Source: Candidatus Accumulibacter sp. ACC003
Lineage (GTDB): Bacteria > Pseudomonadota > Gammaproteobacteria > Burkholderiales > Rhodocyclaceae
NCBI RefSeq assembly: GCF_907163085.1
Contig: NZ_CAJQTX010000007.1
Location: forward strand, 434,001 to 498,000
DNA: 64,000 nt
Direction: 5' to 3'
This document shows positions 1 through 64,000 of the stretch, in pieces. Both the position numbers and the translations under genes were made by a program. Under the pieces are notes generated by a model, which made no database searches, was not told the origin of the DNA, and saw only the letters and a list, made by a program, of their open reading frames with translations. Numbering within the stretch: position 1 is the first letter of the stretch; the number at the start of each line of letters is the position of its first letter.

Positions 1-1
1 C

Positions 2-550
2 CTCGTCAATAACGTCGTGCTGGTCAAGATCCTCGGCCTGTGCCCGTTCATGGGCGTCTCCAGGAAACTGGAGACGGCCTTTGGTATGGGCGCGGCGACG
101 ACTTTCGTGCTGACCGTCGCCACCGGCGCCAGCTACGTCATCGACCACTACCTGTTGATGCCTTTCGGGCTCGAATACCTGCGGACGCTGTCGTTCATCG
201 TCACCATCGCGGCCATCGTCCAGATGACCGAGATGGTGATCCAGAAGACCAGCCCCTTGCTGCATCAGGTACTGGGTATCTATCTGCCGCTGATCACCAC
301 CAATTGTGCGGTCCTCGGCGTGCCGCTGCTGAATATTGCCAACCAGCACGATTTCGTCGAGTCGCTGCTGTTCGGCGCCGGCAGTGCGGTCGGTTTTTCG
401 CTGGTTCTGGTGCTCTTTGCCGGCATCCGCGAACGTGTCGAGGGTGCCGACGTGCCCGTTTATTTTCGCGGCACGGCGATCGCCATGGTCACCGCCGGCT
501 TGATGAGCCTGGCCTTCATGGGCTTCGCCGGCCTCGACCGTTACCAATGA
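2..550 (+). CDS. rnfA: Electron transport complex subunit RnfA (5' end cut by window edge)
   Basis: Integral membrane subunit of the Rnf (Rsx) complex, which couples electron transfer between NADH and ferredoxin to ion movement across the inner membrane. The frame is open from base 2 (reading [18 protein letters not shown], a family hallmark), so only the first few residues are missing. The rest has the usual run of hydrophobic helices, including the KILGLCPF and [12 protein letters not shown] motifs shared with RnfE, its inverted-topology paralogue. The stop lies 13 bases before rnfB, which starts the conserved A-B-C-D-G-E order. Identification is very secure; the true start lies outside the window. 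Confidence 0.96.
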
Positions 551-563
551 GCGGCGCGCCCCG

Positions 564-1106
564 ATGATTCTAACCATCGCCATCATGGCGCTGGGCGCGC
601 TGGTCCTCGGTGCCGCGCTCGGTTATGCGTCGATCAAGTTCAAGGTCGAAGGCGACCCGCTGGTCGACAAGATCGAGGCGATCCTGCCGCAGACGCAGTG
701 CGGCCAGTGTGGCTACCCGGGCTGCAAACCGTACGCGACGGCGATTTCGGCCGGCGAAGCCGACATCAACCTGTGCCCGCCGGGCGGCATGGATGGCGTC
801 CGCAAGCTGGCCGACCTGCTCGGCCGCGAAGTCAAGCCGCTGGAAGCCGAGGAGACGCCGAAGCAGGTGGCGATCATCGACGAACAGACGTGCATCGGCT
901 GCACGCTGTGCATCCAGGCTTGTCCGGTAGACGCCATCGTCGGCGCCGCCAAACAGATGCACACCATCGTCGAGCCGCTGTGCACGGGTTGCGAGCTGTG
1001 CGTCAAACCTTGCCCGGTCGAGTGCATCACCATGGAGCCGATCACCGAGAACCTCGATAACTGGAAGTGGAAGTACCCGGTGATCGAAATCAAGCGTGCC
1101 GCCTGA
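564..1106 (+). CDS. rnfB: Electron transport complex subunit RnfB, iron-sulfur protein
   Basis: Ferredoxin-like Rnf subunit thought to exchange electrons with soluble ferredoxin. The 180-residue product has an N-terminal hydrophobic anchor (about residues 1-25), then the Cys cluster CGQCGYPGC (near residue 50) expected of the RnfB/Fes domain, then two classical [4Fe-4S] motifs, [12 protein letters not shown] and [12 protein letters not shown]. Length and domain order match betaproteobacterial RnfB. It starts at ATG 564, 13 bases after rnfA, and ends just before rnfC, so translation is probably coupled through the operon. Confidence 0.97.
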
Positions 1107-1116
1107 GGCGACCGGA

Positions 1117-2925
1117 ATGCTGCAGCGATTGTTCCACTTCAAGGGCGGTGTCAAACCACAGACGCACAAGGCGCCGTCGGTGCAGCAGCCGATTGGCCAG
1201 GCGCCATTACCTGCTCGCCTGTACGTGCCTCTGCATCAGAGTATCGGTGGCGTCCCGAATCCACTGGTCGAAGTCGGCGAGCACGTCGCCAAGGGGCAGC
1301 TGATCGGCGGCGCCGACGGCTGGCTGTCGGCGGCCGTGCATGCCTCGACTTCGGGCACCGTGCTGGCCATCGAGGAGCACCTCGCCGCGCACCCGTCGGG
1401 CCTGCCGACACTGACCGTCGTCATCGAGCCCGACGGCCGCGACGAGTGGCTTGCCCGGACGCCGGTGGACTACCGTGCGCTGCCGCCCGAGCGCGTCCGC
1501 GAACTGCTGCGCGACGCCGGCGTCGTCGGCCTTGGCGGGGCCGTCTTCCCGAGCCACGCCAAACTCACCGCCGCCGCTGCGGTGCCGGTGGACGAGCTGG
1601 TGATCAACGGCGCCGAGTGCGAGCCGTACATGAGCTGCGACGACATGCTGATGCGCGAACGTGGCGAAGAGATCGTTCGCGGCATCGCCATTTTCCGTGA
1701 CCTGCTGGCCGCTCGGCGGGTGCTGATCGGCATCGAGGACAACAAACCGGAAGCCGTCGCGGCGATGCAGCAAGCGGTGCAGCGACTCGGCGACGATTAT
1801 CGCGTCGTCGCCGTCCCGACGCGCTACCCGGCGGGCGGCGCCAAGCAGCTGATCCGCGTGTTGACCGGCAAGGAAGTGCCGGCCAGCAAGCGCTCGACCG
1901 ACCTTGGCGTGCAGTGCTTCAACGTCGCCACGGCGTACACCGCCTGGCGTGCGCTGGCCTGCGGTGAGCCGGTGATCTCGCGCATCGTCACGCTCGCCGG
2001 CAATCTCGAACAGCCGCGCAACTGGGAAGTGCGACTCGGTACGCCCTTGCGCGATCTGCTGGCGCTCGGCAAGCCGAAGGCCGACAGCAGCCGCTATCTG
2101 ATGGGCGGGCCGATGATGGGCTTCGAGATCCCCAGTCTCGACGCGCCGGTGGTCAAGGCGACCAACTGCGTGATCGCCGCGTCGCCGACGATGTTTCCGC
2201 CGAATCCGCCCGAGATGCCGTGCATCCGTTGCGGCGCCTGTGCCGACGTTTGTCCGCACGAGCTGCAACCCTTCGAGCTGTACTGGTTCGCACGCGCGCG
2301 CAATTTCGGCAAGACGCAGGAGTACCACATCTTCGACTGCATCGAGTGTGGTTGCTGCAGCTACGTGTGCCCCTCGCACATCCCGCTGGTGCAGTACTTC
2401 CGCTTCGCCAAGAGCGAAATCTGGTCGCGCGAGCGCGAGAAGAACGCCGCCGACGCGGCCAAGGCGCGTTTCGAATTGCGTAACGCGCGCGAAGAGCGCG
2501 AACTCGCCGAGAAAGCCGAACGCCTGGCCCGCGCTGCGGCCGCCAGGGCCGCCGAGAAGAAGGTCGCGAGCGTCGCCGAAGTTACTACCGCCGCTGCCGC
2601 CGAAGCTACGCCGGCGACTGCCGCGACAACGACCACCGAGCCGGCGGCGGCAGCGCCGACGGTCGACCGCGCCGCGCTGGCGACGGCCCCCGAGCCGCCG
2701 CTAGTGGCGCCAGCAGCAGACGCCCAAGCGCTCAAGAAGGCGACCATCGTCGCGGCCATGGAGCGTGCGCGCGCACAGCGCGAGGCCGTGCAACCGAAAA
2801 ATACCGAGCAGTTTTCGGCCGAGCAGAAGCGACAACTGGCCGCCGTCGAAGTGCGGAGGGCGGCGCTGCAGGCCGAGCAGGCCGTGTCGCCAGCGACCGC
2901 GACGCCGGAACGGAGCGCTGACTGA
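1117..2925 (+). CDS. rnfC: Electron transport complex subunit RnfC
   Basis: Peripheral NADH/FMN- and Fe-S-binding Rnf subunit. The 602-residue product has the N-terminal RnfC barrel-sandwich region, the SLBB/NADH-dehydrogenase-like core (GLGGAVFPSHAKL, INGAECEPYM) and two [4Fe-4S] motifs (CIRCGACADVCP and CIECGCCSYVCP, near residues 369 and 408). After about residue 430 it continues as a charged then Ala/Thr/Pro-rich tail, as in gammaproteobacterial RsxC. ATG 1117 is chosen because GAGG precedes it by about 10 bases and it begins MLQRLFHFKGGV; an in-frame GTG at 1096 overlaps the rnfB end and would add seven residues. The stop overlaps the rnfD start by one base. Confidence 0.95.
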   Translation: MLQRLFHFKGGVKPQTHKAPSVQQPIGQAPLPARLYVPLHQSIGGVPNPLVEVGEHVAKGQLIGGADGWLSAAVHASTSGTVLAIEEHLAAHPSGLPTLTVVIEPDGRDEWLARTPVDYRALPPERVRELLRDAGVVGLGGAVFPSHAKLTAAAAVPVDELVINGAECEPYMSCDDMLMRERGEEIVRGIAIFRDLLAARRVLIGIEDNKPEAVAAMQQAVQRLGDDYRVVAVPTRYPAGGAKQLIRVLTGKEVPASKRSTDLGVQCFNVATAYTAWRALACGEPVISRIVTLAGNLEQPRNWEVRLGTPLRDLLALGKPKADSSRYLMGGPMMGFEIPSLDAPVVKATNCVIAASPTMFPPNPPEMPCIRCGACADVCPHELQPFELYWFARARNFGKTQEYHIFDCIECGCCSYVCPSHIPLVQYFRFAKSEIWSREREKNAADAAKARFELRNAREERELAEKAERLARAAAARAAEKKVASVAEVTTAAAAEATPATAATTTTEPAAAAPTVDRAALATAPEPPLVAPAADAQALKKATIVAAMERARAQREAVQPKNTEQFSAEQKRQLAAVEVRRAALQAEQAVSPATATPERSAD

Positions 2926-3950
2926 TGGAGTTCATCAGTACGCCGCCCTTTCTGCTGCTCGAGCGCAGCAGCGTGCGCCGTGTCATGTTGCAGGTACTGC
3001 TGGCCCTGTTGCCCGGTATTGCCGCCTACGTCTGGCTGATCGGACCGGCAATTGTCGTCCAGTTGGCGATTGCCACGCTGGCGGCCGTGCTCGGTGAAGC
3101 GCTGATGCTCGCCTTGCGGCGCAAGCCGTTGGCGCTGTTCCTCAGCGATGGTAGCGCGATCGTCAGCGCCTGGCTGATCGCTCTGAGCTTTCCGCCGCTG
3201 GCACCGTGGTGGCTGATCGTCGTCGGGACGCTGCTGGCGATCGTCGTCGCCAAGCATCTCTACGGTGGTCTCGGCCAGAATCCGTTCAATCCGGCGATGG
3301 TCGCTTTCTCCGCGTGCATCGTTTCCTTTCCGGCGCTGATGTCGCAGTGGCCGGCGCTTGGCCTGCAGCTGAGCTTCGGCGAGCAGTTCCAGCTCATTGC
3401 CGGCCTCCTTCCACGGATCGACGCGATGAGCGGCGCGACGCCGCTCGATGCGCTGAAGACCGCGCTGAAGCTCGGCGACGGCCAGGTTGACGTGCCGACG
3501 CTGCTGGCGACGCAGGACGTTTTCGGCCACTTCGCCGGTCGTGGCTGGGAGTGGGTCGCCGGCGGCTACCTGCTCGGCGGTCTGTGGATGTGGCAGCGCA
3601 AGCTGATCACCTGGCACGCGCCGTTCGGCTTCCTGGCCGGGCTGTCCTTGCTGGCGGCGGCGCTGTGGGCCTGGAATCCGCAGCAGTTTGCCGATCCGCT
3701 GTTCCATCTGTTGTCGGGTGGCGCGATGCTCGGCGCCTTCTTCATCGTCACCGACCCGGTTTCCGGCTGTACGACGCCGCGCGGCAAGTTGATCTTCGGC
3801 TTGCTGGCCGGTGTGCTGGCCTACATCATCCGCGTCTTTGGCGGCTTTCCCGACGGTGTTGCTTTCGCCGTATTGCTGATGAACCTCTGCGTGCCGCTGA
3901 TCGACATGTACTCGCAGCCGCCAATTTTCGGCCTGAAGGACGCGCCGTGA
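2925..3950 (+). CDS. rnfD: Electron transport complex subunit RnfD
   Basis: Membrane-embedded flavoprotein of the Rnf complex. The 341-residue protein is almost entirely transmembrane helices and carries the covalent-FMN motif SGAT (MSGATPLDAL, near residue 170), where the Thr is the expected attachment site. The glycine-rich GGLGQNPFNPAMV motif and the late ITDPVSGCTTPRGK-type segment are typical of the RnfD/NqrB family. The start ATG overlaps the rnfC stop (TGATG) and the stop overlaps the rnfG GTG start, so translation is likely coupled on both sides. Confidence 0.97.
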   Translation: MEFISTPPFLLLERSSVRRVMLQVLLALLPGIAAYVWLIGPAIVVQLAIATLAAVLGEALMLALRRKPLALFLSDGSAIVSAWLIALSFPPLAPWWLIVVGTLLAIVVAKHLYGGLGQNPFNPAMVAFSACIVSFPALMSQWPALGLQLSFGEQFQLIAGLLPRIDAMSGATPLDALKTALKLGDGQVDVPTLLATQDVFGHFAGRGWEWVAGGYLLGGLWMWQRKLITWHAPFGFLAGLSLLAAALWAWNPQQFADPLFHLLSGGAMLGAFFIVTDPVSGCTTPRGKLIFGLLAGVLAYIIRVFGGFPDGVAFAVLLMNLCVPLIDMYSQPPIFGLKDAP

Positions 3951-4618
3951 CGCCAACCGTCAAGCCGATCAGCGCGCCAAAAATGGCGCTGCGCACGGCG
4001 ATCGTCCTGTTCGTCTTCGTCGTCGCCTTCACCGGCGTTCTCGCCGCCGCGTATCAGTGGACGCAGCCGGCGATCGCCGAAGCCGCGGCGGCCGAGAAAA
4101 TGAAGTTGATCGGCGAGGTGCTGCCGCCACAGTTGTACGACAACGATCTGCTGAGCGACAGCCGGCAGCTGCCGGCCAGCGCCGCACTCGGAACCGACGA
4201 AGCGTCGAGCGCCTATCTGGCGCGCAAGAACGGTGTCGCCAGCGCGCTGGTCTTCGAAGCCGTCGCCCCCGATGGCTATTCCGGCAAGATTCGCCTGTTG
4301 ATTGCCGTCGCTGCCGACGGTATGGTACTCGGCGTGCGCGTCACCCAGCACAAGGAAACGCCGGGTCTTGGTGACTACGTCGACCCGCGCAAGGACAAGA
4401 GCAAGGAGCACCCGTGGATAGCGCAGTTCGACGGGCTGTCGCTGGCCAGCGTGCCTGCGCGCGACTGGCGCGTCAGGAAAGACCAGGGGCGTTTTGATTC
4501 GCTGGCCGGCGCGACGGTCAGTCCGCGCGCGGTGATCAAGGCCGTCCATAAGGCGCTGCTGTACGTCGACGAGAACCACCAACAACTCTTTGCAGCGCCT
4601 TCGGGAGGAAGCCAGTGA
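3947..4618 (+). CDS. rnfG: Electron transport complex subunit RnfG
   Basis: Periplasm-facing flavoprotein of the Rnf complex, anchored by one N-terminal helix (ALRTAIVLFVFVVAFTGV). The FMN-binding domain holds the attachment motif AGATVS (residues about 187-192), where the usual preceding Ser/Thr is Ala but the modified Thr is kept. GTG 3947 forms a GTGA overlap with the rnfD stop and gives 223 residues; ATG 3983 just before the membrane helix is an alternative. The stop overlaps the rnfE GTG start. RnfD and RnfG together would carry the complex's two covalent flavins. Confidence 0.95.
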   Translation: MTPTVKPISAPKMALRTAIVLFVFVVAFTGVLAAAYQWTQPAIAEAAAAEKMKLIGEVLPPQLYDNDLLSDSRQLPASAALGTDEASSAYLARKNGVASALVFEAVAPDGYSGKIRLLIAVAADGMVLGVRVTQHKETPGLGDYVDPRKDKSKEHPWIAQFDGLSLASVPARDWRVRKDQGRFDSLAGATVSPRAVIKAVHKALLYVDENHQQLFAAPSGGSQ

Positions 4619-5313
4619 TCAGCCGAGAACAATTCCGCGAGATCATGGACAATGGCATTTGGCACCAGAACTCGAGCCTGATCCAGATCCTCGGTCTGTG
4701 TCCGCTGCTGGCGGTGACCACCACGCTGGTCAATGGCGTCATGCTGTCGCTGGCGACGATCATCGTCATGGCCGTGGCCAACGTCGCCGTCGCGACGCTG
4801 CGCAATCTGATTCCGCACGAGATTCGCATCCCGGTCTTCATCCTGATCGTCGCCGCGCTGGTGACCGTCGTCGATCTGGTGTTCAACGCCTACTTCCACG
4901 AGCTCTATCTGGTCCTTGGCATCTTCATTCCGCTGATCGTCACCAACTGCATCGTGCTGGCGCGCGTGGAAGCTTTCGCCAACAAGAATCCACCCCTGCA
5001 GTCGCTGCTCGACGGCGTCTTCACGGGCGTCGGCCTGTTGTGGACGCTGGCCTTGCTCGGCGGCCTGCGCGAGTTGATCGGCGCCGGTACGCTGTTCTCG
5101 GGGATCGACATGGTCTTTCCGGCGCTGCACGGGCTGCAGCTCTTGCCGGCCGACTATCCTGGCCTGCTGCTGGCGATCCTGCCACCCGGCGCGTTCATCC
5201 TGCTCGGTTGCCTGATCGCCTGGAAAAACTGGGTCGAAGCGCGCGCCGTCGCGCGCCGCCCGGACTCCGGAGCCGATCATGCGCTGCCGGTGGCGCTGGC
5301 CGACGGCGCTTGA
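4615..5313 (+). CDS. rnfE: Electron transport complex subunit RnfE
   Basis: Integral membrane subunit paired with RnfA. The 232-residue protein has the family signature NSSLIQILGLCPLLAVTTT and the second motif LGIFIPLIVTNCIVLAR, echoing RnfA. It starts with GTG 4615 in a GTGA overlap with rnfG and is preceded by a GGGAGG ribosome binding site. The last 25 residues are an extension rich in Arg and Ala. It closes the rnfABCDGE set and is followed 14 bases later by nth, the arrangement seen in many proteobacteria. Confidence 0.96.
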   Translation: MISREQFREIMDNGIWHQNSSLIQILGLCPLLAVTTTLVNGVMLSLATIIVMAVANVAVATLRNLIPHEIRIPVFILIVAALVTVVDLVFNAYFHELYLVLGIFIPLIVTNCIVLARVEAFANKNPPLQSLLDGVFTGVGLLWTLALLGGLRELIGAGTLFSGIDMVFPALHGLQLLPADYPGLLLAILPPGAFILLGCLIAWKNWVEARAVARRPDSGADHALPVALADGA

Positions 5314-5327
5314 GCGATGGTCGAGTG

Positions 5328-5981
5328 ATGAACGCCAAGCAGACCCGGGAGCTGTTCGAGCGGCTGCGCGCGGTCAATCCGCAACCGACGACCGAGCTCG
5401 AGTACGCCAGCGACTTTCAGCTACTGATCGCGGTCATCCTGTCGGCGCAGGCGACCGACAAGAGCGTCAACCTGGCGACCCGAAAATTGTTCGCCGACGC
5501 GCCGACGCCACAGGCGATGCTGGCGCTCGGCGAAGCGGCCCTCAGCGACACCATCAACGGCATCGGCCTGTACCGGACCAAGGCCAGGAACGTCATCGCT
5601 ACCTGCCGGCAGTTGCTGGAACAGCACGGGGGTGAGGTGCCTGGCACGCGGGCGGCGCTCGAAGCGCTGCCCGGGGTTGGCCGCAAGACCGCCAACGTGG
5701 TTCTCAACACCGCTTTCGGCGAGCCGACGATCGCCGTCGATACGCACATCTTCCGCGTCGCCAGGCGAAGCGGCCTGGCCGTCGGCAAGACGCCGCTGGC
5801 GGTTGAGCTCGAGCTGCTGAAAGTCGTTCCCGAAGAGTTCCGGCAGTCGGCGCATCACTGGCTGATCCTGCACGGGCGCTACGTCTGCATGGCGCGCAAG
5901 CCGGAGTGCTGGCGGTGTCCGATCGACGACCTCTGCGCGTATCCCGAGAAGTCCGTGCCTTTTGGCTTGATGCCCGGATGA
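5328..5981 (+). CDS. nth: Endonuclease III (DNA glycosylase/AP lyase)
   Basis: Base-excision-repair enzyme that removes oxidised pyrimidines and cleaves at abasic sites. The 217-residue product has the helix-hairpin-helix LPGVGRKTANVVL with the catalytic Lys, the catalytic Asp in VDTHIFRVARR, and the C-terminal [4Fe-4S] ligands in the C-x6-C-x2-C-x5-C pattern (CMARKPECWRCPIDDLC). The longer open frame upstream lies inside rnfE in another frame, so ATG 5328, which matches the usual family length, is taken as the start. The stop overlaps the next gene (ATGA). Confidence 0.97.
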   Translation: MNAKQTRELFERLRAVNPQPTTELEYASDFQLLIAVILSAQATDKSVNLATRKLFADAPTPQAMLALGEAALSDTINGIGLYRTKARNVIATCRQLLEQHGGEVPGTRAALEALPGVGRKTANVVLNTAFGEPTIAVDTHIFRVARRSGLAVGKTPLAVELELLKVVPEEFRQSAHHWLILHGRYVCMARKPECWRCPIDDLCAYPEKSVPFGLMPG

Positions 5982-7096
5982 GCATCGCCAGCGCGCTGGC
6001 CGCGGGCCATGACCCGCAGCCGGCGGTGGCCGTCGAGGCGCTGGCACGGGCTCTGGAAAAAGCCGGTGTTGACCGCGCCGCGGGCGTGTTGCTGCTTCTG
6101 ACGGACGATTTTTCCCGCTGTGCGCAGGCGACGGTCAGCGCCGTCGCGCGGGCAGCGCAGTGCACCGAGGTCGCTGGCAGCCTGGCCGCCGGCGTTTTCA
6201 CCGACAGTGGCTGGCTGATCGATCGTCCGGCAGCGGCGGTGATGGTTTTTGCCGGCGGCGTCTCGTTGGCGCATCGGCCCGCCAGCGCTGCTGGCGACGA
6301 AGGCGAAGCGGCTGACGAGCGCGACGAAGCGCTCTTGAGCTACACCGGCAGCCACTGGCCGCACGCCTGGGGCGCTTCGCCGACGCGCCGTTTCGGCGGC
6401 AGCTTTGCCGGCAAGGTCGCTTGCAGCGACCCCGTCGCCTGGCAGCACGGTCGCTTGGCCAGGCAGTGCAGTCTGCGGCTGCGCGGCGCGCACGTCGATG
6501 TCGGCGTGTCCAGCGGTTGGCGCGTGCAGGCCAGCCCGCGGCGTATCGACAGCAGCCGCGGCCGTGAGCTGTTTAGGGTCGGTGGCGCGAGTGCGCTTGA
6601 CAGTTTGCGCCGCGCCTTGCCGGCCGACTATCGTGCGCAGGCGCGGCTGCCGTTGGCCTCGCTGTGTGCCGTGCTGGGCGACGCGCGGGCGGCCGCTGAC
6701 GGCTGGCGCACGCTGGCGATCATCGCCGCCCATGCCGACCAGTCGCTGACGCTGGCCGAAGAAGTGACGCCGGGGCAGCATGTGGCGTGGGCGATACGCC
6801 AGCCACAAGCGGCCGCCGACGACATGCGCCAGCTGCTTGCCCGTCTGGCCGGTGTCGCCGGCGACCCCCTGGCGGCCATCGTCTTCTCGTGCATCGGTCG
6901 CGGCCCCTGTTTCCACGGCGGCCCGGATCGCGAGCTCGAGTGTCTGCGCGAGCGTTTTCCCGGCCTGCCCTTGATCGGCAGTTATGGCACCGGGCAGATC
7001 GCTCCGGGCCTGGACGGTGGTTGTCGTCTGCTGCACAACGCTGTGGTCAGTGCTTTGATCAGCCCCCGGAGGAGCGATGTTCAATCCCAGTCGTGA
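5978..7096 (+). CDS. FIST-domain sensory protein
   Basis: A 372-residue soluble protein with a FIST-N region and a FIST-C region. The FIST-C signature is clear: FSCIGRGPCFHGGPDREL followed by PLIGSYGTGQIAP near the C terminus. FIST domains are proposed small-ligand (possibly amino-acid) sensors in signal transduction; here the domain stands alone, with no kinase or cyclase fused. ATG 5978 overlaps the nth stop by four bases and the 3' end overlaps the next gene by 20 bases, so it is translated with the rnf-nth operon. Its ligand and partner are unknown. Confidence 0.85.
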   Translation: MSIASALAAGHDPQPAVAVEALARALEKAGVDRAAGVLLLLTDDFSRCAQATVSAVARAAQCTEVAGSLAAGVFTDSGWLIDRPAAAVMVFAGGVSLAHRPASAAGDEGEAADERDEALLSYTGSHWPHAWGASPTRRFGGSFAGKVACSDPVAWQHGRLARQCSLRLRGAHVDVGVSSGWRVQASPRRIDSSRGRELFRVGGASALDSLRRALPADYRAQARLPLASLCAVLGDARAAADGWRTLAIIAAHADQSLTLAEEVTPGQHVAWAIRQPQAAADDMRQLLARLAGVAGDPLAAIVFSCIGRGPCFHGGPDRELECLRERFPGLPLIGSYGTGQIAPGLDGGCRLLHNAVVSALISPRRSDVQSQS

Positions 7097-7505
7097 GCAG
7101 GTCCGGCAGTTCTTCTGCGAGGCCTGGCGCAAGCATCGCGAGCGTTCGATTCTCGAAGGCGCCGAGGTGGTCGCCGCCGATCTGATCGGCGAACACCCCG
7201 AGTACCATGCACTGCTCGAGAACCCCGCGCTGGCGGTGGAGCAGGAGTTCGCTCCCGAAAGCGGCCAGATGAATCCCTTTCTGCACCTTTCGCTGCATCT
7301 GGCCGTCGCCGAGCAGATCAGCATCGACCAGCCGCAGGGAATTCGTACCGCCTACCAGGCGCTACGCGCGCGCCTCGACGTTCATGACGCCGAACACGCG
7401 ATCCTCGAGTGCCTTGGCGAGGCGCTGTGGCGTTCGCAGCGCGATGGCAGCGCGATCGATGGCGTCGCTTACCTTGACTGCGTGCGGCGCGCGGCCGGCG
7501 CTTGA
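7077..7505 (+). CDS. DUF1841 family protein
   Basis: A 142-residue protein beginning MFNPSREQVRQFFCEAW, with the core MNPFLHLSLHLAVAEQISIDQPQGIR typical of the DUF1841 family, which is common in beta- and gammaproteobacteria and has no known biochemical role. A strong GGAGGA site precedes ATG 7077, inside the 3' end of the FIST gene. Its place at the end of the rnf-nth-FIST string suggests co-transcription. Family assignment is confident; function is not. Confidence 0.85.
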   Translation: MFNPSREQVRQFFCEAWRKHRERSILEGAEVVAADLIGEHPEYHALLENPALAVEQEFAPESGQMNPFLHLSLHLAVAEQISIDQPQGIRTAYQALRARLDVHDAEHAILECLGEALWRSQRDGSAIDGVAYLDCVRRAAGA

Positions 7506-7604
7506 GTCGCTGACGGCGCTTGGTGGTGATTGGCGGCGTGTCCTGGCGGCAGCTTTGCGGGTAGAATCAACTGCTCGCTGTGCCAGGAATACAAGGGATA
7601 CGCC

Positions 7605-8447
<843 letters not shown>

Positions 8448-8482
8448 GCGCTGATGCGCGCTGCGAACAGGCGCTATCGACT

Positions 8483-9652
8483 ATGCTGATCGATTTCTTT
8501 CTCCATCTCAAGGCGAACAAGCTGCCGGTGTCGATCAAGGAGTTTCTGGCCTTGCTCGAGGGCTTGCAGAAGCACGTCATCGAACACAGCCTCGACGACT
8601 TCTACCGTCTTTCGCGCGCCATCCTGGTCAAGGACGAGACGCACTTCGACAAGTTTGACCGCGCTTTCGGCGAGTACTTCAAGGGCGTCGAAGCGCTGCC
8701 GGGGATGGACGCGCTGATTCCCGAAGAGTGGTTGCGGCAGGCGGTGAAAAAACATCTCACCGACGCCGAGCGCGCCAAGCTCGAAAAACTCGGCTGGGAC
8801 AAGCTGATGGAAACCTTCAAGCAGCGTCTCGCCGAGCAGAAGGAGCGCCATTCGGGCGGCAGCAAGTGGATCGGCAGCGGCGGCAGCTCGCCCTTCGGCC
8901 ACGGCGGCACGCATCCCGAGGGCATCCGCGTCGGCGGCAAGAGCGAGAATCGCTCGGCGGTCAAGGTCTGGGAGAAGCGCGAGTATCGCAACCTCGACGA
9001 CAGCGTCGAGCTCGGCACGCGCAATATCAAAATCGCCTTGCGCCGGCTGCGCCGCTTTGCCCGCCAGGGGGCGGCCGAGGAGCTCGACCTCGAAGGGACC
9101 ATCGCCGGCACCGCGCGCAATGCCGGCTGGCTCGACCTGCAGCTGCGCCCCGAGCGCCACAACGCCGTCAAGGTGCTGCTTTTTCTCGACATCGGCGGCT
9201 CGATGGATGACCACGTCCGCGTCTGCGAGGAGCTGTTCTCGGCGTGTCACAGCGAGTTCAAGCACCTCGAGTACTACTACTTCCACAACTGCGTCTACGA
9301 ATACCTGTGGCAGGACAACCGCCGCCGTCACAGCGAACGCATCGACACCCACGACGTGCTGCACAAGTACGGCAACGACTACAAGCTGATCTTCGTCGGC
9401 GACGCGGCGATGAGCCCCTACGAGCTGCTGCAGCCCTGGGGCAGCGTCGAGTACAACAACGCCGAGCCCGGCGCCACCTGGTTGCGGCGGCTGACCGGCA
9501 CCTGGCCGCACGCGATCTGGCTCAACCCCGAGTCCGAACACGCCTGGCAGTACCGGCAATCGACTTCGCTGATCCACAACCTGATGGGCGGGCGGATGTT
9601 CCCGCTGACGCTCGACGGGCTGGCGCGCGGGATGCGGCTGCTCAGCAAGTAG
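8483..9652 (+). CDS. VWA domain protein of the CoxE type
   Basis: A 389-residue protein with an N-terminal helical region and a C-terminal von Willebrand A-like domain. The metal-binding MIDAS appears as LFLDIGGSMDDH (about residues 233-244), with Gly in place of the first Ser of DxSxS. It pairs with the adjacent MoxR ATPase, as CoxE/CbbO-type proteins do, and would act as the substrate-binding half of the chaperone. No obvious client enzyme is encoded nearby, and the next two genes are signalling-type ATPase and TPR genes, so the client cannot be named. Confidence 0.88.
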   Translation: MLIDFFLHLKANKLPVSIKEFLALLEGLQKHVIEHSLDDFYRLSRAILVKDETHFDKFDRAFGEYFKGVEALPGMDALIPEEWLRQAVKKHLTDAERAKLEKLGWDKLMETFKQRLAEQKERHSGGSKWIGSGGSSPFGHGGTHPEGIRVGGKSENRSAVKVWEKREYRNLDDSVELGTRNIKIALRRLRRFARQGAAEELDLEGTIAGTARNAGWLDLQLRPERHNAVKVLLFLDIGGSMDDHVRVCEELFSACHSEFKHLEYYYFHNCVYEYLWQDNRRRHSERIDTHDVLHKYGNDYKLIFVGDAAMSPYELLQPWGSVEYNNAEPGATWLRRLTGTWPHAIWLNPESEHAWQYRQSTSLIHNLMGGRMFPLTLDGLARGMRLLSK

Positions 9653-9764
9653 GTGTCGCGGCGCTGGCAACCGCCGCCGCTTGACAGTGCCGGGGACGCT
9701 GCAGATACTCGTCGGCAGCCTTTGCCGTTCCCGGTTTCGTCCACTTTCATTTCTCCCGATCGCC

Positions 9765-11114
9765 ATGACCTATCGTCCGCCCGCCAACATTCTCGAAGTA
9801 CTGCAAAAGATCGAGTACGAAGAGGCGCTGCCGGCTGGCGACCCGCGCTTCGTCGAGACACAGGAAGCGCGTGGCAGCGAGCGAACGTTTTCGCGACTGG
9901 CGCGCAAGTTCGGCTGGGACCCGGTCAGCGACGCCTTTTTCCCGCCGAACGAGAAACATGCCTTGTTCTTCGGCCATATCGGCAGCGGCAAGACCACTGA
10001 ACTGCGGCGCTACGCCGAACGCCTGAACGCTTCGCGGCGCTATTACGTCGTCGAGGTCGACGTGCTGCTGAAGCTCGACCGCAACAACCTGCAGTATTCC
10101 GAAGCCTTGATGGCGATGGCCGAGACGCTGCTCGAGCGCCTTCTCGGCGACGGCTATGCGCTGGACGACGACGCCTTGTGGCCGGTACGCGAGTGGTTCG
10201 AGACCGCCATCACGACACGTTCGACGCAACGCGAAGCGAGCGCCGAGATCAAGGCCGGCGCGCAAGCCGGTGGTGGTCTGCCCGGGCTGGTCAAGCTCTT
10301 CGCCAGCTTCACCGCGGCAGTGAAGACCGGCGCCAGCCAGAAGGACGAATGGCGGCAGCAGATCCGCAATCGGTTCACGACGCTGGCTGCCGCCTTCAGC
10401 CAGCTGATCCGTGCCGCCGAGGCCGAACTGCAAGCGCACGGTCGCGCCGAACGCGTCTTCTTCCTGGTGGACGGCACGGACAAGATGCGTGGCGAGGATA
10501 CCCGGCAGTTCTTCGTTCTCGACGCCGAACAGCTGCTGGCGATCCAGACGCTGGCGATCTACACCGCGCCCTTGCACCTCAAGTTTGGTGGTCTGCTGGG
10601 TGGCAAGCTCGACGCCGACATGGTGCTGCCGATGATCAAGCTGCACGAGCGCGACGGCAGCCGCTGCCAAGCCGGCTGGACGGCGCTGACCCGTCTGCTG
10701 CTGCTACGCGCCGATCGCTGCCTGTTTGCCGCCGACGCCGAAATCGAGCAACTGGCCGAGCACAGCGGAGGTCATCCGCGCGAGCTGCTGCGGTTGCTGC
10801 GCCTGTGCTGCGAGGTCGCCGACGACCTGATCGACGGGGCTGTCGTGCAGCGCGCGATCGCTCAGCTGGCGGCCGATTACCGCTACTTCCTCAGGCCCAG
10901 CGACTACGCGCTGCTGGTGGCCGTCGACGCCAACCCGGCGCAAGGCGGCAACGACGAAGCAGCGCAGGATCTGTTGCACCGTCTGGCCTTGATGCAGTAC
11001 AACGACGGCCGCTGGCGGCGCAGCCATCCCGTGGTACGGACGCTGGAAGGCTACCAGATCGCCGCCGCGGCATTGCCGGCAGCGGCCGTCGAACCCGCCG
11101 TGCCGCCGGGCTGA
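9765..11114 (+). CDS. STAND-like P-loop ATPase
   Basis: A 449-residue protein with Walker A GHIGSGKTT (residues 70-78) and a Walker B-like VFFLVDGTDKM about 170 residues later, followed by helical ARC/winged-helix-like segments (HSGGHPRELLRLLRLCC). This is the pattern of STAND/AAA-type regulatory ATPases, where nucleotide binding switches an assembly. ATG 9765 (MTYRPPANIL) is preferred over an upstream start that adds a low-complexity leader. It sits 21 bases before a TPR gene and 112 bases after the VWA gene. No enzymatic effector domain is visible, so any defence or signalling role is inference. Confidence 0.72.
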   Translation: MTYRPPANILEVLQKIEYEEALPAGDPRFVETQEARGSERTFSRLARKFGWDPVSDAFFPPNEKHALFFGHIGSGKTTELRRYAERLNASRRYYVVEVDVLLKLDRNNLQYSEALMAMAETLLERLLGDGYALDDDALWPVREWFETAITTRSTQREASAEIKAGAQAGGGLPGLVKLFASFTAAVKTGASQKDEWRQQIRNRFTTLAAAFSQLIRAAEAELQAHGRAERVFFLVDGTDKMRGEDTRQFFVLDAEQLLAIQTLAIYTAPLHLKFGGLLGGKLDADMVLPMIKLHERDGSRCQAGWTALTRLLLLRADRCLFAADAEIEQLAEHSGGHPRELLRLLRLCCEVADDLIDGAVVQRAIAQLAADYRYFLRPSDYALLVAVDANPAQGGNDEAAQDLLHRLALMQYNDGRWRRSHPVVRTLEGYQIAAAALPAAAVEPAVPPG

Positions 11115-11135
11115 GCCGCCGCTGGCGCTGCGCCG

Positions 11136-12836
11136 ATGGCCGCTTCCAGTTTCGAGATAGAACGTCTGCGGCTGCAGGCGGCCGGCAGCTTGCCGGCACA
11201 GTGCTTTGACGACTTTCAGCGCCTGTCGCGAACGCTGCTGCACGGACCTACCTTCCAGTGGCTGCTGGTCGACGCGCCGCACGAACTGCTGCGCAAGCAG
11301 GTAATGGCTGCGCTCGACGACGTCCTGCAGGCGGCCGGCCTGGCGGTCAACCGCCTGCCGCTCGGACGCCGCGTCGCCGACGTCGCGACGCTCGAGAAGA
11401 GGCTGCTCAAGAGCGCCGGCAGCGCGGCGGTGGTGCATGTCATCGGTCGCCCCGGCTGGTTCGACGCCGCCCACTGGGACGCTTTCAACGTCCGCCGCGA
11501 GCGCATCGCCGCCGAAGTCCGCGCCCGGCTGGTGTTCTGGCTCGACGCCGAAGCGATCGCCCTGGCGTCACGCGCCGCTCCGGACATCTGGGCCTGGCGC
11601 GGCGGCGTGTATGCCTTCGCTCCGCTCGCCGCCACGGAGTACGACCGCATGGAAGGGCCGGGTGGCGCCTTGCCCTTTGTGCGCTTCCAGTACCGGCATG
11701 GTCTCGACGTCCGTTCGATGAGCCAGCGTCGTCGGCGTATCGGCGAAATCCAGGCCTGGCTCGAAAGTCACCCGTCAGCGCCCGACGACCTCTTGGTCGC
11801 GCCACTCAACGAACTGGGCCGACTGCTCTACGACCTCGGCGATTACGATGCCGCGCTGACGCATTGGCGTGAGCGCGAGTTGCCGCTGCACCTGCTGCGC
11901 GGTTACGAACGTGGGGTGGCGGTGACGCAAGGCAGGATAGCCGACGTGCTACAGGCGCGAGGGCAGTTGGACGAGGCGCTGCGTATTCGCCGCGAGGAAC
12001 AGCTGCCGGTCTACGAGCGCCTGGGCGATCTACGCGCACGGGCGGTGACGCAAGGCAGGATAGCCGACGTGCTGCAGGCGCAAGGGCAGTTGGAAGAGAC
12101 GCTGCGCATCCGCCTTGAGGAAGAGCTGCCGGTCTACGAGCGCCTGGGCGACGTGCGTGCGCGAGCGTTGACGCAAGGCAAGGTAGCCGACGTGCTGCAG
12201 GTGCGGGGTCAGTTGGACGAGGCGCTGCGCATGCGCCGCGACGAAGAACTGCCGGTCTACGAGCGCCTGGGCGATGTTCGCTCGGTAGCGGCAACGCAAG
12301 GCAAGATAGCCGACGTTCTGGAGATGCGGGGGCAGTTGAACGAGGCGCTGCGCATCCGCCGCGAGGAAGAGCTTCCGGTCTACGAGCGCCTGGGCGATGT
12401 GCGCGAGAGGGCGGTAACGCAAGGCAAGATAGCCGACGTTCTGCAGGAGCGGGGGCAGCTCGATGAGGCGCTGCGCATCCGCCGCGAGGAACAGCTGCCG
12501 GTGTTCGAGCGCCTGGGCGATGTGCGCGGGCAGGCAGTGACGCAAGGCAGGATTGCTGACGTGCTGGAGATGCGGGGGCAGTTGGACGAGGCGCTGCGCA
12601 TCCGCCGCGAGGAAGAGCTGCCGGTCTACGAGCGTCTGGGCGATGTGCGCGAGAGGGCGGTGGCGTGCTCGAAAATCGCACTGCAGCTATTGAGCCGCAG
12701 CGACAGTGAGTCGTTAGCCGAAGCGAGCAAGCTCCTTGAAGCGGCCTACGCCGACCTGTCGCGTATGGGCCTGCCGGAGGCGCAGGTGCTGGCAGAGCAA
12801 ATGCGCGAGCGAGGATTGATCGTCCCTTCGACCTGA
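11136..12836 (+). CDS. TPR-repeat protein with degenerate NTPase-like N-terminus
   Basis: A 566-residue protein. Residues 1 to about 215 resemble an NTPase fold without a Walker A lysine loop: the region at residues 44-54 reads LLVDAPHELLR. It contains the FNVRRERIAAEVRARLVFWL and DIWAWRGGVYAFAP segments found ahead of TPR arrays in bacterial STAND-associated proteins. From residue 263, six 41-residue TPR units follow (consensus core GKIADVLQxRGQLDEALRIR, then a segment ending PVYERLGDVR), plus one degenerate unit before and one after. It starts 21 bases after the ATPase and is probably its partner, reading out or scaffolding the switch. Confidence 0.78.
   Translation: MAASSFEIERLRLQAAGSLPAQCFDDFQRLSRTLLHGPTFQWLLVDAPHELLRKQVMAALDDVLQAAGLAVNRLPLGRRVADVATLEKRLLKSAGSAAVVHVIGRPGWFDAAHWDAFNVRRERIAAEVRARLVFWLDAEAIALASRAAPDIWAWRGGVYAFAPLAATEYDRMEGPGGALPFVRFQYRHGLDVRSMSQRRRRIGEIQAWLESHPSAPDDLLVAPLNELGRLLYDLGDYDAALTHWRERELPLHLLRGYERGVAVTQGRIADVLQARGQLDEALRIRREEQLPVYERLGDLRARAVTQGRIADVLQAQGQLEETLRIRLEEELPVYERLGDVRARALTQGKVADVLQVRGQLDEALRMRRDEELPVYERLGDVRSVAATQGKIADVLEMRGQLNEALRIRREEELPVYERLGDVRERAVTQGKIADVLQERGQLDEALRIRREEQLPVFERLGDVRGQAVTQGRIADVLEMRGQLDEALRIRREEELPVYERLGDVRERAVACSKIALQLLSRSDSESLAEASKLLEAAYADLSRMGLPEAQVLAEQMRERGLIVPST
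11922..12659 (+). repeat. Six tandem 123-bp repeats encoding TPR units
   Basis: Six consecutive 123-bp units, each beginning with [GAT]TGACGCAAGGCA or close variants and encoding one 41-residue TPR. Units are very similar at the nucleotide level, not only in protein, which suggests recent duplication or gene conversion. The exact period keeps the frame, so copy number can change without breaking the gene. Confidence 0.92.
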
Positions 12837-12964
12837 GGGTCGCTGAATCGTAGCAAGCAGGCGGCGGCGGTGCCCGCGTCGCGGCCGCTCGGGAGAGTGC
12901 TCGCCGCGGGCGGTGAAAAAACCCGCACCGCCACTTTCCCCCAGTGCCTGATCGACGCCGGTAT

Positions 12965-13015
12965 GCGCGAGACGTGGCTCAAGCCCGGATCCGAACACGC
13001 TTGGCCGTACCGGCA
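12965..13015 (+). pseudogene. Fragment resembling the 3' part of the VWA gene
   Basis: About 50 bases closely match 9510-9558 of the VWA gene; both read TGGCTCAA, then TCCGAACACGC, then GTACCGGCA at matching spacing. In protein terms WLKPGSEHAWPYR here corresponds to WLNPESEHAWQYR there. No flanking coding homology is visible, so it looks like a relic of a duplicated VWA gene end, placed on the far side of the ATPase/TPR pair. Confidence 0.6.
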
Positions 13016-13710
13016 CCCCGCCGATCGACAAGCAGGTCGCCGCTCGAATCTGTTACCCGCTGCCGAGCCGCTTCTCGCAGCGGCGGCGGCCCCGCGAAGC
13101 CTCGGCCTGCCAATCTGCTTGCCGATGCGCCGTACCACGCTCCGCCGGGAATCCTCTCGATTTCATGCTAAGTGCATTTTCAGCGGTTCTGGAATGGTGA
13201 AAACGTGGACTCGAATGGGCAGCCTTCTTGCGACCTTGCGACGACGTGCCAGCGTCATTATATATGGCAAAGATGCGACGAATTGCACGCCCCCGTCAAA
13301 TTCTGGGGAACGCTTCGTAACTCCATGAGATAAGGGATTTACTTGACTGTAGTGACGATAAAAAAAGTTCCCTGAGTGGTAATGACGGCTCTTCCGTAGT
13401 AGAAAGCATGCCGTGCTGCTGCTCCTGTCCATGGCATTTTCACGAACGATAAAAACAGTTTCTGATGAAATTATGAGTGCGCATTGCAATGTTTTGTACA
13501 ACATGGCAAGGGCATTGCTTATGAATAAAAAAGCCACGTTAAACCATTGGACTACGGTTATATAGCGAAAGTAATTGTTTTATTGTCTGCTACAAAACAG
13601 ACATTTGGCATGAAAATAAAATGCTTTCAGCAAACGCTGGGGTGGCGAGTGGTCAGGCCAATTTTTATTGCTATTTGCCGAGTCTATGGGGCTTGTCAGA
13701 GTGAATTTTT

Positions 13711-13738
13711 CTGATAATCTCTGTCGCTCATCTGCTCT
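13711..13738 (+). promoter_or_regulatory. Possible Pho box upstream of pstS
   Basis: Three roughly 11-base-spaced CTG-starting units (CTGATAATCT, CTGTCGCTCAT, CTGCTCT) lie about 75 bases before the pstS start. PhoB boxes are direct repeats of CTGTCAT-type 7-mers spaced 11 bases apart. The match is imperfect, so this is a tentative site supported mainly by its position before a phosphate-uptake operon. Confidence 0.28.
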
Positions 13739-13808
13739 TTGCCACCCCTGAAGTCTTTGATCTACATCTACAGACTTCAAAAAATTTCCCACCTTTGGAG
13801 AACCCCGA

Positions 13809-14684
13809 ATGACCTCGAAATCGATGTTGTTGAGCATCAGCCTCGCCGTTGCCGCCGCCCTGGCGTCCGGCGCCGTTTCCGCACGAACCGAGATCCAGAA
13901 CAAGGGCTCGGACACCCTGGTCAATGTCGCCCAGTCGTGGGCCGAGCAGTACGGCAAGATCAACCCCGAAGTGGCTGTTGCCGTATCGGGCGGCGGCTCG
14001 GGTACCGGCATTGCCGCCTTGATCAACGGCACGGTCGATATCGCCAACGCCAGCCGCAAGATGAAGGACAAGGAGATCAAGGAGGCCGAGGCCAAAGGTC
14101 ACCATCCGGTCGAGAACGTCGTCGGTTACGACGCGCTGGCGATCTTCGTAAACAAGAGTTTCCCCCTCAACTCGATCAGCATCCCCGAACTGGCCAAGAT
14201 TTACGGCCGTGACGGCGGTGCGACCAAGTGGAGCGATCTCGGGATCACCATCCCGGGCTGCAAGGACGAGATCGTCGTCGTCAGCCGGCAGAACAATTCG
14301 GGAACCTACGCCTACTTCCAGGAGGCGGTCCTCGGTGAGAAGGGTAAGTTCCGGCAGGGCACCCTGGACATGCACGGCTCCAAGGACGTCGCCGACCTGG
14401 TCGAGAAGACGCCCTGCGCGATCGGCTATAGCGGTCTTGCCTACGCTACCGAGCACCTCAAGACGCTGTGTATCTCGCCCGAGAAGGGCAAGGCCTGCGT
14501 CAAACCGACCGAGGACACGGCCTTTGATGGCACCTACCCGATCGCCCGGCCGCTGATGATGTACACCGATGGCAAGCCGAAGGCCGACGTCAAGAAGTAC
14601 ATGGACTGGATCATGAGCGACGTTGGTCAGTGCATCCTCGCCAAGGAAGGCTACGCGCCGGTCCGCAAGATCAGCTGCAAGTAA
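13809..14684 (+). CDS. pstS: Phosphate ABC transporter substrate-binding protein PstS
   Basis: Periplasmic phosphate-binding protein of 291 residues with a signal peptide (MTSKSMLLSISLAVAAALAS, cleavage near SVSA). Phosphate-binding PstS motifs are visible: IQNKGSDTL near the N terminus, SGGGSGTGIAALINGT, DIANASRKM, and SRQNNSGTYAYFQE in the second lobe. It is a soluble, signal-peptide type rather than a lipoprotein. GGAG precedes ATG 13809 by about 9 bases. It heads an operon with phoU-like, pstC, pstA and two pstB-like genes; a hairpin follows the stop. Confidence 0.94.
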   Translation: MTSKSMLLSISLAVAAALASGAVSARTEIQNKGSDTLVNVAQSWAEQYGKINPEVAVAVSGGGSGTGIAALINGTVDIANASRKMKDKEIKEAEAKGHHPVENVVGYDALAIFVNKSFPLNSISIPELAKIYGRDGGATKWSDLGITIPGCKDEIVVVSRQNNSGTYAYFQEAVLGEKGKFRQGTLDMHGSKDVADLVEKTPCAIGYSGLAYATEHLKTLCISPEKGKACVKPTEDTAFDGTYPIARPLMMYTDGKPKADVKKYMDWIMSDVGQCILAKEGYAPVRKISCK

Positions 14685-14698
14685 GCCATTCACCATCT

Positions 14699-14729
14699 CG
14701 GGCACGGGGACAGGGAGTCCTCGTGCCCG
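14699..14729 (+). terminator. Hairpin between pstS and the phoU-like gene
   Basis: A perfect 8-bp stem, CGGGCACG (14699-14706) with CGTGCCCG (14722-14729), extendable inward with one mismatch, lies 15 bases after the pstS stop. There is no T-tract, so it is more likely a partial terminator or 3'-end stabiliser that lets pstS outproduce the membrane genes than a full stop. Confidence 0.6.
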
Positions 14730-14773
14730 TTCTGCGATTTGTTGTCCGTAAGCGCTGTGGGGAGCTGCAACCG

Positions 14774-15859
14774 ATGAGTCATTACGAAGAACGTCTCGAG
14801 AGAGACCTGTCCCTGATCAAACAACAAGCGAGCCTGCTCGCCAAGCGCGTCGATGAGGCCCTCAGCGCCGCGGTGCGCGCTCTGCTGAGCGGTGACGACA
14901 AGCTGGCCTACGCGACGGTGCTCGGCGACCAGTGGATCAACGCCCAGAACCGCAAGCTCGATCGGATGTGCCACGCGTTCATTGGCGTGCACCTGCCGAG
15001 CGCCGGACATTTGCGGCTGATGACCGCGATGATGCATGCCAACGTCGCGCTTGAGCGCGTCGGCGACTACGCGGTGACGATTGCCCGCGAGTCGGTACAT
15101 TTGGCCAAACGCCCCGACGCGCTGATCAAACGTGAGGTCGAGTTGCTCGCCGGCGAGTCGCGGCAGATGTTCAAGCAGGCGATATGCGCCTTCCTCGACG
15201 GCAACGCCGAGAAGGCCAGGGCGACGATGATCATGGCTGATCAGGTCGAGCGGACCTTCGACGTGGTCTTCGCCGATCTGGTCACCGAGGGCGAGAACTT
15301 CAGCATCGAGGATCTCTTTGCCTACCTGGGCGTTTTCAACTCGCTCGAGCGCGTCTCGGACCAGGCCAAGAACATCTGCGAGGAAACGGTGTTCGCGGTC
15401 ACCGGCCACACCAAGGCCAACAAGGCCTTCCGGATCCTCTTCATCGACGACGATAACACGCTCCTCGGTCCGATCGCCGAGACCGTTGCCCGCAAGAACT
15501 TTCCCGAGGGCGGTGAATTTCACAGCCTCGGTCGCCAGGCCGGTGCGCTGGCGCCCGACGTGGTCCGGCTGCTGCAGGATGCCGGCGTCGATCTGGACCG
15601 CCACGAGCCCAGAGCACTGAATCTGAGTCTTCGCGACCTCGCCGATTTCCACGTCATCGTCAGCCTGCAGGGTCCGGTCAAGTCGTACGTCGAAAATATT
15701 CCGTTCCACACCGCGGCACTGGAGTGGGACGTCGGCGGCGCCGTTGCGGCCGATCTTCCCGACGAGCAGCGGCGCGCGCGCTACGAGGCAATGACGCGCG
15801 AGATCGCCGTGCAGGTGAGTAACCTGATGAGCACCCTGCGCGGCGGGGAGATCGACTGA
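14774..15859 (+). CDS. PhoU-like protein fused to a degenerate LMW-phosphatase-like domain
   Basis: A 361-residue protein. Residues 1 to about 212 form two PhoU three-helix repeats, each with an ExxxD metal motif (LERVGDYAVTIA near residue 93, LERVSDQAKNI near residue 191). PhoU represses Pst-dependent phosphate signalling and uptake. From about residue 218 the protein continues with an alpha/beta domain patterned like low-molecular-weight protein tyrosine phosphatase/ArsC (FRILFIDDDNTLLGPIAET, then SLGRQAG, then DFHVIVSL). The catalytic CxxGNSxRS loop is replaced by IDDDNTLLGP, so no Cys nucleophile remains. It lies between pstS and pstC and ends one base before pstC. Confidence 0.8.
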   Translation: MSHYEERLERDLSLIKQQASLLAKRVDEALSAAVRALLSGDDKLAYATVLGDQWINAQNRKLDRMCHAFIGVHLPSAGHLRLMTAMMHANVALERVGDYAVTIARESVHLAKRPDALIKREVELLAGESRQMFKQAICAFLDGNAEKARATMIMADQVERTFDVVFADLVTEGENFSIEDLFAYLGVFNSLERVSDQAKNICEETVFAVTGHTKANKAFRILFIDDDNTLLGPIAETVARKNFPEGGEFHSLGRQAGALAPDVVRLLQDAGVDLDRHEPRALNLSLRDLADFHVIVSLQGPVKSYVENIPFHTAALEWDVGGAVAADLPDEQRRARYEAMTREIAVQVSNLMSTLRGGEID

Positions 15860-15860
15860 T

Positions 15861-16796
15861 ATGGCCAACAGCACCACAGCGCCGGGCGCCGCCACGGCGG
15901 CGGCCTTCGACCGTCGCGATTTCGACTGGTACGTCGACAAGGCGGTGCAGGCGATCGTCTTCGTTTGCGGCATCTCGGCGATCATCTTCGTTCTGGGAAT
16001 CTTCGTGTTCGTCACCAAGGAAGGTCTCGGCTTCATTGTCAATCACATGAATTTCCATGAGTTTTTTCTTACACCTTACTGGTCGCCGAGCGACGCCGAC
16101 GATCCCGAATACGGCATCCTGGCGCTGATGGCCGGCACCGCCAGCGTCACCGGCCTGGCGATGCTGGTGGCGATTCCATTCTCACTGGGGGCGGCGATCT
16201 ACATCGCCGAGTTCGCCAGCGGCAAGACGCGCGAGACACTTAAAGTGCTGGTCGAACTGCTGGCGGCGATTCCGTCGGTGGTCTGGGGCTTCATCGGCCT
16301 GGTGATCATGAACCCCTTGATCATCAAGTGGTTCGACGTGCCGGTCGGTCTCTGCGTGCTCAACGCCGGCATCATTCTCGGCCTGATGGCCGCGCCGATC
16401 ATGACCTCGATCGCCGAGGACGCGCTCAAGGCCGTTCCCGATCGTTACCGCGAAGCGGCCGAGGCGATGGGTGCGACGCGTTGGCAGGTGACCTACAAAG
16501 TGGTCTTGCCGGCCGCCAAGAACGGTCTTCTCGGTGGCGTACTGCTCGGCGTCGGTCGCGGCTTTGGCGAGACCATGGCCGTGCTGATGGCCACCGGGCA
16601 CGCGGTCAACATCCCGAACAGCATCTTTGACTCGGTGCGCGCACTGACCGCGACGATCGCCGCCGAGTTGGGTGAAACCGTTGTCGGTGGCGAGCACTAT
16701 CAGGCGCTATTCACCATCGGCATCCTGCTGTTCCTGGTCACTTTCGTCGTCAACCTCAGCGCCGACCTGATCGTGCGCGGCATTCGCAAGGGCTAG
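15861..16796 (+). CDS. pstC: Phosphate ABC transporter permease PstC
   Basis: Inner-membrane permease of 311 residues with about six helices and the conserved cytoplasmic EAA-type loop AAEAMGATRWQVTYKVVLPAAKNGLLGG, which docks the ATPase. PstC is recognised by the long N-terminal loop with FLTPYWSPSDADDPEYGILAL and by IPSVVWGFIGL. It follows the phoU-like gene by one base and precedes pstA by four, so the four genes are one transcription unit. Confidence 0.95.
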   Translation: MANSTTAPGAATAAAFDRRDFDWYVDKAVQAIVFVCGISAIIFVLGIFVFVTKEGLGFIVNHMNFHEFFLTPYWSPSDADDPEYGILALMAGTASVTGLAMLVAIPFSLGAAIYIAEFASGKTRETLKVLVELLAAIPSVVWGFIGLVIMNPLIIKWFDVPVGLCVLNAGIILGLMAAPIMTSIAEDALKAVPDRYREAAEAMGATRWQVTYKVVLPAAKNGLLGGVLLGVGRGFGETMAVLMATGHAVNIPNSIFDSVRALTATIAAELGETVVGGEHYQALFTIGILLFLVTFVVNLSADLIVRGIRKG

Positions 16797-16800
16797 AAAA

Positions 16801-17691
16801 ATGACAACGGCTAATGCAGCAATGTTTCAGGCGAGCGCCCTGAACAAACGTAACGAGAGCGTCCAGAAGCTCTACCGAATGCTTTTCGGGATGATGACGC
16901 TGATGCTTATCGCGCCGGTTCTCCTGATTCTCGGAACCCTGATTGCCAAGGGTGGCGGCGCCATTTCGTGGGAGTTTCTATTTACCGCGCCAACCGACGG
17001 GATGCGCTCCGGCGGCGTCCTGCCGGCGCTGCTGGGGACGGTCTGGCTGGTGATGGTGGCGCTGATGCTGTCGGTACCGATCGGCGTCTGCGCGGCGATC
17101 TATCTCAGCGAATATGCCGGCGATAACTGGTTCACGCGGACCATCAACCTGGCGATCATCAACCTCGCCGGCGTGCCGTCGATCGTGCACGCCTTGTTCG
17201 GCTTGGGCGCCTTCGTCATCTTCTTCGGCTTCGGGACGAGCATCCTGGCGGCGAGTCTGACCTTGGCGGTGATGACCATGCCAGTGGTCATCGTCGCCAC
17301 CCGCGAGTCGCTGCAGGCGGTGCCGCAAGCGTTTCGCGAAGCCTGCTGGAACATGGGCGCGACGCGCTGGCAGACGATTCGTCGGGTGGTGCTGCCGAAT
17401 GCGATCACCGGAATTCTCACCGGCGTGATTCTCGAGGTCTCGCGTACTGCCGGCGAGACGGCGCCGATCATGTTCACCGGCGCGGTGTTCTTCACGCCCT
17501 TCCTGCCCGAGAGCGTCATGGACCAGACCATGGCCTTGTCGCTGCATCTGTTCGTCGCCGCGACGCAGGTTCCGGGCATTGCTGACGAGGTTCCCTTTGG
17601 TATTGCGCTGGTGCTGATCGGCCTGGTGCTGACCATGAACAGCGCGTCGATTGCTTTCCGGATGTGGCTCAGGGGGAAGAAGAAATGGTAA
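16801..17691 (+). CDS. pstA: Phosphate ABC transporter permease PstA
   Basis: Second membrane permease, 296 residues, with the DGMRSGGVLPALLGTVWLV segment, the NLAGVPSIVHALFGLGAFV motif and the docking loop REACWNMGATRWQTIRRVVLP typical of PstA. It pairs with PstC to form the phosphate path. The 3' end overlaps the next ATPase gene by seven bases, implying coupled translation. Confidence 0.95.
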   Translation: MTTANAAMFQASALNKRNESVQKLYRMLFGMMTLMLIAPVLLILGTLIAKGGGAISWEFLFTAPTDGMRSGGVLPALLGTVWLVMVALMLSVPIGVCAAIYLSEYAGDNWFTRTINLAIINLAGVPSIVHALFGLGAFVIFFGFGTSILAASLTLAVMTMPVVIVATRESLQAVPQAFREACWNMGATRWQTIRRVVLPNAITGILTGVILEVSRTAGETAPIMFTGAVFFTPFLPESVMDQTMALSLHLFVAATQVPGIADEVPFGIALVLIGLVLTMNSASIAFRMWLRGKKKW

Positions 17692-18506
17692 GCCAAAGCG
17701 CTCTCGAGCGGCCGATGCACGGTCGGCAAAGCAAGGGCGGAGCCGCCGCATCGCCGATCAAGCTTGCGGTCAAGGACCTGCGCATCAGTTACGGCAAGGC
17801 GGTGGCGCTGCAGGGCGTCAACCTGGAGATTCACGAGCACGAGATCTTCGGCATCATTGGCCCGGCCAACGCCGGCAAGACCTCGTTCCTCAAGGCACTC
17901 AACCGCATGGACGTGTTCAACACCGGCATGCGCGTGGACGGCGAGATCCGCTTCAACGGCCTCGATACGCGCCACCTGAAGAACGTCTATGCGCTGCGCA
18001 GCCGCATCGGTGTCGTCTTCCCGCTGCCGGTCGGTCTGCCGATGACTGTGTACGACAACGTCGCGCTGTCGCCACGCTGGCGGGGGATTACCAACAAGGC
18101 CGAACTCGACGTCATCGTGCAGCGTTGTCTGACGCGTGCCGCGCTCTGGGACGAGGTCAAGGATCGCCTCGGCGCGCTCGGCAGCCTGCTCTCCGGCGGC
18201 CAACAGCAGCGGCTGACGATCGCCAGGGCGCTGTCGCAGGAGCCCGACCTGCTGATGCTCGACGAGTTTTCGATCGCCGTCGACCCGGTGACGACGATGC
18301 GTATCGAGGATGTGCTCAAGGAACTTCGCCAGGAGGTGACGATCATCCTGGTCACCAACCTGGTGCAACAGGCGCGGCGTCTGGCCGACCGCACCGCCTT
18401 CTTCCTGAATGGCGAGTGCGTCGAGATCGGCGTCACCGAGGATCTGTTCACCGGCGAGGTCAAGGATAAGCGTACCCGCGACTACGTCGAGGGACGATTC
18501 GGTTGA
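17685..18506 (+). CDS. pstB: PstB-like ATPase 1, with intact signature but degenerate own ATP site
   Basis: A 273-residue ABC ATPase related to PstB along its length and ending DYVEGRFG like that family. It has Walker A GPANAGKT (59-66), Walker B LLMLDE (189-194) and a perfect signature LSGGQQQR (169-176). The Q-loop glutamine is replaced (VVFPLP, residue 113), the D-loop reads SIAVDP instead of SALDP, and the switch histidine is Asn225 (LVTNLV instead of IVTHNM). Its own ATP site should therefore hydrolyse poorly, while its signature can serve the partner. ATG 17685 lies inside the pstA end; an in-frame ATG at 17664 would add seven residues. Confidence 0.88.
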   Translation: MVSQSALERPMHGRQSKGGAAASPIKLAVKDLRISYGKAVALQGVNLEIHEHEIFGIIGPANAGKTSFLKALNRMDVFNTGMRVDGEIRFNGLDTRHLKNVYALRSRIGVVFPLPVGLPMTVYDNVALSPRWRGITNKAELDVIVQRCLTRAALWDEVKDRLGALGSLLSGGQQQRLTIARALSQEPDLLMLDEFSIAVDPVTTMRIEDVLKELRQEVTIILVTNLVQQARRLADRTAFFLNGECVEIGVTEDLFTGEVKDKRTRDYVEGRFG

Positions 18507-18533
18507 GTCTTGAGGCCGGGCCGGGCCGGGCTG

Positions 18534-18553
18534 CCGCTGCCGTTTGGCAGCGG
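18534..18553 (+). terminator. Hairpin between the two pstB-like genes
   Basis: A perfect 8-bp stem CCGCTGCC (18534-18541) with GGCAGCGG (18546-18553) around a GTTT loop lies in the 122-base gap between the ATPase genes. No T-tract follows, so it may tune the ratio of the two ATPases by partial termination or by affecting mRNA stability. Confidence 0.55.
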
Positions 18554-18628
18554 AGCGCCCGGTTTCGCGCCAGCCAGCTGCCCCGCTTGCCACTGTATTC
18601 ACCGAATACCAATGAAGGACACCATTAG

Positions 18629-19435
18629 ATGAGCGCCGCCCCAGCCGCAGCCCTGCTGCAGCCATCGCCCGAATACGCGATCGACACCAAGAAACTCAAC
18701 CTCTGGTACGGGACCTTTCAGGCCCTGTACGACGTAGACCTGCGCATCCGCCAGGGCATGATCACCTCGATGATTGGTCCTTCGGGATGCGGCAAGAGTA
18801 CTTACCTGCGCAGCGTCAACCGCATCAACGAGCGTCTCGGCTACGTGCGCATCGAGGGCAGTATCGACGTCATGGGCCAGAACATCTACGACCCAGGCGT
18901 CGAGCTGATCCAGGTGCGCAAGCAGGTGGGAATGGTCTTCCAGCGCCCCAATCCGCTGCCGATCTCGATTCGCGACAACATCCTTTTCAGCCACCGCCTG
19001 CACGCGAAGGGTGGTGGCGACGTCCATCAGGGTACGCCGGACGAAATCGTCGAGGAATCCTTGCGCACCGTGTTGCTGTGGGACAAGGTCAAGGACCGCC
19101 TCAAGCGCAAGGCCACCGAGCTGTCGCTCGAAGAGCAGCAGAAGCTGTGCATCGCGCGGCTGCTGCCGGTCAAGCCCAAGCTGCTGCTGATGGACGAGCC
19201 GTGTTCGGCGCTCGACCCGAAGGGCACCGAGGCGGTCGAGGAACTGCTCTGGGAGCTGCGCGGCCAGTACACGATTCTCATCGTCACGCACAATATGGCG
19301 CAGGCGCGTCGCGCCAGCGAGGAATGCATCTTCATGCTGATGGGCAAGGTCGTCGAGCACGCGCCGACCGAGGAGATGTTCGTCACCCCGACGCACCAGG
19401 AAACAGCCGACTATATCGAAGGCCGCTTCGGCTGA
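18629..19435 (+). CDS. pstB: PstB-like ATPase 2, with intact ATP site but degenerate signature
   Basis: A 268-residue ABC ATPase of the PstB family. Walker A GPSGCGKST (50-58), Q-loop VFQRPNP (Gln105), Walker B LLLMDE (185-190), D-loop SALDP and switch His221 (IVTHNM) are all canonical. The signature LSGGQQQR is replaced by LSLEEQQK (165-172). This is the reverse of the preceding ATPase, so the two should form a heterodimer with one working site: this protein's nucleotide-binding face and the other's signature. It ends DYIEGRFG. It is separated from PstB-like 1 by 122 bases containing a hairpin. Confidence 0.88.
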   Translation: MSAAPAAALLQPSPEYAIDTKKLNLWYGTFQALYDVDLRIRQGMITSMIGPSGCGKSTYLRSVNRINERLGYVRIEGSIDVMGQNIYDPGVELIQVRKQVGMVFQRPNPLPISIRDNILFSHRLHAKGGGDVHQGTPDEIVEESLRTVLLWDKVKDRLKRKATELSLEEQQKLCIARLLPVKPKLLLMDEPCSALDPKGTEAVEELLWELRGQYTILIVTHNMAQARRASEECIFMLMGKVVEHAPTEEMFVTPTHQETADYIEGRFG

Positions 19436-19573
19436 GATCCTTGGTGGCGGACCCTCAGGCGGGGTGGGACGGGCTGCGCGCGACAAGAGCCAGTGTCGAA
19501 AAATTTTACACGGGCTGTTTTTGCGCAACGGCAGTTCGGGAAGTAATCATTAGTTATCAGCATATTGAAAAAA

Positions 19574-19588
19574 TGGCATGGAAATTGC
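19574..19588 (+). promoter_or_regulatory. Sigma-54 (RpoN) promoter for the PEP-CTERM gene
   Basis: TGGCATG-GAAA-TTGC matches the -24/-12 consensus TGGCACG-N4-TTGC at all but one position, with correct spacing of the GG and GC doublets. It lies about 104 bases before the PEP-CTERM start codon. RpoN-dependent control by the PrsK/PrsR system has been proposed for PEP-CTERM genes in exosortase-bearing bacteria. Confidence 0.7.
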
Positions 19589-19692
19589 TCAGTGGGAAGT
19601 GGGTTAAATTTAATCCGGACCATGGCCATACGGTAGTCGGGCGTATCGATAGTGTGGCGCCGAAAACATTATTCTCTAATTGGAGTAACGAC

Positions 19693-20361
19693 ATGAAACT
19701 CACCAAGACTAGCTTGCTCAGCGCTGCCCTTGTGGCAGCTGGTTTGCTCTGCAGCGCGCAAGCCGGGGCCTTCACCTTGACCTTCGAGGGTGTGGGTAAT
19801 CAGGCCGACATCAACAATTTCTACAACGGCGGAACCGACAGCCAAGGCAATTCCGGTACGAACTACGGCGTCCAGTTCGTCGATGGCCTGGGGCTTGTCG
19901 ATGCCGATGCCGGAGGTGACGGCAACTTCGCCAACGAGCCAACGCCCAATACCATCATGTTCTTCCTGAACGCGGCTACCGCCATTCTCGATTACTCGGC
20001 GGGCTTTACGACCGGCTTTTCGTTCTACTACACGTCGTCCACCGCGGCGATAGTCAGCGTGTACGATGCGTTGGGTGGCGCGGCCGGCGGTGGTAGCATC
20101 CTCGGTTCGCTCAATCTGGTGGCTCAGCATACCGACAACTGCGTTGGCGACCCGAGTGGTACCTTCTGTAACTTCACGCCGATTGGTGTGGCCTTCGGCG
20201 GCACGGCTTACTCGATCGACTTTGGCGGCACTGCCAATCAGACCGGATACGACAACATCACCTTCGGCTCAACGAACCCGAATGTCCCTGAGCCCGGCAC
20301 TTTGGCCTTGCTGGGGATCGGCGCCCTTGCCTTCTGCGCGCGCCGCAAAGTTCAGGCCTGA
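19693..20361 (+). CDS. PEP-CTERM sorting-domain protein
   Basis: An exported protein of 222 residues. The N-terminal signal peptide reads MKLTKTSLLSAALVAAGLLC. The middle is a beta-rich, Gly/Asn/Thr-rich region with no named domain. The C terminus is the exosortase sorting signal: VPEPGT, a hydrophobic helix LALLGIGALAFCA, then a basic RRK tail. Such proteins are cut by exosortase (EpsH/XrtA) and linked to surface polysaccharide, often in floc-forming bacteria. The short GC-poorer leader upstream carries the sigma-54 site and a strong terminator follows, so it is a single-gene unit. Specific function unknown. Confidence 0.88.
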   Translation: MKLTKTSLLSAALVAAGLLCSAQAGAFTLTFEGVGNQADINNFYNGGTDSQGNSGTNYGVQFVDGLGLVDADAGGDGNFANEPTPNTIMFFLNAATAILDYSAGFTTGFSFYYTSSTAAIVSVYDALGGAAGGGSILGSLNLVAQHTDNCVGDPSGTFCNFTPIGVAFGGTAYSIDFGGTANQTGYDNITFGSTNPNVPEPGTLALLGIGALAFCARRKVQA

Positions 20362-20379
20362 AAAAGCACCAACGGCGGT

Positions 20380-20410
20380 CTGGAGAGGCGGCTGTAGGCC
20401 GCCTCTCCAG
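20380..20410 (+). terminator. Strong hairpin terminator after the PEP-CTERM gene
   Basis: A perfect 13-bp stem, CTGGAGAGGCGGC (20380-20392) with GCCGCCTCTCCAG (20398-20410), and a 5-base loop, followed by TTTCGCCTTTC. It starts 18 bases after the stop codon and looks like an intrinsic terminator with an imperfect T-tract. Confidence 0.85.
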
Positions 20411-20761
20411 TTTCGCCTTTCTTCTCGCCTTTCTTCTCGTTCCGTAGCACCCTTCCGCAGTTCGACCTGAATCGGCTGACCCCGGCGCGGGGTGCTCGGG
20501 CTCCGATGCCGCCAATTCTTGTCGAGAGCATGCTGGGTAACCGCGCTTTCAGCGCGTCATCGCTTGCCGTCCACGCAATTCCCGAAACGGTGTCTTTGCG
20601 TGTGCCGTATCCTGCCGGCTGCGTTCGCTGTGTGCTGTCGCCGCAAATCGCCATTGGCAAGACAAGAAAAAGCGGCGCGGTTATCCTTTTTCACCCAGCT
20701 TTGACCAGAGCCGCTCTTGGCATGGCCGGAAGCGGTGGTCGCGGCATGGATTGCGGTCCGG
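20411..20761. other. Intergenic region between convergent genes
   Basis: About 350 bases between the terminator and the stop of the minus-strand CoA-transferase. It includes a two-copy 12-base tandem repeat (CGCCTTTCTTCT, from about 20414). Short open frames on both strands show no ribosome site or family motif. I see no gene here. Confidence 0.6.
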
Positions 20762-22765
20762 TCATTTCGACCTGAGGTTTGCTTCGGCCTCGGCGGCGGT
20801 TTCGTAGCTGCGCGCCGCGATTTTCCGCCTCTCGAGGGCCTCGCCGAGCTTGGCGCGCAGGAAGGTATTCGAGGTAAAGCGGGTGACGTTGTGGTAGTAG
20901 GTGTCTACCACTTCCTTGACCATGTCGACGTAGTCGTCGACCAGTTCGGGGACGATCGAAAAACGGTCGTAATTGACGATCGCGTAGACCTTGTGGCCGA
21001 TCGGCGCCAATTTTTCCCCGATGGTCTGTCGAAGCCTGGCGATATCACCCGCGGTGCGCACGCTGAGTCCTTCGAAGTTGAGGAAGAAGACGTTCTTGCC
21101 GGCGTCGTAGGTCAGGCGTTCGGCCATCGGGATTTCCAGCATTTCGGGTCGCAGCTTCATCGGCTCGTCGCGGAAAATCCGCGCGTCCATCAGCGCTGGC
21201 GGGCGGTGCATGATGGGCGTGAAGTCCATCTTGTCGAGAATGTCCTTCTGGAGGTCGACGCCCGGGGCGATCTCGATCAGTTCCAGGCCTTCCGAACAGA
21301 GCCTGAAAACGCAGCGTTCGGTGACATAAAGGACCGTCAGCCCGCTCTTTTTCGCCTGTGCGCCGCTGAACGTCCGATGCTCGACCTCCTCGACGAACTT
21401 GCGCGACTTGCCGTCCTGGACGATACGCAGTTTGCCGTCGTCGAGCGCGACTTCCAGCGCGCCGGCCGTAAAGGTGCCGACAAAGACGACCTTCTTGGCG
21501 TTCTGTGAAATGTTGATGAAGCCGCCAGCACCCGCCAGGCGCGGACCGAACTTGGAGACATTGAGGTTGCCCTGGCGGTCGGCCTGCGCCAGCCCGAGGA
21601 AAGCGATGTCGAGGCCGCCGCCGTCGTAGAAATCAAACTGGCTGGGCTGGTCGATGATCGCCTGGGCGTTGGTCGCCGCGCCGAAGCTCAGGCCGCCGGC
21701 CGGGATGCCGCCGATGACGCCGGGTTCGGCGGTCATCGTCAGCAGATCGGCTATCTGTTCCTCGGCGGCGATATTGGCGACGCCTTCCGGCATGCCGATG
21801 CCGAGGTTGACCACCGCATTGGGCTTCAGCTCGAAGGCTGCCCGCCGCACGATGATCTTGCGCTCGCTCATGGCCATCGCCGGAATCGCCGACATCGGGA
21901 CCTTGATCTCGCCGGCGAAGGCCGCGCTGTACTGTTCGGAAAAGGTCTGCATGTGGTACTCGGGCTTCTCGGCCACGACCACGCAGTCGACCAGGATGCC
22001 GGGGACCTTGACCTGTCGCGGATTGAGCGTGCCGCGCTCGGCAATCCGTTCGACCTGGACGATGACGATGCCACCCGAATTGCGGGCGGCCATGGCGATG
22101 GCCTGCGCTTCGAGCGTCAGCGCCTCCTTTTCCATGGTGACGTTGCCATCGGGGTCGGCGGTGGTGCCGCGAATGATGCCGACGTCGATCGGGAAGGCCT
22201 TGTAGAACAGATACTCCTCGCCGTCGATTTCCATCACACGGACGATATCGGTGGTGGTCATCGCGTTCAGCTTGCCGCCACCAAAGCGCGGGTCGACGAA
22301 GGTGCCGAGGCCGACCCGGCTGATCGTTCCCGGTTTGCCCGCGGCAATATCGCGGAACAGGTGGGCGATGATCCCTTGCGGCAGGTTGTAGGCCTCGATG
22401 CGATTGGCAACGGCCAGTTTCTGCAGCGTCGGCACCAGTCCCCAGTGACCGCCGATGACGCGGCTGACCAGACCCGCGTGACCGAGGTGATTGAGTCCGC
22501 GCTCCTTGCCGTCGCCCTGGCCGGCCGCGTACACCAGCGTCAGGTCGCGCGGACTGCCGAGACCCTGGGCGTCTGCGCTGGCCGTCAGCAGGAAGCGCTT
22601 CTCGAGCGCGACGGCAATATTTTCGGCGAAGCCGATGCCGACAAAACCGCCGGTGGCGACGGTGTCGCCATTCTCGATCAAACCTACTGCGTCTTCAGCG
22701 GAGACGACTTTTCCGGTATCCGACGCGCGTAGCGAGGCGGCCATGGGATGAGTGGCAAGCGGCAT
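20762..22765 (-). CDS. Acyl-CoA:acetate/propionate CoA-transferase with C-terminal extension
   Basis: A family I CoA-transferase of 667 residues that moves CoA between short-chain acids. The alpha-like half has the TGGFVGIG motif and the beta-like half the catalytic segment [17 protein letters not shown], with the active Glu near residue 325 as in propionate CoA-transferase. The family is about 520-540 residues; here about 140 extra residues follow (from roughly [13 protein letters not shown] to the end), with no domain I can name. ATG at 22765 (MPLATHP) has a GGAG site upstream. In a PHA-forming bacterium it could activate acetate or propionate; that substrate choice is inference. Confidence 0.85.
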
Positions 22766-22981
22766 GTACTTTTCTCCAGAGCAGTTCAAGGGGGGCCGGT
22801 GCGGTCGTTCCGGCCCGTGCGGCGCCAGTATAGCGAGCAACAGCCCGCTCGACATCGGCGCCTTGCTGCTTCCTTTGCGCACAGCGGTGAAACTGCTAGA
22901 CTCGACTGCGCTTTGCAGAAGATCGTAAAGCCGTGGACCATTTGCCGGCGCCTGAATGCGCCGCCCTACCGAGGAGACAGC

Positions 22982-23494
22982 ATGGGCTTATTTGATTTTG
23001 TCAAAGAGGCGGGCGAGAAGCTTTTTCGCTCAGCGGATGCGGAAGCCGTGTCGAAGTCGCTTGACAGTACGCCAGACGGCGAGGCGGCCAAGGCCAAACT
23101 GAGCGAAATGAACCGCAGTGCCGGCGACGCCATTGAGGCTTACATCACCACTCAGGGCTTGCCGGTTACCGGGCTGACCGTGACCTTTGACGGCGCCAAC
23201 GCTACGGCGACCGTCTTCGGCGTCGCCGGTGACCAGGCCAGCAAGGAGAAAATCCTCCTGTGCTGTGGCAACGTGAGCGGCGTTTCGATAGTCCATGACA
23301 TGCTGTCGGTTGATCAGAGCGAGCCGGAAGCCTTGTTCTACACCGTTGTCGCGGGTGACAATCTCTCGAAGGTCGCGAAAATCCACTACGACAACGCCAA
23401 CAAGTACATGCTGATCTTCGAGGCCAACAAGCCGATGCTCAGCCACCCGGACAAGATCTATCCCGGTCAGATGTTGCGCATTCCGCCGCTGTGA
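22982..23494 (+). CDS. kbp: BON-LysM protein similar to potassium-binding protein Kbp/YgaU
   Basis: A 170-residue cytoplasmic-type protein (no signal peptide) beginning [19 protein letters not shown] domain spans roughly residues 50-110 and a LysM domain the last 50 residues ([20 protein letters not shown], then [12 protein letters not shown]). This is the architecture of E. coli YgaU/Kbp, a K+-binding protein induced by osmotic stress. ATG 22982 follows a GAGGAGACAGC ribosome site, so upstream in-frame starts are rejected. It stands alone, divergent from the CoA-transferase gene. Confidence 0.9.
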
Positions 23495-23548
23495 TGCGCG
23501 GCGAACCGAGGCATTGACCGCGCTTCAGCGGATTTGACTGGATTGCCG

Positions 23549-23791
23549 ATGGGAATTATCTGGACCATTGTTCTGGGCTTTGTCATTGGCGTGATCGCCA
23601 AGCTGATCCACCCCGGCAGGGAAAACATGGGTTTTTTGGTGACCGTCGTGCTCGGCATCGCCGGCTCGCTTGCTGCCGGCGTCGTTGGGCAGTTCCTCGG
23701 CTGGTACCGGGCCGGCGAGGGCGCTGGATTCATCGCCTCGGTGATCATGGCGGTGATCCTGCTGGTGATCTACGGCAAGCTTCGCCGCTGA
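23549..23791 (+). CDS. GlsB/YeaQ/YmgE family stress-associated membrane protein
   Basis: An 80-residue protein with three hydrophobic segments: MGIIWTIVLGFVIGVIAKL, GFLVTVVLGIAGSLAAGVVGQFLGWY and FIASVIMAVILLVIYGKL. The family motif IHPGRENMGFLVTVVLGIAGS is clear. Members are linked to general and acid stress, but their activity is unknown. A TTG at 23534 could extend it by five residues; ATG 23549 is chosen. Lies 54 bases after kbp and may be co-transcribed. Confidence 0.88.
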   Translation: MGIIWTIVLGFVIGVIAKLIHPGRENMGFLVTVVLGIAGSLAAGVVGQFLGWYRAGEGAGFIASVIMAVILLVIYGKLRR

Positions 23792-23839
23792 TCCTTTGTC
23801 GTTGCCCTTCGTAGCTGCCCCTTCGTCCTTGCCGCTGCG

Positions 23840-24934
23840 TCAGCGCTGAGCTTGGTCAGCGGGCGTTGCCAAACGCTCGATCATCGCGCGCACGGCCTTG
23901 ATCTGCAGGCCGTCGCGGGTGTGGTAAGCGCTCCCTGAATAGCCCCACCAATCCCAGCACGCGAAGGGGTTGTTGAGCCAACTCCATGACCCCATCGCCG
24001 CTCCGTAGCGCGGGACGGTCTGCGGGTAAAGGACGATCAGCCGGTTGCTGTCGGCCCAGGCGTTATAGCCGGCGAGATCGACGAACAGCCTTCCGATTTG
24101 CGTGGCGCTTTGGCGGCAACCATGGAAAGCGACGTGAATTCGGCACGCTTCCCGGCGGCAGGTCTGCGGCACGTAGGCGTAGGCGTCGTCTGCCAGCCCG
24201 GCGTCGATCGCCTTGCCCTGGATAAAGGGTCGCTGGTCGAAGCTCAGCAGCTCGCCATTCATTTTCGTCGCCGCGGGCTGCAGGGGACCGAGCAGGTGCG
24301 CCAGGATTTCACCGGCGGCGTCGAGGTCGCCGCAGCGGTTGATGAACGGCGATTCCTCGCTGCTGCAGGCATTGGCCTCGGGAGCGGCCAGCGAAATCAT
24401 CGCGTGCCCGGCGTCGGGCAGCTTGACGAAGCGAATCGCCGCCGCTGCCATCCATTGAGCATAGAATTCGGCCAGCCGCTGCACCACCGCCGTGGCGACG
24501 ATCGTGTCTTTGCCGCCCGAGAACAGCCATACTTTATCGTCGCGCAAGTTGTCCAGCGGGTCGATGCGGTCGGCTTTGGCCAGCGCTTCGGCCTGGCCGC
24601 GCAGCTCTTGCACCGACGGCAGTTCGGCCCACGACGAGGGCGCCATGCAGCGACTCAAGGCCAGGCGCATCGATCCCTCGGCGCAGTAGTACGGCCCGCC
24701 GGCGATAACGCCGGCACCGCGCACCAGCCGCGAGTGAGCGACCTGGAACTGCACCGCCATGTAGGCACCCGACGACACCCCGGAGACCGTCAAGTCGCGC
24801 AGCTCGGCGCCGAGCGCCGGTAGTGCAGGCGCTGCGCAGACGCTGTGCAGGCTCAGCGAGAAGGTCAGTAATAGCGCGGCAACGATGGCCGAAAGGCGGC
24901 GCAAGACGGTGGTGGCGGTGGTGGCGGTGGTCAT
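23840..24934 (-). CDS. Exported PHB-depolymerase-like esterase
   Basis: A 364-residue alpha/beta hydrolase with a signal peptide (LSAIVAALLLTFSLSLHSVCA). The nucleophile box is GVSSG (Ser near residue 54), followed by AYMAVQFQVAH. Likely acid and base residues lie in SGGKDT and LPDAGHAM. The late segment HVAFHGCRQSATQIG and SWSWLNNPFACWDWWGY match the extracellular poly(3-hydroxybutyrate) depolymerase/feruloyl-esterase-like family. A start at ATG 24934 is preferred to an upstream TTG. It could act on external PHB or oligomers; substrate not proven by sequence. Confidence 0.82.
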   Translation of the reverse strand: MTTATTATTVLRRLSAIVAALLLTFSLSLHSVCAAPALPALGAELRDLTVSGVSSGAYMAVQFQVAHSRLVRGAGVIAGGPYYCAEGSMRLALSRCMAPSSWAELPSVQELRGQAEALAKADRIDPLDNLRDDKVWLFSGGKDTIVATAVVQRLAEFYAQWMAAAAIRFVKLPDAGHAMISLAAPEANACSSEESPFINRCGDLDAAGEILAHLLGPLQPAATKMNGELLSFDQRPFIQGKAIDAGLADDAYAYVPQTCRREACRIHVAFHGCRQSATQIGRLFVDLAGYNAWADSNRLIVLYPQTVPRYGAAMGSWSWLNNPFACWDWWGYSGSAYHTRDGLQIKAVRAMIERLATPADQAQR

Positions 24935-25035
24935 GATTGGTGGGCGTCGCAAGACGGGGGTCGAAAGCGTCAGCTTAGATCGCTTGCCCGGTAAATGCCA
25001 TCAGATCGCGTCCTCGCCGACGCGAGCGAGCAGCG

Positions 25036-25098
25036 GTAGGGGCGCGCCTTGCCGGGGAGGCCCGGCTCCGGCTTGTTTCGTCGGCGCAGCGCCCCTAC
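25036..25098. repeat. Inverted-repeat element, GTAGGGGCGC-type
   Basis: GTAGGGGCGC (25036-25045) is exactly inverted as GCGCCCCTAC (25089-25098), around a GC-rich core with a smaller internal stem (GCCGGG/CCCGGC). It lies between the divergent esterase and aminotransferase genes. The shape suggests a REP- or MITE-like dispersed element, but only one copy is in this window. Confidence 0.5.
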
Positions 25099-25142
25099 AC
25101 TGGGCGCTCGATAATTACTCGCCGCGCTTGGCGCGGATTGCC

Positions 25143-26300
25143 ATGCACCACTCTTCGGTTGTCATCGACTCCAAATTGCCCGCCGTCGGCACGACCATCT
25201 TCACCGTCATGTCAAAGCTCGCTGCCGACTGCGGGGCGATCAACCTGTCGCAGGGCTTTCCCGATTTTCAGGCCGACGGCGCGCTCTTCGACGCCACGGT
25301 GCGAGCGATGCGCGACGGCCGCAATCAGTACCCGCCAATGACCGGTGTTCCCGAACTGCGCGCGGCGATCGCCGACAAGGTGGTCACGCTCTACGGCGCG
25401 GCCTACGACGCCGAGAACGAAATCACCGTCACCGCCGGTGCCACGCAGGCAATTTTTACGGCCATCGCGGCCTTCGTTCGTAGCGGCGACGAAGTGATCG
25501 TCTTCGAGCCGGTCTACGACAGCTATGTGCCGGCGATCGAAACCGTTGGCGGCACGGCGGTCTACGCGACGCTCGCGTTTCCCGACTACCGACCCGACTG
25601 GCAGCAAGTCCGTTCGCTGCTCAGCCCGCGCACGCGGATGATCATCGTCAATTCGCCGCATAACCCCAGCGGCAGCGTCTTCGACGCCGACGATCTGGCG
25701 CAGTTGGCGGCCGTGACGCGCGGCACCGACATCGTGGTTCTTGCCGACGAGGTCTACGAGCATATCGTTTTCGACGGCGCCCGCCACCACAGCGTCGCCG
25801 CTCATCCCGAACTGGCCGAGCGCAGTATCGTCGTCTCGTCTTTTGGCAAAACCTATCACATCACCGGCTGGAAGATCGGTTACGTGCTCGGTGCACATGA
25901 ACTGATGAGCGAGTTCCGCAAGGTCCATCAGTTCAACGTATTCACCGTCAATACGCCGTGTCAGCTGGGAATTGCCGAGTACATGCGCGACTCCTCGCGG
26001 CATCTCGGGTTGGCCGCTTTCTACCAGAACAAGCGCGAGTTCTTCCGCGCGCAGTTGCACGCTTCGCGCTTCGAGTTACTGCCGTGCCACGGCACTTACT
26101 TTCAATTGGCGCGCTACAGCGCCATTTCCGACCTGCCTGATCGTGATTTCGCGTGCTGGCTGACGCGCGAGGTCGGCGTAGCGGTGATTCCCGTGTCGGT
26201 GTTCAATCACCGCGGACACGATGACCGCGTCGTCCGTTTCTGTTTTGCCAAGCAGGAGGCGACGCTGGCCGCGGCGGGTGAAAGACTGCGCGGCGTTTGA
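25143..26300 (+). CDS. PLP-dependent aminotransferase, methionine aminotransferase (YbdL) type
   Basis: Fold-type I aminotransferase of 385 residues. The family sequence INLSQGFPDF is near the N terminus. The PLP-binding Lys is in SSFGKTYHITGWK, with NSPHNPSG and ADEVYEHIVFDG upstream. This matches the YbdL/kynurenine-aminotransferase-like group, which prefers methionine and aromatic amino acids with 2-oxo acids. ATG 25143 (MHHSSVVIDSKLPAVGTTIF) fits the family; the long frame upstream runs through the intergenic inverted repeat. Single gene between esterase and mscL. Confidence 0.9.
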   Translation: MHHSSVVIDSKLPAVGTTIFTVMSKLAADCGAINLSQGFPDFQADGALFDATVRAMRDGRNQYPPMTGVPELRAAIADKVVTLYGAAYDAENEITVTAGATQAIFTAIAAFVRSGDEVIVFEPVYDSYVPAIETVGGTAVYATLAFPDYRPDWQQVRSLLSPRTRMIIVNSPHNPSGSVFDADDLAQLAAVTRGTDIVVLADEVYEHIVFDGARHHSVAAHPELAERSIVVSSFGKTYHITGWKIGYVLGAHELMSEFRKVHQFNVFTVNTPCQLGIAEYMRDSSRHLGLAAFYQNKREFFRAQLHASRFELLPCHGTYFQLARYSAISDLPDRDFACWLTREVGVAVIPVSVFNHRGHDDRVVRFCFAKQEATLAAAGERLRGV

Positions 26301-26450
26301 CGTCGGACGCGAGTTTGGCCAGCGACCGATCATCTATCGGGTAGTCGTTCACCGGGTGGCGGTGCCGCTGCCATAATCCAAGGCCAGTTGGCGCCGGAAC
26401 AATCTGCCGCCAGGCAGGCCAATCATAAAACAACGCAAAAAAGGGAAATC

Positions 26451-26885
26451 ATGAGCATGCTGCAGGAGTTCAAAGAGTTCGCGATGAAGGGCAATGTCAT
26501 GGATCTCGCCGTCGGCGTGATTATTGGCGGTGCCTTTGGCAAGATCGTCGAAGCAATGGTCGGTGATCTGATCATGCCGGTGGTGGCCCTGATCATGGGT
26601 GGCAAGCTCGATTTCTCTGGGATGTTCGTGGTGCTCGGCAGCGTTCCGGAAGGGACCGCTGTGACGCTCGATGCGCTGAAGAAGGCGCAGGTGCCGGTTT
26701 TCGCCTACGGCCACTTTTTGACCATCCTGGTCAATTTCATCATTCTCGCGTTCATCATCTTCCTGATGGTCAAGCAGGTGAATCGCCTCAGGAAGAGCGC
26801 GCCAGCGGCCGCGCCGGCGGCGCCGCCGGAGCCCGCCGAGGAGGTCTTGCTGTTGCGCGAGATTCGCGACAGCCTGAACAAGTAA
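26451..26885 (+). CDS. mscL: Large-conductance mechanosensitive channel MscL
   Basis: Osmotic safety valve of the inner membrane, 144 residues. It begins [29 protein letters not shown] and has the second helix [21 protein letters not shown] and the C-terminal bundle with [16 protein letters not shown] periplasmic loop joins the two helices. The linker before the terminal helix is Ala/Pro-rich. A purine-rich AAAAAAGGGA ribosome site precedes ATG 26451. Confidence 0.97.
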
Positions 26886-26921
26886 TCGGCACGGCGGCTG
26901 GCGTCGGGCGGCGCACCGTCG

Positions 26922-29666
26922 TCAGTTCTTCTGTCCCTTGCTGGCGTCGGCAGCGACCACCAGCGTCAGCTGCTGGGGGTCGATGTACTTGCGGAAGGCG
27001 GCGTTGACCTGCTCCGGCGTGAGCGCTTTCACCTTGTCCTCGAAGTCCTGCGAAAACTGCCAGTCCTTGCCGAAGTCGAGCAGCGAGATCCAGCGCGCGG
27101 CGACGGCGCTGTCCTGCGAACGAGCGACGGCGCGTGCTTCGAGAATACCCTTCTTGGCTTCGGCCACTTCTTCGGCGGTGAAGCCATCGCGGCGCGCTCT
27201 GGCCAACTCTTCGAGGAAGGCCTGCTCGGCGCGGCCGGCGTTCTGCGGCGCGGCCATCGCCGCGAAGGTCCAACTCGACAGTCGCTCGTGGGTGCCGACC
27301 GATAGTGATGAACCGACGCTGTAGCTGAGCCCGTCCTTCTGCCGTAGGCGATCGATCAGTCGGCTCGACAAGCCGCTGCTACCGCCGAAGATGTTGTTCG
27401 CCACGTACAGCGCCGGTGCTTCGGCATCATCCTGACGCAGCATCAGGTCGAGGCGCGCACGCACGAAGGCGTTCTCCTTGTCGGGCGTGTCGATAACGAT
27501 CCGCTCTGCCGCCACCGGCCGGTACTCGCGGTCGACGCGGGCATAAGGTGATCTGGAGACGTAGCCGGGAAACAAGCGCTTGAGTTCGTCGACGACCGTC
27601 GCTTCGTCGAAGTCGCCGACGATGGCGATTTCGCCACGCGCCGTGCCCATCAGTTCGCGGTGATAAGCGACGACCTGTTCGAGCGTGCTCTGGCGCAGCT
27701 GTTCGATGCGTTCGCTCAGTTGCGCGTGGTAGCGCGGGTCGCCGGGCGGATAGGTGTTGAAGTGCGCGGCCAGGGCGTCGCGCGAGAGCTCCTGGGGATT
27801 GTCGAGTTGCGCCTGCAGCGCGGTCAGCGTCTGGCGCTTGAGTTCTTCGAACTCGGCCGCCGGGAAGCTGGCGTCACGCAGCAGCTGCGCGACCAGAGCG
27901 AGCGCTGCCGGAAGGTTTTCGCGGGTGGTCTCGAACTGGTTGAGGCCGCCGTGGATCTTCAGCCGCGTCATCTCGTCGGCAATCTGCTGGCGGCTCAACT
28001 GGCTGGTGCCGCGCGCCAACATCGCCAGCGCCAGGCTGCCGGCCATGTCGCGCTTGCGCAGCGAGTTCTCGTCACCCCAGCGGAAGCTCATCGCCACGTT
28101 CACCGTCTGGCCACGGTTCTTCTTGGGCAGCAGCGCGACTTTCAGCTCGCCGATACTCGGCAGGCGGCTGCGCTGGTTGATGTTGCCGTTGGAAGCTTCG
28201 AAAACTTCGCCGGCGTCGCCCTTTTCCTGCGGCTTGAAGTTCGCCAGCAGCTGCGCCGCGCTCGGCGCCGCGGGAATCTCCGCGCGCTGTGGCGAATCCT
28301 CGGGAACGAAGCTGCCGACGACGCGGTTGTCGCGAACGAAATATTTGGCGGCTGCGGCGTCGATCTGCGCTGTGGTGAGCTGTTCTAGTTGATCGCGGGC
28401 CAGGAAAAAGAGTCGCCAGTCGCCGAGCGCGATGTACTCCGACAAGGTCACCGCAAACACTTCCGGGTCGGCCAGCGCGCGCTCGTAGGAGGTTTGCGCC
28501 TGCACCCGCGCGCGATCGAGTTCGGCGCTGCTTGCCGCCTGGCGCGCGAAGCCGCCTTCGATCACCTCGATCATCTGGTCGCGAACGCGATCGAGCGCTT
28601 CACCCTTTTTGAGCATCGCGCCGAAGACCACGAAGCCCGGCTGACGGGCGTCGATGCTGAAGTCGTAGACCTGTGCCGCCAGGCCGGGTTGAACCAGGGC
28701 CTTGTAGAGACGGCCGTTCGGCGTGTCGCCCAATATTTCGCTGGCCATGCTGATCGCCTCGGAGTCGGCGTGCAGCGTCGACGGCGTGCGGTAAGCAACG
28801 GTGATGAGCTGCACCTCGCCTTTGCGACGAACGATGAACTGGCGCTCGCCGTCGGCCGTCGGCTCGACCGTCCAGTACTCGGGCAGCGAGCGCGTCGGCT
28901 TCGGCAGCTTGCCGAAGCTGGCGGCGATCCATTGCACGACCTGCTGCTCGTCGAACTTGCCGGCGACCGTCAGGACCGCGTTGTCGGGCTGGTAGAACTG
29001 TCGATAGAAAGCCTGCAGGTTTTCTATCTTCACGTTCTCGATGTCGCTACGCGCGCCGATGGTGCTGTGGCCGTAGTTGTGCCAGTCGAAGAGCGTCGCC
29101 TGCAGGCGTTTCAGCAGCACGCTTGACGGGCTGTTTTCGCCCATCTCGAATTCGTTGCGGACGACGCTCATTTCGCTGTCGAGGTCTTTTCTGGCGATGA
29201 ACGAGTTGACCATCGCGTCGGCGCTCCACGCCAGCGCCCACTTGATGTTGTCTTCGCTGGCCGGAAACGTGACATAGTAATTGGTGCGGTCCAGCCAGGT
29301 CGAGCCGTTGATCCGGAAGCCGCGGGTCTTGAACTCGCGCGTCGGGTCGGGGAAATTCTTCGACCCCTTGAACATCAGGTGTTCGAGCAGATGCGCCATG
29401 CCGGTCTCGCCGTAGTTCTCGTGGCGCGAGCCGACCAGGTAGGTGACGTTGACCGTCGCGGTCGGCTTGGCGGCGTCTGGAAAGACGATGAAATGCAGGC
29501 CGTTGGCCAGGCGATACTCGCTGATTCCTTCGACAGTAGTCAGCTTCTCGACGCCGCTGGGTAGTTTGCCGGGCAGCGGTTGGGCGGCGGCGAGCGCCGT
29601 TGGCACGAACGAAAAGATCAGCGATGCCAGCACGCCGGCGATGGTTTGCATCCAACGATTCATCAT
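26922..29666 (-). CDS. M16 family zinc peptidase, tandem-domain, exported
   Basis: A 914-residue exported peptidase with a signal peptide (MMNRWMQTIAGVLASLIFSF, cleaved near ALAAAQP). The first M16 half carries the inverted zinc motif HLLEH, with downstream Glu residues typical of pitrilysin family members. The second half is a related, inactive-type M16 repeat. This two-unit form resembles PqqL-like proteases of the periplasm. The start at 29666 follows GGAG on the minus strand; the open frame extends some 680 bases further upstream but contains a dispersed repeat and no protein features, so it is rejected. Confidence 0.92.
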   Translation of the reverse strand: MMNRWMQTIAGVLASLIFSFVPTALAAAQPLPGKLPSGVEKLTTVEGISEYRLANGLHFIVFPDAAKPTATVNVTYLVGSRHENYGETGMAHLLEHLMFKGSKNFPDPTREFKTRGFRINGSTWLDRTNYYVTFPASEDNIKWALAWSADAMVNSFIARKDLDSEMSVVRNEFEMGENSPSSVLLKRLQATLFDWHNYGHSTIGARSDIENVKIENLQAFYRQFYQPDNAVLTVAGKFDEQQVVQWIAASFGKLPKPTRSLPEYWTVEPTADGERQFIVRRKGEVQLITVAYRTPSTLHADSEAISMASEILGDTPNGRLYKALVQPGLAAQVYDFSIDARQPGFVVFGAMLKKGEALDRVRDQMIEVIEGGFARQAASSAELDRARVQAQTSYERALADPEVFAVTLSEYIALGDWRLFFLARDQLEQLTTAQIDAAAAKYFVRDNRVVGSFVPEDSPQRAEIPAAPSAAQLLANFKPQEKGDAGEVFEASNGNINQRSRLPSIGELKVALLPKKNRGQTVNVAMSFRWGDENSLRKRDMAGSLALAMLARGTSQLSRQQIADEMTRLKIHGGLNQFETTRENLPAALALVAQLLRDASFPAAEFEELKRQTLTALQAQLDNPQELSRDALAAHFNTYPPGDPRYHAQLSERIEQLRQSTLEQVVAYHRELMGTARGEIAIVGDFDEATVVDELKRLFPGYVSRSPYARVDREYRPVAAERIVIDTPDKENAFVRARLDLMLRQDDAEAPALYVANNIFGGSSGLSSRLIDRLRQKDGLSYSVGSSLSVGTHERLSSWTFAAMAAPQNAGRAEQAFLEELARARRDGFTAEEVAEAKKGILEARAVARSQDSAVAARWISLLDFGKDWQFSQDFEDKVKALTPEQVNAAFRKYIDPQQLTLVVAADASKGQKN

Positions 29667-29695
29667 CAGTACTCCACGAAACCCACGTTTGCGCA

Positions 29696-29824
29696 AACGG
29701 TCATGACTGCGAACAGACACCCCCCGATTCGGAAAGTCATGACCGTTTCCCTCGTTGGCGACCCGTCTCGCGCCGACGGCGGAGGGGGCTTGTGAGATTT
29801 GTGAGTCATGAAGGCGACTTTCAC
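29696..29824. repeat. Dispersed palindromic repeat, copy A
   Basis: Shares four ordered blocks with the copy at 45004-45123: AACGGTCATGAC, a 22-base identical block starting GAAAGTCATGACCGTTT, GAGATT[TC]GTGAGTC and GCGACTTTCAC. The first two blocks are inverted relative to each other, and the last can pair with the start of the second. Located between the divergent M16 peptidase and the small gene at 30187. Confidence 0.8.
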
Positions 29825-30186
29825 CTTGAGTCGATTGGCGTGCCAGAAATGGATCGGCCCGCACAGAGGGGGGTCTGGGCGGGCCGGGTGCTACGGCCAG
29901 TGCCGCGCTGGGGGAGGGGGATGGCGCGGCAGCGACAGGACGAAGAGTAGCGAATCCCTCGGTCGTGATCTGTGGCATCTCTGTCCCTGTTGTGTAACGG
30001 CGTGTGATTTGCCGGTACGGGCACATCGCTCGCCACGATGATCGGTCGCCGTCGCCGCTGCCGAAGCCCTCCGGCACGGCGAGGGCGGGCATGTCGCCGC
30101 TGGCTATTGCCATCGGTTCGCCGGAGCTGGCATTATCCGCGATTCGAGTCGCCATGTCGGCGTGATCATCAGCAAAGGAGCGGGCA
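29825..30186. other. Intergenic region before a small gene
   Basis: About 360 bases of GC-rich sequence without a convincing gene. It must hold the promoter of the gene at 30187, but I cannot pick out a clear -35/-10 pair. The minus-strand frame that crosses it is a read-through of the M16 frame. Confidence 0.5.
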
Positions 30187-30465
30187 ATGAAGCAAGAATC
30201 GGACGATCTGGGAATGGAGACTGTATTGCTGGAGCGCCTGGAAAAAGAAGGGCTGCCTCGCGCCATCGATCTGAAAGCGAAAGTGGACGCCGGCGAGCGC
30301 CTCGATGACATGGATATCGCCTTTCTCGAACGGGTCTTCGCCAGGGTCAAGGAGACCCGGCCATTTCTCGCCGCGCATCCCCAATATGGCGAGTTGGCGG
30401 CGAGACTGATCGATCTCTACGAACAGATCACGTCCAAGGCGCTGGCGAACGAGAAATCAGCTTGA
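30187..30465 (+). CDS. Small conserved hypothetical protein
   Basis: A 92-residue acidic, helical protein (MKQESDDLGMETVLLERLEK to KALANEKSA) with no signal peptide or membrane helix. A good AAAGGAGC ribosome site precedes ATG 30187. Heptad-like Leu/Glu patterns suggest a small helical bundle. I do not recognise a named family. It is convergent with the SulP gene, whose stop lies 21 bases downstream. Confidence 0.65.
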   Translation: MKQESDDLGMETVLLERLEKEGLPRAIDLKAKVDAGERLDDMDIAFLERVFARVKETRPFLAAHPQYGELAARLIDLYEQITSKALANEKSA

Positions 30466-30486
30466 GTCGCTGAGCAGCCCACTGCC

Positions 30487-32265
30487 CTAGGTGTTGGTCG
30501 GCGGCCGTTCCTGGCCGCCTGCCGGGGCGGTGTCGGGTTGGTCGGGGGAATCGTCGGCTTCGGCGGTGGCGGCGTCCAGGTCGGCACGTTCCCGCCAATG
30601 GCGAATCGCCTGGCGCATGGTCGGGAAGGCACGCTGTTGCAGGGACTCGTCGGGGTGCTTGGTGCTCACCAGCCATTGCTCGAATTCGATCTGCCGTCCG
30701 GCCAGAATCAGCGTGATGTTCTTCGCCGCGAGTTCGCCGTCGAGTCTTTCCAGCGTATCGATACCGGTGATGTCGACGTCGGTCATGGCGATCATGTCGA
30801 GCACGACGCGCTCGACGGGAGCCGGCTGGCGGGCGATCGCCCGATTTACTTCGGCACGGAAGTGGTTGGCGTTGAAGAAGACCAGCGGACCACAGAAGCG
30901 CAGCAACAGCAGGCCATCGATGATCGCTGCATTCGGGAAGAGCTTGTGGTTGTACAGCCCGGCGCGGCCGGGAATGTTGACCAGTTCTTCGCAGTCGGGC
31001 CGGGCAACCCGGCGAATGAACATCAACAAGGCCAAGCCGACGGCGAGCATGATCGCCTTGATGGCGCCGAAAGCGAGGACGCCGAGCATGGTGATCACGC
31101 CGAGCACCAGCGCCGAACGTTCGATCTGGTGATAGCGCCTGAAGACCAGGAAATCGAGCAAGGACCACGAGGCAAACATCAGCACCACACCGAGCGCCGG
31201 AATCGGCAACCAGGCCAGCGAACCGGTACCGACCAGCAGCAGCAGCGAAATCGTCAGCGCGGCGACGATGCTTACCATCTGCGTGCGGCCGCCATTGGCG
31301 TCGCTGACCGCGGTGCGTGAATCGGCGCCGGTAACCGCAAAGCCCTGCGACAGCGCCGAGACGATGTTGGCCATTCCGAAGGCGGCGAATTCGCGGTCGA
31401 CGTCGATATCGTAGCCGTTGCGTTCGGCAAAGCTGCGCGCGGTGAGCATGCCGCTGGTGAATAGCACCAGCGCCAGACCCGCCGCCGAAGCGGCGATCTC
31501 GCCGACGATGTCGACGTGCAGTTCCGGCCATTCAAGATCGGGCAGGCCGCCGGCCACCGGGCCGATCAGCGCCACGCCATACTTGTCGAGTCCGAACAGA
31601 AAGGCCGCCAGGCCGGCGACGATCATCGTCGCCAGCGACGCTGGCACGCGTTTGGTATAACGCGGCATAAAGAACATCACCGCCGCGCAGCAGACCGACA
31701 GGACGACCGTTGGCCAGTGTGCGGTGAGCACCAGGTGCGGAATTTCCAGCAGCTGTTTGAAGAAGCGCGTGGCCTCCGGTTTGCTGCCGAGGACCTTGCC
31801 GACCTGGCCGATCAGGATCGTCAGCGAAACGCCGTTGAGCAGACCGATGATGATCGGCTTGGCCAGGAAGTCGGCCAGGCCACCGAGGCGAAGGAAGCTC
31901 GCCGCCAGGCAGAAGACGCCGGTCAGCAGCGTCAGCGCGATGCCGTAGGTCAGGTAGAGGCCGCTATTGCCGGCGGCCAGCGGCGCGATCACCGCGGCCA
32001 GCATGGCGCAGGTGGCGGCGTCCGGGCCGATGATCAGCTGCCGCGAGGTGCCGGCGAAGGCATACACCACCATCGGCAGAATCGACGCGTACAAGCCGGT
32101 CGACGGACTGAAGCCCGCCAGTTGCGCATAAGCGATGGCGATCGGGATGGCCACGGCGGCGACCGACAGGCCGGCCCGAATGTCGTACGGCCAGTCCGCG
32201 GCACGGTATTTCAGCAGGGGTCGCAGCCCGGGCAACAGGCGATTCAGATGAGCAAGAGCTTGCAT
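30487..32265 (-). CDS. SulP family anion transporter with STAS domain
   Basis: A 592-residue inner-membrane transporter. The transmembrane part has the SulP signature near the N terminus (AAVAIPIAIAYAQLAGFSPSTGLYASILPMVVYAFAGTS) and AVTGADSRTAVSDANGGRTQ later. The C-terminal STAS domain begins around GLYNHKLFPNAAIIDGLLLLRF and contains the loop AMTDVDITGIDTLERLD. The family transports sulfate, bicarbonate or dicarboxylates; sequence alone does not tell which. The last 35 residues are Asp/Pro-rich. Alone on its strand. Confidence 0.93.
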   Translation of the reverse strand: MQALAHLNRLLPGLRPLLKYRAADWPYDIRAGLSVAAVAIPIAIAYAQLAGFSPSTGLYASILPMVVYAFAGTSRQLIIGPDAATCAMLAAVIAPLAAGNSGLYLTYGIALTLLTGVFCLAASFLRLGGLADFLAKPIIIGLLNGVSLTILIGQVGKVLGSKPEATRFFKQLLEIPHLVLTAHWPTVVLSVCCAAVMFFMPRYTKRVPASLATMIVAGLAAFLFGLDKYGVALIGPVAGGLPDLEWPELHVDIVGEIAASAAGLALVLFTSGMLTARSFAERNGYDIDVDREFAAFGMANIVSALSQGFAVTGADSRTAVSDANGGRTQMVSIVAALTISLLLLVGTGSLAWLPIPALGVVLMFASWSLLDFLVFRRYHQIERSALVLGVITMLGVLAFGAIKAIMLAVGLALLMFIRRVARPDCEELVNIPGRAGLYNHKLFPNAAIIDGLLLLRFCGPLVFFNANHFRAEVNRAIARQPAPVERVVLDMIAMTDVDITGIDTLERLDGELAAKNITLILAGRQIEFEQWLVSTKHPDESLQQRAFPTMRQAIRHWRERADLDAATAEADDSPDQPDTAPAGGQERPPTNT

Positions 32266-32496
32266 TCGGTGACCTCGACGGTTCGTTCAGAAGGGCGGCT
32301 GTCGCATGTCACGGCGCCCGTGGCTGTCGCAGTGAGCGGACGATTGTAGCAGAAAGGCATTTTGCGTCGGGCGCGCCGCTGGACATGCCAATGTTGTCGT
32401 ATCGATGCACGCGATGAGCGATCGAAGCGGGTGCGCCATCAGGTCCTGGCTGCGCAGCAGTTGCATCAGACGCTGCTTGTAGTATCCTGCCGCGAA

Positions 32497-32509
32497 GTTG
32501 TCAGACAAC
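32497..32509. promoter_or_regulatory. Palindromic operator for the FadR/GntR-type regulator
   Basis: GTTGTCAGACAAC is a perfect 13-base palindrome fitting the FadR-subfamily half-site pattern TNGTNNNACNA. It ends ten bases before the regulator's ATG (32519) and 11 bases after a TAGTAT (32480-32485) that may be a -10 box. Binding here would block transcription or initiation, so autoregulation of the glc operon is likely. Confidence 0.65.
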
Positions 32510-32518
32510 CGGAACGTC

Positions 32519-33343
32519 ATGCTTACCAATGAGCTGAAGGGAATTGTTCGTCGGCCTCGCCTCAGCGAAGAGTTGTCGGTCGCCCTCGAGGCGAAGATCG
32601 CCGGCGGCGAGTTCAAACCGGGTGAGCGCTTGCCGGTCGAAAAAGCCCTGGCCGAAACCTACGGCGTCAGCCGTGCGGTGGTTCGCGAAGCCGTCGCCCG
32701 GCTCAAAGCCGATGGCCGCGTCGAAACCCGGCAAGGCGCGGGCGCTTTTGTCGCGCTGGCGCCGAAAAGTCTCAACCTGCGTTTCTGGCAGGGAGACGGC
32801 CCGGCACAGGCCGAATTGCGCGAGATCTTCGAATTACGGGCGATGGTCGAGGGCTCGATTGCCGAACTCGCTGCGCGTCGCCGCGTGCCGGCTGACGTGG
32901 TCGCCATGCAGTGCTTCCTGGACGCCATGGACGATGCCTTGGCGAACGGTAGCGATGGTTCGGAGGCCGACGACGACTTTCATCTGGCGATCGCCGCGGC
33001 GACTCATAACAGCTACGCGCATCGCTTGCTGGAATTCCTCGGTCGGCACTTTTCCGAGTCGCGGCGCCTGGCGTGGAGCATGCCCGGGCGTAACGGCGCC
33101 TTGCCGGCAGAGGCGTGTGCCGAGCACCGGCGGATCTTCGCGTCGGTTAGCACGGGTGATCCCGAGCGCGCACGCCGGCACGCCCACGAGCACGTACGTT
33201 GCGCGGCGCGGCGCGTCGGTATCGAACTGGCCGACGATCTGATCGCCAGTGAGCCGCTGATTGCCGCTGAGCCGCACCGCGCCGTCGCGGCCGCAGGGTC
33301 TTTGTTAGCGTCATTAACCACGTCGTACGAGGAAAACACATGA
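32519..33343 (+). CDS. GntR-family (FadR/FCD) regulator of the glycolate operon
   Basis: A 274-residue transcription regulator. The N-terminal winged helix has the GntR pattern GGEFKPGERLPVEKALAETYGVSRAVVREAVARL. The C-terminal FCD ligand domain has FELRAMVEGSIAELAARR, DDDFHLAIAAATHN and EHRRIFASV, with the metal-binding Asp and His residues. GlcC and LldR belong to this group, so a 2-hydroxy acid effector is likely. ATG 32519 is chosen; a TTG at 32498 would place the operator inside the gene. The stop overlaps glcD by four bases. Confidence 0.88.
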   Translation: MLTNELKGIVRRPRLSEELSVALEAKIAGGEFKPGERLPVEKALAETYGVSRAVVREAVARLKADGRVETRQGAGAFVALAPKSLNLRFWQGDGPAQAELREIFELRAMVEGSIAELAARRRVPADVVAMQCFLDAMDDALANGSDGSEADDDFHLAIAAATHNSYAHRLLEFLGRHFSESRRLAWSMPGRNGALPAEACAEHRRIFASVSTGDPERARRHAHEHVRCAARRVGIELADDLIASEPLIAAEPHRAVAAAGSLLASLTTSYEENT

Positions 33344-34821
33344 GCATGGAAACCACCGTTGCCGAGCGGCGTTTCACGCTCGATCGGCAGGCGCTGATCG
33401 CCCGGCTGCGCGCCGTCTTGCCGGCGCCCGCGCTGCTCGCCGAGGAAGAAGAGATGCGGCCCTACGACTGCGATGGCCTTACCGCCTATCGGCAGTTGCC
33501 GCTGCTGGTCGTCTTGCCCGAGGACGAAGCGCAGGTGCAGGCGATTCTCCGTGTCTGCCACGAGCTGCAAGCACCGGTGGTCGCGCGTGGCGCGGCGACC
33601 GGCCTTTCGGGCGGCGCGACGCCGCATCGCGACGGCGTTCTGGTGTCGCTGGCCAAGCTCAAGAAGATCATCAGCGTCGACCCGCTGGCGCGCACCGCGG
33701 TGGTCCAGCCCGGCGTCCGCAATCTGTCGGTTTCCGAGGCGGCGGCGCCGTACGGTCTCTACTACGCGCCCGATCCCTCGTCGCAGATCGCCTGTACGAT
33801 CGGCGGCAACGTCGCCGAGAACGCGGGTGGCGTGCATTGCCTGAAGTACGGCCTGACCGTGCACAACGTCCTGCGCGTACGCGGTCTGACGATCAAGGGC
33901 GAAATTGTCGAATTCGGTAACGCCGCGCTCGACGCACCGGGTTACGACCTGCTGGCCTTGATCAACGGCTCCGAAGGCCTGCTCGCCGTGATCACCGAGG
34001 TGACCGTCAAGCTGACGCCCAAACCCGAGTTGGCGCAGGTGGTGATCGCCTCGTTTGCCGACGTCCGCCTGGCCGGCGATGCCGTCGCCAGCATCATCGC
34101 CGCCGGGATCATTCCGGCCGGCCTGGAAATGATGGACAAGAAGGCGATTCACGCCGTCGAGCCCTACGTCAGGGCCGGTTACGACATGGATGCCGAGGCC
34201 ATTCTGCTCTGCGAATCGGACGGCACGCCCGAGGAAGTGGCCGAGGAAATCGCGCGCATGACGGCCGTTCTCGAAGCCAGTGGCGCGGCCGGGATTCGCG
34301 TCTCACAGAACGAAGCCGAGCGGCTCAGGTTCTGGGCGGGGCGTAAAGCGGCGTTTCCGGCGGTTGGGCGACTCACTCCCGACTACCTGTGCATGGACGG
34401 GACGATTCCGCGCAAGCGCCTGGCCGAGATGCTCGAAGCGATCAACGCCTTGTCGGAAAAATATGCGTTGCGCTGCGCCAACGTTTTTCACGCCGGCGAC
34501 GGTAATTTGCACCCCTTGATCATGTACGACGCCAACCAGCCGGGGCAATTCGAACGCGCCGCGGCCTTTGGCGCCGAGATTCTCGAGCGCTCGGTCAGGT
34601 TCGGCGGCACGATCACCGGCGAGCACGGCGTCGGCATCGAGAAAATCGACATCATGGCCGAACAGTTCACGCTCGCCGAGATTGGCGCTTTCCACCGGCT
34701 CAAGGCGGCCTTCGACGAAAATGGCCTGCTCAACCCCGGTAAGGGCGTGCCGACGCTGGCGCGTTGTCGCGAATATACCCAGGCGCGCGCCGGCGGCGCG
34801 GCTACTTCTCCGAGGTCGTGA
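33340..34821 (+). CDS. glcD: Glycolate oxidase subunit GlcD, FAD-linked
   Basis: FAD-binding subunit (493 residues) that oxidises glycolate (or D-lactate) to the 2-oxo acid. The PCMH-type FAD domain shows GAATGLSGGATPHRDGV, then PDPSSQIACTIGGNVAENAGG. The C-terminal oxidase domain ends with GDGNLHPLIMYD and TGEHGVGIEK, typical of GlcD. It overlaps the regulator by four bases and GlcE by one. Expected at the membrane, feeding electrons through GlcE and GlcF to quinone. Confidence 0.95.
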   Translation: MSMETTVAERRFTLDRQALIARLRAVLPAPALLAEEEEMRPYDCDGLTAYRQLPLLVVLPEDEAQVQAILRVCHELQAPVVARGAATGLSGGATPHRDGVLVSLAKLKKIISVDPLARTAVVQPGVRNLSVSEAAAPYGLYYAPDPSSQIACTIGGNVAENAGGVHCLKYGLTVHNVLRVRGLTIKGEIVEFGNAALDAPGYDLLALINGSEGLLAVITEVTVKLTPKPELAQVVIASFADVRLAGDAVASIIAAGIIPAGLEMMDKKAIHAVEPYVRAGYDMDAEAILLCESDGTPEEVAEEIARMTAVLEASGAAGIRVSQNEAERLRFWAGRKAAFPAVGRLTPDYLCMDGTIPRKRLAEMLEAINALSEKYALRCANVFHAGDGNLHPLIMYDANQPGQFERAAAFGAEILERSVRFGGTITGEHGVGIEKIDIMAEQFTLAEIGAFHRLKAAFDENGLLNPGKGVPTLARCREYTQARAGGAATSPRS

Positions 34822-35888
34822 TGGACACATTGATCGAAAACTGGATAACGCGGATCGCCGATGCCGCCAGGTCAGGTGCCAGCCTGACGATTCGTGGTGG
34901 CGGCAGCAAGGATTTCTACGGTGGCCCCGAACGCGGCGAACGACTCGAGGTCAGCGAGCACCGTGGCGTCGTCGCCTACGAACCGACCGAACTGGTGGTC
35001 ACCGCGCGTGCCGGCACGCCGCTCGTCGAACTGGCGGCGACGCTCGCCGACAAGGGGCAGTGGCTGGCCTTCGAGGCGCCTCATTTCGGGCCGTCGGCGA
35101 CCGTTGGCGGGATGTTGGCGAGTGGCTTGTCAGGGCCGCGTCGGCAGGCGGTCGGCGCGCTGCGTGACTTTGTCCTCGGCGTCAAGATGCTCAGCGGCAG
35201 CGGCGAGGTGCTGTCCTTTGGCGGGCAGGTGATGAAGAACGTCGCCGGTTATGACGTGCCGCGCCTGCTGGCAGGCAGTCTCGGAACGTTTGGCGTGGTT
35301 CTCGAAGCGTCATTCAAGGTCTTGCCGCTGCCGGTCGCCGAAAAGAGTCTGCGCTTTGCGCTCGACGAAGCGGCCGCGCTGGCCAGGCTCAACGAGTGGG
35401 GCGGGCGGCCATTGCCGATTTCCGCATCGGCGTGGCACGACGGCACGCTGACGCTGCGCCTGTCGGGCGCGGCGGCGGCCGTCGAGGCGGCGCAGCGGAA
35501 CCTCGCCGGTGAGCCGCTGGCGGACGCCGACGCGGCGGCCTTCTGGCACTCGGTGCGCGAGCAGACACACGCTTTCTTTGCCGGTGATGCGCCGCTGTGG
35601 CGCCTGTCGCTGCCGTCCGTGGCGCCGCTGCAGGCGCTCGGGCCGACCCTGGTCGAATGGGGCGGCGCACAGCGCTGGTTGCGTGCCGGCGATGCCCGCG
35701 CGATCCGCGTGGCGGCGGCCAAGGCCGGCGGGCACGCGACGCTGTTTCGTGCCGACGACGCCTTGAAGACTTCGGCCGGCGTCTTCCAGCCATTGGCGGC
35801 GCCGCTGGCACGAATCCATCGCCAGCTGAAGAGTGCGTTCGACCCGCAAGGGGTGTTCAACCGCGGCCGGATGTATCCGGACTTCTGA
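34821..35888 (+). CDS. glcE: Glycolate oxidase subunit GlcE, FAD-binding
   Basis: A 355-residue FAD-binding subunit. It carries the LTIRGGGSKDFYGG loop, the PCMH motif FGPSATVGGMLASGLSGPRR and GQVMKNVAGYDVPRLLAGSLG, all hallmarks of GlcE. It is shorter than GlcD because it lacks part of the C-terminal domain. ATG 34821 overlaps the glcD stop by one base; glcF follows after 13 bases. Confidence 0.94.
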   Translation: MDTLIENWITRIADAARSGASLTIRGGGSKDFYGGPERGERLEVSEHRGVVAYEPTELVVTARAGTPLVELAATLADKGQWLAFEAPHFGPSATVGGMLASGLSGPRRQAVGALRDFVLGVKMLSGSGEVLSFGGQVMKNVAGYDVPRLLAGSLGTFGVVLEASFKVLPLPVAEKSLRFALDEAAALARLNEWGGRPLPISASAWHDGTLTLRLSGAAAAVEAAQRNLAGEPLADADAAAFWHSVREQTHAFFAGDAPLWRLSLPSVAPLQALGPTLVEWGGAQRWLRAGDARAIRVAAAKAGGHATLFRADDALKTSAGVFQPLAAPLARIHRQLKSAFDPQGVFNRGRMYPDF

Positions 35889-35901
35889 GAGCCTGCCGAT
35901 C

Positions 35902-37155
35902 ATGCAAACGAATCTGGCCGATTTCATCAAGGGCACGCCAGCTGGCAACGAAGCTGACGCCATTCTGCGAACCTGTGTGCACTGTGGTTTCTGCACCGCC
36001 ACGTGTCCGACCTTCCAGTTGCTCGGCGACGAACTCGACGGGCCGCGCGGGCGCATCTACCTGATCAAGCAGATGCTCGAAGGGCAGCCGGTCAGCGAAC
36101 TGACGCAGCTCCACCTCGATCGCTGCCTGGGTTGTCGGGCTTGTGAGACGACGTGCCCGTCGGGGGTGAACTATCACCGCCTGCTGGAGATCGGCCGCGA
36201 GGTCGTCGAAGAGCGCGTGCCACGCTCCCTGGTCGCCCGGGCGACGCGTTTCCTGCTTTGCGAAGCCCTGCCGCGGCGCTGGATCTTCAGGCCGGCGGTG
36301 ACCATCGGTCGCTTGCTGCGGCCGCTGTTGCCGGCGGCACTGGCGGCCAAGGTGCCGGTCGTCGCCGGCGGTCCGGCGACGCCCTGGCCGCGGCCCGGCG
36401 TACACCGGCGGCGGATGATCGCCCTTGCGGGCTGCGTACAACCGATCTTGACGCCGAACACCAATGCCGCGACGGCGCGCGTCCTCGACCGGCTTGGTAT
36501 CGAGTTGTTCGAGGCGCCGGCGGCCAACTGTTGCGGCGCGCTGCGCTACCACCTGCACGCGCAGGAGAAAGCGCTCGACGACATGCGGCAGGTGATCGAC
36601 GCCTGGTGGCCCGACGTCGCAAGCGGTCGTGTCGAGGGCTTCGTGATGACCGCCTCGGGTTGCGGCGAGCACGTCCGCGAGTACGGCCATTTGCTGAAGG
36701 ACGATCCGGTCTACGCCGAAAAGGCCGCGCGCATCGCGGCCATGACGCGCGACGCTTCCGAGGTTCTGGCCGGCGAGCAGGAGCAGCTGGTGGCCTTGCT
36801 GCGCCAGGCCAGTGCCGCCTCTGGCCAGCGCGTCGCCTTTCATTCACCGTGCACGCTGCAGCACGCGCAGAAGATTCGTGGCGTCGTCGAGGCACTACTG
36901 GCGGCCGCCGGTTATCAGCTGACGCCGGTCGCCGATCCGCACCTCTGTTGCGGCTCGGCGGGAACGTACTCGATCAGTCAGCCGGTACTCGCCGAGCAGT
37001 TGCGTGACAACAAGCTGGCAGCGATGGGCGCCGGTGCGCCGGCGGTTCTGGTAACCGCCAACATCGGCTGCCAGACGCATCTGCAAAGCGGCAGCAAGAT
37101 GCCGGTACGGCACTGGATCGAGCTGATCGACGAGCGCTTGAACGGCGTCTCCTGA
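35902..37155 (+). CDS. glcF: Glycolate oxidase iron-sulfur subunit GlcF
   Basis: A 417-residue subunit with two N-terminal [4Fe-4S] motifs (CVHCGFCTATCP and CLGCRACETTCP) and two CCG (cysteine-rich) domains (PAANCCGALRYH and DPHLCCGSAG) resembling heterodisulfide-reductase subunits. It passes electrons from the flavin subunits to the quinone pool. Length and domain order match GlcF. It ends the glcDEF set. Confidence 0.95.
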   Translation: MQTNLADFIKGTPAGNEADAILRTCVHCGFCTATCPTFQLLGDELDGPRGRIYLIKQMLEGQPVSELTQLHLDRCLGCRACETTCPSGVNYHRLLEIGREVVEERVPRSLVARATRFLLCEALPRRWIFRPAVTIGRLLRPLLPAALAAKVPVVAGGPATPWPRPGVHRRRMIALAGCVQPILTPNTNAATARVLDRLGIELFEAPAANCCGALRYHLHAQEKALDDMRQVIDAWWPDVASGRVEGFVMTASGCGEHVREYGHLLKDDPVYAEKAARIAAMTRDASEVLAGEQEQLVALLRQASAASGQRVAFHSPCTLQHAQKIRGVVEALLAAAGYQLTPVADPHLCCGSAGTYSISQPVLAEQLRDNKLAAMGAGAPAVLVTANIGCQTHLQSGSKMPVRHWIELIDERLNGVS

Positions 37156-37198
37156 GCGCCTCGGCAGGTCGGGGCGGCGACGGAGCGCGGGCTAGGGG

Positions 37199-38890
37199 AT
37201 GACGAAGATGGATCAGCAGGCCGACAGTTATGCGCAACTCTACGCCGAGCACCGTTGGCAGGTGCCCGAGCATTTCAATCTCGCGGTCGACGTCTGCGGC
37301 CGCTGGGCCGACGATCGCAGCCGCTTCGCGCTGTACTACGAGGACGAGAGCGGTTTCACCTCGGCGCATACCTTCTGGGACATCCAGCGCGCCGCCAACC
37401 GCCTGGCCAATGTGCTGGCGGCACTCGGCACGCTGCCGGGCGATCGCGTCGCGATTGCGCTGCCGCAATGCCCGGAAACGGCCATCGCGCACGTCGCGAT
37501 CTACCAGATGGGCGCGCTGGCGGTGCCCTTGTCGCAGCTCTTCGGACCCGACGCGCTCGAATACCGGCTCGGCGATGCCGGCGCGCACGTCGCCATCGTC
37601 GATGAGACGACGCTGCCGAAAGTGCTCGAGATTCGCCACCGCCTGCCGCAGTTGCGGCACCTGCTCGGCGTCGGCGCGGCCCGCGGCGACGGTGTCACGC
37701 GCTGGGAGGAAGTGCTCGAGTTGGCGTCGCCACGCTACACGCCGGCGCTGACCCGCGCCGACGACCCGGCGATGATCATCTACACCAGCGGCACGACCGG
37801 CAAGCCGAAGGGGGCGCTGATGGCGCAGCGGACGCTGCTCGGCAATCTCAGCGGTTTCGTTTGCTCGCACGACTCTTTCCCGCAGGCGCGCGACATGTTC
37901 TGGTCGCCGGCTGACTGGGCGTGGACTGGCGGCCTGTGGGACGTGCTGCTGCCGACCTGGCACTTCGGCATGCCCTTGCTGGCCTACAAGGGACGCTTCG
38001 ACGCCGACAAGGCTTTTGCGCTGATCGAGAAGTACGCGATCCGCAATACCTTCCTTTTCCCGACCGCCCTGAAAATGATGATGAAGGCGGTGCCCGAGCC
38101 GAAGGCGAAGTACGATCTCGATCTGCGCACGATCATGAGTGCCGGCGAGCCGGTCGGCGCGACGGTCTTCAACTGGGCGCGGGAGAAACTCGGCGTGACG
38201 ATCAACGAAATGTTCGGCCAGACCGAAATGAATTACGTGGTCGGCAATTGCGCTTCGCGCTGGCCGGCGAAGGCCGGTGCGATGGGCCGCGCGTATCCGG
38301 GACATCGCGTGGCGGTCGTTGACAGCCAGGGGCAGCCCGTAGCGCCGGGCGAGCTCGGCGAGGTCGCCGTGCATCGCCGCTGCCACGGCGAGGACGACCC
38401 GGTGATGATGCTCGGCTACTGGCAGAATCCCGAGGCGACGGCAGCGAAGTTTGTCGGCGACGGCTGGGCGCTGACCGGCGATCTGGCGAAGATCGATGCC
38501 GATGGCGATCTGTGGTACCAGGGACGCGCCGACGACGTCTTCAACAGTGGTGGCTATCGAATCGGCCCGGCCGAGATCGAGAGCTGCCTGCTCTGGCACC
38601 CGGCGGTCGCCAATTGCGCGGTCATCGGCGTTCCCGACGAGCTGCGCGGGACTCTGGTGAAGGCTTTTGTCGTCGTGCAAAGCGGTGTCGTCGGGACGTC
38701 GGCTTTGGTCGAAGAGCTGCAGCAGCACGTGCGTCGGCATCTCGCCCCCTACGAGACGCCGAAAGCGATAGAATTCGCCGAGGCGCTGCCGATGACCACT
38801 ACCGGCAAGCTGCAGCGGCGCGTGTTGCGTGCGCGTGAACAGGAAAAATCAGCGGCAGCTGGCATAGCGGAAATAGCTGGAAAGCGATGA
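37199..38890 (+). CDS. AMP-dependent acyl-CoA synthetase
   Basis: A 563-residue member of the ANL superfamily that activates a carboxylic acid through an acyl-AMP. The P-loop is IIYTSGTTGKPKGA, the aromatic/GQTE segment is NEMFGQTEMNYVVGN, the hinge is WALTGDLAKIDADGDLWYQGRADD, and the catalytic Lys is in TTTGKLQRR. It resembles acetyl/medium-chain synthetases rather than canonical acetyl-CoA synthetase (about 650 residues). It lies 43 bases after glcF and likely shares its transcript, but a metabolic link to glycolate is not shown. Confidence 0.88.
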   Translation: MTKMDQQADSYAQLYAEHRWQVPEHFNLAVDVCGRWADDRSRFALYYEDESGFTSAHTFWDIQRAANRLANVLAALGTLPGDRVAIALPQCPETAIAHVAIYQMGALAVPLSQLFGPDALEYRLGDAGAHVAIVDETTLPKVLEIRHRLPQLRHLLGVGAARGDGVTRWEEVLELASPRYTPALTRADDPAMIIYTSGTTGKPKGALMAQRTLLGNLSGFVCSHDSFPQARDMFWSPADWAWTGGLWDVLLPTWHFGMPLLAYKGRFDADKAFALIEKYAIRNTFLFPTALKMMMKAVPEPKAKYDLDLRTIMSAGEPVGATVFNWAREKLGVTINEMFGQTEMNYVVGNCASRWPAKAGAMGRAYPGHRVAVVDSQGQPVAPGELGEVAVHRRCHGEDDPVMMLGYWQNPEATAAKFVGDGWALTGDLAKIDADGDLWYQGRADDVFNSGGYRIGPAEIESCLLWHPAVANCAVIGVPDELRGTLVKAFVVVQSGVVGTSALVEELQQHVRRHLAPYETPKAIEFAEALPMTTTGKLQRRVLRAREQEKSAAAGIAEIAGKR

Positions 38891-38891
38891 A

Positions 38892-39182
38892 ATGAGCGAA
38901 GCGCTTGCGCGAACGGCCGGCCAGCAGCCGGAGCGGCGGCAACAGCTGGAGTTGCGCGCGGCTTTCGCGATGATCGAGCCGTTCTTCGATCCGCAGCAGG
39001 GGTGGGCCGGGCAGTCGCTCGAACATCTGGCGTATCGCCTGGTGCGCGATAACTTTCCCGATCTGAGCAGTGACGACGTGCATGCCCTGGTCGTTGCCGC
39101 GCACCGGGTGTATATCCAGCGTTATCCAGACCATAGCGATCACTTGCCGCGCCCCAGCGAGCTGCGGCGGGTAAACATCTAG
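38892..39182 (+). CDS. Small conserved hypothetical protein
   Basis: A 96-residue protein beginning MSEALARTAG, right after the synthetase stop (one base between). It is soluble, with a helical central segment (EHLAYRLVRDNFPDLSSDDVHALVVAAHRVY) and no named domain. Tight spacing suggests translation with the synthetase, but no function can be given. Confidence 0.65.
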   Translation: MSEALARTAGQQPERRQQLELRAAFAMIEPFFDPQQGWAGQSLEHLAYRLVRDNFPDLSSDDVHALVVAAHRVYIQRYPDHSDHLPRPSELRRVNI

Positions 39183-39273
39183 AACACTACTGCCGACCTC
39201 GACCTGGTCGACCGCCTGTTTTGCCAGGCGCTCCGACTGCAGCGTCGGCGTCGGTCGTTTGGAAAGAGAGTCA

Positions 39274-40065
39274 ATGCCGATTTCGATCGATGCCTGCGTG
39301 GCCCAGCATCAGGGTGACCGTCGCGAGCAGCAGGACCGGGTAGCCATCGTTCCGCACCCGCGTGGTGGCGGCGTCGCCCTGGCGGTGGTCGCCGACGGCA
39401 TGGGTGGCCATACCGGCGGCGTCCTGGCCGCGCAGCAGGTGGTGCACACCGCCCGCGATAATCTCGAGCGTTTTTCGGCGCGCACTGAATCGGCACGAGC
39501 GCTGCTCGAATCGAGCATCAATGAAGCGCATATGTTGATCAAGGCTTCGCGCTTCATCAACGAGAAGGACCCGCACAGCACGGCCGTGATGGTGCTGCTG
39601 CAACCAGGCAAGGTCAGCTGGGCACACTGCGGCGACAGCCGCTTTTACCGCTTTCGTGGCGACAGTCTGGTCTTCCGCAGCACCGATCATTCCTACGTCG
39701 GGCAATTGGTCGTGCAGGGCAGGGTGACGCCTGAGCAGGCGCTCGTGCATCCGCACCGCAACATTCTGCTGACCTCGCTGGGCGGCGTCGAAGCGCCCAA
39801 GATTGCTTTCGGCGAAGCCAATGAGCTGCAGGTGGGTGACACGTTCTTGCTGTGCTCGGACGGCTTGTGGGCCTATTTCACCGATCAGGAACTGGCGTGG
39901 GTGATCGACGGTGCGTCGTCGGCGCGCGAAGCGTCCGAATTGCTGATTGACCGGGCGCGGGCGCTGGGCCATGGTGACGGCGACAACATTTCGCTGGCCA
40001 TCCTGAAACTGGTCGAGGCGCCGCTAGCCGAGCCGGCTGTCGTCCCAGTCGCCAGCTCTCGCTAG
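39274..40065 (+). CDS. PP2C-family serine/threonine phosphatase
   Basis: A 263-residue metal-dependent phosphatase of the bacterial PP2C/PrpC type. Conserved motifs appear in order: GDRREQQDR near the N terminus, VVADGMGGHTGG, SWAHCGDSRFYRFR, LLCSDGLW and GDGDNISLAI. These hold the Asp residues that coordinate Mn/Mg. No kinase gene is adjacent. ATG 39274 follows a GGAAAGAGAG site. Its 3' end overlaps the convergent helicase gene by four bases. Confidence 0.92.
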   Translation: MPISIDACVAQHQGDRREQQDRVAIVPHPRGGGVALAVVADGMGGHTGGVLAAQQVVHTARDNLERFSARTESARALLESSINEAHMLIKASRFINEKDPHSTAVMVLLQPGKVSWAHCGDSRFYRFRGDSLVFRSTDHSYVGQLVVQGRVTPEQALVHPHRNILLTSLGGVEAPKIAFGEANELQVGDTFLLCSDGLWAYFTDQELAWVIDGASSAREASELLIDRARALGHGDGDNISLAILKLVEAPLAEPAVVPVASSR

Positions 40066-41573
40066 CGACCCAGTCCGCCAAGTAGCGCCGCGACCGCCCG
40101 GCGACGCTTGTGCGGGTGTTCGGCGTGGCCCGGTTTGGCGGCATCGGCGCCGATCGCCGCGGCTGCCGGATGCGGTTCTGCGCTTTCGTAGGGTTTGCTG
40201 AAATCGAAACCGTCGGCGGCGATATGGCTGGGGCGCCGAGCACCGCCGTGGCTGCCCGTTCTCGGGCCATCGCGCGGCCCGCCACGGCTCGGCGGCGAGC
40301 GCTCGCTGCGCGGTGTGGCCAGCGAAGCCGGCGCTGGCGGTGGCGCTGCCGGTGGCCGCCGATGGCGCTTGTCGCCCGGTGGGTAGGTGTACTCGTATTC
40401 GGGCTCGAAGCCCGGCACGATGACCTGTTCGACCTGGATCCGGATCAGCTTTTCGATGTCGACCAGGTACTGCACTTCGCTCGCCGAGACCAGCGAAATC
40501 GCCGTGCCGGCCTTGCCGGCACGGCCGGTACGGCCGATCCGGTGAATGTAGTCTTCGGGCGTGTGCGGCAGTTCAAAGTTGATTACGTGCGGTAGTTCAT
40601 CGATATCGAGGCCGCGCGCCGCAACGTCGGTGGCGACCAGGACCAGCACCGAACCATCCTTGAACGCTTCCAGCGCCTTCAGGCGCTCCAGCTGGCTCTT
40701 GTCGCCGTGAATCGAGTCGGCGGCAATCCCGGCCCGCTGCAGCTCGCGCGCGAGTTTGTTGGTTTCGATCTTGGTGCGCGTGAACACCAGCACCTGATTG
40801 AAGTCGGACGATCGCAGGAGCTTGACCAGCAGCGCCCGCTTGGCGTCGCTGGCGACCGGATGGACGCGGTGGGTGATGGTTTCCGAGACGGTGTTTCGTT
40901 TCGCAACTTCGATCAGTTCCGGGGACTTGAGCATCCGGTCCGCCAGCTTCTTGATTTCTTCCGAGAAAGTCGCCGAGAAGAGCAGGCTCTGGCGTTGCTG
41001 CGGCAGCATGTTGATGATCCGCGTGACGTCAGGGATGAAGCCCATGTCGAGCATCCGGTCGGCCTCGTCGAGGACCAGCGCCTGGACGCTGTTGAAGTGC
41101 AGACACTTCTGCTCGACCAGATCAAGCAGGCGGCCCGGCGTGGCGACCAGCACTTCGACGCCGCAGCGGATTTCGGCGATCTGCGCCTTGATGTCGACGC
41201 CACCGTACACGCAGCAACTCTTGATCGGCACGTGCTTGCTGTAGGTTTTCACCGACTGGTGTACCTGGATCGCCAGTTCGCGCGTTGGCGCCAGCATCAG
41301 GACGCGTACCGGGTGGCGCGCGGGCGACGGACTGGGGCTGGCGAACGGCAGAATGCGTTGCAGCAGCGGCAGCGTGAACGCCGCCGTCTTGCCGGTTCCG
41401 GTCTGTGCGCCGCCCATCAGATCGCGCCCGGCCAGAATCAGCGGTATCGCCTGAGCCTGGATCGGAGTGGGTTCGAGGTAGCCCTGATCGGCAACGGCTT
41501 TGAGCAGATCAGGCGCCAGCCCGAGGTCGGTGAAGCGGATTGGGGAAGCCTTCAAATCGCTCAAAACAGTCAA
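40062..41573 (-). CDS. rhlE: DEAD-box RNA helicase, RhlE type
   Basis: A 503-residue RNA helicase with all core motifs: Q-motif TPIQAQAIP, I AQTGTGKT, Ia APTRELA, II DEAD, III SAT, V ATDVAARGLDI and VI HRIGRTGRAG. The C-terminal tail (about 125 residues) is Arg/Gly/Pro-rich and basic, as in RhlE, and would bind RNA. No ATG is available near the start; TTG 41573 fits the domain boundary and a TATAAT box lies about 23 bases upstream. Confidence 0.92.
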   Translation of the reverse strand: MTVLSDLKASPIRFTDLGLAPDLLKAVADQGYLEPTPIQAQAIPLILAGRDLMGGAQTGTGKTAAFTLPLLQRILPFASPSPSPARHPVRVLMLAPTRELAIQVHQSVKTYSKHVPIKSCCVYGGVDIKAQIAEIRCGVEVLVATPGRLLDLVEQKCLHFNSVQALVLDEADRMLDMGFIPDVTRIINMLPQQRQSLLFSATFSEEIKKLADRMLKSPELIEVAKRNTVSETITHRVHPVASDAKRALLVKLLRSSDFNQVLVFTRTKIETNKLARELQRAGIAADSIHGDKSQLERLKALEAFKDGSVLVLVATDVAARGLDIDELPHVINFELPHTPEDYIHRIGRTGRAGKAGTAISLVSASEVQYLVDIEKLIRIQVEQVIVPGFEPEYEYTYPPGDKRHRRPPAAPPPAPASLATPRSERSPPSRGGPRDGPRTGSHGGARRPSHIAADGFDFSKPYESAEPHPAAAAIGADAAKPGHAEHPHKRRRAVAALLGGLGR

Positions 41574-41595
41574 CGCTCGATCGCCAGAAAACGCG

Positions 41596-41601
41596 ATTAT
41601 A
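41596..41601 (-). promoter_or_regulatory. -10 box of the rhlE-type gene
   Basis: A perfect TATAAT on the minus strand (41601 to 41596), 22 bases upstream of the TTG start codon, with an A/T-rich start region. The -35 would fall in the hairpin at 41616-41638 and is not recognisable, so the box is supported mainly by its perfect match. Confidence 0.5.
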
Positions 41602-41615
41602 CATTGATTTGGCGC

Positions 41616-41638
41616 GCCCGCCGGGCTTTGCGGCGGGC
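41616..41638 (-). terminator. Hairpin between the DUF1631 gene and the helicase gene
   Basis: An 8-bp stem GCCCGCCG (41616-41623) with CGGCGGGC (41631-41638) and a 7-base loop, just downstream of the minus-strand DUF1631 stop. On the minus strand it is followed by GCGCCAAAT rather than T's, so it is a weak or factor-assisted terminator at best. Confidence 0.5.
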
Positions 41639-41645
41639 TCGCAAG

Positions 41646-43763
41646 TCAGCTGCGTTCGAGGAGCTTCAGGGCGCGTTCGGCGGCCGCGTCGAAGATCGCG
41701 ACCCGGGAAATGACCTGCGCCTGGCCAGAGCGTAGTTGCTGGTCGAGCGCCGTTGCCGGCATGGCGACGGCGTATCCCCAGGCAGCGTTGCAGAGCAGCA
41801 CTGTTCCGGAAGACGCGTTCTGCCAGCAGCACAGCCCGGTCAGTGGTGGCCGCTCCGGGACGCAGAAGCGCAGCCAGTCGCCGACTTGCCAGTTCGTTGC
41901 CGTCGCTGGCAGCGGCTTGCCGGGATTGACCGACAGTGGCACGGATAGACCCACCATCAGCACCCGCAAGCCCTTGGCCTCGAGCGTGCGCGATCGGCCA
42001 TTGGTCACCGCTGCGGCGGCGTCGTCAGTGGCCGCCGGCGGCGCCGTCGACGTCGTTGCCTGGGTGCGCAGCGCGGCGGTCTGCAGATCGAACAGGGAGT
42101 TGAGAAACAGCGTTCTTTCCGGACCGGCCAGGGCGATTTCGTCGAGACCGGCGCCGATTCGTTTGATCAGCGACGAGGCCATGCCGGCGAGCTGCTTGCG
42201 ATCTTCGCCAGTGGCCTTGGGCTCGATGCTCCAGATCAGCTCGCTGGCGGTAGCGCTGTTCCGTTGCCAGCGTGGTCCGTCGCAACCGCCGTCCAGCGCG
42301 GCAGCGAACATCAGCCGCGCCCAGTGCTTTTCGAGAAATGCGGCGACCGTCGGCGGCGGCCTTCTGGCCAGGCTGGCACGCAGCCAGTTCCTGGTGAGTT
42401 GCTTGGCCGCTTGCCTTTCTTCATGGGCGACGAGCAGCTGCACGTAGCCCGTCGCGGCTTCGCAAATAGCCTGATCACGCTCGCCGATCAGGGCGTCGAG
42501 TTCGCCGAGGTAAGGATCGAGCGCGGCGTCTTTCCTGGCCAGGAGGTCGCGGACAGCGGCGCTCACCGCGTCAACGCGTTTGCAGACCGGATCTTCCCAG
42601 CCGCTGCTACGAGGCAGGCCGATTGCCGCGCGCGCCAGGCGATTGATCAGCCGCCGTGCTGGATGCGCGCTGTTGGCAAACAGCGACGGATCGAAGATGG
42701 CCAGCTTGAGAAGCGGGATCTGCAGGCGTCCGATCGCCGCCTTGACGGTGTCGGGCAGTTCGCTCGAATCGAAAATGGCCTCGAAAATCAGCGCCAGGGT
42801 GTCGAGGGCAATCGCCTCCGGCTTGCCGAGTGGCAGGTCGAGATCCTTTGCCTTGAGTGCGCACAGCGGTGATCGAGGTGGCGCATTGGCGTCGCCCGCG
42901 TCTGCCTGTGGCGAGCGCGCTTCCAGCGCCGTCAGGCGAGCGAACAGATGCTTGAGCATGACCATCGCCGCCGCATCGAGGGGCGGATTGTCCGCCCGTC
43001 CGTCGCTGCCGCCCGGAAACTGCAGCAGTGATTCGCCGAGCGCTGCCGCTTGGCCGCCGTTTTGTCGCTGACGCATCGCCTGTTGCAGCGTTGCCAGCGG
43101 GTTGGCAGGCTCGTGCCCGCCGCCGCCGCCGCTGCCGCCGCCGCTCGCCGGCGCCGCAGCCGCGCTGCCGGCGGCAAGCGGCGCGCTGTGCCCCGCTGCC
43201 GGCTGGATGCCGTAGGCCGCCAGCAACTCGTCGATTTCGCGGTAGAGCATTGGCAGTTGCTGTCGTAGCTGGTCCTCGATCCGGTCGAGTAGTGCCAGGG
43301 TCTGCGCCAGGTCGATCCCCGATTCGCTGTAGATCGCCCACAGGCCCTGGCAGATCACGTCCGGACCGACCGGGTTGCCCGCCGCCTTCATTGTTGCCCG
43401 CCGCAGCAGCGTCATGTAGCGCAGCTGGCTGCGCCACAGGTCGCGCAGGCCATCTTCTCGCAGACGGTTGACAAGGTCGCGGAGACGAATGTCCACTTCG
43501 AGATCGTCGTCGCCCATCAGCGTCAGGCGCGACGCCGTGAGCTCGCCCGCCTCGTCGAATTCGTCACGCGGCGCGGCCGAAGCGAGCTGCTCGTAAGCGT
43601 CGCCGACTTCGCTGGTGAAAGCCTCCAGTACCGACGCCTGGGTTACCCCTGCGCGGCCGACTATTTCCCTCAGGCGGCGTAGAAAGAGTTCCTTGCCGGC
43701 GCGCAGTACCTCGAGAGGATCTTCCGGTGCCGTTTGCTGCGATGGATCGTCGTCGTCAGGCAT
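41646..43763 (-). CDS. DUF1631 family protein
   Basis: A 705-residue soluble protein of the DUF1631 family, which is common in beta- and gammaproteobacteria. Hallmarks are LTLMGDDDLEVDIRLRDLVNR near residue 80 and GNPVGPDVICQGLWAIY near residue 128. The middle has a low-complexity Gly/Ala linker (about residues 195-220). The C terminus resembles a PilZ-like barrel (KGLRVLMVGLSVPLSV, then WLRFCVPERPPLTGLCCW), which in related proteins may bind a ligand such as cyclic di-GMP; I do not see the RxxxR motif needed for that. Confidence 0.8.
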   Translation of the reverse strand: MPDDDDPSQQTAPEDPLEVLRAGKELFLRRLREIVGRAGVTQASVLEAFTSEVGDAYEQLASAAPRDEFDEAGELTASRLTLMGDDDLEVDIRLRDLVNRLREDGLRDLWRSQLRYMTLLRRATMKAAGNPVGPDVICQGLWAIYSESGIDLAQTLALLDRIEDQLRQQLPMLYREIDELLAAYGIQPAAGHSAPLAAGSAAAAPASGGGSGGGGGHEPANPLATLQQAMRQRQNGGQAAALGESLLQFPGGSDGRADNPPLDAAAMVMLKHLFARLTALEARSPQADAGDANAPPRSPLCALKAKDLDLPLGKPEAIALDTLALIFEAIFDSSELPDTVKAAIGRLQIPLLKLAIFDPSLFANSAHPARRLINRLARAAIGLPRSSGWEDPVCKRVDAVSAAVRDLLARKDAALDPYLGELDALIGERDQAICEAATGYVQLLVAHEERQAAKQLTRNWLRASLARRPPPTVAAFLEKHWARLMFAAALDGGCDGPRWQRNSATASELIWSIEPKATGEDRKQLAGMASSLIKRIGAGLDEIALAGPERTLFLNSLFDLQTAALRTQATTSTAPPAATDDAAAAVTNGRSRTLEAKGLRVLMVGLSVPLSVNPGKPLPATATNWQVGDWLRFCVPERPPLTGLCCWQNASSGTVLLCNAAWGYAVAMPATALDQQLRSGQAQVISRVAIFDAAAERALKLLERS

Positions 43764-43949
43764 GGCTCGCTGGGCAGGTGATGGGAGTAAGCGGTCTGGT
43801 GTATGGTAGCGGGCGTCCAGGCTGACCGTGAAATTCGCCTGCTTGGCAGGGGATTATAGACGACGAGGATGTCGGGCGTCCGCGACGCGCGCGTGCTGGC
43901 GCTTGACGGCGCAGTTCGTAGCAGGGTAACTCACAGTGGCGGAGGAAGC

Positions 43950-44987
43950 ATGAAATACAAGACACTGGGCGACAGCGCCCTGCGGGTGTCCGAGGTCTGC
44001 CTCGGCACGATGACCTTCGGACAGCAGAACAGCGAGCCGGAAGCGCATGCGCAGCTCGACCGTGCGTTTGCCGCCGGCGTCAATTTCATCGATACCGCCG
44101 AAATGTACCCGGTGCCACCGCAGGCCGCGACCTGTGGGCGGACCGAAGAGATCGTCGGCAACTGGCTGGTCAGGCAGTCGCGGCAGCAGGTGGTCGTCGC
44201 CAGCAAGGCCGCCGGGCCGTCGCGCGGCCTCAACTGGATCCGCGACGGCCAGCTGGGCTTTGACCTGGCCCGCTTGCGAGCCGCCATCGAAGGATCGCTG
44301 CAGCGCTTGCGTACCGACTATATCGATCTCTATCAGTTGCACTGGCCGGCGCGCAATCAGCCGATGTTCGGCCAATGGCAATACGATCCGGCGAAGGAAA
44401 GCGCTTCGACGCCGATTCTCGAAACGCTGGAAGCGCTGGCGACGCTGATGCGCGAGGGCAAGATTCGCCATTTCGGCGTGTCGAATGAGCACCCGTGGGG
44501 GGTCATGGAGTTCGTTCGCCTGGCTCGCGAGCACGGCTTGCCGCGCCCGCTGTCGCTGCAGAACGCCTACAGCCTGCTCAATCGAAGCTACGAGAGCGGC
44601 CTGGCTGAGGTTTGCCACCGCGAAAACGTCTCCTTGCTGCCGTATTCGCCACTCGCTTTCGGGATGCTTTCTGGCAAGTACCTCGACAAGCCGAATGCGC
44701 CGGGCCGCATCACGCAGTTCGCCGGCTTTGGCCAGCGCTACAGCAAGGAGAACGTCGCGCCGGCGGTCGCCGCGTATGCCGCGCTCGCCGGTCGCAACGG
44801 CCTGACGCCGACGCAGTTGGCGCTGGCTTTCGTCTATTCACGCTGGTTTTCGGCGAGCACCATCATCGGCGCGACGAGTCTCGCGCAACTCGACGAGAAC
44901 CTCGGCGCGCTGGCGGTGCAGCTGCCACCGTCGCTACTTACCGAGATCGATACGATCCATCTGCGCTACACCAATCCAGCGCCGTGA
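43950..44987 (+). CDS. tas: Aldo/keto reductase, Tas type
   Basis: A 345-residue NADPH-dependent reductase. The AKR tetrad is visible: Asp in FIDTAEMY, Tyr in the same motif, Lys in VVASKAAG and His in YQLHWPAR. The long insertion with YPVPPQAATCGRTEEIVGNWL and NQPMFGQWQYDP is characteristic of the Tas group. A strong GGAGGAAGC site precedes ATG 43950. Substrate unknown. Single gene; a dispersed repeat follows it. Confidence 0.9.
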   Translation: MKYKTLGDSALRVSEVCLGTMTFGQQNSEPEAHAQLDRAFAAGVNFIDTAEMYPVPPQAATCGRTEEIVGNWLVRQSRQQVVVASKAAGPSRGLNWIRDGQLGFDLARLRAAIEGSLQRLRTDYIDLYQLHWPARNQPMFGQWQYDPAKESASTPILETLEALATLMREGKIRHFGVSNEHPWGVMEFVRLAREHGLPRPLSLQNAYSLLNRSYESGLAEVCHRENVSLLPYSPLAFGMLSGKYLDKPNAPGRITQFAGFGQRYSKENVAPAVAAYAALAGRNGLTPTQLALAFVYSRWFSASTIIGATSLAQLDENLGALAVQLPPSLLTEIDTIHLRYTNPAP

Positions 44988-45003
44988 ATAGCGTCCGTCG
45001 CCT

Positions 45004-45123
45004 AACGGTCATGACATGTTGAGATACCCCAGATCATGAAAGTCATGACCGTTTCCCTCTTCTCCTGGCCCTTCTCCCGCAAGGGGAGACAGGAGATTCG
45101 TGAGTCGCGTACGCGACTTTCAC
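45004..45123. repeat. Dispersed palindromic repeat, copy B
   Basis: Second copy of the repeat at 29696-29824, sharing the same four blocks in the same order and spacing. The block starting GAAAGTCATGACCGTTT is identical over 22 bases. It fills the gap between the stops of two convergent genes (AKR and lipoprotein), where a bidirectional terminator would normally be expected. Confidence 0.8.
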
Positions 45124-45124
45124 A

Positions 45125-45589
45125 TTAATGCGCTTTGTCGGCCGGTTGATCGGCCTTCGCGTCGGCGGCCTGCGGTTCCGCCCGGGCGCCTGCTTCGGCG
45201 TCGATTGCCGGGCGCGCCCTGGTCGGTTTTCTGGTGCCCGGGGCTTGCGGTGGCGGTAGTTGCGGCTCGACGGTCGGCAACTTGTTTTCGCGCATGTAGC
45301 CGTCCATGTCGCGCCAGCCCTCGTAGATCGCCGCCTTCGGTAACCACGAATAGATCGAGTAGCAGTCCTCGATGGCGCGCCCCGACTGCCGGCAGGCACC
45401 GCCGACCGCCTGGCCCTCGGCAGTCAGCCGCGCGGCCTTGGCCGCCGGGTTCTCAAGTCCGAGTTTTTCCTGAATCAGATCACAAGCGCTGAGGCCAGGG
45501 AGCAGCCCGCTGGCGATCAAGAGCGTGAGCAGCCGACGACGCGAGTTAGCGAACACGAAGATCCCTGCGTGATGGGTTGACGACGCCAC
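45125..45589 (-). CDS. Small putative lipoprotein
   Basis: A 154-residue protein with an N-terminal hydrophobic segment and a lipobox LSAC (LLTLLIASGLLPGLSACD), so probably lipid-anchored. The middle has four conserved-looking aromatic and Cys residues (GACRQSGRAIEDCYSIY, then AIYEGWRDMDGYMRENKLP). The last 45 residues are Ala/Pro/Lys-rich, low complexity. The start may be internal, since the first 15 residues precede the basic n-region. No family name recognised. Confidence 0.7.
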   Translation of the reverse strand: MASSTHHAGIFVFANSRRRLLTLLIASGLLPGLSACDLIQEKLGLENPAAKAARLTAEGQAVGGACRQSGRAIEDCYSIYSWLPKAAIYEGWRDMDGYMRENKLPTVEPQLPPPQAPGTRKPTRARPAIDAEAGARAEPQAADAKADQPADKAH

Positions 45590-45813
45590 ATCTTACCAGC
45601 CCTCGGGTCGGCGGCAGGTTTCGTTGCTCGCCATGCCGTCGGCTTGCCGAGCAAGCGTCCATCGCGACGAGCGGCCTTCCGCTACGGGCGTTTGCCGATT
45701 GACCGCGAAACGGCGAAGCCGCGACAATGCCGCCTGCGCTTGTTCAATTGCCTGCCAGCCCGTTGCCCGCATTTCGTCGGGCAGGGTCGATTACCGCGTC
45801 GGAGCCACTCACT

Positions 45814-46431
45814 ATGTACTACGGCGAGAAGTTCAACGCCTGGACGCACGTCCTTGGGGCGGTTCTGGCGCTCGCTGGCTCGCTTGTTCTGGTGGTGCTG
45901 GCGGTCGCTGGCGGCGATCCCTGGAAGCTGCTCAGCGTCTCGATCTACGGGCTGACGCTGGTCCTGCTGTACAGCTTCTCGGCGCTCTACCACAGCTTTC
46001 GCGGGCGCGCCAAACGGATCCTGCAGAAACTCGACCATCAGGGAATCTATCTGCTGATCGCCGGTAGTTACACGCCGTTCTGCCTGGTTTCCCTGCGCGG
46101 TCCGTGGGGCTGGTCCTTGCTCGGGACGGTGTGGGGGCTGGCGCTGCTCGGTAGCCTGCAGGAAATGCGGCCGAAGAACGACGCCCGCATCCTGTCTCTG
46201 GTGATCTACGTCGTCATGGGTTGGGCGGCGCTGGCGGCACTGGTGCCGCTGTTGCATGCCCTGGGAACGGCCGGTTTCGTGTGGGTCGCAGCCGGCGGCG
46301 TGTTCTACACCGTCGGGATCGTTTTCTACGCGCTCGATACACGGCTCAAGCACGCGCACGGCATTTGGCACCTGTTCGTGATGGCCGGCAGCACGGCGCA
46401 TTACTTCGCCATCCTGTTCTACGTGCTGTGA
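45814..46431 (+). CDS. Hemolysin III family (PAQR-like) membrane protein
   Basis: A 205-residue protein with seven predicted membrane helices. It has the family motifs GEKFNAWTHVLGAVLAL, FSALYHSF, LDHQGIYLLIAGSYTPF and IWHLFVMAGSTAHYFAI, with the conserved His residues that bind a metal in PAQR-type proteins. Named after a Bacillus hemolysin, but the group is now treated as a putative lipid hydrolase or membrane-homeostasis factor. ATG 45814 is preferred over an upstream in-frame start. Confidence 0.9.
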   Translation: MYYGEKFNAWTHVLGAVLALAGSLVLVVLAVAGGDPWKLLSVSIYGLTLVLLYSFSALYHSFRGRAKRILQKLDHQGIYLLIAGSYTPFCLVSLRGPWGWSLLGTVWGLALLGSLQEMRPKNDARILSLVIYVVMGWAALAALVPLLHALGTAGFVWVAAGGVFYTVGIVFYALDTRLKHAHGIWHLFVMAGSTAHYFAILFYVL

Positions 46432-46527
46432 TTCGCCAGCACCTCGCCGAACGAGCATGGCCGGTCATTCGCGTAAGGCGATGGCCGGAAAATCTCGGGC
46501 GCGATGGCGCCGGCTTGCCTCGCTCGC

Positions 46528-49500
46528 TCATGACGACAGACGGTGCGGCTGGTAGGCGCCGGCACCGATCGCCGCTGCGGCCACCTCGAGCAGATGTTCG
46601 TGGTGCGTCAGAAACAGCACCTGCGTTCGTTGCGAGAGGTCAGCCAGGACCTTGAAGGTCGCCGCCGCGGCCGCGTCGTCGAACTGGATCGTGATGTCGT
46701 CGATGATCACCGGCAGGGGCTCGCCGTTGTCGAGATGGCCTTCGATCGCCGCCAGCCGCAAGGCGAGAAAGAGCTGATCACGGCGGCCGGTGCTCAACTG
46801 CTCCATGCGCAGGCGCTCGCCGTCGGCGCGAACGGCCTTGAGAATCTGCTGCTCTTCGTCGAAGTCGACGACGACGCCGCTGTAGCGCTCGCCGGTGATC
46901 GCGGCAAAGCGCTTTGACGCTTTGTCGATCAGCGGCCCCTGGTTGCGCTTCTGGTAGTCGGCGATGACCTGCGCGAGCACCGCCGCGGCGATCCGCGATG
47001 CCGCGTAATCGGCGCCGAGTTCGGCAATCCGTGCCGCGTGTTGCGCGCTCTTTTGTTGAGCGTCGGCGGCAGCGGCCGAACCATCCATTTCCTCGAAGGC
47101 CTGCCGGGCGCTGAGGTAGGCGGCGTGCCGCTGCTGCACGTCGGCGGCGTTCTCCTCGTTTTCTTGCGCGTGCCTATCGAGCGCCGCGGCGACCGCGTCG
47201 GGATCGCGGCCGGCGGCCTGCTGGAGCGCTTCGGCCAGCGGCCGCGCGGCTGACTCGACGAGTCGCGCCTCGATCTCGCGAATCCTGGCGGCCAGCGCGG
47301 TCGCTTGTGCGCTCTGGCCTTCGACCAGTTCGAGGCGCTCGATGGTCGGGCAGCCGGCCTGGAGCAACAGCTTGTCGATGATCCGGGTGGCTTCGGCGGC
47401 GGCCTGGCGAGCTTGTTCGACGGCCTGCTGGTCGTCGGCGACCTGCTGGCTCAGGGTATTCTTTTTGTCCTGCCGGGCGCGCGTGAGCGTCAGTTCGCGG
47501 TAGATCTCGGCGGCCAGGAGGTCATGGCTGCGTCCGTCGACGGCTAGCTCGACGCCGCGAACGGTTTGCCAGGTCCTCGCCAGACGCGCTTCGTAGTCGT
47601 CGATCCGGATGCGCGCCTGGCGCTGCTCGTTTCTCGATTGTTCGAGCGCGGCGTGCGCCTGCGTCAGGTCTGACAGCTGTTGCAGGCGTGCCGTCGCCTC
47701 TTCCGCGCTGGCGTCGCCGGCCAGGCGAATGCTGCCCATGGCGTCGGCCCAGCGGCTCTGCCACTCGTCGAGTTGGCCGCCGCTCGCTGCGGCTGCGGCA
47801 TCGGCATGCCGCAGCGCGGCATCGGTGTTCGCCTGCTGGCTGGCCTTCAGCTGTCGTTGCGTCAGCTGCTCGGCTTGCCGTTTGGCAACGGCACGCGCCC
47901 GCGCCAGAGTTTCGGAGAGGCGCTCGGTCGTCGCCGGGGCGGGCCGATTGAGCAGCGCATAGATGCCAGCGAGCCGGCTACGGATGTCCGCGGCCAGCTG
48001 GCGGCGCTGCTCGGCCTCGTGCCGCTTGCCCTGACTGGCGTCGAACTTCTGCAGGAAAGCTTCGCGTTTGCCGACCCAGGGCGCGGCTTCGGCGATTTTC
48101 AGCGACGGCAGGCGGTGTGTCGCGAGCACTGCCGCCCAGCGCCGATCGAGATCTTCCTGGCGGCTGACGATCCTTGCCTGGCGTTCTCTTTCCAGGCTGA
48201 GGCCGCTCTGCATCTGCGCTTCGCGCAGCCGGAACTCGGCGTAGCGCGTGGCTCGCTCGGCATCGGCGAAGAGGCCGTCGGCGGCGTCGTCGGCAGCGCT
48301 GACCGCCCCCTCGTAGCGTTCGTAGCGCTCGGCCGCTGGCGCTGGAGCGGCCGCTGCGGGTTCGCCAGCGGTCGCCATGAAATGGCGGCGAAAGCCCATC
48401 CAGAGCGCGTCACGCGTTGCGCGTTGGCCGACGACGGCTTCTCTGCTCGGCACGTCACCGCGGACTTGCAGGCCCTTGATGTCGCCCTGCAAGGCGGCGA
48501 GATCGTTCTCGATCTTTTCGATCGCCTCGCCGATCGAACGCGCGCGGCGGCGCAGTTCGTCGTCCTCGGCCTTGAAGAGCTGCACTTCGGCGTCGAGCGG
48601 GACCGTCGTCCCGGCGATGGCTTCGGCAGCGGCCATCTTCAGTCCACGCGCTTCGTTGTTCAGTTTCGCCGCCGCCGCGCTGGCTTCGTCTTCGAGTTGT
48701 TGCGCGCGCGCTTCGGGATCGCCGTAATCGGCAATCGAATCCAGGTAGCTCGCCAAATCTTCGGAAAAATCGGCTTTCCCCAGGCTGCTGATTTCGGCGC
48801 CGAGTTGATCGACCTCGAGTTTCTTCTCGCGCTGCGTCTCGAGATTGGCCTGCTGCCTGGCCTTGAGCGTCGCACCGGCGGTGATCAAGGCGCGGATTCT
48901 GGCCGTCCGGGTCGGCTCCGGCAGCCATTGCAGTGGCTCGACTGGTTTTTCGTCGCCGACGATTTGGCGCACGACGAAAGCAAAGTCGCCGTGTGCCGTT
49001 TCGATCGCCGCCTCGGCCTTGGCCGCTTGCAGGCGCGCTTCGCGGTACGCTGTGGTCGCGTGGTGAAGCGCTTCGATCGCTTCGGCGTCGGCGAGAACGG
49101 CGTCGTTGATCGCGATCGCCGCCAGTTCGGCCTGGTGTTGCTGGCAGCGCTGCGTCGCCGCCTGCGCCGCAGCGAGCGCCTCGGTTTTCCTGGTCACGGC
49201 GGCGACGCGTTCGCTCGCTGCTGACGGCGGCAGTAGCGGCACGCTGGCCAGTTCGGCCAATTGCTGCTGCGCCAGTTCGCGCGCCGCGACGTCGGGCAGG
49301 ATTGCCGCCAGCCGCTCCAGTCGGCGCGCTTCCTGCTGCAGGCGGAGCTGCTCGGCCAGCGCGGTCTCGTAGTCCTTCCTCGCCGCGTCCATTGCCGACC
49401 TGGCCGCGCTCCATGCCGCCGGTCGCACCGCGGCTTCTTTCGCCTGGCGGCGGCTTTCGTCGTAGTCCGCCAGCGCCCGGTAGATCGCCGACTTCGATGC

Positions 49501-50046
49501 CCGCGGCTTGAACAGCGTTTCCGCCTCGCCGTCGAGCTTGCTGCGCAGGGCGCGGATCGACGTCAGGCCGGCGCCGGCTTCGAACAGGCTTTCGCCGGCG
49601 TCGCCCTTGCCTTGCGCCAGCGCCGCACCACCGCGCACCAGGGCATCGTGGTCGAGGCTGAACATGGCCAGGAAAAGACCCTGGCTGAGGCCGCCGAGCC
49701 AGTCGCGAAGAACGCCTTCCGGAACGCTTTCGGAAAGCTCGGCGCCGCTTTCCGGGTCATATTTGAGCAAGGTATTGACGCGACCCTTGCGCCGCATCAC
49801 CGCCAGTCGCTCGCCGAGCCGCGACGACAGGTCGAGGCCGACACGCAGATTCGGGTTACCGTGCAGGTGGCCATCGCGGCTGGTCTCGGGGATGCCGAAC
49901 AGGGCGCCGTTGATCGCTCGCCAGAGCGTCGTCTTGCCGGCCTCGTTCGGTCCGCAGATGATGTGCAGATTGGCGGCGGCGGCCAGCGTCAGGCGCTGGC
50001 CGGTGAAATGGCCATAGGCCTTGAGATCGATCTGTTCGATCTTCAC
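46528..50046 (-). CDS. YhaN-like SbcC/Rad50-type ATPase
   Basis: An 1172-residue SMC-like ATPase. The N-terminal Walker A is HIICGPNEAGKTT (near residue 32), followed by long Ala/Gln/Glu/Arg-rich coiled coils. The C-terminal half of the ATPase has the signature LSTGRRDQLFLALRLAAIEG, Walker B PVIIDDITIQFDD and the switch LFLTHHEHLLEVA. This is the AAA_27/YhaN group. GTG 50046 overlaps the end of the upstream nuclease gene (GTGA). With YhaO it would form an Mre11-Rad50-like DNA-processing complex. Confidence 0.9.
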   Translation of the reverse strand: MKIEQIDLKAYGHFTGQRLTLAAAANLHIICGPNEAGKTTLWRAINGALFGIPETSRDGHLHGNPNLRVGLDLSSRLGERLAVMRRKGRVNTLLKYDPESGAELSESVPEGVLRDWLGGLSQGLFLAMFSLDHDALVRGGAALAQGKGDAGESLFEAGAGLTSIRALRSKLDGEAETLFKPRASKSAIYRALADYDESRRQAKEAAVRPAAWSAARSAMDAARKDYETALAEQLRLQQEARRLERLAAILPDVAARELAQQQLAELASVPLLPPSAASERVAAVTRKTEALAAAQAATQRCQQHQAELAAIAINDAVLADAEAIEALHHATTAYREARLQAAKAEAAIETAHGDFAFVVRQIVGDEKPVEPLQWLPEPTRTARIRALITAGATLKARQQANLETQREKKLEVDQLGAEISSLGKADFSEDLASYLDSIADYGDPEARAQQLEDEASAAAAKLNNEARGLKMAAAEAIAGTTVPLDAEVQLFKAEDDELRRRARSIGEAIEKIENDLAALQGDIKGLQVRGDVPSREAVVGQRATRDALWMGFRRHFMATAGEPAAAAPAPAAERYERYEGAVSAADDAADGLFADAERATRYAEFRLREAQMQSGLSLERERQARIVSRQEDLDRRWAAVLATHRLPSLKIAEAAPWVGKREAFLQKFDASQGKRHEAEQRRQLAADIRSRLAGIYALLNRPAPATTERLSETLARARAVAKRQAEQLTQRQLKASQQANTDAALRHADAAAAASGGQLDEWQSRWADAMGSIRLAGDASAEEATARLQQLSDLTQAHAALEQSRNEQRQARIRIDDYEARLARTWQTVRGVELAVDGRSHDLLAAEIYRELTLTRARQDKKNTLSQQVADDQQAVEQARQAAAEATRIIDKLLLQAGCPTIERLELVEGQSAQATALAARIREIEARLVESAARPLAEALQQAAGRDPDAVAAALDRHAQENEENAADVQQRHAAYLSARQAFEEMDGSAAAADAQQKSAQHAARIAELGADYAASRIAAAVLAQVIADYQKRNQGPLIDKASKRFAAITGERYSGVVVDFDEEQQILKAVRADGERLRMEQLSTGRRDQLFLALRLAAIEGHLDNGEPLPVIIDDITIQFDDAAAAATFKVLADLSQRTQVLFLTHHEHLLEVAAAAIGAGAYQPHRLSS

Positions 50047-51308
50047 CGCTGGTCCTCGGCGGCAATTGCCGCCAGCAGGCGCTCGCGGGCGTTGGCCAGC
50101 GCGTCGGCGAGCGCGGCGGCGGAATCGAGCGCCCAGGCGCTGTCGGCGCCGCGCAGCTCGGCCGGGAGTTTTTGCCCGAGATCGGCCAGCACCGACTCGG
50201 CGAGCGCCTTGAGCGTCGCCGGATCGGCTGCCAGCGATTCGAGCGAGCGGATCAGCAAGCCGATCGGATCGTCACGTTCTGCCAGTCGTGCCAGGTCGAG
50301 TGGTGCGGTGACCTTGATCCGGACCTTTTCAAGCCAGGCCATACCGGCGGACGCTTCGCCAATCGACGCCGCCAGCTGCGCGCGCAGCGCTTCTCGATTC
50401 GCCACTAGTGCGTGATGCAGCGGCCCGCGTCCGCTCAGAGTCAGGCGCAGGGCGAGGAGCCGGTCGGCGGCCGAGACTTGCAGCGCACGTACTTCAGCCT
50501 GCACCGCGGCGTGCAGATCGTCGGCGGACGACAAGGCGGCGATGTCGATGTCGAGCTGATGCCAGCGCGCGACGTCGGTTGCAAGGAACTCGACCGAGGT
50601 GATGCCGACGCCGGCTTCGCCTTCGACGAGCATGCAGCCCTTGGCGCCGGTCTCACGAGCGTGCCGTCCCTGCGTATTGCCCGGGAAAACGATCCACGGC
50701 GATGTGCGGACGATTTCGCGCGTATGGACGTGCCCCAGCGCCCAGTAGTCGTAGCCCTTGTCGGCCAATCGCTCGGGCGTTGTCGGCGCGTACGGCTGGT
50801 GGCCTTCGCGGCCCGACAGGGCGGTGTGCAAGACGCCGATATTGAGCAAGCCGGCGTGCGCAGCGGGATACGCCGCAGCAAGATCGGCGGTCACTGCCTC
50901 GGACGCGAAACTCTGCCCGTGGATGGCGACACCCAGCGATTCGATGAGCTCGGTGGCCGGCCGATTCGCCGGAAAACTGTAGACGTTTTTCGGCAGCGGC
51001 ACCGATCGGGTCAATTTGCTGACCGCGTCGTGGTTGCCGTAGCTCAGGAAGACGCGGATATCGGCGTCGGCCAGGCGGCGCAACTGCGCCGCGAAATAGA
51101 GGCCGGTATTGAAGTCCGGCCAGTCGCCGTCGAAGATGTCGCCGGCGATCAGTACGAAGTCAGCGGCGCGCTCGATGGCCAGGTCGACGACCTTGGCGAA
51201 AGCCCGACGGGTGGCGCGCCGCATCTCTTCGGCGGGCGCGCCCTCGTAGACTTCGAGGCCGCGCAGCGGGCTGTCGAGGTGCAGGTCAGCGCAGTGGATG
51301 AAGCGCAT
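50043..51308 (-). CDS. YhaO-like metallophosphoesterase nuclease (SbcD/Mre11 type)
   Basis: A 421-residue nuclease with phosphoesterase motifs in order: FIHCADLHLDSP (DxH), LIAGDIFDGDW (GDxxD), LSYGNHDAVS (GNHD), VLHTALSG (H) and ALGHVHTREI (GHxH). The C-terminal part is helical and should bind the ATPase. It overlaps the YhaN-like gene by four bases, so the pair is produced together. Activity on DNA ends is inferred from the family. Confidence 0.92.
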   Translation of the reverse strand: MRFIHCADLHLDSPLRGLEVYEGAPAEEMRRATRRAFAKVVDLAIERAADFVLIAGDIFDGDWPDFNTGLYFAAQLRRLADADIRVFLSYGNHDAVSKLTRSVPLPKNVYSFPANRPATELIESLGVAIHGQSFASEAVTADLAAAYPAAHAGLLNIGVLHTALSGREGHQPYAPTTPERLADKGYDYWALGHVHTREIVRTSPWIVFPGNTQGRHARETGAKGCMLVEGEAGVGITSVEFLATDVARWHQLDIDIAALSSADDLHAAVQAEVRALQVSAADRLLALRLTLSGRGPLHHALVANREALRAQLAASIGEASAGMAWLEKVRIKVTAPLDLARLAERDDPIGLLIRSLESLAADPATLKALAESVLADLGQKLPAELRGADSAWALDSAAALADALANARERLLAAIAAEDQR

Positions 51309-51341
51309 CGCTGCTCGCCTCGCTTGATGGGAAAGTCGCGT

Positions 51342-52564
51342 TCATTTCGCAATGGTGATCGGCAGGTCGACGCCCTTGATATCGCCGACGGCGGTCTGGA
51401 AGAGACCGCCGAGCATGGCGAAGTATAGTGGTCGAGCGGTCCCATTGGGTGTCGCCGACGCTGTAGTTGCGCCCGGCGAAGTCGACCGAGGCGATGGCCG
51501 TCGCCGGCGGCGTCTCGGAAATCGTGATGAGCAGCGCCGAGCGCGGATTTTCTGCGGTTGGCCCGGTGCGCGCGTCGGCAGCGACGTCGAACTCGGGAAC
51601 GGCGCGCGCGCCGTTGGCGACGAAAGCGAGCATCTGCAGCATGCTGCGCATTTTGATCGCACCGCGAATGGCGAAGTCGCCACCGGGGCCGTCCGGCCGG
51701 ACATCGAGGAAGACGAAGCCGCGCGGGTTGCGTTTAATGCGCTCGTTGAGCTCGAAACGGGCCTGATTGCCGAGCGACATCGGATCGACGTTCATCACCA
51801 CCACGCGTCCTGCCTGAAACCGCGCCAACTGGTAGCTGCCGTCGGCGGTCCGGCGCCACTGCAGGCCCTCCTTGTCGGCATTGATGACGTCGGCCGCGCT
51901 CGGTGCAGTCTTCAACGCCGGCGCTATCGGTTCCTCGAAGACCAGTGTTCGCACGAACAGCTGGCGCTTGTCATTCAGCCAGCGGAGGTCCCTGGCGATG
52001 CGCCGGAACTCGGTGTATTCCTCTGGTCGCGCCGGGTCGTTGGCGATGAAGCGGATGAAGCAGCCGTCGGCGTTCTGCACTTCGATCCCGGAAGCAAGTA
52101 GTCGCGTCACGCGGTCAATCGCACCCCCCTGGAAGACCAGAAACTCGAATGGCTGGTCCTTGAACGGCGTTAGAACGCGCTCGGTGAACGCCTGTCCGGA
52201 GAGCGGATGAATACTGAAGGTCGGGTTCTCGGAGACGCCGGTGCCGACGTTGAGGCCCAGGAAGCTGTCGCCCGACGTTCGGTGCCACTCGCCGCCGATA
52301 CCGAGCGTGGTCGACCAGTTGAAGGTTGCGGCGATGGTCGAGGTCGAGGTGAAGTGGCACCGGCTTGCCGTTGTCGGTGCGGGCGATGTTCAGCAGCAGT
52401 TTCTGGTCGAGGCGGCTGGTGACTTCGTCGTAGCCGAGCAGCAGCCGCTCGAGCACCGGCCGGCCGGCGCAGCCGGCGATGGCCACAGCCAACAGGGCCG
52501 GTGCGACGGCGCGCGCCAGTCGCGAAAAATCCCGGTCAGTCGCATGCAGATGGGGATTGTTCAT
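51342..52564 (-). pseudogene. Lipoprotein gene broken by two frameshifts
   Basis: Three consecutive minus-strand frames join into one protein of about 405 residues. The start MNNPHLHATDRDFSRL leads to a lipobox (AIAGC) and reads to about 52343. The frame then shifts to HFTSTSTIAATFNWSTTLGIGGEW and runs through most of the protein to RNYSVGDTQWDRS near 51428. It shifts again to YFAMLGGLFQTAVGDIKGVDLP before the stop. Both shifts are in the same direction by one base. This is a conserved hypothetical, probably outer-membrane-linked lipoprotein. Sequencing error cannot be excluded, but its neighbours are also decayed. Confidence 0.72.
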
Positions 52565-52720
52565 GTAAAGGAGTTCCTGAGTTACGGCTGGCGAAGCAGA
52601 CGGGCGGCGGTCAGGCTGCCGTTCTGTTTTCAGCGCGGGCGAGTCCGCCCGTGCCCGGTGGCAGCGCTGCCGGAGCGCTTTTGTCGGCCTGCTTGGGGTC
52701 TCTGGCAAGCGACTTGTCCT

Positions 52721-53099
52721 TCAGCCCAGCAGCGGCTCCGGGTTACCGAGGGCGGTGGTATTCAGTCCGTCGTCGTACATGATCTCGGCAGTAATCGCGC
52801 TGGCCAGGTCGGAGAGCAGGAAGGCGGCGGCGTTGCCGACTTCGTCGATGGTGATGTTGCGGCGCAGCGGCGCGTTGTGCGCGTTGTCGGCGAGCAGTCG
52901 CGAGAAGTTGCCGATACCGGGAGCGGCCAGGGTCTTGATCGGGCCGGCCGAGATGGCGTTTGCGCGGATGCCCTGCGGGCCGAGGCAGAAAGCGAGGTAG
53001 CGGGTGGCCGGCTCGAGTCTGGCTTTGGCCAGACCCATGGTGTTGTAATTGGGCAGGGTGCGCTCGGTGCCGAGGTAGGAGAGTACCAGCCAAGCCGGT
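52721..53099 (-). pseudogene. fabI: 3' remnant of enoyl-ACP reductase fabI
   Basis: About 126 codons match the C-terminal half of Fab[45 protein letters not shown] (the NAISAGP motif), IKTLAAPGI, then [21 protein letters not shown]. The end ([14 protein letters not shown]) looks shortened relative to the usual VDGGFN form. At about 53097 homology stops abruptly, before the NAD-binding and catalytic Tyr-containing N-terminal half, and the sequence becomes an IS4-type transposase tail. A working fabI must lie elsewhere if essential. Confidence 0.85.
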
Positions 53100-53275
53100 T
53101 TGCGGCCTGTCAGGAGCAATTGCTCGGCGCAATCAGCATGCTCGAATTGCCCATACGCCCCGGCCGGGTCGAGCCGCACGCCATCAAACGAAGACCGAAT
53201 GCCCATCAACTGCTCACGGTCCCGCGGCGCCTTGCCCGCGAGGCCATTCCGTGTGCGCGCCATCCACTCGCTTAA
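53097..53275 (+). pseudogene. 3' tail of an IS4-type transposase
   Basis: In the plus frame ending at 53275 the last ~58 codons read [20 protein letters not shown], then [20 protein letters not shown], resembling the basic C-terminal end of IS4-family transposases (the RPGRVEPRxxKRRPK motif). The rest of the gene is absent. It adjoins the truncation point of fabI, so an old IS4 insertion followed by deletion probably destroyed fabI. Confidence 0.65.
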
Positions 53276-53278
53276 GCT

Positions 53279-55654
53279 CAGATTTCCTGATCCCGGCCGG
53301 GAATGTAGGTAGAATTCCGGAATTGCACGTGGCACTTTATTTTGACGGCCATGATTTTCTTATGGCATAAACCAAGCTTCGCTAGGAGTGCAAGGAGGAG
53401 CAGACGTTGAGGCAATCGTGGCTTCCAGGGTTTCCGGATGGTGCGCAGAAAGTGGGAGAAGGGTTGGCGATTCTGGAGAAGGATGGCCAAGCGATCTACT
53501 TTGTTGGGGGAGACAATTACTTCTCGCACCCCGTAGGAGACGACGCTGGCCGCAGGTTCGCTCTGACCAGCCTGATGGAGAACGGGCACGTCAAGGCGGT
53601 CGAACTGGAAAGGCCACCGCTGTGCATCCCGCACCGCACGCTGATGAACTGGGTGGGACAAAGCCGCAAAGCCGGGCCATCGTCTTTCTTTCGACCGGCG
53701 GCGGCGAGCCGGCCGCGGATCATGACGCCGGACAAGAGTGCCGAATGCGCGCGGCTGTTGAGCGAGGGAAAGCGTCCTGCCGAAGTGGCACGGCAGGTGG
53801 GCGTCCAGGAGTCGACGCTGCGCAAGGCGATCCGGCGCCAGGGCGTGCCGCAGTTGGCCGCCTTGCCGCAAGAGGCAGGGGAGTTGGAAGCGGCGAGCAC
53901 CAAGAGTGAGCGCAGCCGGGCGGATGCGGAAGCCGCCGCGGGGATGGGCACCGCCTGCACGCGCGCCGACGAGCGGATCCAAACGGCGCTGGGATTGGCG
54001 ACCGGTGCGACGACGCGCTTCGAAGCGAGCCACGATGTGGCGATGGGGGGGCTGTTGGCCGGCTTGCCGGCCTTGTGCGCGAACGGGCTACTGACCGGCC
54101 TGGATCGCCATCTCAAGCTGCCCCGGGGATTCTACAGCGCCTTGCACATCCTTCTCGTCCTCGGCTTCATGGCCCTGGGGCGAATCAAGCGGCCGGAACA
54201 TCTGCGACAAACCTCGCCCGGAGAACTCGGCAAAGTCATCGGCCTGGACCGGGTACCGGAAGTCCGCACCCTGCGGGAAAAGGTCCATCTGCTGGCCAAG
54301 ACGGGTGACCCGGCAGCCTGGATGCGGGATCTCGCGAAGCTCTGGATGGAAAGCGAGCCAGAAGAAGCGGGTTACCTGTATGTCGATGGTCATGTTCGGG
54401 TGTATCACGGCGAGCAGGCCAGGCTGTCGAAGCGCTACGTCTCGCGCGAACGCCTGTGCCTGCGGGGCACCACCGACTACTGGGTTAACGATGCCCTGGG
54501 TCGCCCGTTCTTTGTGGTTTCGCAGCCGCTCAATGACGGACTCGCCGAGACCCTGCTCAAGGACATCGTCCCGCAACTGCTGGAGATCGTCCCGGGACAG
54601 CCGACGCCCGCCGAACTGGACGCCGACCCGACCCTGCACCGGTTTGTCATGGTCTTCGATCGGGAAGGGGCCACCCAGAGTCTCCTCGGCAGACTCTGGA
54701 AACAGCGCATCGGCGCACTGACCTACCGCAAGAACGTCAAGGACCTCTGGTCCGAAGAGGTGTTTCAGGAACAGGAAGTCCATCTGCCGGCAGGCGGCAG
54801 CACCGGGATGAAACTCGCCATGCGCGAAACCCGACTCGGCACAGGCGATAGCAGCCTGGCCGTGAGCGAAGTTCGTCGGCTGACCCAGACGGGACATCAA
54901 ACAGCCGTGATCACGACCGCCCGGCAACTCGGAAACACCACCATCGCTGAGCGGATGTTCGCCCGTTGGTGCCAGGAAAACTACTTCGCGTACATGATGG
55001 AACACTATGATATTGATGGACTTATCGAGTACGGAGACGACTCTCTTCCCGGCACTCACCAGGTCGTCAACCCCCGCTGGCGGGAACTCGACAAGGCCGT
55101 CAGGCAAACCCGCCAGAGCGAAAGAAAACTGCAGGCCGCAATCGCCAGGACGGCCTTGAACGACGGCGGCGAAATCCAGAAAAACGCCGAGTCTGTCGAA
55201 GCACTGCAGGCCGTTCAGGAGGAACTCAAGCGACTTTGCGCGGCGCGCAAGGCAAGCCCCCGAAAGGTGACGATCGACAGTCTGCCCGAGGCCGAGCGAC
55301 CGACCCAACTGCCGCCCCTGAACAAGATGCTCTGCGATACCGTGAAAATGGTCGCCTACCGGGCCGAGACCGCCATGGTGGCGCTATTGCGCCGCCACTT
55401 GAAGAAGGAGGACGACGCACGTGCGCTCATTCGCGAATTGTTCGTTTCTTCCGCTGACATCGAACCGAACGCGCTAGCCAACACCCTGACCATCAAAATT
55501 CACCGGATGGCCAGCCCAGCTCATGATCGCGCTATCGCCGCGCTCCTCGAGGAACTCACCCTGCAAGATTTTCCGCATCCGGAAACCGGGGCAAGAATGA
55601 CCTTCACTCTTGTCTGAAGTGCCAACCCGGTTTCCTCCGAGATCAGGAAATCTG
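53279..55654 (+). mobile_element. 2.4-kb insertion sequence with CAGATTTCCTGATC inverted ends
   Basis: CAGATTTCCTGATC at 53279-53292 is exactly inverted at 55641-55654, and the match continues (CAGATTTCCTGATC[CT]CGG). These ends flank a single 736-codon transposase gene. No clear target duplication is seen at the flanks (AAGCT on the left, AAGGT on the right). It lies between the fabI/IS4 wreck and the clc gene. Confidence 0.82.
53407..55617 (+). CDS. Large DDE-type transposase of a poorly described IS family
   Basis: A 736-residue protein. Residues about 120-160 form a helix-turn-helix (KRPAEVARQVGVQESTLRKAIRRQ in two parts). The core shows candidate catalytic acids: YLYVDGHVRVYHG, HRFVMVFDREGATQSL and the Glu in RWCQENYFAYMMEHYDIDG, with the order D-D-E of an RNase-H-like transposase. 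Long basic, helical regions follow. It starts at TTG 53407, inside the inverted repeats. I recognise it as a member of a widespread uncharacterised 'putative transposase' family, not as a named IS group. Confidence 0.8.
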   Translation: MRQSWLPGFPDGAQKVGEGLAILEKDGQAIYFVGGDNYFSHPVGDDAGRRFALTSLMENGHVKAVELERPPLCIPHRTLMNWVGQSRKAGPSSFFRPAAASRPRIMTPDKSAECARLLSEGKRPAEVARQVGVQESTLRKAIRRQGVPQLAALPQEAGELEAASTKSERSRADAEAAAGMGTACTRADERIQTALGLATGATTRFEASHDVAMGGLLAGLPALCANGLLTGLDRHLKLPRGFYSALHILLVLGFMALGRIKRPEHLRQTSPGELGKVIGLDRVPEVRTLREKVHLLAKTGDPAAWMRDLAKLWMESEPEEAGYLYVDGHVRVYHGEQARLSKRYVSRERLCLRGTTDYWVNDALGRPFFVVSQPLNDGLAETLLKDIVPQLLEIVPGQPTPAELDADPTLHRFVMVFDREGATQSLLGRLWKQRIGALTYRKNVKDLWSEEVFQEQEVHLPAGGSTGMKLAMRETRLGTGDSSLAVSEVRRLTQTGHQTAVITTARQLGNTTIAERMFARWCQENYFAYMMEHYDIDGLIEYGDDSLPGTHQVVNPRWRELDKAVRQTRQSERKLQAAIARTALNDGGEIQKNAESVEALQAVQEELKRLCAARKASPRKVTIDSLPEAERPTQLPPLNKMLCDTVKMVAYRAETAMVALLRRHLKKEDDARALIRELFVSSADIEPNALANTLTIKIHRMASPAHDRAIAALLEELTLQDFPHPETGARMTFTLV

Positions 55655-55665
55655 AAGGTAGTGCC

Positions 55666-55830
55666 ATGGGTCTCTTAGCCGTTTTCATCGGAATTATTTT
55701 TGCTCTGCTGCAATTTTTCATTCACCATTTCGAGCGTTACGCATTGTCATTGTCTATGGAGAGACGGGAATTACTGAATCACTGCTCCCTCAAACCTCAG
55801 GAACCTTACAGATATGAATACGAACCCTGA
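55666..55830 (+). CDS. Possible 54-residue membrane peptide upstream of clc
   Basis: A short frame with one membrane segment (MGLLAVFIGIIFALLQFFIH) and a hydrophilic tail ending EPYRYEYEP. GAAGG lies nine bases before ATG 55666 and the 3' end overlaps the clc start by 17 bases, as for a leader peptide. It lies 12 bases beyond the IS right end, so the original promoter may be lost. Not recognised as a family; the low confidence is due to size. Confidence 0.4.
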   Translation: MGLLAVFIGIIFALLQFFIHHFERYALSLSMERRELLNHCSLKPQEPYRYEYEP

Positions 55831-57133
55831 AGGGGGCCAGGCCAGTAAAAGTGGAAGGTTCAGCTTGGCAAAACTGACCCTGTTGTCGCTTCTCACAGGC
55901 GCCGTCATCGGCTTGGTCATCGGGTGTTTTCGCTTGGCGCTGGACCACATGAACGCTGCTCGCACTGAAACAATCGCCTGGGCCCACCAATGGCCGGTGC
56001 TTGGCTTCGTCCTGGTTTGTGCCTCGGTTGCAGCAACCACCGCTCTTGCTGCCTCGCTGGTGCAGCGTTCCGGGCAACCTGCGGCTGGCAGCGGTATTCC
56101 CCACGTCGAGGCAGTGATCGAGGGCACGTTGCCCGCAGCCCCGCTGCTGTTGTTGCCCGTCAAGTTCGTGGGTGGCCTGCTTGCTATAGGGGGTGGTCTG
56201 GCGCTCGGGCGCGAAGGCCCCAGCGTGCAGATGGGCGCCAACCTGGCCCAATTCTGCGGAAGCACTTTCCGGCTGCCGACGACGGATCGAATTGCGCTTT
56301 TCGCATCGGGTGCCGGTGCCGGGCTGGCGGTGGCCTTCAATGCCCCCATGGCCGGATCGGTGTTCGTGCTGGAAGAACTGGTTCGTCGATTCGATATCCG
56401 GATTGCCATCGCCGCACTGGGTGCTTCCTGTTCGGCCATCGCGGTGGCATCACTGTTGCTCGGGCAGCAACCAGATTTCAATGTCGCAGAACTGCCCGTT
56501 CCCAGTTCCTGGACCGGCCCCATCTTCGGCTTGTTGGGTATCCTGGCTGGACTGGCAGGCGTTGCATACAACCGACTGATCATCAAGACCTGTGCGCTGT
56601 TCGATGGTTTGACCCGTTGGCGACCGGAGTTTCGCGCGCTCCTTATCGGTGCACTGGTGGGTGCGTTGGCCTGGTTTGCACCGGACATGGTCGGCGGCGG
56701 CGATGAGATTTCCCAGCAGGTTCTCGTCGGCGGCATTGGGCTGGCGGCATTGCCCCTCATCTTTGCCGTTCGCTTTGTGCTCGGCCCGTTGTCCTACGCC
56801 GCGGGCACGCCCGGTGGCCTGTTCGCGCCCATCCTGGCGCTTGGCGCCTGCCTTGGCCTGGGATTCGGTCTGCTGTGCCCGCAGTTCGTGGCAGATTCCG
56901 GTGCCACCCCCATCACCTTTGCGATCGCCGGTATGGCGGCATTTTTGACCGCAACGGTTCGAGCACCAGTGACCGGCATGATCCTGATCTTCGAGATGAC
57001 CGGTGCTTTCAACCAGGCATTACCAATGCTCTGGGCCTCTTTCGCGGCTATGGCCGTTCCCACATTGATGGGTAATTCGCCAATCTACGATTCCATGAAG
57101 GCTCGCACGATCGGCGTAGCCAAGACAATGTAG
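55814..57133 (+). CDS. clcA: ClC-family H+/Cl- exchanger
   Basis: A 439-residue chloride transporter. The filter motifs are present: GSGIPHVEA, GREGPSVQMG (gating Glu) and the FVLEELVRR segment with the proton Glu, which marks an exchanger rather than a channel. The GTPGGLFAPILALGA motif and IFEMTGAFNQALPM follow. Such antiporters help acid resistance and anion balance. The GC content looks lower than in the 5' part of the window. It is followed 48 bases later by the broken zntB/corA gene. Confidence 0.93.
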   Translation: MNTNPEGGQASKSGRFSLAKLTLLSLLTGAVIGLVIGCFRLALDHMNAARTETIAWAHQWPVLGFVLVCASVAATTALAASLVQRSGQPAAGSGIPHVEAVIEGTLPAAPLLLLPVKFVGGLLAIGGGLALGREGPSVQMGANLAQFCGSTFRLPTTDRIALFASGAGAGLAVAFNAPMAGSVFVLEELVRRFDIRIAIAALGASCSAIAVASLLLGQQPDFNVAELPVPSSWTGPIFGLLGILAGLAGVAYNRLIIKTCALFDGLTRWRPEFRALLIGALVGALAWFAPDMVGGGDEISQQVLVGGIGLAALPLIFAVRFVLGPLSYAAGTPGGLFAPILALGACLGLGFGLLCPQFVADSGATPITFAIAGMAAFLTATVRAPVTGMILIFEMTGAFNQALPMLWASFAAMAVPTLMGNSPIYDSMKARTIGVAKTM

Positions 57134-57181
57134 TGGCTGGCGCTCTAACGCGTTGTCATTACCCTCTGGAGATGATCCGCC

Positions 57182-57771
57182 ATGCCCGAGATTACCCGAT
57201 TCGGTTCCGGTAAAGCCGGCGATAAGACCTGTCCCGATGGCGTCACCTGGTTCGACATCAACATTGCCGACAACGCTGATCACGAATGGCTGATGGCCTG
57301 GCAGGAGATCAGTGAGCAGACGAGAACGGCATTGTTGGAACCGGCGCGCTTCAGCCATTATGAACAAGTGCCAGAAGGCACATTGCTCAGCATGAGAACG
57401 CTGCGTTCGGGTGAAAAGGACGATCGCACTGATCCCGGTGACCTAAAGCTGCTGATCGGCCCAGCCACGGCAATCACCTTACGATCGGGGAAAGTCGCCG
57501 CCGTGGACCAGTTGCGACAGAACCTGCCGTCGAACAAGTCGCTGGTGACAGCGGTGGACTTGCTGGGCTTCTTGGTGACGGGTATGACCAACCGGATGGA
57601 ACCGGTCATCTCCGATCTGACCCAGGACATCGATGACGTCGAGGATGCCATGCTCGACGGCGGTCTGGTACCACCCCAGAAGACGCTGAGCGAGTTTCAG
57701 CGCCGCATCTTTCGCACCAGGCGGCAAGTGAATTACACCCAGCAGGTGCTTGATCCGATGACTACCGATCC
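57182..57771 (+). pseudogene. 5' part of a ZntB/CorA-type metal transporter gene
   Basis: Encodes the cytoplasmic funnel domain: MPEITRFGSGKAGDKTCPDG to RRQVNYTQQVLDPMTTDP, with the helix motif VISDLTQDIDDVEDAML. Reading stops at the ISAs1 left end. Joined to bases 61790-62231 it restores an open frame of 343 residues, the ZntB/CorA family length. Without the two membrane helices encoded beyond the insertion, this part cannot work as a channel. Confidence 0.92.
57762..57771. repeat. Left copy of the 10-bp target duplication of ISAs1
   Basis: CTACCGATCC, repeated at 61780-61789 just outside the right end of the ISAs1-type element. Ten-base duplications are usual for the ISAs1 family. Confidence 0.95.
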
Positions 57772-57909
57772 CAGGGCCTCCGCACTCGGATAGCATAGTG
57801 CTTGTTGTCATACTCGATCAGCGGAAAATCGTTAACATTCATGGGCTTATGACAACCACTTGTAAACCCTGTTGAAATCAGGTCTACTCTCGTCTTTTGG
57901 ACGAACGAA

Positions 57910-58437
57910 ATGACTGTGACGACGGGAGTGAGCCTGATGTGCTGCTTGAGGGAAGTGGACGACCCGCGCAGACCCAGCAACGGGACGCTGCATGACTTCC
58001 AGGAGATTTTGGTGATTGCCATGGCAGGGGTACTCTCGGATTGTGACACCATCGAAGACATCGCCTACTGGGGGCGCCGGAAAGAAAAATGGCTGCGTGA
58101 ATTCCTGGTGCTCAAGAACGGGGTTCCCTCCACGGAGACGTTTCTGCGGGTGTTCCGAGCGCTTGACCCGAAGCAATTTGAGGTCGCGTTTCGCCGCTGG
58201 GTGGCCGGGGTGGTCGGCGCCTTGCGAGGCAGCGTCGCGTTCGATGGCAAGACGGTGCGAGGTTCCGGCAGTGGTGGCGAAACCGCGATTCACATGGTCA
58301 GCGCCTTCGCTACGGAATTGGGTATTGTCCTCGGCCAGGAAAAGGTCGCCAGCAAGAGTAATGAGATCACCGCCATCCCGGAACTCCTCAAGGCACTGTA
58401 TATCAATGGGTTGCTGGTCACCATCGACGCCATGGGC
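57910..58437 (+). pseudogene. ISAs1 transposase, 5' part
   Basis: Codons 1-176 of an ISAs1-family transposase: the N-terminal region LREVDDPRRPSNGTLHDFQE, then VAFDGKTVRGSG with the first catalytic Asp, and VTIDAMG at the break. The reading frame resumes exactly at 61162 in the 3' part. It can no longer make a whole transposase. Confidence 0.93.
58430..58437. repeat. Left copy of the 8-bp target duplication of the IS66-type element
   Basis: CCATGGGC, repeated at 61154-61161 outside the right end. Eight-base duplications are the rule for IS66 elements. The site lies in the codons for the ISAs1 DAMG catalytic segment. Confidence 0.95.
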
Positions 58438-58549
58438 GTAAGTATTCGGTGAACCCGTAGCCCCCGCTTTTTTGGTCGGCGTGGTTCAGTCAGCGATTGG
58501 CGGGTAGACCGGAAATCTGGACTGGACACAGCAGCGGAAATCCGGCACC

Positions 58550-60250
58550 ATGCGGCGCATGGACACGGGTGCGGACATCATTGGCGGAGGATCGGCGGCA
58601 AGTCACCGCCAAGTGGCGCCGTTCGCCGAGGTGTTGGTGACGTTGACCAAGGAGCAGGAAATCAAGCTCCGCTGGGAGGCCAGCTTCTGGCGGAGCCAAC
58701 ATCGACAAGCGCTGGTTCGGTTGGCGCAATCGGAGGCCGCTCATCGGGTGGAAATGGCGCAAGCGGCGGCGCGCGAGGCGGCCTTGCGCAGCGAACTGGA
58801 GCAGGCCAAGGGCAAGATCCGCGATCTGCAAAAACGCCTGTTTGGTCGCAAGTCAGAACGCTCTTCGGGAGCCGAGAAGAACCCGGCGGCGGACCAAAAA
58901 TCGTCGCGAGCTCGAGGTCAGCAACCGGGAGCAGCGGGTCACGGGCGGAACCCGGAAAGTCACTTGCCGACGCAGATCGAGGTCATCGACATCGACTGCC
59001 CGCATTGCCCGGACTGTGGTCTGGGCTACGTCGACTTTCCCGGCACGGAAGACAGTGAAGTCCTCGAGATCGAGGTCAAGGCCTACCGCCGGAAGATCTG
59101 CCGGCGGCGCTACCGGCGGACCTGTCAGTGTTCGGGCGCGCGGGGTATTCTGACCGCGCCACCGCCGGCACGATTGATCCCGCGTGGAAAGTACGGCGTG
59201 TCGATCTGGGTGCACCTGCTGCTGTCGAAGTTCTTGTACGGCCAGCCGACGCATCGGCTTCTGCGAGACTTGTCCGACCACGGACTGACGCTCTCGGCAG
59301 GAACGGTGGCCGGCGGACTGCGTGCCTTGGCACCGCTGTTCGAGCCGCTTGAAGAAGCACTGCTTGGCCAACTACGCAGCGAGAAACAGTGGCACGCAGA
59401 CGAGACCCGCTGGCGGGTCTTTGCCGAGACCGAAGGGAAGGTCGGACATCGCTGGTATTTCTGGGTGTTCCACGGCCCATCGGTCATCCACTTCGTGCTC
59501 GACCCGAGCCGCTCGGCGGCGGTGCCGATCCGGGAGCTCTCCGGTAGCGCCGGAGGAGTCATCATCTGTGATCGCTATTCGGCCTACAAGAAGCTCGCGC
59601 GAGTTCTTGACCACTTCATTCTGGCTTTCTGCTGGGCACATCAGCGGCGTGATTTCCTGGAACTGGCCAACGCCCATCCGGAGCTCGCGGACTGGGCACT
59701 GGCCTGGGTCGAGCAGATCGCTCAGCTCTACCACTTGAATGGACGGCGCCTGGAAGTCCGTAGCGACCCAGTACAGTGGGCCGAACGCGACCGCGCCTTG
59801 CGGCAGGCGATCACGCAAATGGCCAGTCAACGGGAAAGCGAACTGGCGAACCCGGCGCTCAAAATGCCGGCGAGCAAGGTGCTGCGAAGCATGCGCAAAC
59901 ATTGGTCCGGCCTGACCGTCTTTGTCGACCGCCCCGAGGTGGCGATGGACAATAATGCCGCCGAGCGCGCACAGCGCACGCCGGTGGTCGCACGCAAGAA
60001 CTTCTATGGGTCGGGCAGTCTCTGGTCCGGCGCACTCGCCGCGACGATGTTCAGCTTGCTGCTGACGCTGCGCTTGTGGGGAATCAACCCGCGCACCTGG
60101 CTGACGGCGTATCTGGAGGCCTGCGCCGCCAACGGCAACCTGCCGCCGACGGACTTGAGTGCCTTTCTGCCCTGGGCGATGGCGACCGATCGACTGGCTC
60201 AGATGCGTGGCATCCCGGTCGATCAGAGCCGTCCCATCGATAGCTCGTGA
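58550..60250 (+). CDS. tnpC: IS66-family transposase TnpC
   Basis: A 566-residue transposase. The N-terminal part has a Leu-zipper-like coiled coil (residues about 45-100) and a zinc-finger-like CPHCPDCGLGYVD. The DDE residues are in WHADETRWRV, ICDRYSAYKKL and MDNNAAERAQR. Complete, with an ATG start at 58550. The 3' end overlaps the next gene by four bases (GTGA), so the two are translated together. Confidence 0.94.
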   Translation: MRRMDTGADIIGGGSAASHRQVAPFAEVLVTLTKEQEIKLRWEASFWRSQHRQALVRLAQSEAAHRVEMAQAAAREAALRSELEQAKGKIRDLQKRLFGRKSERSSGAEKNPAADQKSSRARGQQPGAAGHGRNPESHLPTQIEVIDIDCPHCPDCGLGYVDFPGTEDSEVLEIEVKAYRRKICRRRYRRTCQCSGARGILTAPPPARLIPRGKYGVSIWVHLLLSKFLYGQPTHRLLRDLSDHGLTLSAGTVAGGLRALAPLFEPLEEALLGQLRSEKQWHADETRWRVFAETEGKVGHRWYFWVFHGPSVIHFVLDPSRSAAVPIRELSGSAGGVIICDRYSAYKKLARVLDHFILAFCWAHQRRDFLELANAHPELADWALAWVEQIAQLYHLNGRRLEVRSDPVQWAERDRALRQAITQMASQRESELANPALKMPASKVLRSMRKHWSGLTVFVDRPEVAMDNNAAERAQRTPVVARKNFYGSGSLWSGALAATMFSLLLTLRLWGINPRTWLTAYLEACAANGNLPPTDLSAFLPWAMATDRLAQMRGIPVDQSRPIDSS

Positions 60251-61104
60251 AGCCTTATTGCGGGCGTCACTTTACCGACGACGAACTGCAGGCCCTCTGC
60301 CGCCTGATCGAAGCCCATCCTGGCAGCAGCCGCGCGCAACTGTCGCGCCAGGTGTGTGAGCTCTTCGACTGGCGTAAGCCCAATGGCGAGCTGAAGGATA
60401 TGACCTGCCGGGTGGCCATGCTGCGTATGCAGGCCGACGGCCTGCTCACCCTGCCGGCGGCACGACGGGCCGCTCCTCGCCAACCCGAGTATCTGCCTAC
60501 TCACGCCACCGATCCACAACCGTTGCTCACCCAGCCGGTGCATGAACTGCCGCCGCTGCGTCTGCATCAGGTCGTCGGTTCGGCGAACTCGCGTCTGTGG
60601 AACGAGTACATCGCCCGCTACCACTATCTCGGCCACACGCCCATGGCGGGCAGTCAGAGCCGCTACTTCGTCTTCGCCGGCGAGACCCTGGTCGCCTTGC
60701 TCAGCTTCGGCGCCAGCGCCTGGAAACTCGCCGCGCGCGAGCAATTCATCGGTTGGCACGATGAGCAGCGACAAAGGAACCTGCAACTGGTGGTGAACAA
60801 TGCCCGCTTTCTGATCCTGCCCTGGATCCAGTGCAAGGGCCTGGCCTCCAAGATCCTCTCGCTTATGCAGCGGCAACTGCCCAAGGACTGGCTGGCGCGC
60901 TACGGCTACCGCCCCGTGCTGCTCGAAACCTTCGTCGAGACGCCCCGCCATCGCGGCACCTGCTACCAGGCCGCCAACTGGATCAAGGTCGGTCAAACCG
61001 CCGGGCGAGGCAAGAAATGCCCCACCAGCAAGTCGATCCTCCCGATCAAGGACATCTGGCTCTACCCCCTTCACAGAGCCTTCCGATCAGTCCTCTGCCG
61101 CTAA
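60247..61104 (+). CDS. DUF4338 (DruA-family) protein inside the IS66-type element
   Basis: A 285-residue protein starting with GTG 60247. Residues 1-75 form a winged-helix-like domain (FTDDELQALCRLIEAHPGSS). The core (from about residue 110) has DUF4338 hallmarks: LWNEYIARYHYLGHTPMAGS, ALLSFGASAWKLAAREQFIGW, VVNNARFLILPWIQCKGLAS and LLETFVETPRHRGTCYQAANW. DUF4338 is the DruA component of Druantia anti-phage systems. Here none of the other Druantia genes is present. Coupling to tnpC and location inside the inverted ends suggest a transposition accessory or passenger role. Confidence 0.86.
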   Translation: MKPYCGRHFTDDELQALCRLIEAHPGSSRAQLSRQVCELFDWRKPNGELKDMTCRVAMLRMQADGLLTLPAARRAAPRQPEYLPTHATDPQPLLTQPVHELPPLRLHQVVGSANSRLWNEYIARYHYLGHTPMAGSQSRYFVFAGETLVALLSFGASAWKLAAREQFIGWHDEQRQRNLQLVVNNARFLILPWIQCKGLASKILSLMQRQLPKDWLARYGYRPVLLETFVETPRHRGTCYQAANWIKVGQTAGRGKKCPTSKSILPIKDIWLYPLHRAFRSVLCR

Positions 61105-61153
61105 CCCGCCTCGGCAATGGCGCTGGCGCGCTACGGGTTGGCCGAATACTTAC

Positions 61154-61161
61154 CCATGGGC
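61154..61161. repeat. Right copy of the IS66-type 8-bp target duplication
   Basis: CCATGGGC, matching 58430-58437. Confidence 0.95.
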
Positions 61162-61758
61162 TGCCAGAAAACTATTGCTCGGCAGATCACGGATCAAGGC
61201 GGTGACTACCTGCTGGCGGTCAAAGGCAACCAGCCGACGTTGCTGGAAGCCATCGAGACCGAGTTCATCGACCAGTATCAATCCGAGGCCGTTGATCGCC
61301 ACCGTCAGGCCCGCAAGTCCCATGGTCGAATCGTCGGACAGATCGCCTCGGTCTTGCCTGCGCAAGGACTCGTTGATCTGGCCGATTGGCCGAAGTGCCA
61401 GACGATCGGCCTGGTCGACTCCCTGCGCAAGGTTGGCGACAAGGAATCGAACTTCGAGCGACGCTACTACATCAGTTCTCGTGCCTTGACCGCCGAAGAG
61501 CTGGCGGCCGCGGTGCGAGGCCATTGGGGCGTAGAAAACCGCCTTCACTGGGTGCTCGACGTCAGCTTTCGTGAAGATGCCAGCACTGTACGCAAGGACA
61601 ACGCCCCACAGAACCTCTCCCTCTTGAAGAAAATCGTTCTCAACCTGATTCGTCTGGATACGACCGACAAGACTAAAGCCAGCTTACGCTTGAAGCGCAA
61701 AGGAGCTGCTTGGGATGACGATGTCCGGATGACGATGCTGGGCCTCACACCGCTATGA
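61162..61758 (+). pseudogene. ISAs1 transposase, 3' part
   Basis: Continues the interrupted ISAs1 transposase in frame: CQKTIARQITDQGGDYLLAVKGNQ (in two parts, with the catalytic pattern), then YYISSRALTAEELAAAVRGHW, then GVENRLHWVLDVSFREDAS with the final Glu. The first ~15 codons of this frame come from the IS66-type end. It has no start of its own. Confidence 0.93.
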
Positions 61759-61779
61759 CAGCCGAGTGCGGAGGCCCTG

Positions 61780-62231
61780 CTACCGATCCCACCCTGGCGC
61801 TGGATGCCGACGACCGTGAAACGCTGGTCAGGGCATCGAAGCACGTGACACGCTATTTGCAGAGGCTGGATGAATGCCGCACGCGGGTGCAGACGCTGGG
61901 GGATCAGATAGAGGCGCAACGCTCGGAGATCATGACCCGTTCCAGCCTCAATCTGACAATCGTCGCAACCGTGTTCTTGCCGCTGAGCTTCATTACCGGC
62001 CTGCTCGGGATGAATGTTGCTGGAATCCCCGAACAACATAACCCCTATGGTTTTTGGCTCGTAACCGGCTTGTCCGTCATCATGTCCATGCTGGCCTGGC
62101 TGTTGCTGCGTCGTCAGACGTACGGTCGCTATCCGGGTCAGGCAAGCACTGGCAAGAAGAAACCTGGGCGACCGGCGGAAACAACGCCGCCGGATACTGA
62201 AGGCATGGGCCATAAGTCAGGAGGAATCTAA
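61780..62231 (+). pseudogene. 3' part of the ZntB/CorA-type gene, after a target duplication
   Basis: The ten-base duplication (61780-61789) is followed by the membrane domain: LDECRTRVQTLGDQIEAQRS, then NLTIVATVFLPLSFITGLLGMNVAGIP with the family GMN motif, then the second helix. The tail is Lys/Pro-rich. The stop (62229-62231) is directly followed by the K+-channel start. Could make a C-terminal fragment only if an internal start were used. Confidence 0.92.
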
Positions 62232-62696
62232 TTGGAGAGCGATCGTCCATTTTCTCGGAGCTGGATTGGTGGGATCCATGGTTTTGCAGTGCTGCTGGCG
62301 CTTGTATTGTTCTATTTTCATGTGGTCGTGATCTTTGATGTGATCGCCGAGATGCACCGTTTCAAGCCGTGGATGCTGGAGCATCTGGGACCAAAACATA
62401 CTGGTAAGATCTTCCTGCTCGGTAGCTTCTTCGCACTACTGTTGGCGCACGTTGCGGAGGCCGCGGTATGGGGCATTTTTTTTCGCTGGACTCGGCTGCT
62501 ACCCAGCATTACCGAGGGTATTTACTTCACCGCCGCGTCGATCACGACGCTGGGCTACGGCGACATACTGCTGAAGTATCCCTGGCGACATCTTGGGACG
62601 CTGATCGCAATCACGGGGGTGCTGATGTTCGGTTGTTCGACGGCGTTCCTGTTCGTGGTTCTACAGGACGTCTGGCAGCACTTGTTGACAGGCTGA
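62232..62696 (+). CDS. Two-helix K+ channel
   Basis: A 154-residue membrane protein with three hydrophobic segments and the selectivity filter TLGYGD between the last two (FTAASITTLGYGDILLKYP). This is the Ion_trans_2 (Kch-like pore) pattern without an RCK domain. TTG 62232 is used: a perfect AGGAGG sits seven bases upstream, inside the end of the zntB/corA frame. As the next gene in the clc-zntB cluster it may now be cut off from its promoter by the insertions. Confidence 0.87.
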   Translation: MESDRPFSRSWIGGIHGFAVLLALVLFYFHVVVIFDVIAEMHRFKPWMLEHLGPKHTGKIFLLGSFFALLLAHVAEAAVWGIFFRWTRLLPSITEGIYFTAASITTLGYGDILLKYPWRHLGTLIAITGVLMFGCSTAFLFVVLQDVWQHLLTG

Positions 62697-63001
62697 AGCT
62701 GCGTTGACTTGGCACTGAACTAGCTGCGCGGCGCGCTATAGTAAAGAAGCCGGTTTCATGGCCAGCCCTGACGCATGACCTCCCCGAATCGACAGCACTT
62801 GCCGGTTACGCCCACTTTCGCCGCCGAGGCGGCCAGATGGGGGTTGGCTAGCGGCAAGGGAGCGCTTGCGGCGCGGGGGTTTGGTGTTCAGTCAGTGGGA
62901 CAGGAGAGGTCGAGGGAGCTCCGTTACGATCGCCAGGCGAGCCTTTCCCGGCGCGGGGTGCGCCGCGCTTGGGAAGATGTGTTGGGCAGGCCTGGGCAAG
63001 G
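62697..63001. other. Intergenic region to the transposase end
   Basis: About 305 bases with no convincing gene; part is probably the end of the minus-strand insertion element. TTGACT (62704-62709) and TATAGT (62737-62742) are too far apart (27 bases) for a normal promoter. No inverted partner for the element end is visible because the element leaves the window. Confidence 0.5.
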
Positions 63002-64000
63002 TTATTCGAGTTGCAGCAGGAACGGTTCGGCGAGAAGCAGACGCAGGCGTGCTGGGTCAAGCCAGGGCGCAGCACAGGAATTACGGATGAAGGCGATGGC
63101 GCCGCGCACACCGAGTTCTTGATACAGGTTGCGTAACTGCCGGGTGAAACGTGCCAGGGTATTGAACACATGCGCCAGGCGCATGAGGAGGTGATAGCCT
63201 TTCATGGCATTCCAGTCGAGGGCAAAGGCATGCTCGTAGTGGTAGCCCTGATGTTTTTCGACGAGGAAGCCCGCTTCGATGCCCCAACGGTGGCGGGCAC
63301 CGAGGTTGCAGCGCTCATGGACATTGTCTTGTCTGAGCGGTTGGCTGGAGAGCCAGGCGTGGCGCGATGTTTCGGTGACGGTCCTGGCCTGTTCATCGAT
63401 CTTTTCCCAGCTTTCCTCACAGACCACCAGGTTCAGCTTGAGACGCTGACGCCCGTTGGCCGCGAAGGCGTAGTCGATGTCGTTGACCCAGCTGAAGTGT
63501 TGTCGGCGCCTTCCCCAAGCGCGCTGCACGGCTTGTGGCTTCAGGGCGTGGAGTGCGCGGAACTCCTGCCAGACCGTGGACAAATCCTTGTCCTTAAGCA
63601 CGATCATGAACTGCCAGTGGGCGCGCAAGCAGCGCTGCATCACCGGCCCGTTGGCGTAAAGGCCGTCGAGCAGGAGCAGGATCGGCAGGCGGGGGAACAG
63701 CGTCTTGAGCCGGTCGCTCAAGCGCACAAAGCCGCGCAGCTCGCAGTCCTGCTTTTGCGCTTCGGTATCGCCCAGCGCGTGTTCGAGGAACTCGCTGAGC
63801 AGTGGGACGACCAGGCCGTTGTGGAAAGCCAGGCTGGCCTCGAGGACGTAGACGAAGTACTGGGTGTGGCGGGTTTCCTCCTTGCCGACGGTGCGCTGGA
63901 GGAGTTCCTCCGCCCAGAGGGTGTCGCCGGCGACCTTCTGCGAGCCGTCGATGGCGATGGGGTAGCAGTGGTTGATCAGATAGCGGCGGAAGCTCTTGCC
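63002..64000 (-). CDS. Transposase, 5' end outside the window
   Basis: The minus frame is open from the right edge to the stop at 63002 (333 codons seen). Candidate catalytic acids lie in IAIDGSQK, ILLLLDGLYANG and HRWGIEAGFLVEKHQGYHYE, giving a D-D-E pattern of IS4-like transposases. The last part (YHYEHAFALDWNAMKGYHLL) is typical of this group. A GTG at 63727 is not the start, since homology-like, stop-free sequence continues upstream. Confidence 0.85.
   Translation of the reverse strand, partial: GKSFRRYLINHCYPIAIDGSQKVAGDTLWAEELLQRTVGKEETRHTQYFVYVLEASLAFHNGLVVPLLSEFLEHALGDTEAQKQDCELRGFVRLSDRLKTLFPRLPILLLLDGLYANGPVMQRCLRAHWQFMIVLKDKDLSTVWQEFRALHALKPQAVQRAWGRRRQHFSWVNDIDYAFAANGRQRLKLNLVVCEESWEKIDEQARTVTETSRHAWLSSQPLRQDNVHERCNLGARHRWGIEAGFLVEKHQGYHYEHAFALDWNAMKGYHLLMRLAHVFNTLARFTRQLRNLYQELGVRGAIAFIRNSCAAPWLDPARLRLLLAEPFLLQLE

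Follow-up and report, generated by a model that had tools for sequence, protein, structure and literature searches.

Two adjacent PstB-type subunits with complementary motif losses: a predicted asymmetric ATPase in a Pst-type phosphate importer

How could a Pst-type phosphate importer be powered by two ATPase subunits, neither of which carries the full set of catalytic motifs? This question is raised by an operon of an Accumulibacter-like genome with the gene order pstS-phoU-pstC-pstA-pstB1-pstB2, located within the whole stretch of DNA that was analysed in our study (64,000 nucleotides, hereafter the window). Its genes are as follows.

13809..14684, + strand: pstS, phosphate-binding protein (TIGR02136, 232.8 bits against a cut-off of 206.6; PF12849)
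14774..15859, + strand: phoU, fused to a degenerate LMWPc/ArsC-like (low-molecular-weight phosphatase) domain (PF01895 over its cut-off)
15861..16796, + strand: pstC, permease (TIGR02138, 276.5 bits against a cut-off of 196.45)
16801..17691, + strand: pstA, permease (TIGR00974, 259.9 bits against a cut-off of 193.45)
17685..18506 (ATG to stop), + strand: pstB1-type ATPase subunit, signature intact and cis half degenerate by sequence
18629..19435, + strand: pstB2-type ATPase subunit, signature lost and cis half intact by sequence

The first 7 nt of pstB1 are shared with the end of pstA. At the operon level this matches a Pst importer, given that PstS, PstC and PstA each exceed the cut-off of their NCBI phosphate family; the adjacent PhoU scores slightly under its own (TIGR02135, 124.5 versus 130.25). 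The top family of both ATPases is the PstB equivalog TIGR00972 (274.6 for PstB1 and 318.3 for PstB2), but neither reaches its cut-off of 343.2, and the equivalog's trait, all catalytic motifs in one chain, is found in neither protein. An ordinary PstB is also encoded on contig C10 of the same genome.

The motifs of PstB1 read GPANAGKTS, VVFPLPVGLP, LSGGQQQR, LDEFSIAVDP and VTNLVQQA, with the Walker A Lys and the Walker B Asp/Glu retained, and those of PstB2 read GPSGCGKST, VFQRPNPLP, LSLEEQQK (versus LSGGQQQR), MDEPCSALDP and VTHNMAQA. The following positions, all read from the sequence, set the two subunits apart.

18021..18023, + strand: PstB1 Pro113, replacing the Q-loop Gln (PLPVGLP)
18189..18203, + strand: PstB1 LSGGQ signature, intact
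18261..18287, + strand: PstB1 end of Walker B and D-loop (DEFSIAVDP), altered, Asp/Glu retained
18357..18359, + strand: PstB1 Asn225, replacing the switch His
18941..18943, + strand: PstB2 Q-loop Gln105, retained
19121..19135, + strand: PstB2 LSLEE, replacing LSGGQ
19289..19291, + strand: PstB2 switch His221, retained

An earlier, sequence-only reading of this DNA had described PstB1 as keeping LSGGQ without the Q-loop Gln and the switch His, and PstB2 as keeping Walker A/B, Gln105 and His221 with LSLEE in place of LSGGQ; our study confirms both descriptions. Its additional claim that PstB1 had lost the normal D-loop is only partly borne out: the loop differs from the usual one (IAVD instead of SALD), yet the Asp within it is retained, as it is in 94 readable sequences out of 94.

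The degeneracy of the two chains is complementary and leaves, by sequence, one complete composite site. Because each subunit lacks a different half of the ATP machinery, PstB1 and PstB2 probably work only as a pair, and we consider it very likely that the two assemble beneath PstC and PstA as an obligate heterodimer, in which one ATP site is complete and the other degenerate. In the complete site, where ATP hydrolysis is predicted, PstB2 would contribute Walker A, the Q-loop, Walker B and the His, opposite the LSGGQ of PstB1; in the degenerate site, the Walker A/B of PstB1, without the Q-loop Gln and the switch His, would lie opposite the LSLEE of PstB2, and here ATP is predicted to stay bound and to be hydrolysed little or not at all, the site acting as a clamp or hinge. 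Sequence comparison supports this earlier proposal well, and from it we infer the physical heterodimer and the single active site per transporter. In the AlphaFold2 models, both subunits have a complete NBD fold (pLDDT 85.2 for PstB1 and 87.4 for PstB2), and their best solved matches are the E. coli PstB entries 9k3x for PstB1 and 9k3s, followed by 9k3x, for PstB2. The operon genes and the folds are like those of E. coli PstSCAB, whose entries contain two PstB chains of one sequence, whereas two distinct subunits with complementary losses are present here. The coupling helices of PstC and PstA are better conserved across the window and 28 loci of this operon type than across 40 loci of the ordinary kind; this conservation gives no assignment of ATPase to permease.

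It could also be considered that the asymmetric heterodimer transports another oxyanion, or that the complex is mainly a sensor. This explanation, which we regard as unlikely, would be in line with the divergence of the whole operon from ordinary Pst, with the scores of both ATPases under the NCBI PstB cut-off, and with the domain fused to PhoU. The phosphatase-like family PF01451 matches the C-terminal part of the window's PhoU at E 0.001, under its cut-off, with the catalytic Cys missing, and it exceeds the cut-off in the PhoU of three of the five relatives scanned (L061, L074 and L078). Against this explanation are the phosphate-specific NCBI cut-offs that PstS, PstC and PstA exceed and the several genomes that yielded no Pst ATPase besides the pair; phosphate is the substrate that we infer for this operon.

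Special attention was given to the conservation of the altered residues. Among readable, distinct aligned sequences, the relatives of PstB1 have Pro at the Q-loop in 95 of 95, Asn at the switch position in 94 of 94, the LSGGQ glycines in 95 of 95 and the catalytic Glu in 94 of 94, and the relatives of PstB2 have lost the signature glycines in 93 of 93 and kept the Gln in 91 of 91 and the His in 92 of 93, the sole exception being the PstB2 of L188, in which Tyr replaces the switch His. The counts in the motif table include pieces of cut or broken copies, the last two surveys being tabulated separately, and among the 62 entries of its ordinary class a single one departs from the pattern, a third ATPase in L183. 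As controls we used genes with at least 300 bits to the ordinary PstB profile, from 52 other loci among the matches listed: the Gln, the signature glycines and the His are all kept in 58 of 58 genes, including those of six two-gene loci, and likewise in 10 of 10 further family members. Random variation of the degenerate residues, which would speak against the pairing, was not what we found, as the substituted letters themselves are fixed across phyla, and this fixation, while all the controls keep their motifs, indicates more than chance. The losses in the cis half and in the signature number 13 and 0 in PstB1 and 2 and 3 in PstB2 (Fisher P 0.012; P = 0.099 once two D-loop columns join the signature side), and the motif windows overall show no significant enrichment of conserved substitutions (P 0.08 for PstB1 and 0.34 for PstB2). 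A second subtype, present in seven loci, shows an equivalent complementarity in different letters, with a type-1 chain that has Gln changed to Ala, His changed to Asn and LSGGQ kept, and a partner chain with L[SP]L[ED]Q in which the Gln and the His are kept. In our trees, PstB1 forms one clade and PstB2 another, with or without the motif columns; the type-1 subunits (PstB1 and the second subtype) form one clade with the motif columns (100/99) and two clades without them, in a tree whose bootstrap had not settled.

A division of labour without a heterodimer, with one subunit as the motor and a homodimer of the other in an accessory or regulatory role, perhaps in signalling via PhoU, appears quite improbable to us. 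In an excerpt of PMC12096839, the E. faecalis pstB1 and pstB2 are, as here, adjacent and diverged genes of one pst operon; their functions do not overlap, with PstB2 required and PstB1 accessory. Separate jobs within one operon would also give co-inheritance, and a PhoU with an added domain is present in the same operon. However, a PstB1 homodimer would lack the Gln and the His at both sites and a PstB2 homodimer the signature at both, and separate jobs do not require complementary losses. As far as that excerpt goes, the E. faecalis pair has no degenerate site, unlike the pair in our study, from which the Firmicutes-type trait of two genes that keep all motifs is absent.

The heterodimer reading is also consistent with the distribution of the two genes. 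Among the matches listed in the genome-contig search, which gave at least 28 PstB1-type and at least 52 other loci, PstB2 follows PstB1 in 25 of 28, and the other three contigs stop in or at PstB1, so that 25 of 25 assessable loci are paired. In the opposite direction, six surveys gave a match in 84 of 1421 genomes, with 85 hits; in 82 of the 83 loci read (all but G1004 and the second hit of G1099) a PstB1-type gene adjoins PstB2, the remaining one being at a contig edge, and 10 of the 83 are the window or loci already found by the contig search. The co-occurrence that the sequence-only reading had proposed as a check is thus observed from both sides among the matches listed: the two unusual subunits recur together in many distant bacterial groups, and the loci with names among those matches come from some nine phyla, the gene order being shared by most of them. 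Within the genus, 20 of 28 genomes have the PstB2 type and PstB1 adjoins it in 19 (one cut by a contig end), the twentieth, G027, having its genes in pieces at contig edges. The exceptions to pairing are broken extra PstB2-type copies in two Accumulibacter genomes (L035 and L036), and in G009 the PstB2 beside PstB1 is split over two frames. A PstB1 family survey at E 1e-66 matched 18 of 297 genomes, eight of them Accumulibacter (with E values of 2e-142 or lower) and 10 from beyond the genus (2e-74 or higher), and all 10 of the latter have ordinary motifs; on plasmids, no PstB1 match was found at E 1e-60.

The pair is the sole PstB found in nine of the 16 genomes behind the named loci (their completeness is not stated) and in four Accumulibacter genomes (G008, G010, G013 and G015) with no PstB over the TIGR00972 cut-off; in these genomes it is therefore probably the working Pst ATPase. 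Within the genus, PstB1 has a median dN/dS of 0.106 and PstB2 one of 0.074 (for each, 153 pairs from 18 sequences), and hence neither resembles a decaying gene. That one or both genes are decaying PstB copies, in an operon either dead or rescued by a second pst locus, is an explanation to which the ordinary PstB on C10, the broken copies in L035 and L036 and the split PstB2 of G009 lend some colour, but these dN/dS values, the sole-PstB genomes and the fixed motifs already contradict it as a general explanation, and we give it almost no credence.

To our knowledge, degenerate ATP sites have been studied mainly in exporters. In TAP (ABCB2/B3), TM287/288 and TmrAB, the NBDs are fused to membrane domains. 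In these exporters, too, each dimer combines a consensus composite site with a degenerate one, and the Walker B Glu and the H-loop are often changed in asymmetric exporters, according to the portion of PMC7756269 consulted. The likeness to TAP that had been suggested holds for the asymmetric logic, but this is an importer, with free NBD subunits beside PstC and PstA in place of fused TMD-NBD chains, and the Q-loop Gln is lost; since PstB1 keeps the catalytic Glu, reported in that portion as changed in ABCB2/B3, its degenerate site is made somewhat differently. From the same portion (PMC7756269), the NBD2 signature LNVEQ of yeast Pdr5 resembles the L[SQ]LE[EQ]Q of the PstB2 type, although Pdr5 is a eukaryotic exporter in which the Walker A Lys and the Walker B Glu are missing as well. 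RbsA and NupO, two bacterial importers in which one site is predicted to be degenerate, are described in an excerpt of PMC11466899 as type II importers, not Pst, with NBDs fused in one chain and the Walker A Lys of the second NBD lost. Searches for a degenerate PstB among open-licence PubMed Central papers gave no report of one.

The Pst importer described here has complementary ATPase subunits that are free and encoded by separate genes, sometimes with an ordinary PstB in the same genome, and the asymmetric and ordinary forms provide a natural matched pair for the effect of a degenerate site on coupling and ATP cost. It is important to consider that the annotation 'pstB' can mask a distinct type of transporter, both in Accumulibacter, which accumulates polyphosphate, and in several phyla with few cultured members. 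More tentatively, and with doubt outweighing confidence, these loci may represent an ancient and widespread one-stroke branch of Pst, in which one ATP would be spent per phosphate, the second ATP would serve as a lasting clamp, and PhoU, with its dead phosphatase domain, would read the asymmetric state; if so, phosphate import would be cheaper or less leaky, which might suit polyphosphate accumulators. Two opposite patterns of Pst expression have reportedly been seen in Accumulibacter clades. No Pho box was found near pstS, the window having 8 matches versus 10.3 expected (consensus with 3 mismatches). Around the operon, no constant partner gene was found among 10 ORFs scanned from eight other loci; two of these neighbouring ORFs, at L080 and L081, encode histidine kinases.

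In the window, whose genome amounts to 5.39 Mb, the two PstB-like ATPases, PstB1 and PstB2, are encoded next to each other within the following operon:

13809-14684, forward strand: pstS
14774-15859, forward strand: phoU with an additional C-terminal domain
15861-16796, forward strand: pstC
16801-17691, forward strand: pstA
17685-18506, forward strand: pstB1
18629-19435, forward strand: pstB2

PstS, PstC and PstA exceed their NCBI cut-offs, and the best family of both ATPases is PstB (TIGR00972), with 274.6 bits for PstB1 and 318.3 bits for PstB2, both below the cut-off of 343.2. An ordinary PstB with complete motifs is encoded on another contig of the same genome.

The sequence-only reading had described the two proteins as complementary degenerate ATPases, and the residues in the window bear this out. 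PstB1 retains an unaltered signature (LSGGQQQR) and has a GPANAGKTS Walker A region, with Pro113 at the position of the Q-loop Gln and Asn225 at that of the switch His; PstB2 retains Walker A (GPSGCGKST), Gln105, Walker B/D-loop (MDEPCSALDP) and His221, with LSLEEQQK at the signature position. One detail had to be amended: the D-loop of PstB1, taken as lost, is altered in sequence (Walker B/D-loop LDEFSIAVDP) but keeps its Asp, and the catalytic Glu is also retained. As stated in a passage of PMC7756269, each site of an ABC dimer combines Walker A/B, Q-loop and H-loop from one chain with the signature of its partner; consequently, a PstB1-PstB2 dimer would have one complete site, made of the PstB2 body and the PstB1 signature. 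The other site of this predicted dimer is without Gln, His and signature, and, judging from the residues, a homodimer of either protein would have no complete site.

We also examined whether the two types occur together. Six surveys with a PstB2 profile (E 1e-105) covered the phyla of five loci from our PstB1 scan, L061 (21 of 294 genomes with a match), L072 (7/240), L074 (31/247), L078 (14/178) and L067 (6/188), and the window's class (5/274), together 84 of 1421 genomes and 85 matches. We read 83 of these loci, ten of which were the window or PstB1-scan loci found again. A PstB1-type neighbour was identified by profile in 81, and in L204 the C-terminal part of such a gene runs off the contig, which brings the total to 82 of 83; in the remaining locus, L206, the contig stops at PstB2. 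Since these loci were chosen by PstB2 only, they constitute a fair test of co-occurrence above the score set by that threshold. In the opposite direction, the PstB1 scan, with one genome per species, returned at least 80 loci; among the 80 matches listed, 28 are of PstB1 type (L056-L082 and L118) and 52 are ordinary PstB. PstB2 is present in 25 of these 28, and in the other three (L071, L082 and L118) the contig stops in or at PstB1. Gene order is largely conserved among them, with phoU absent or relocated in some. When 188 genomes from the phylum of L060 were searched in reverse, with a PstB1 profile, ten matches resulted: the contig-cut locus of the L060 genome itself and nine ordinary PstB with complete motifs.

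By record and taxonomy labels, the 28 listed loci span about nine phyla (Pseudomonadota, Nitrospirota, Planctomycetota, Rhodothermota, Acidobacteriota, Verrucomicrobiota, Poribacteria, Myxococcota and Bdellovibrionota), with two records whose phylum is not clear. All are metagenome-assembled, so that single records could be wrongly binned. Contigs of 3-7 Mb carry the survey loci L165, L167, L169, L182 and L216, as well as L020 and L024 in the genus.

The degenerate residues are fixed rather than varying at random. Among the distinct aligned sequences from the window, the genus, the scan and the first four surveys, with pieces of cut or broken copies counted, the readable PstB1 sequences have Pro in the Q-loop (95/95), Asn at the switch (94/94), the signature glycines (95/95) and the catalytic Glu (94/94), and those of PstB2 lack the signature glycines (93/93) and keep the Q-loop Gln (91/91) and the switch His (92/93; Tyr in L188). 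The same pattern holds in the last two surveys, for the 18 loci whose partner gene is whole. A second subtype, found in seven loci (L156, L163, L191-L193, L217 and L218), has a type 1 protein with Gln replaced by Ala and His by Asn, and a type 2 protein with L[SP]L[ED]QQQR in the signature region. As controls, Gln, GG and His are retained in all 58 ordinary PstB genes of at least 300 bits, six two-gene loci among them, and in 61 of 62 members of the ordinary class of the alignment. The exception is a third PstB-like ATPase, encoded after PstB2 in an Acidobacteria operon (L183 600-1484, the same DNA as L080 7402-8286), with changes at the Q-loop Gln, the signature and the switch His alike. Counting columns conserved in ordinary PstB whose common residue is gone, PstB1 has 13 losses in Walker A, Q-loop, Walker B/D-loop and H-loop and none in the signature, versus two and three, respectively, in PstB2 (Fisher P 0.012, or 0.099 with the two D-loop columns counted as signature); a simple test for enrichment in the motif windows was not significant. 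The case rests mainly on fixation and co-occurrence rather than on these tests.

Within Accumulibacter, the PstB2 type is present in 20 of 28 genomes and adjoins PstB1 in 19 of them (in G016 the contig holds only the end of PstB1); in the remaining one, G027, PstB2 lies in pieces at contig edges. Motif letters are nearly constant across the genus. Median dN/dS, from 153 pairs of 18 sequences for each protein, amounts to 0.106 (PstB1) and 0.074 (PstB2). In four genomes (G008, G010, G013, listed as 100% complete, and G015) no PstB scores above the TIGR00972 cut-off, which leaves the pair as the only PstB found. Two genomes carry an additional broken PstB2-type copy (L035 and L036), with no PstB1-type gene within the fetched stretch. 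Both the pair and any PstB above that cut-off are missing from G025, an Accumulibacter-group genome listed as 100% complete. In a survey of 297 genomes of the family, eight of 18 matches were of PstB1 type, all within the genus, and ten had ordinary motifs.

In our trees PstB1 forms one clade (100/100) and PstB2 another (99/99), both of which persist with motif columns removed. PstB2 and its second subtype form a single clade in both trees (91/82 and 99/94); PstB1 and its second subtype do so only with motif columns kept (100/99) and fall into two groups without them, which allows one origin or two. Judged by eye, the same rows divide in similar ways in the PstB1 and PstB2 trees.

AlphaFold2 models (pLDDT 85.2 for PstB1 and 87.4 for PstB2) are both complete nucleotide-binding domains, and each best matches E. 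coli PstB in PstSCAB (9k3x, 9k3s). Those entries each contain two chains of one PstB sequence. Most likely, PstB1 and PstB2 form an obligate pair docked beneath PstC and PstA, with ATP hydrolysed at the PstB2 site completed by the PstB1 signature. The PstB1 site would bind ATP via its retained Lys, Asp and Glu and, being without Gln, His and partner signature, should hydrolyse it poorly; by analogy with TAP and TM287/288 (PMC7756269), it may hold the nucleotide-binding domains together and help to give the cycle direction. An asymmetric importer has some precedent, since a passage of PMC11466899 presents Bacillus RbsA and NupO as importers each with one predicted degenerate site. No degenerate PstB was found described in the open-licence PubMed Central literature searched for it. 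Two opposite Pst expression patterns are reported for Accumulibacter clades in a passage of PMC9723799.

In the window (14774-15859) and in L061, L074 and L078, PhoU carries a fused domain resembling low-molecular-weight phosphatases and ArsC (PF01451). Of 21 aligned members, only L078 retains the catalytic Cys of this domain, the other 20 having lost it by replacement; the domain could be a second non-catalytic part, sensing either phosphate or the transporter's state. In a Poribacteria record (L077 7609-9932), the asymmetric operon is followed by an extra permease, a third PstB-like gene and a short PhoU.
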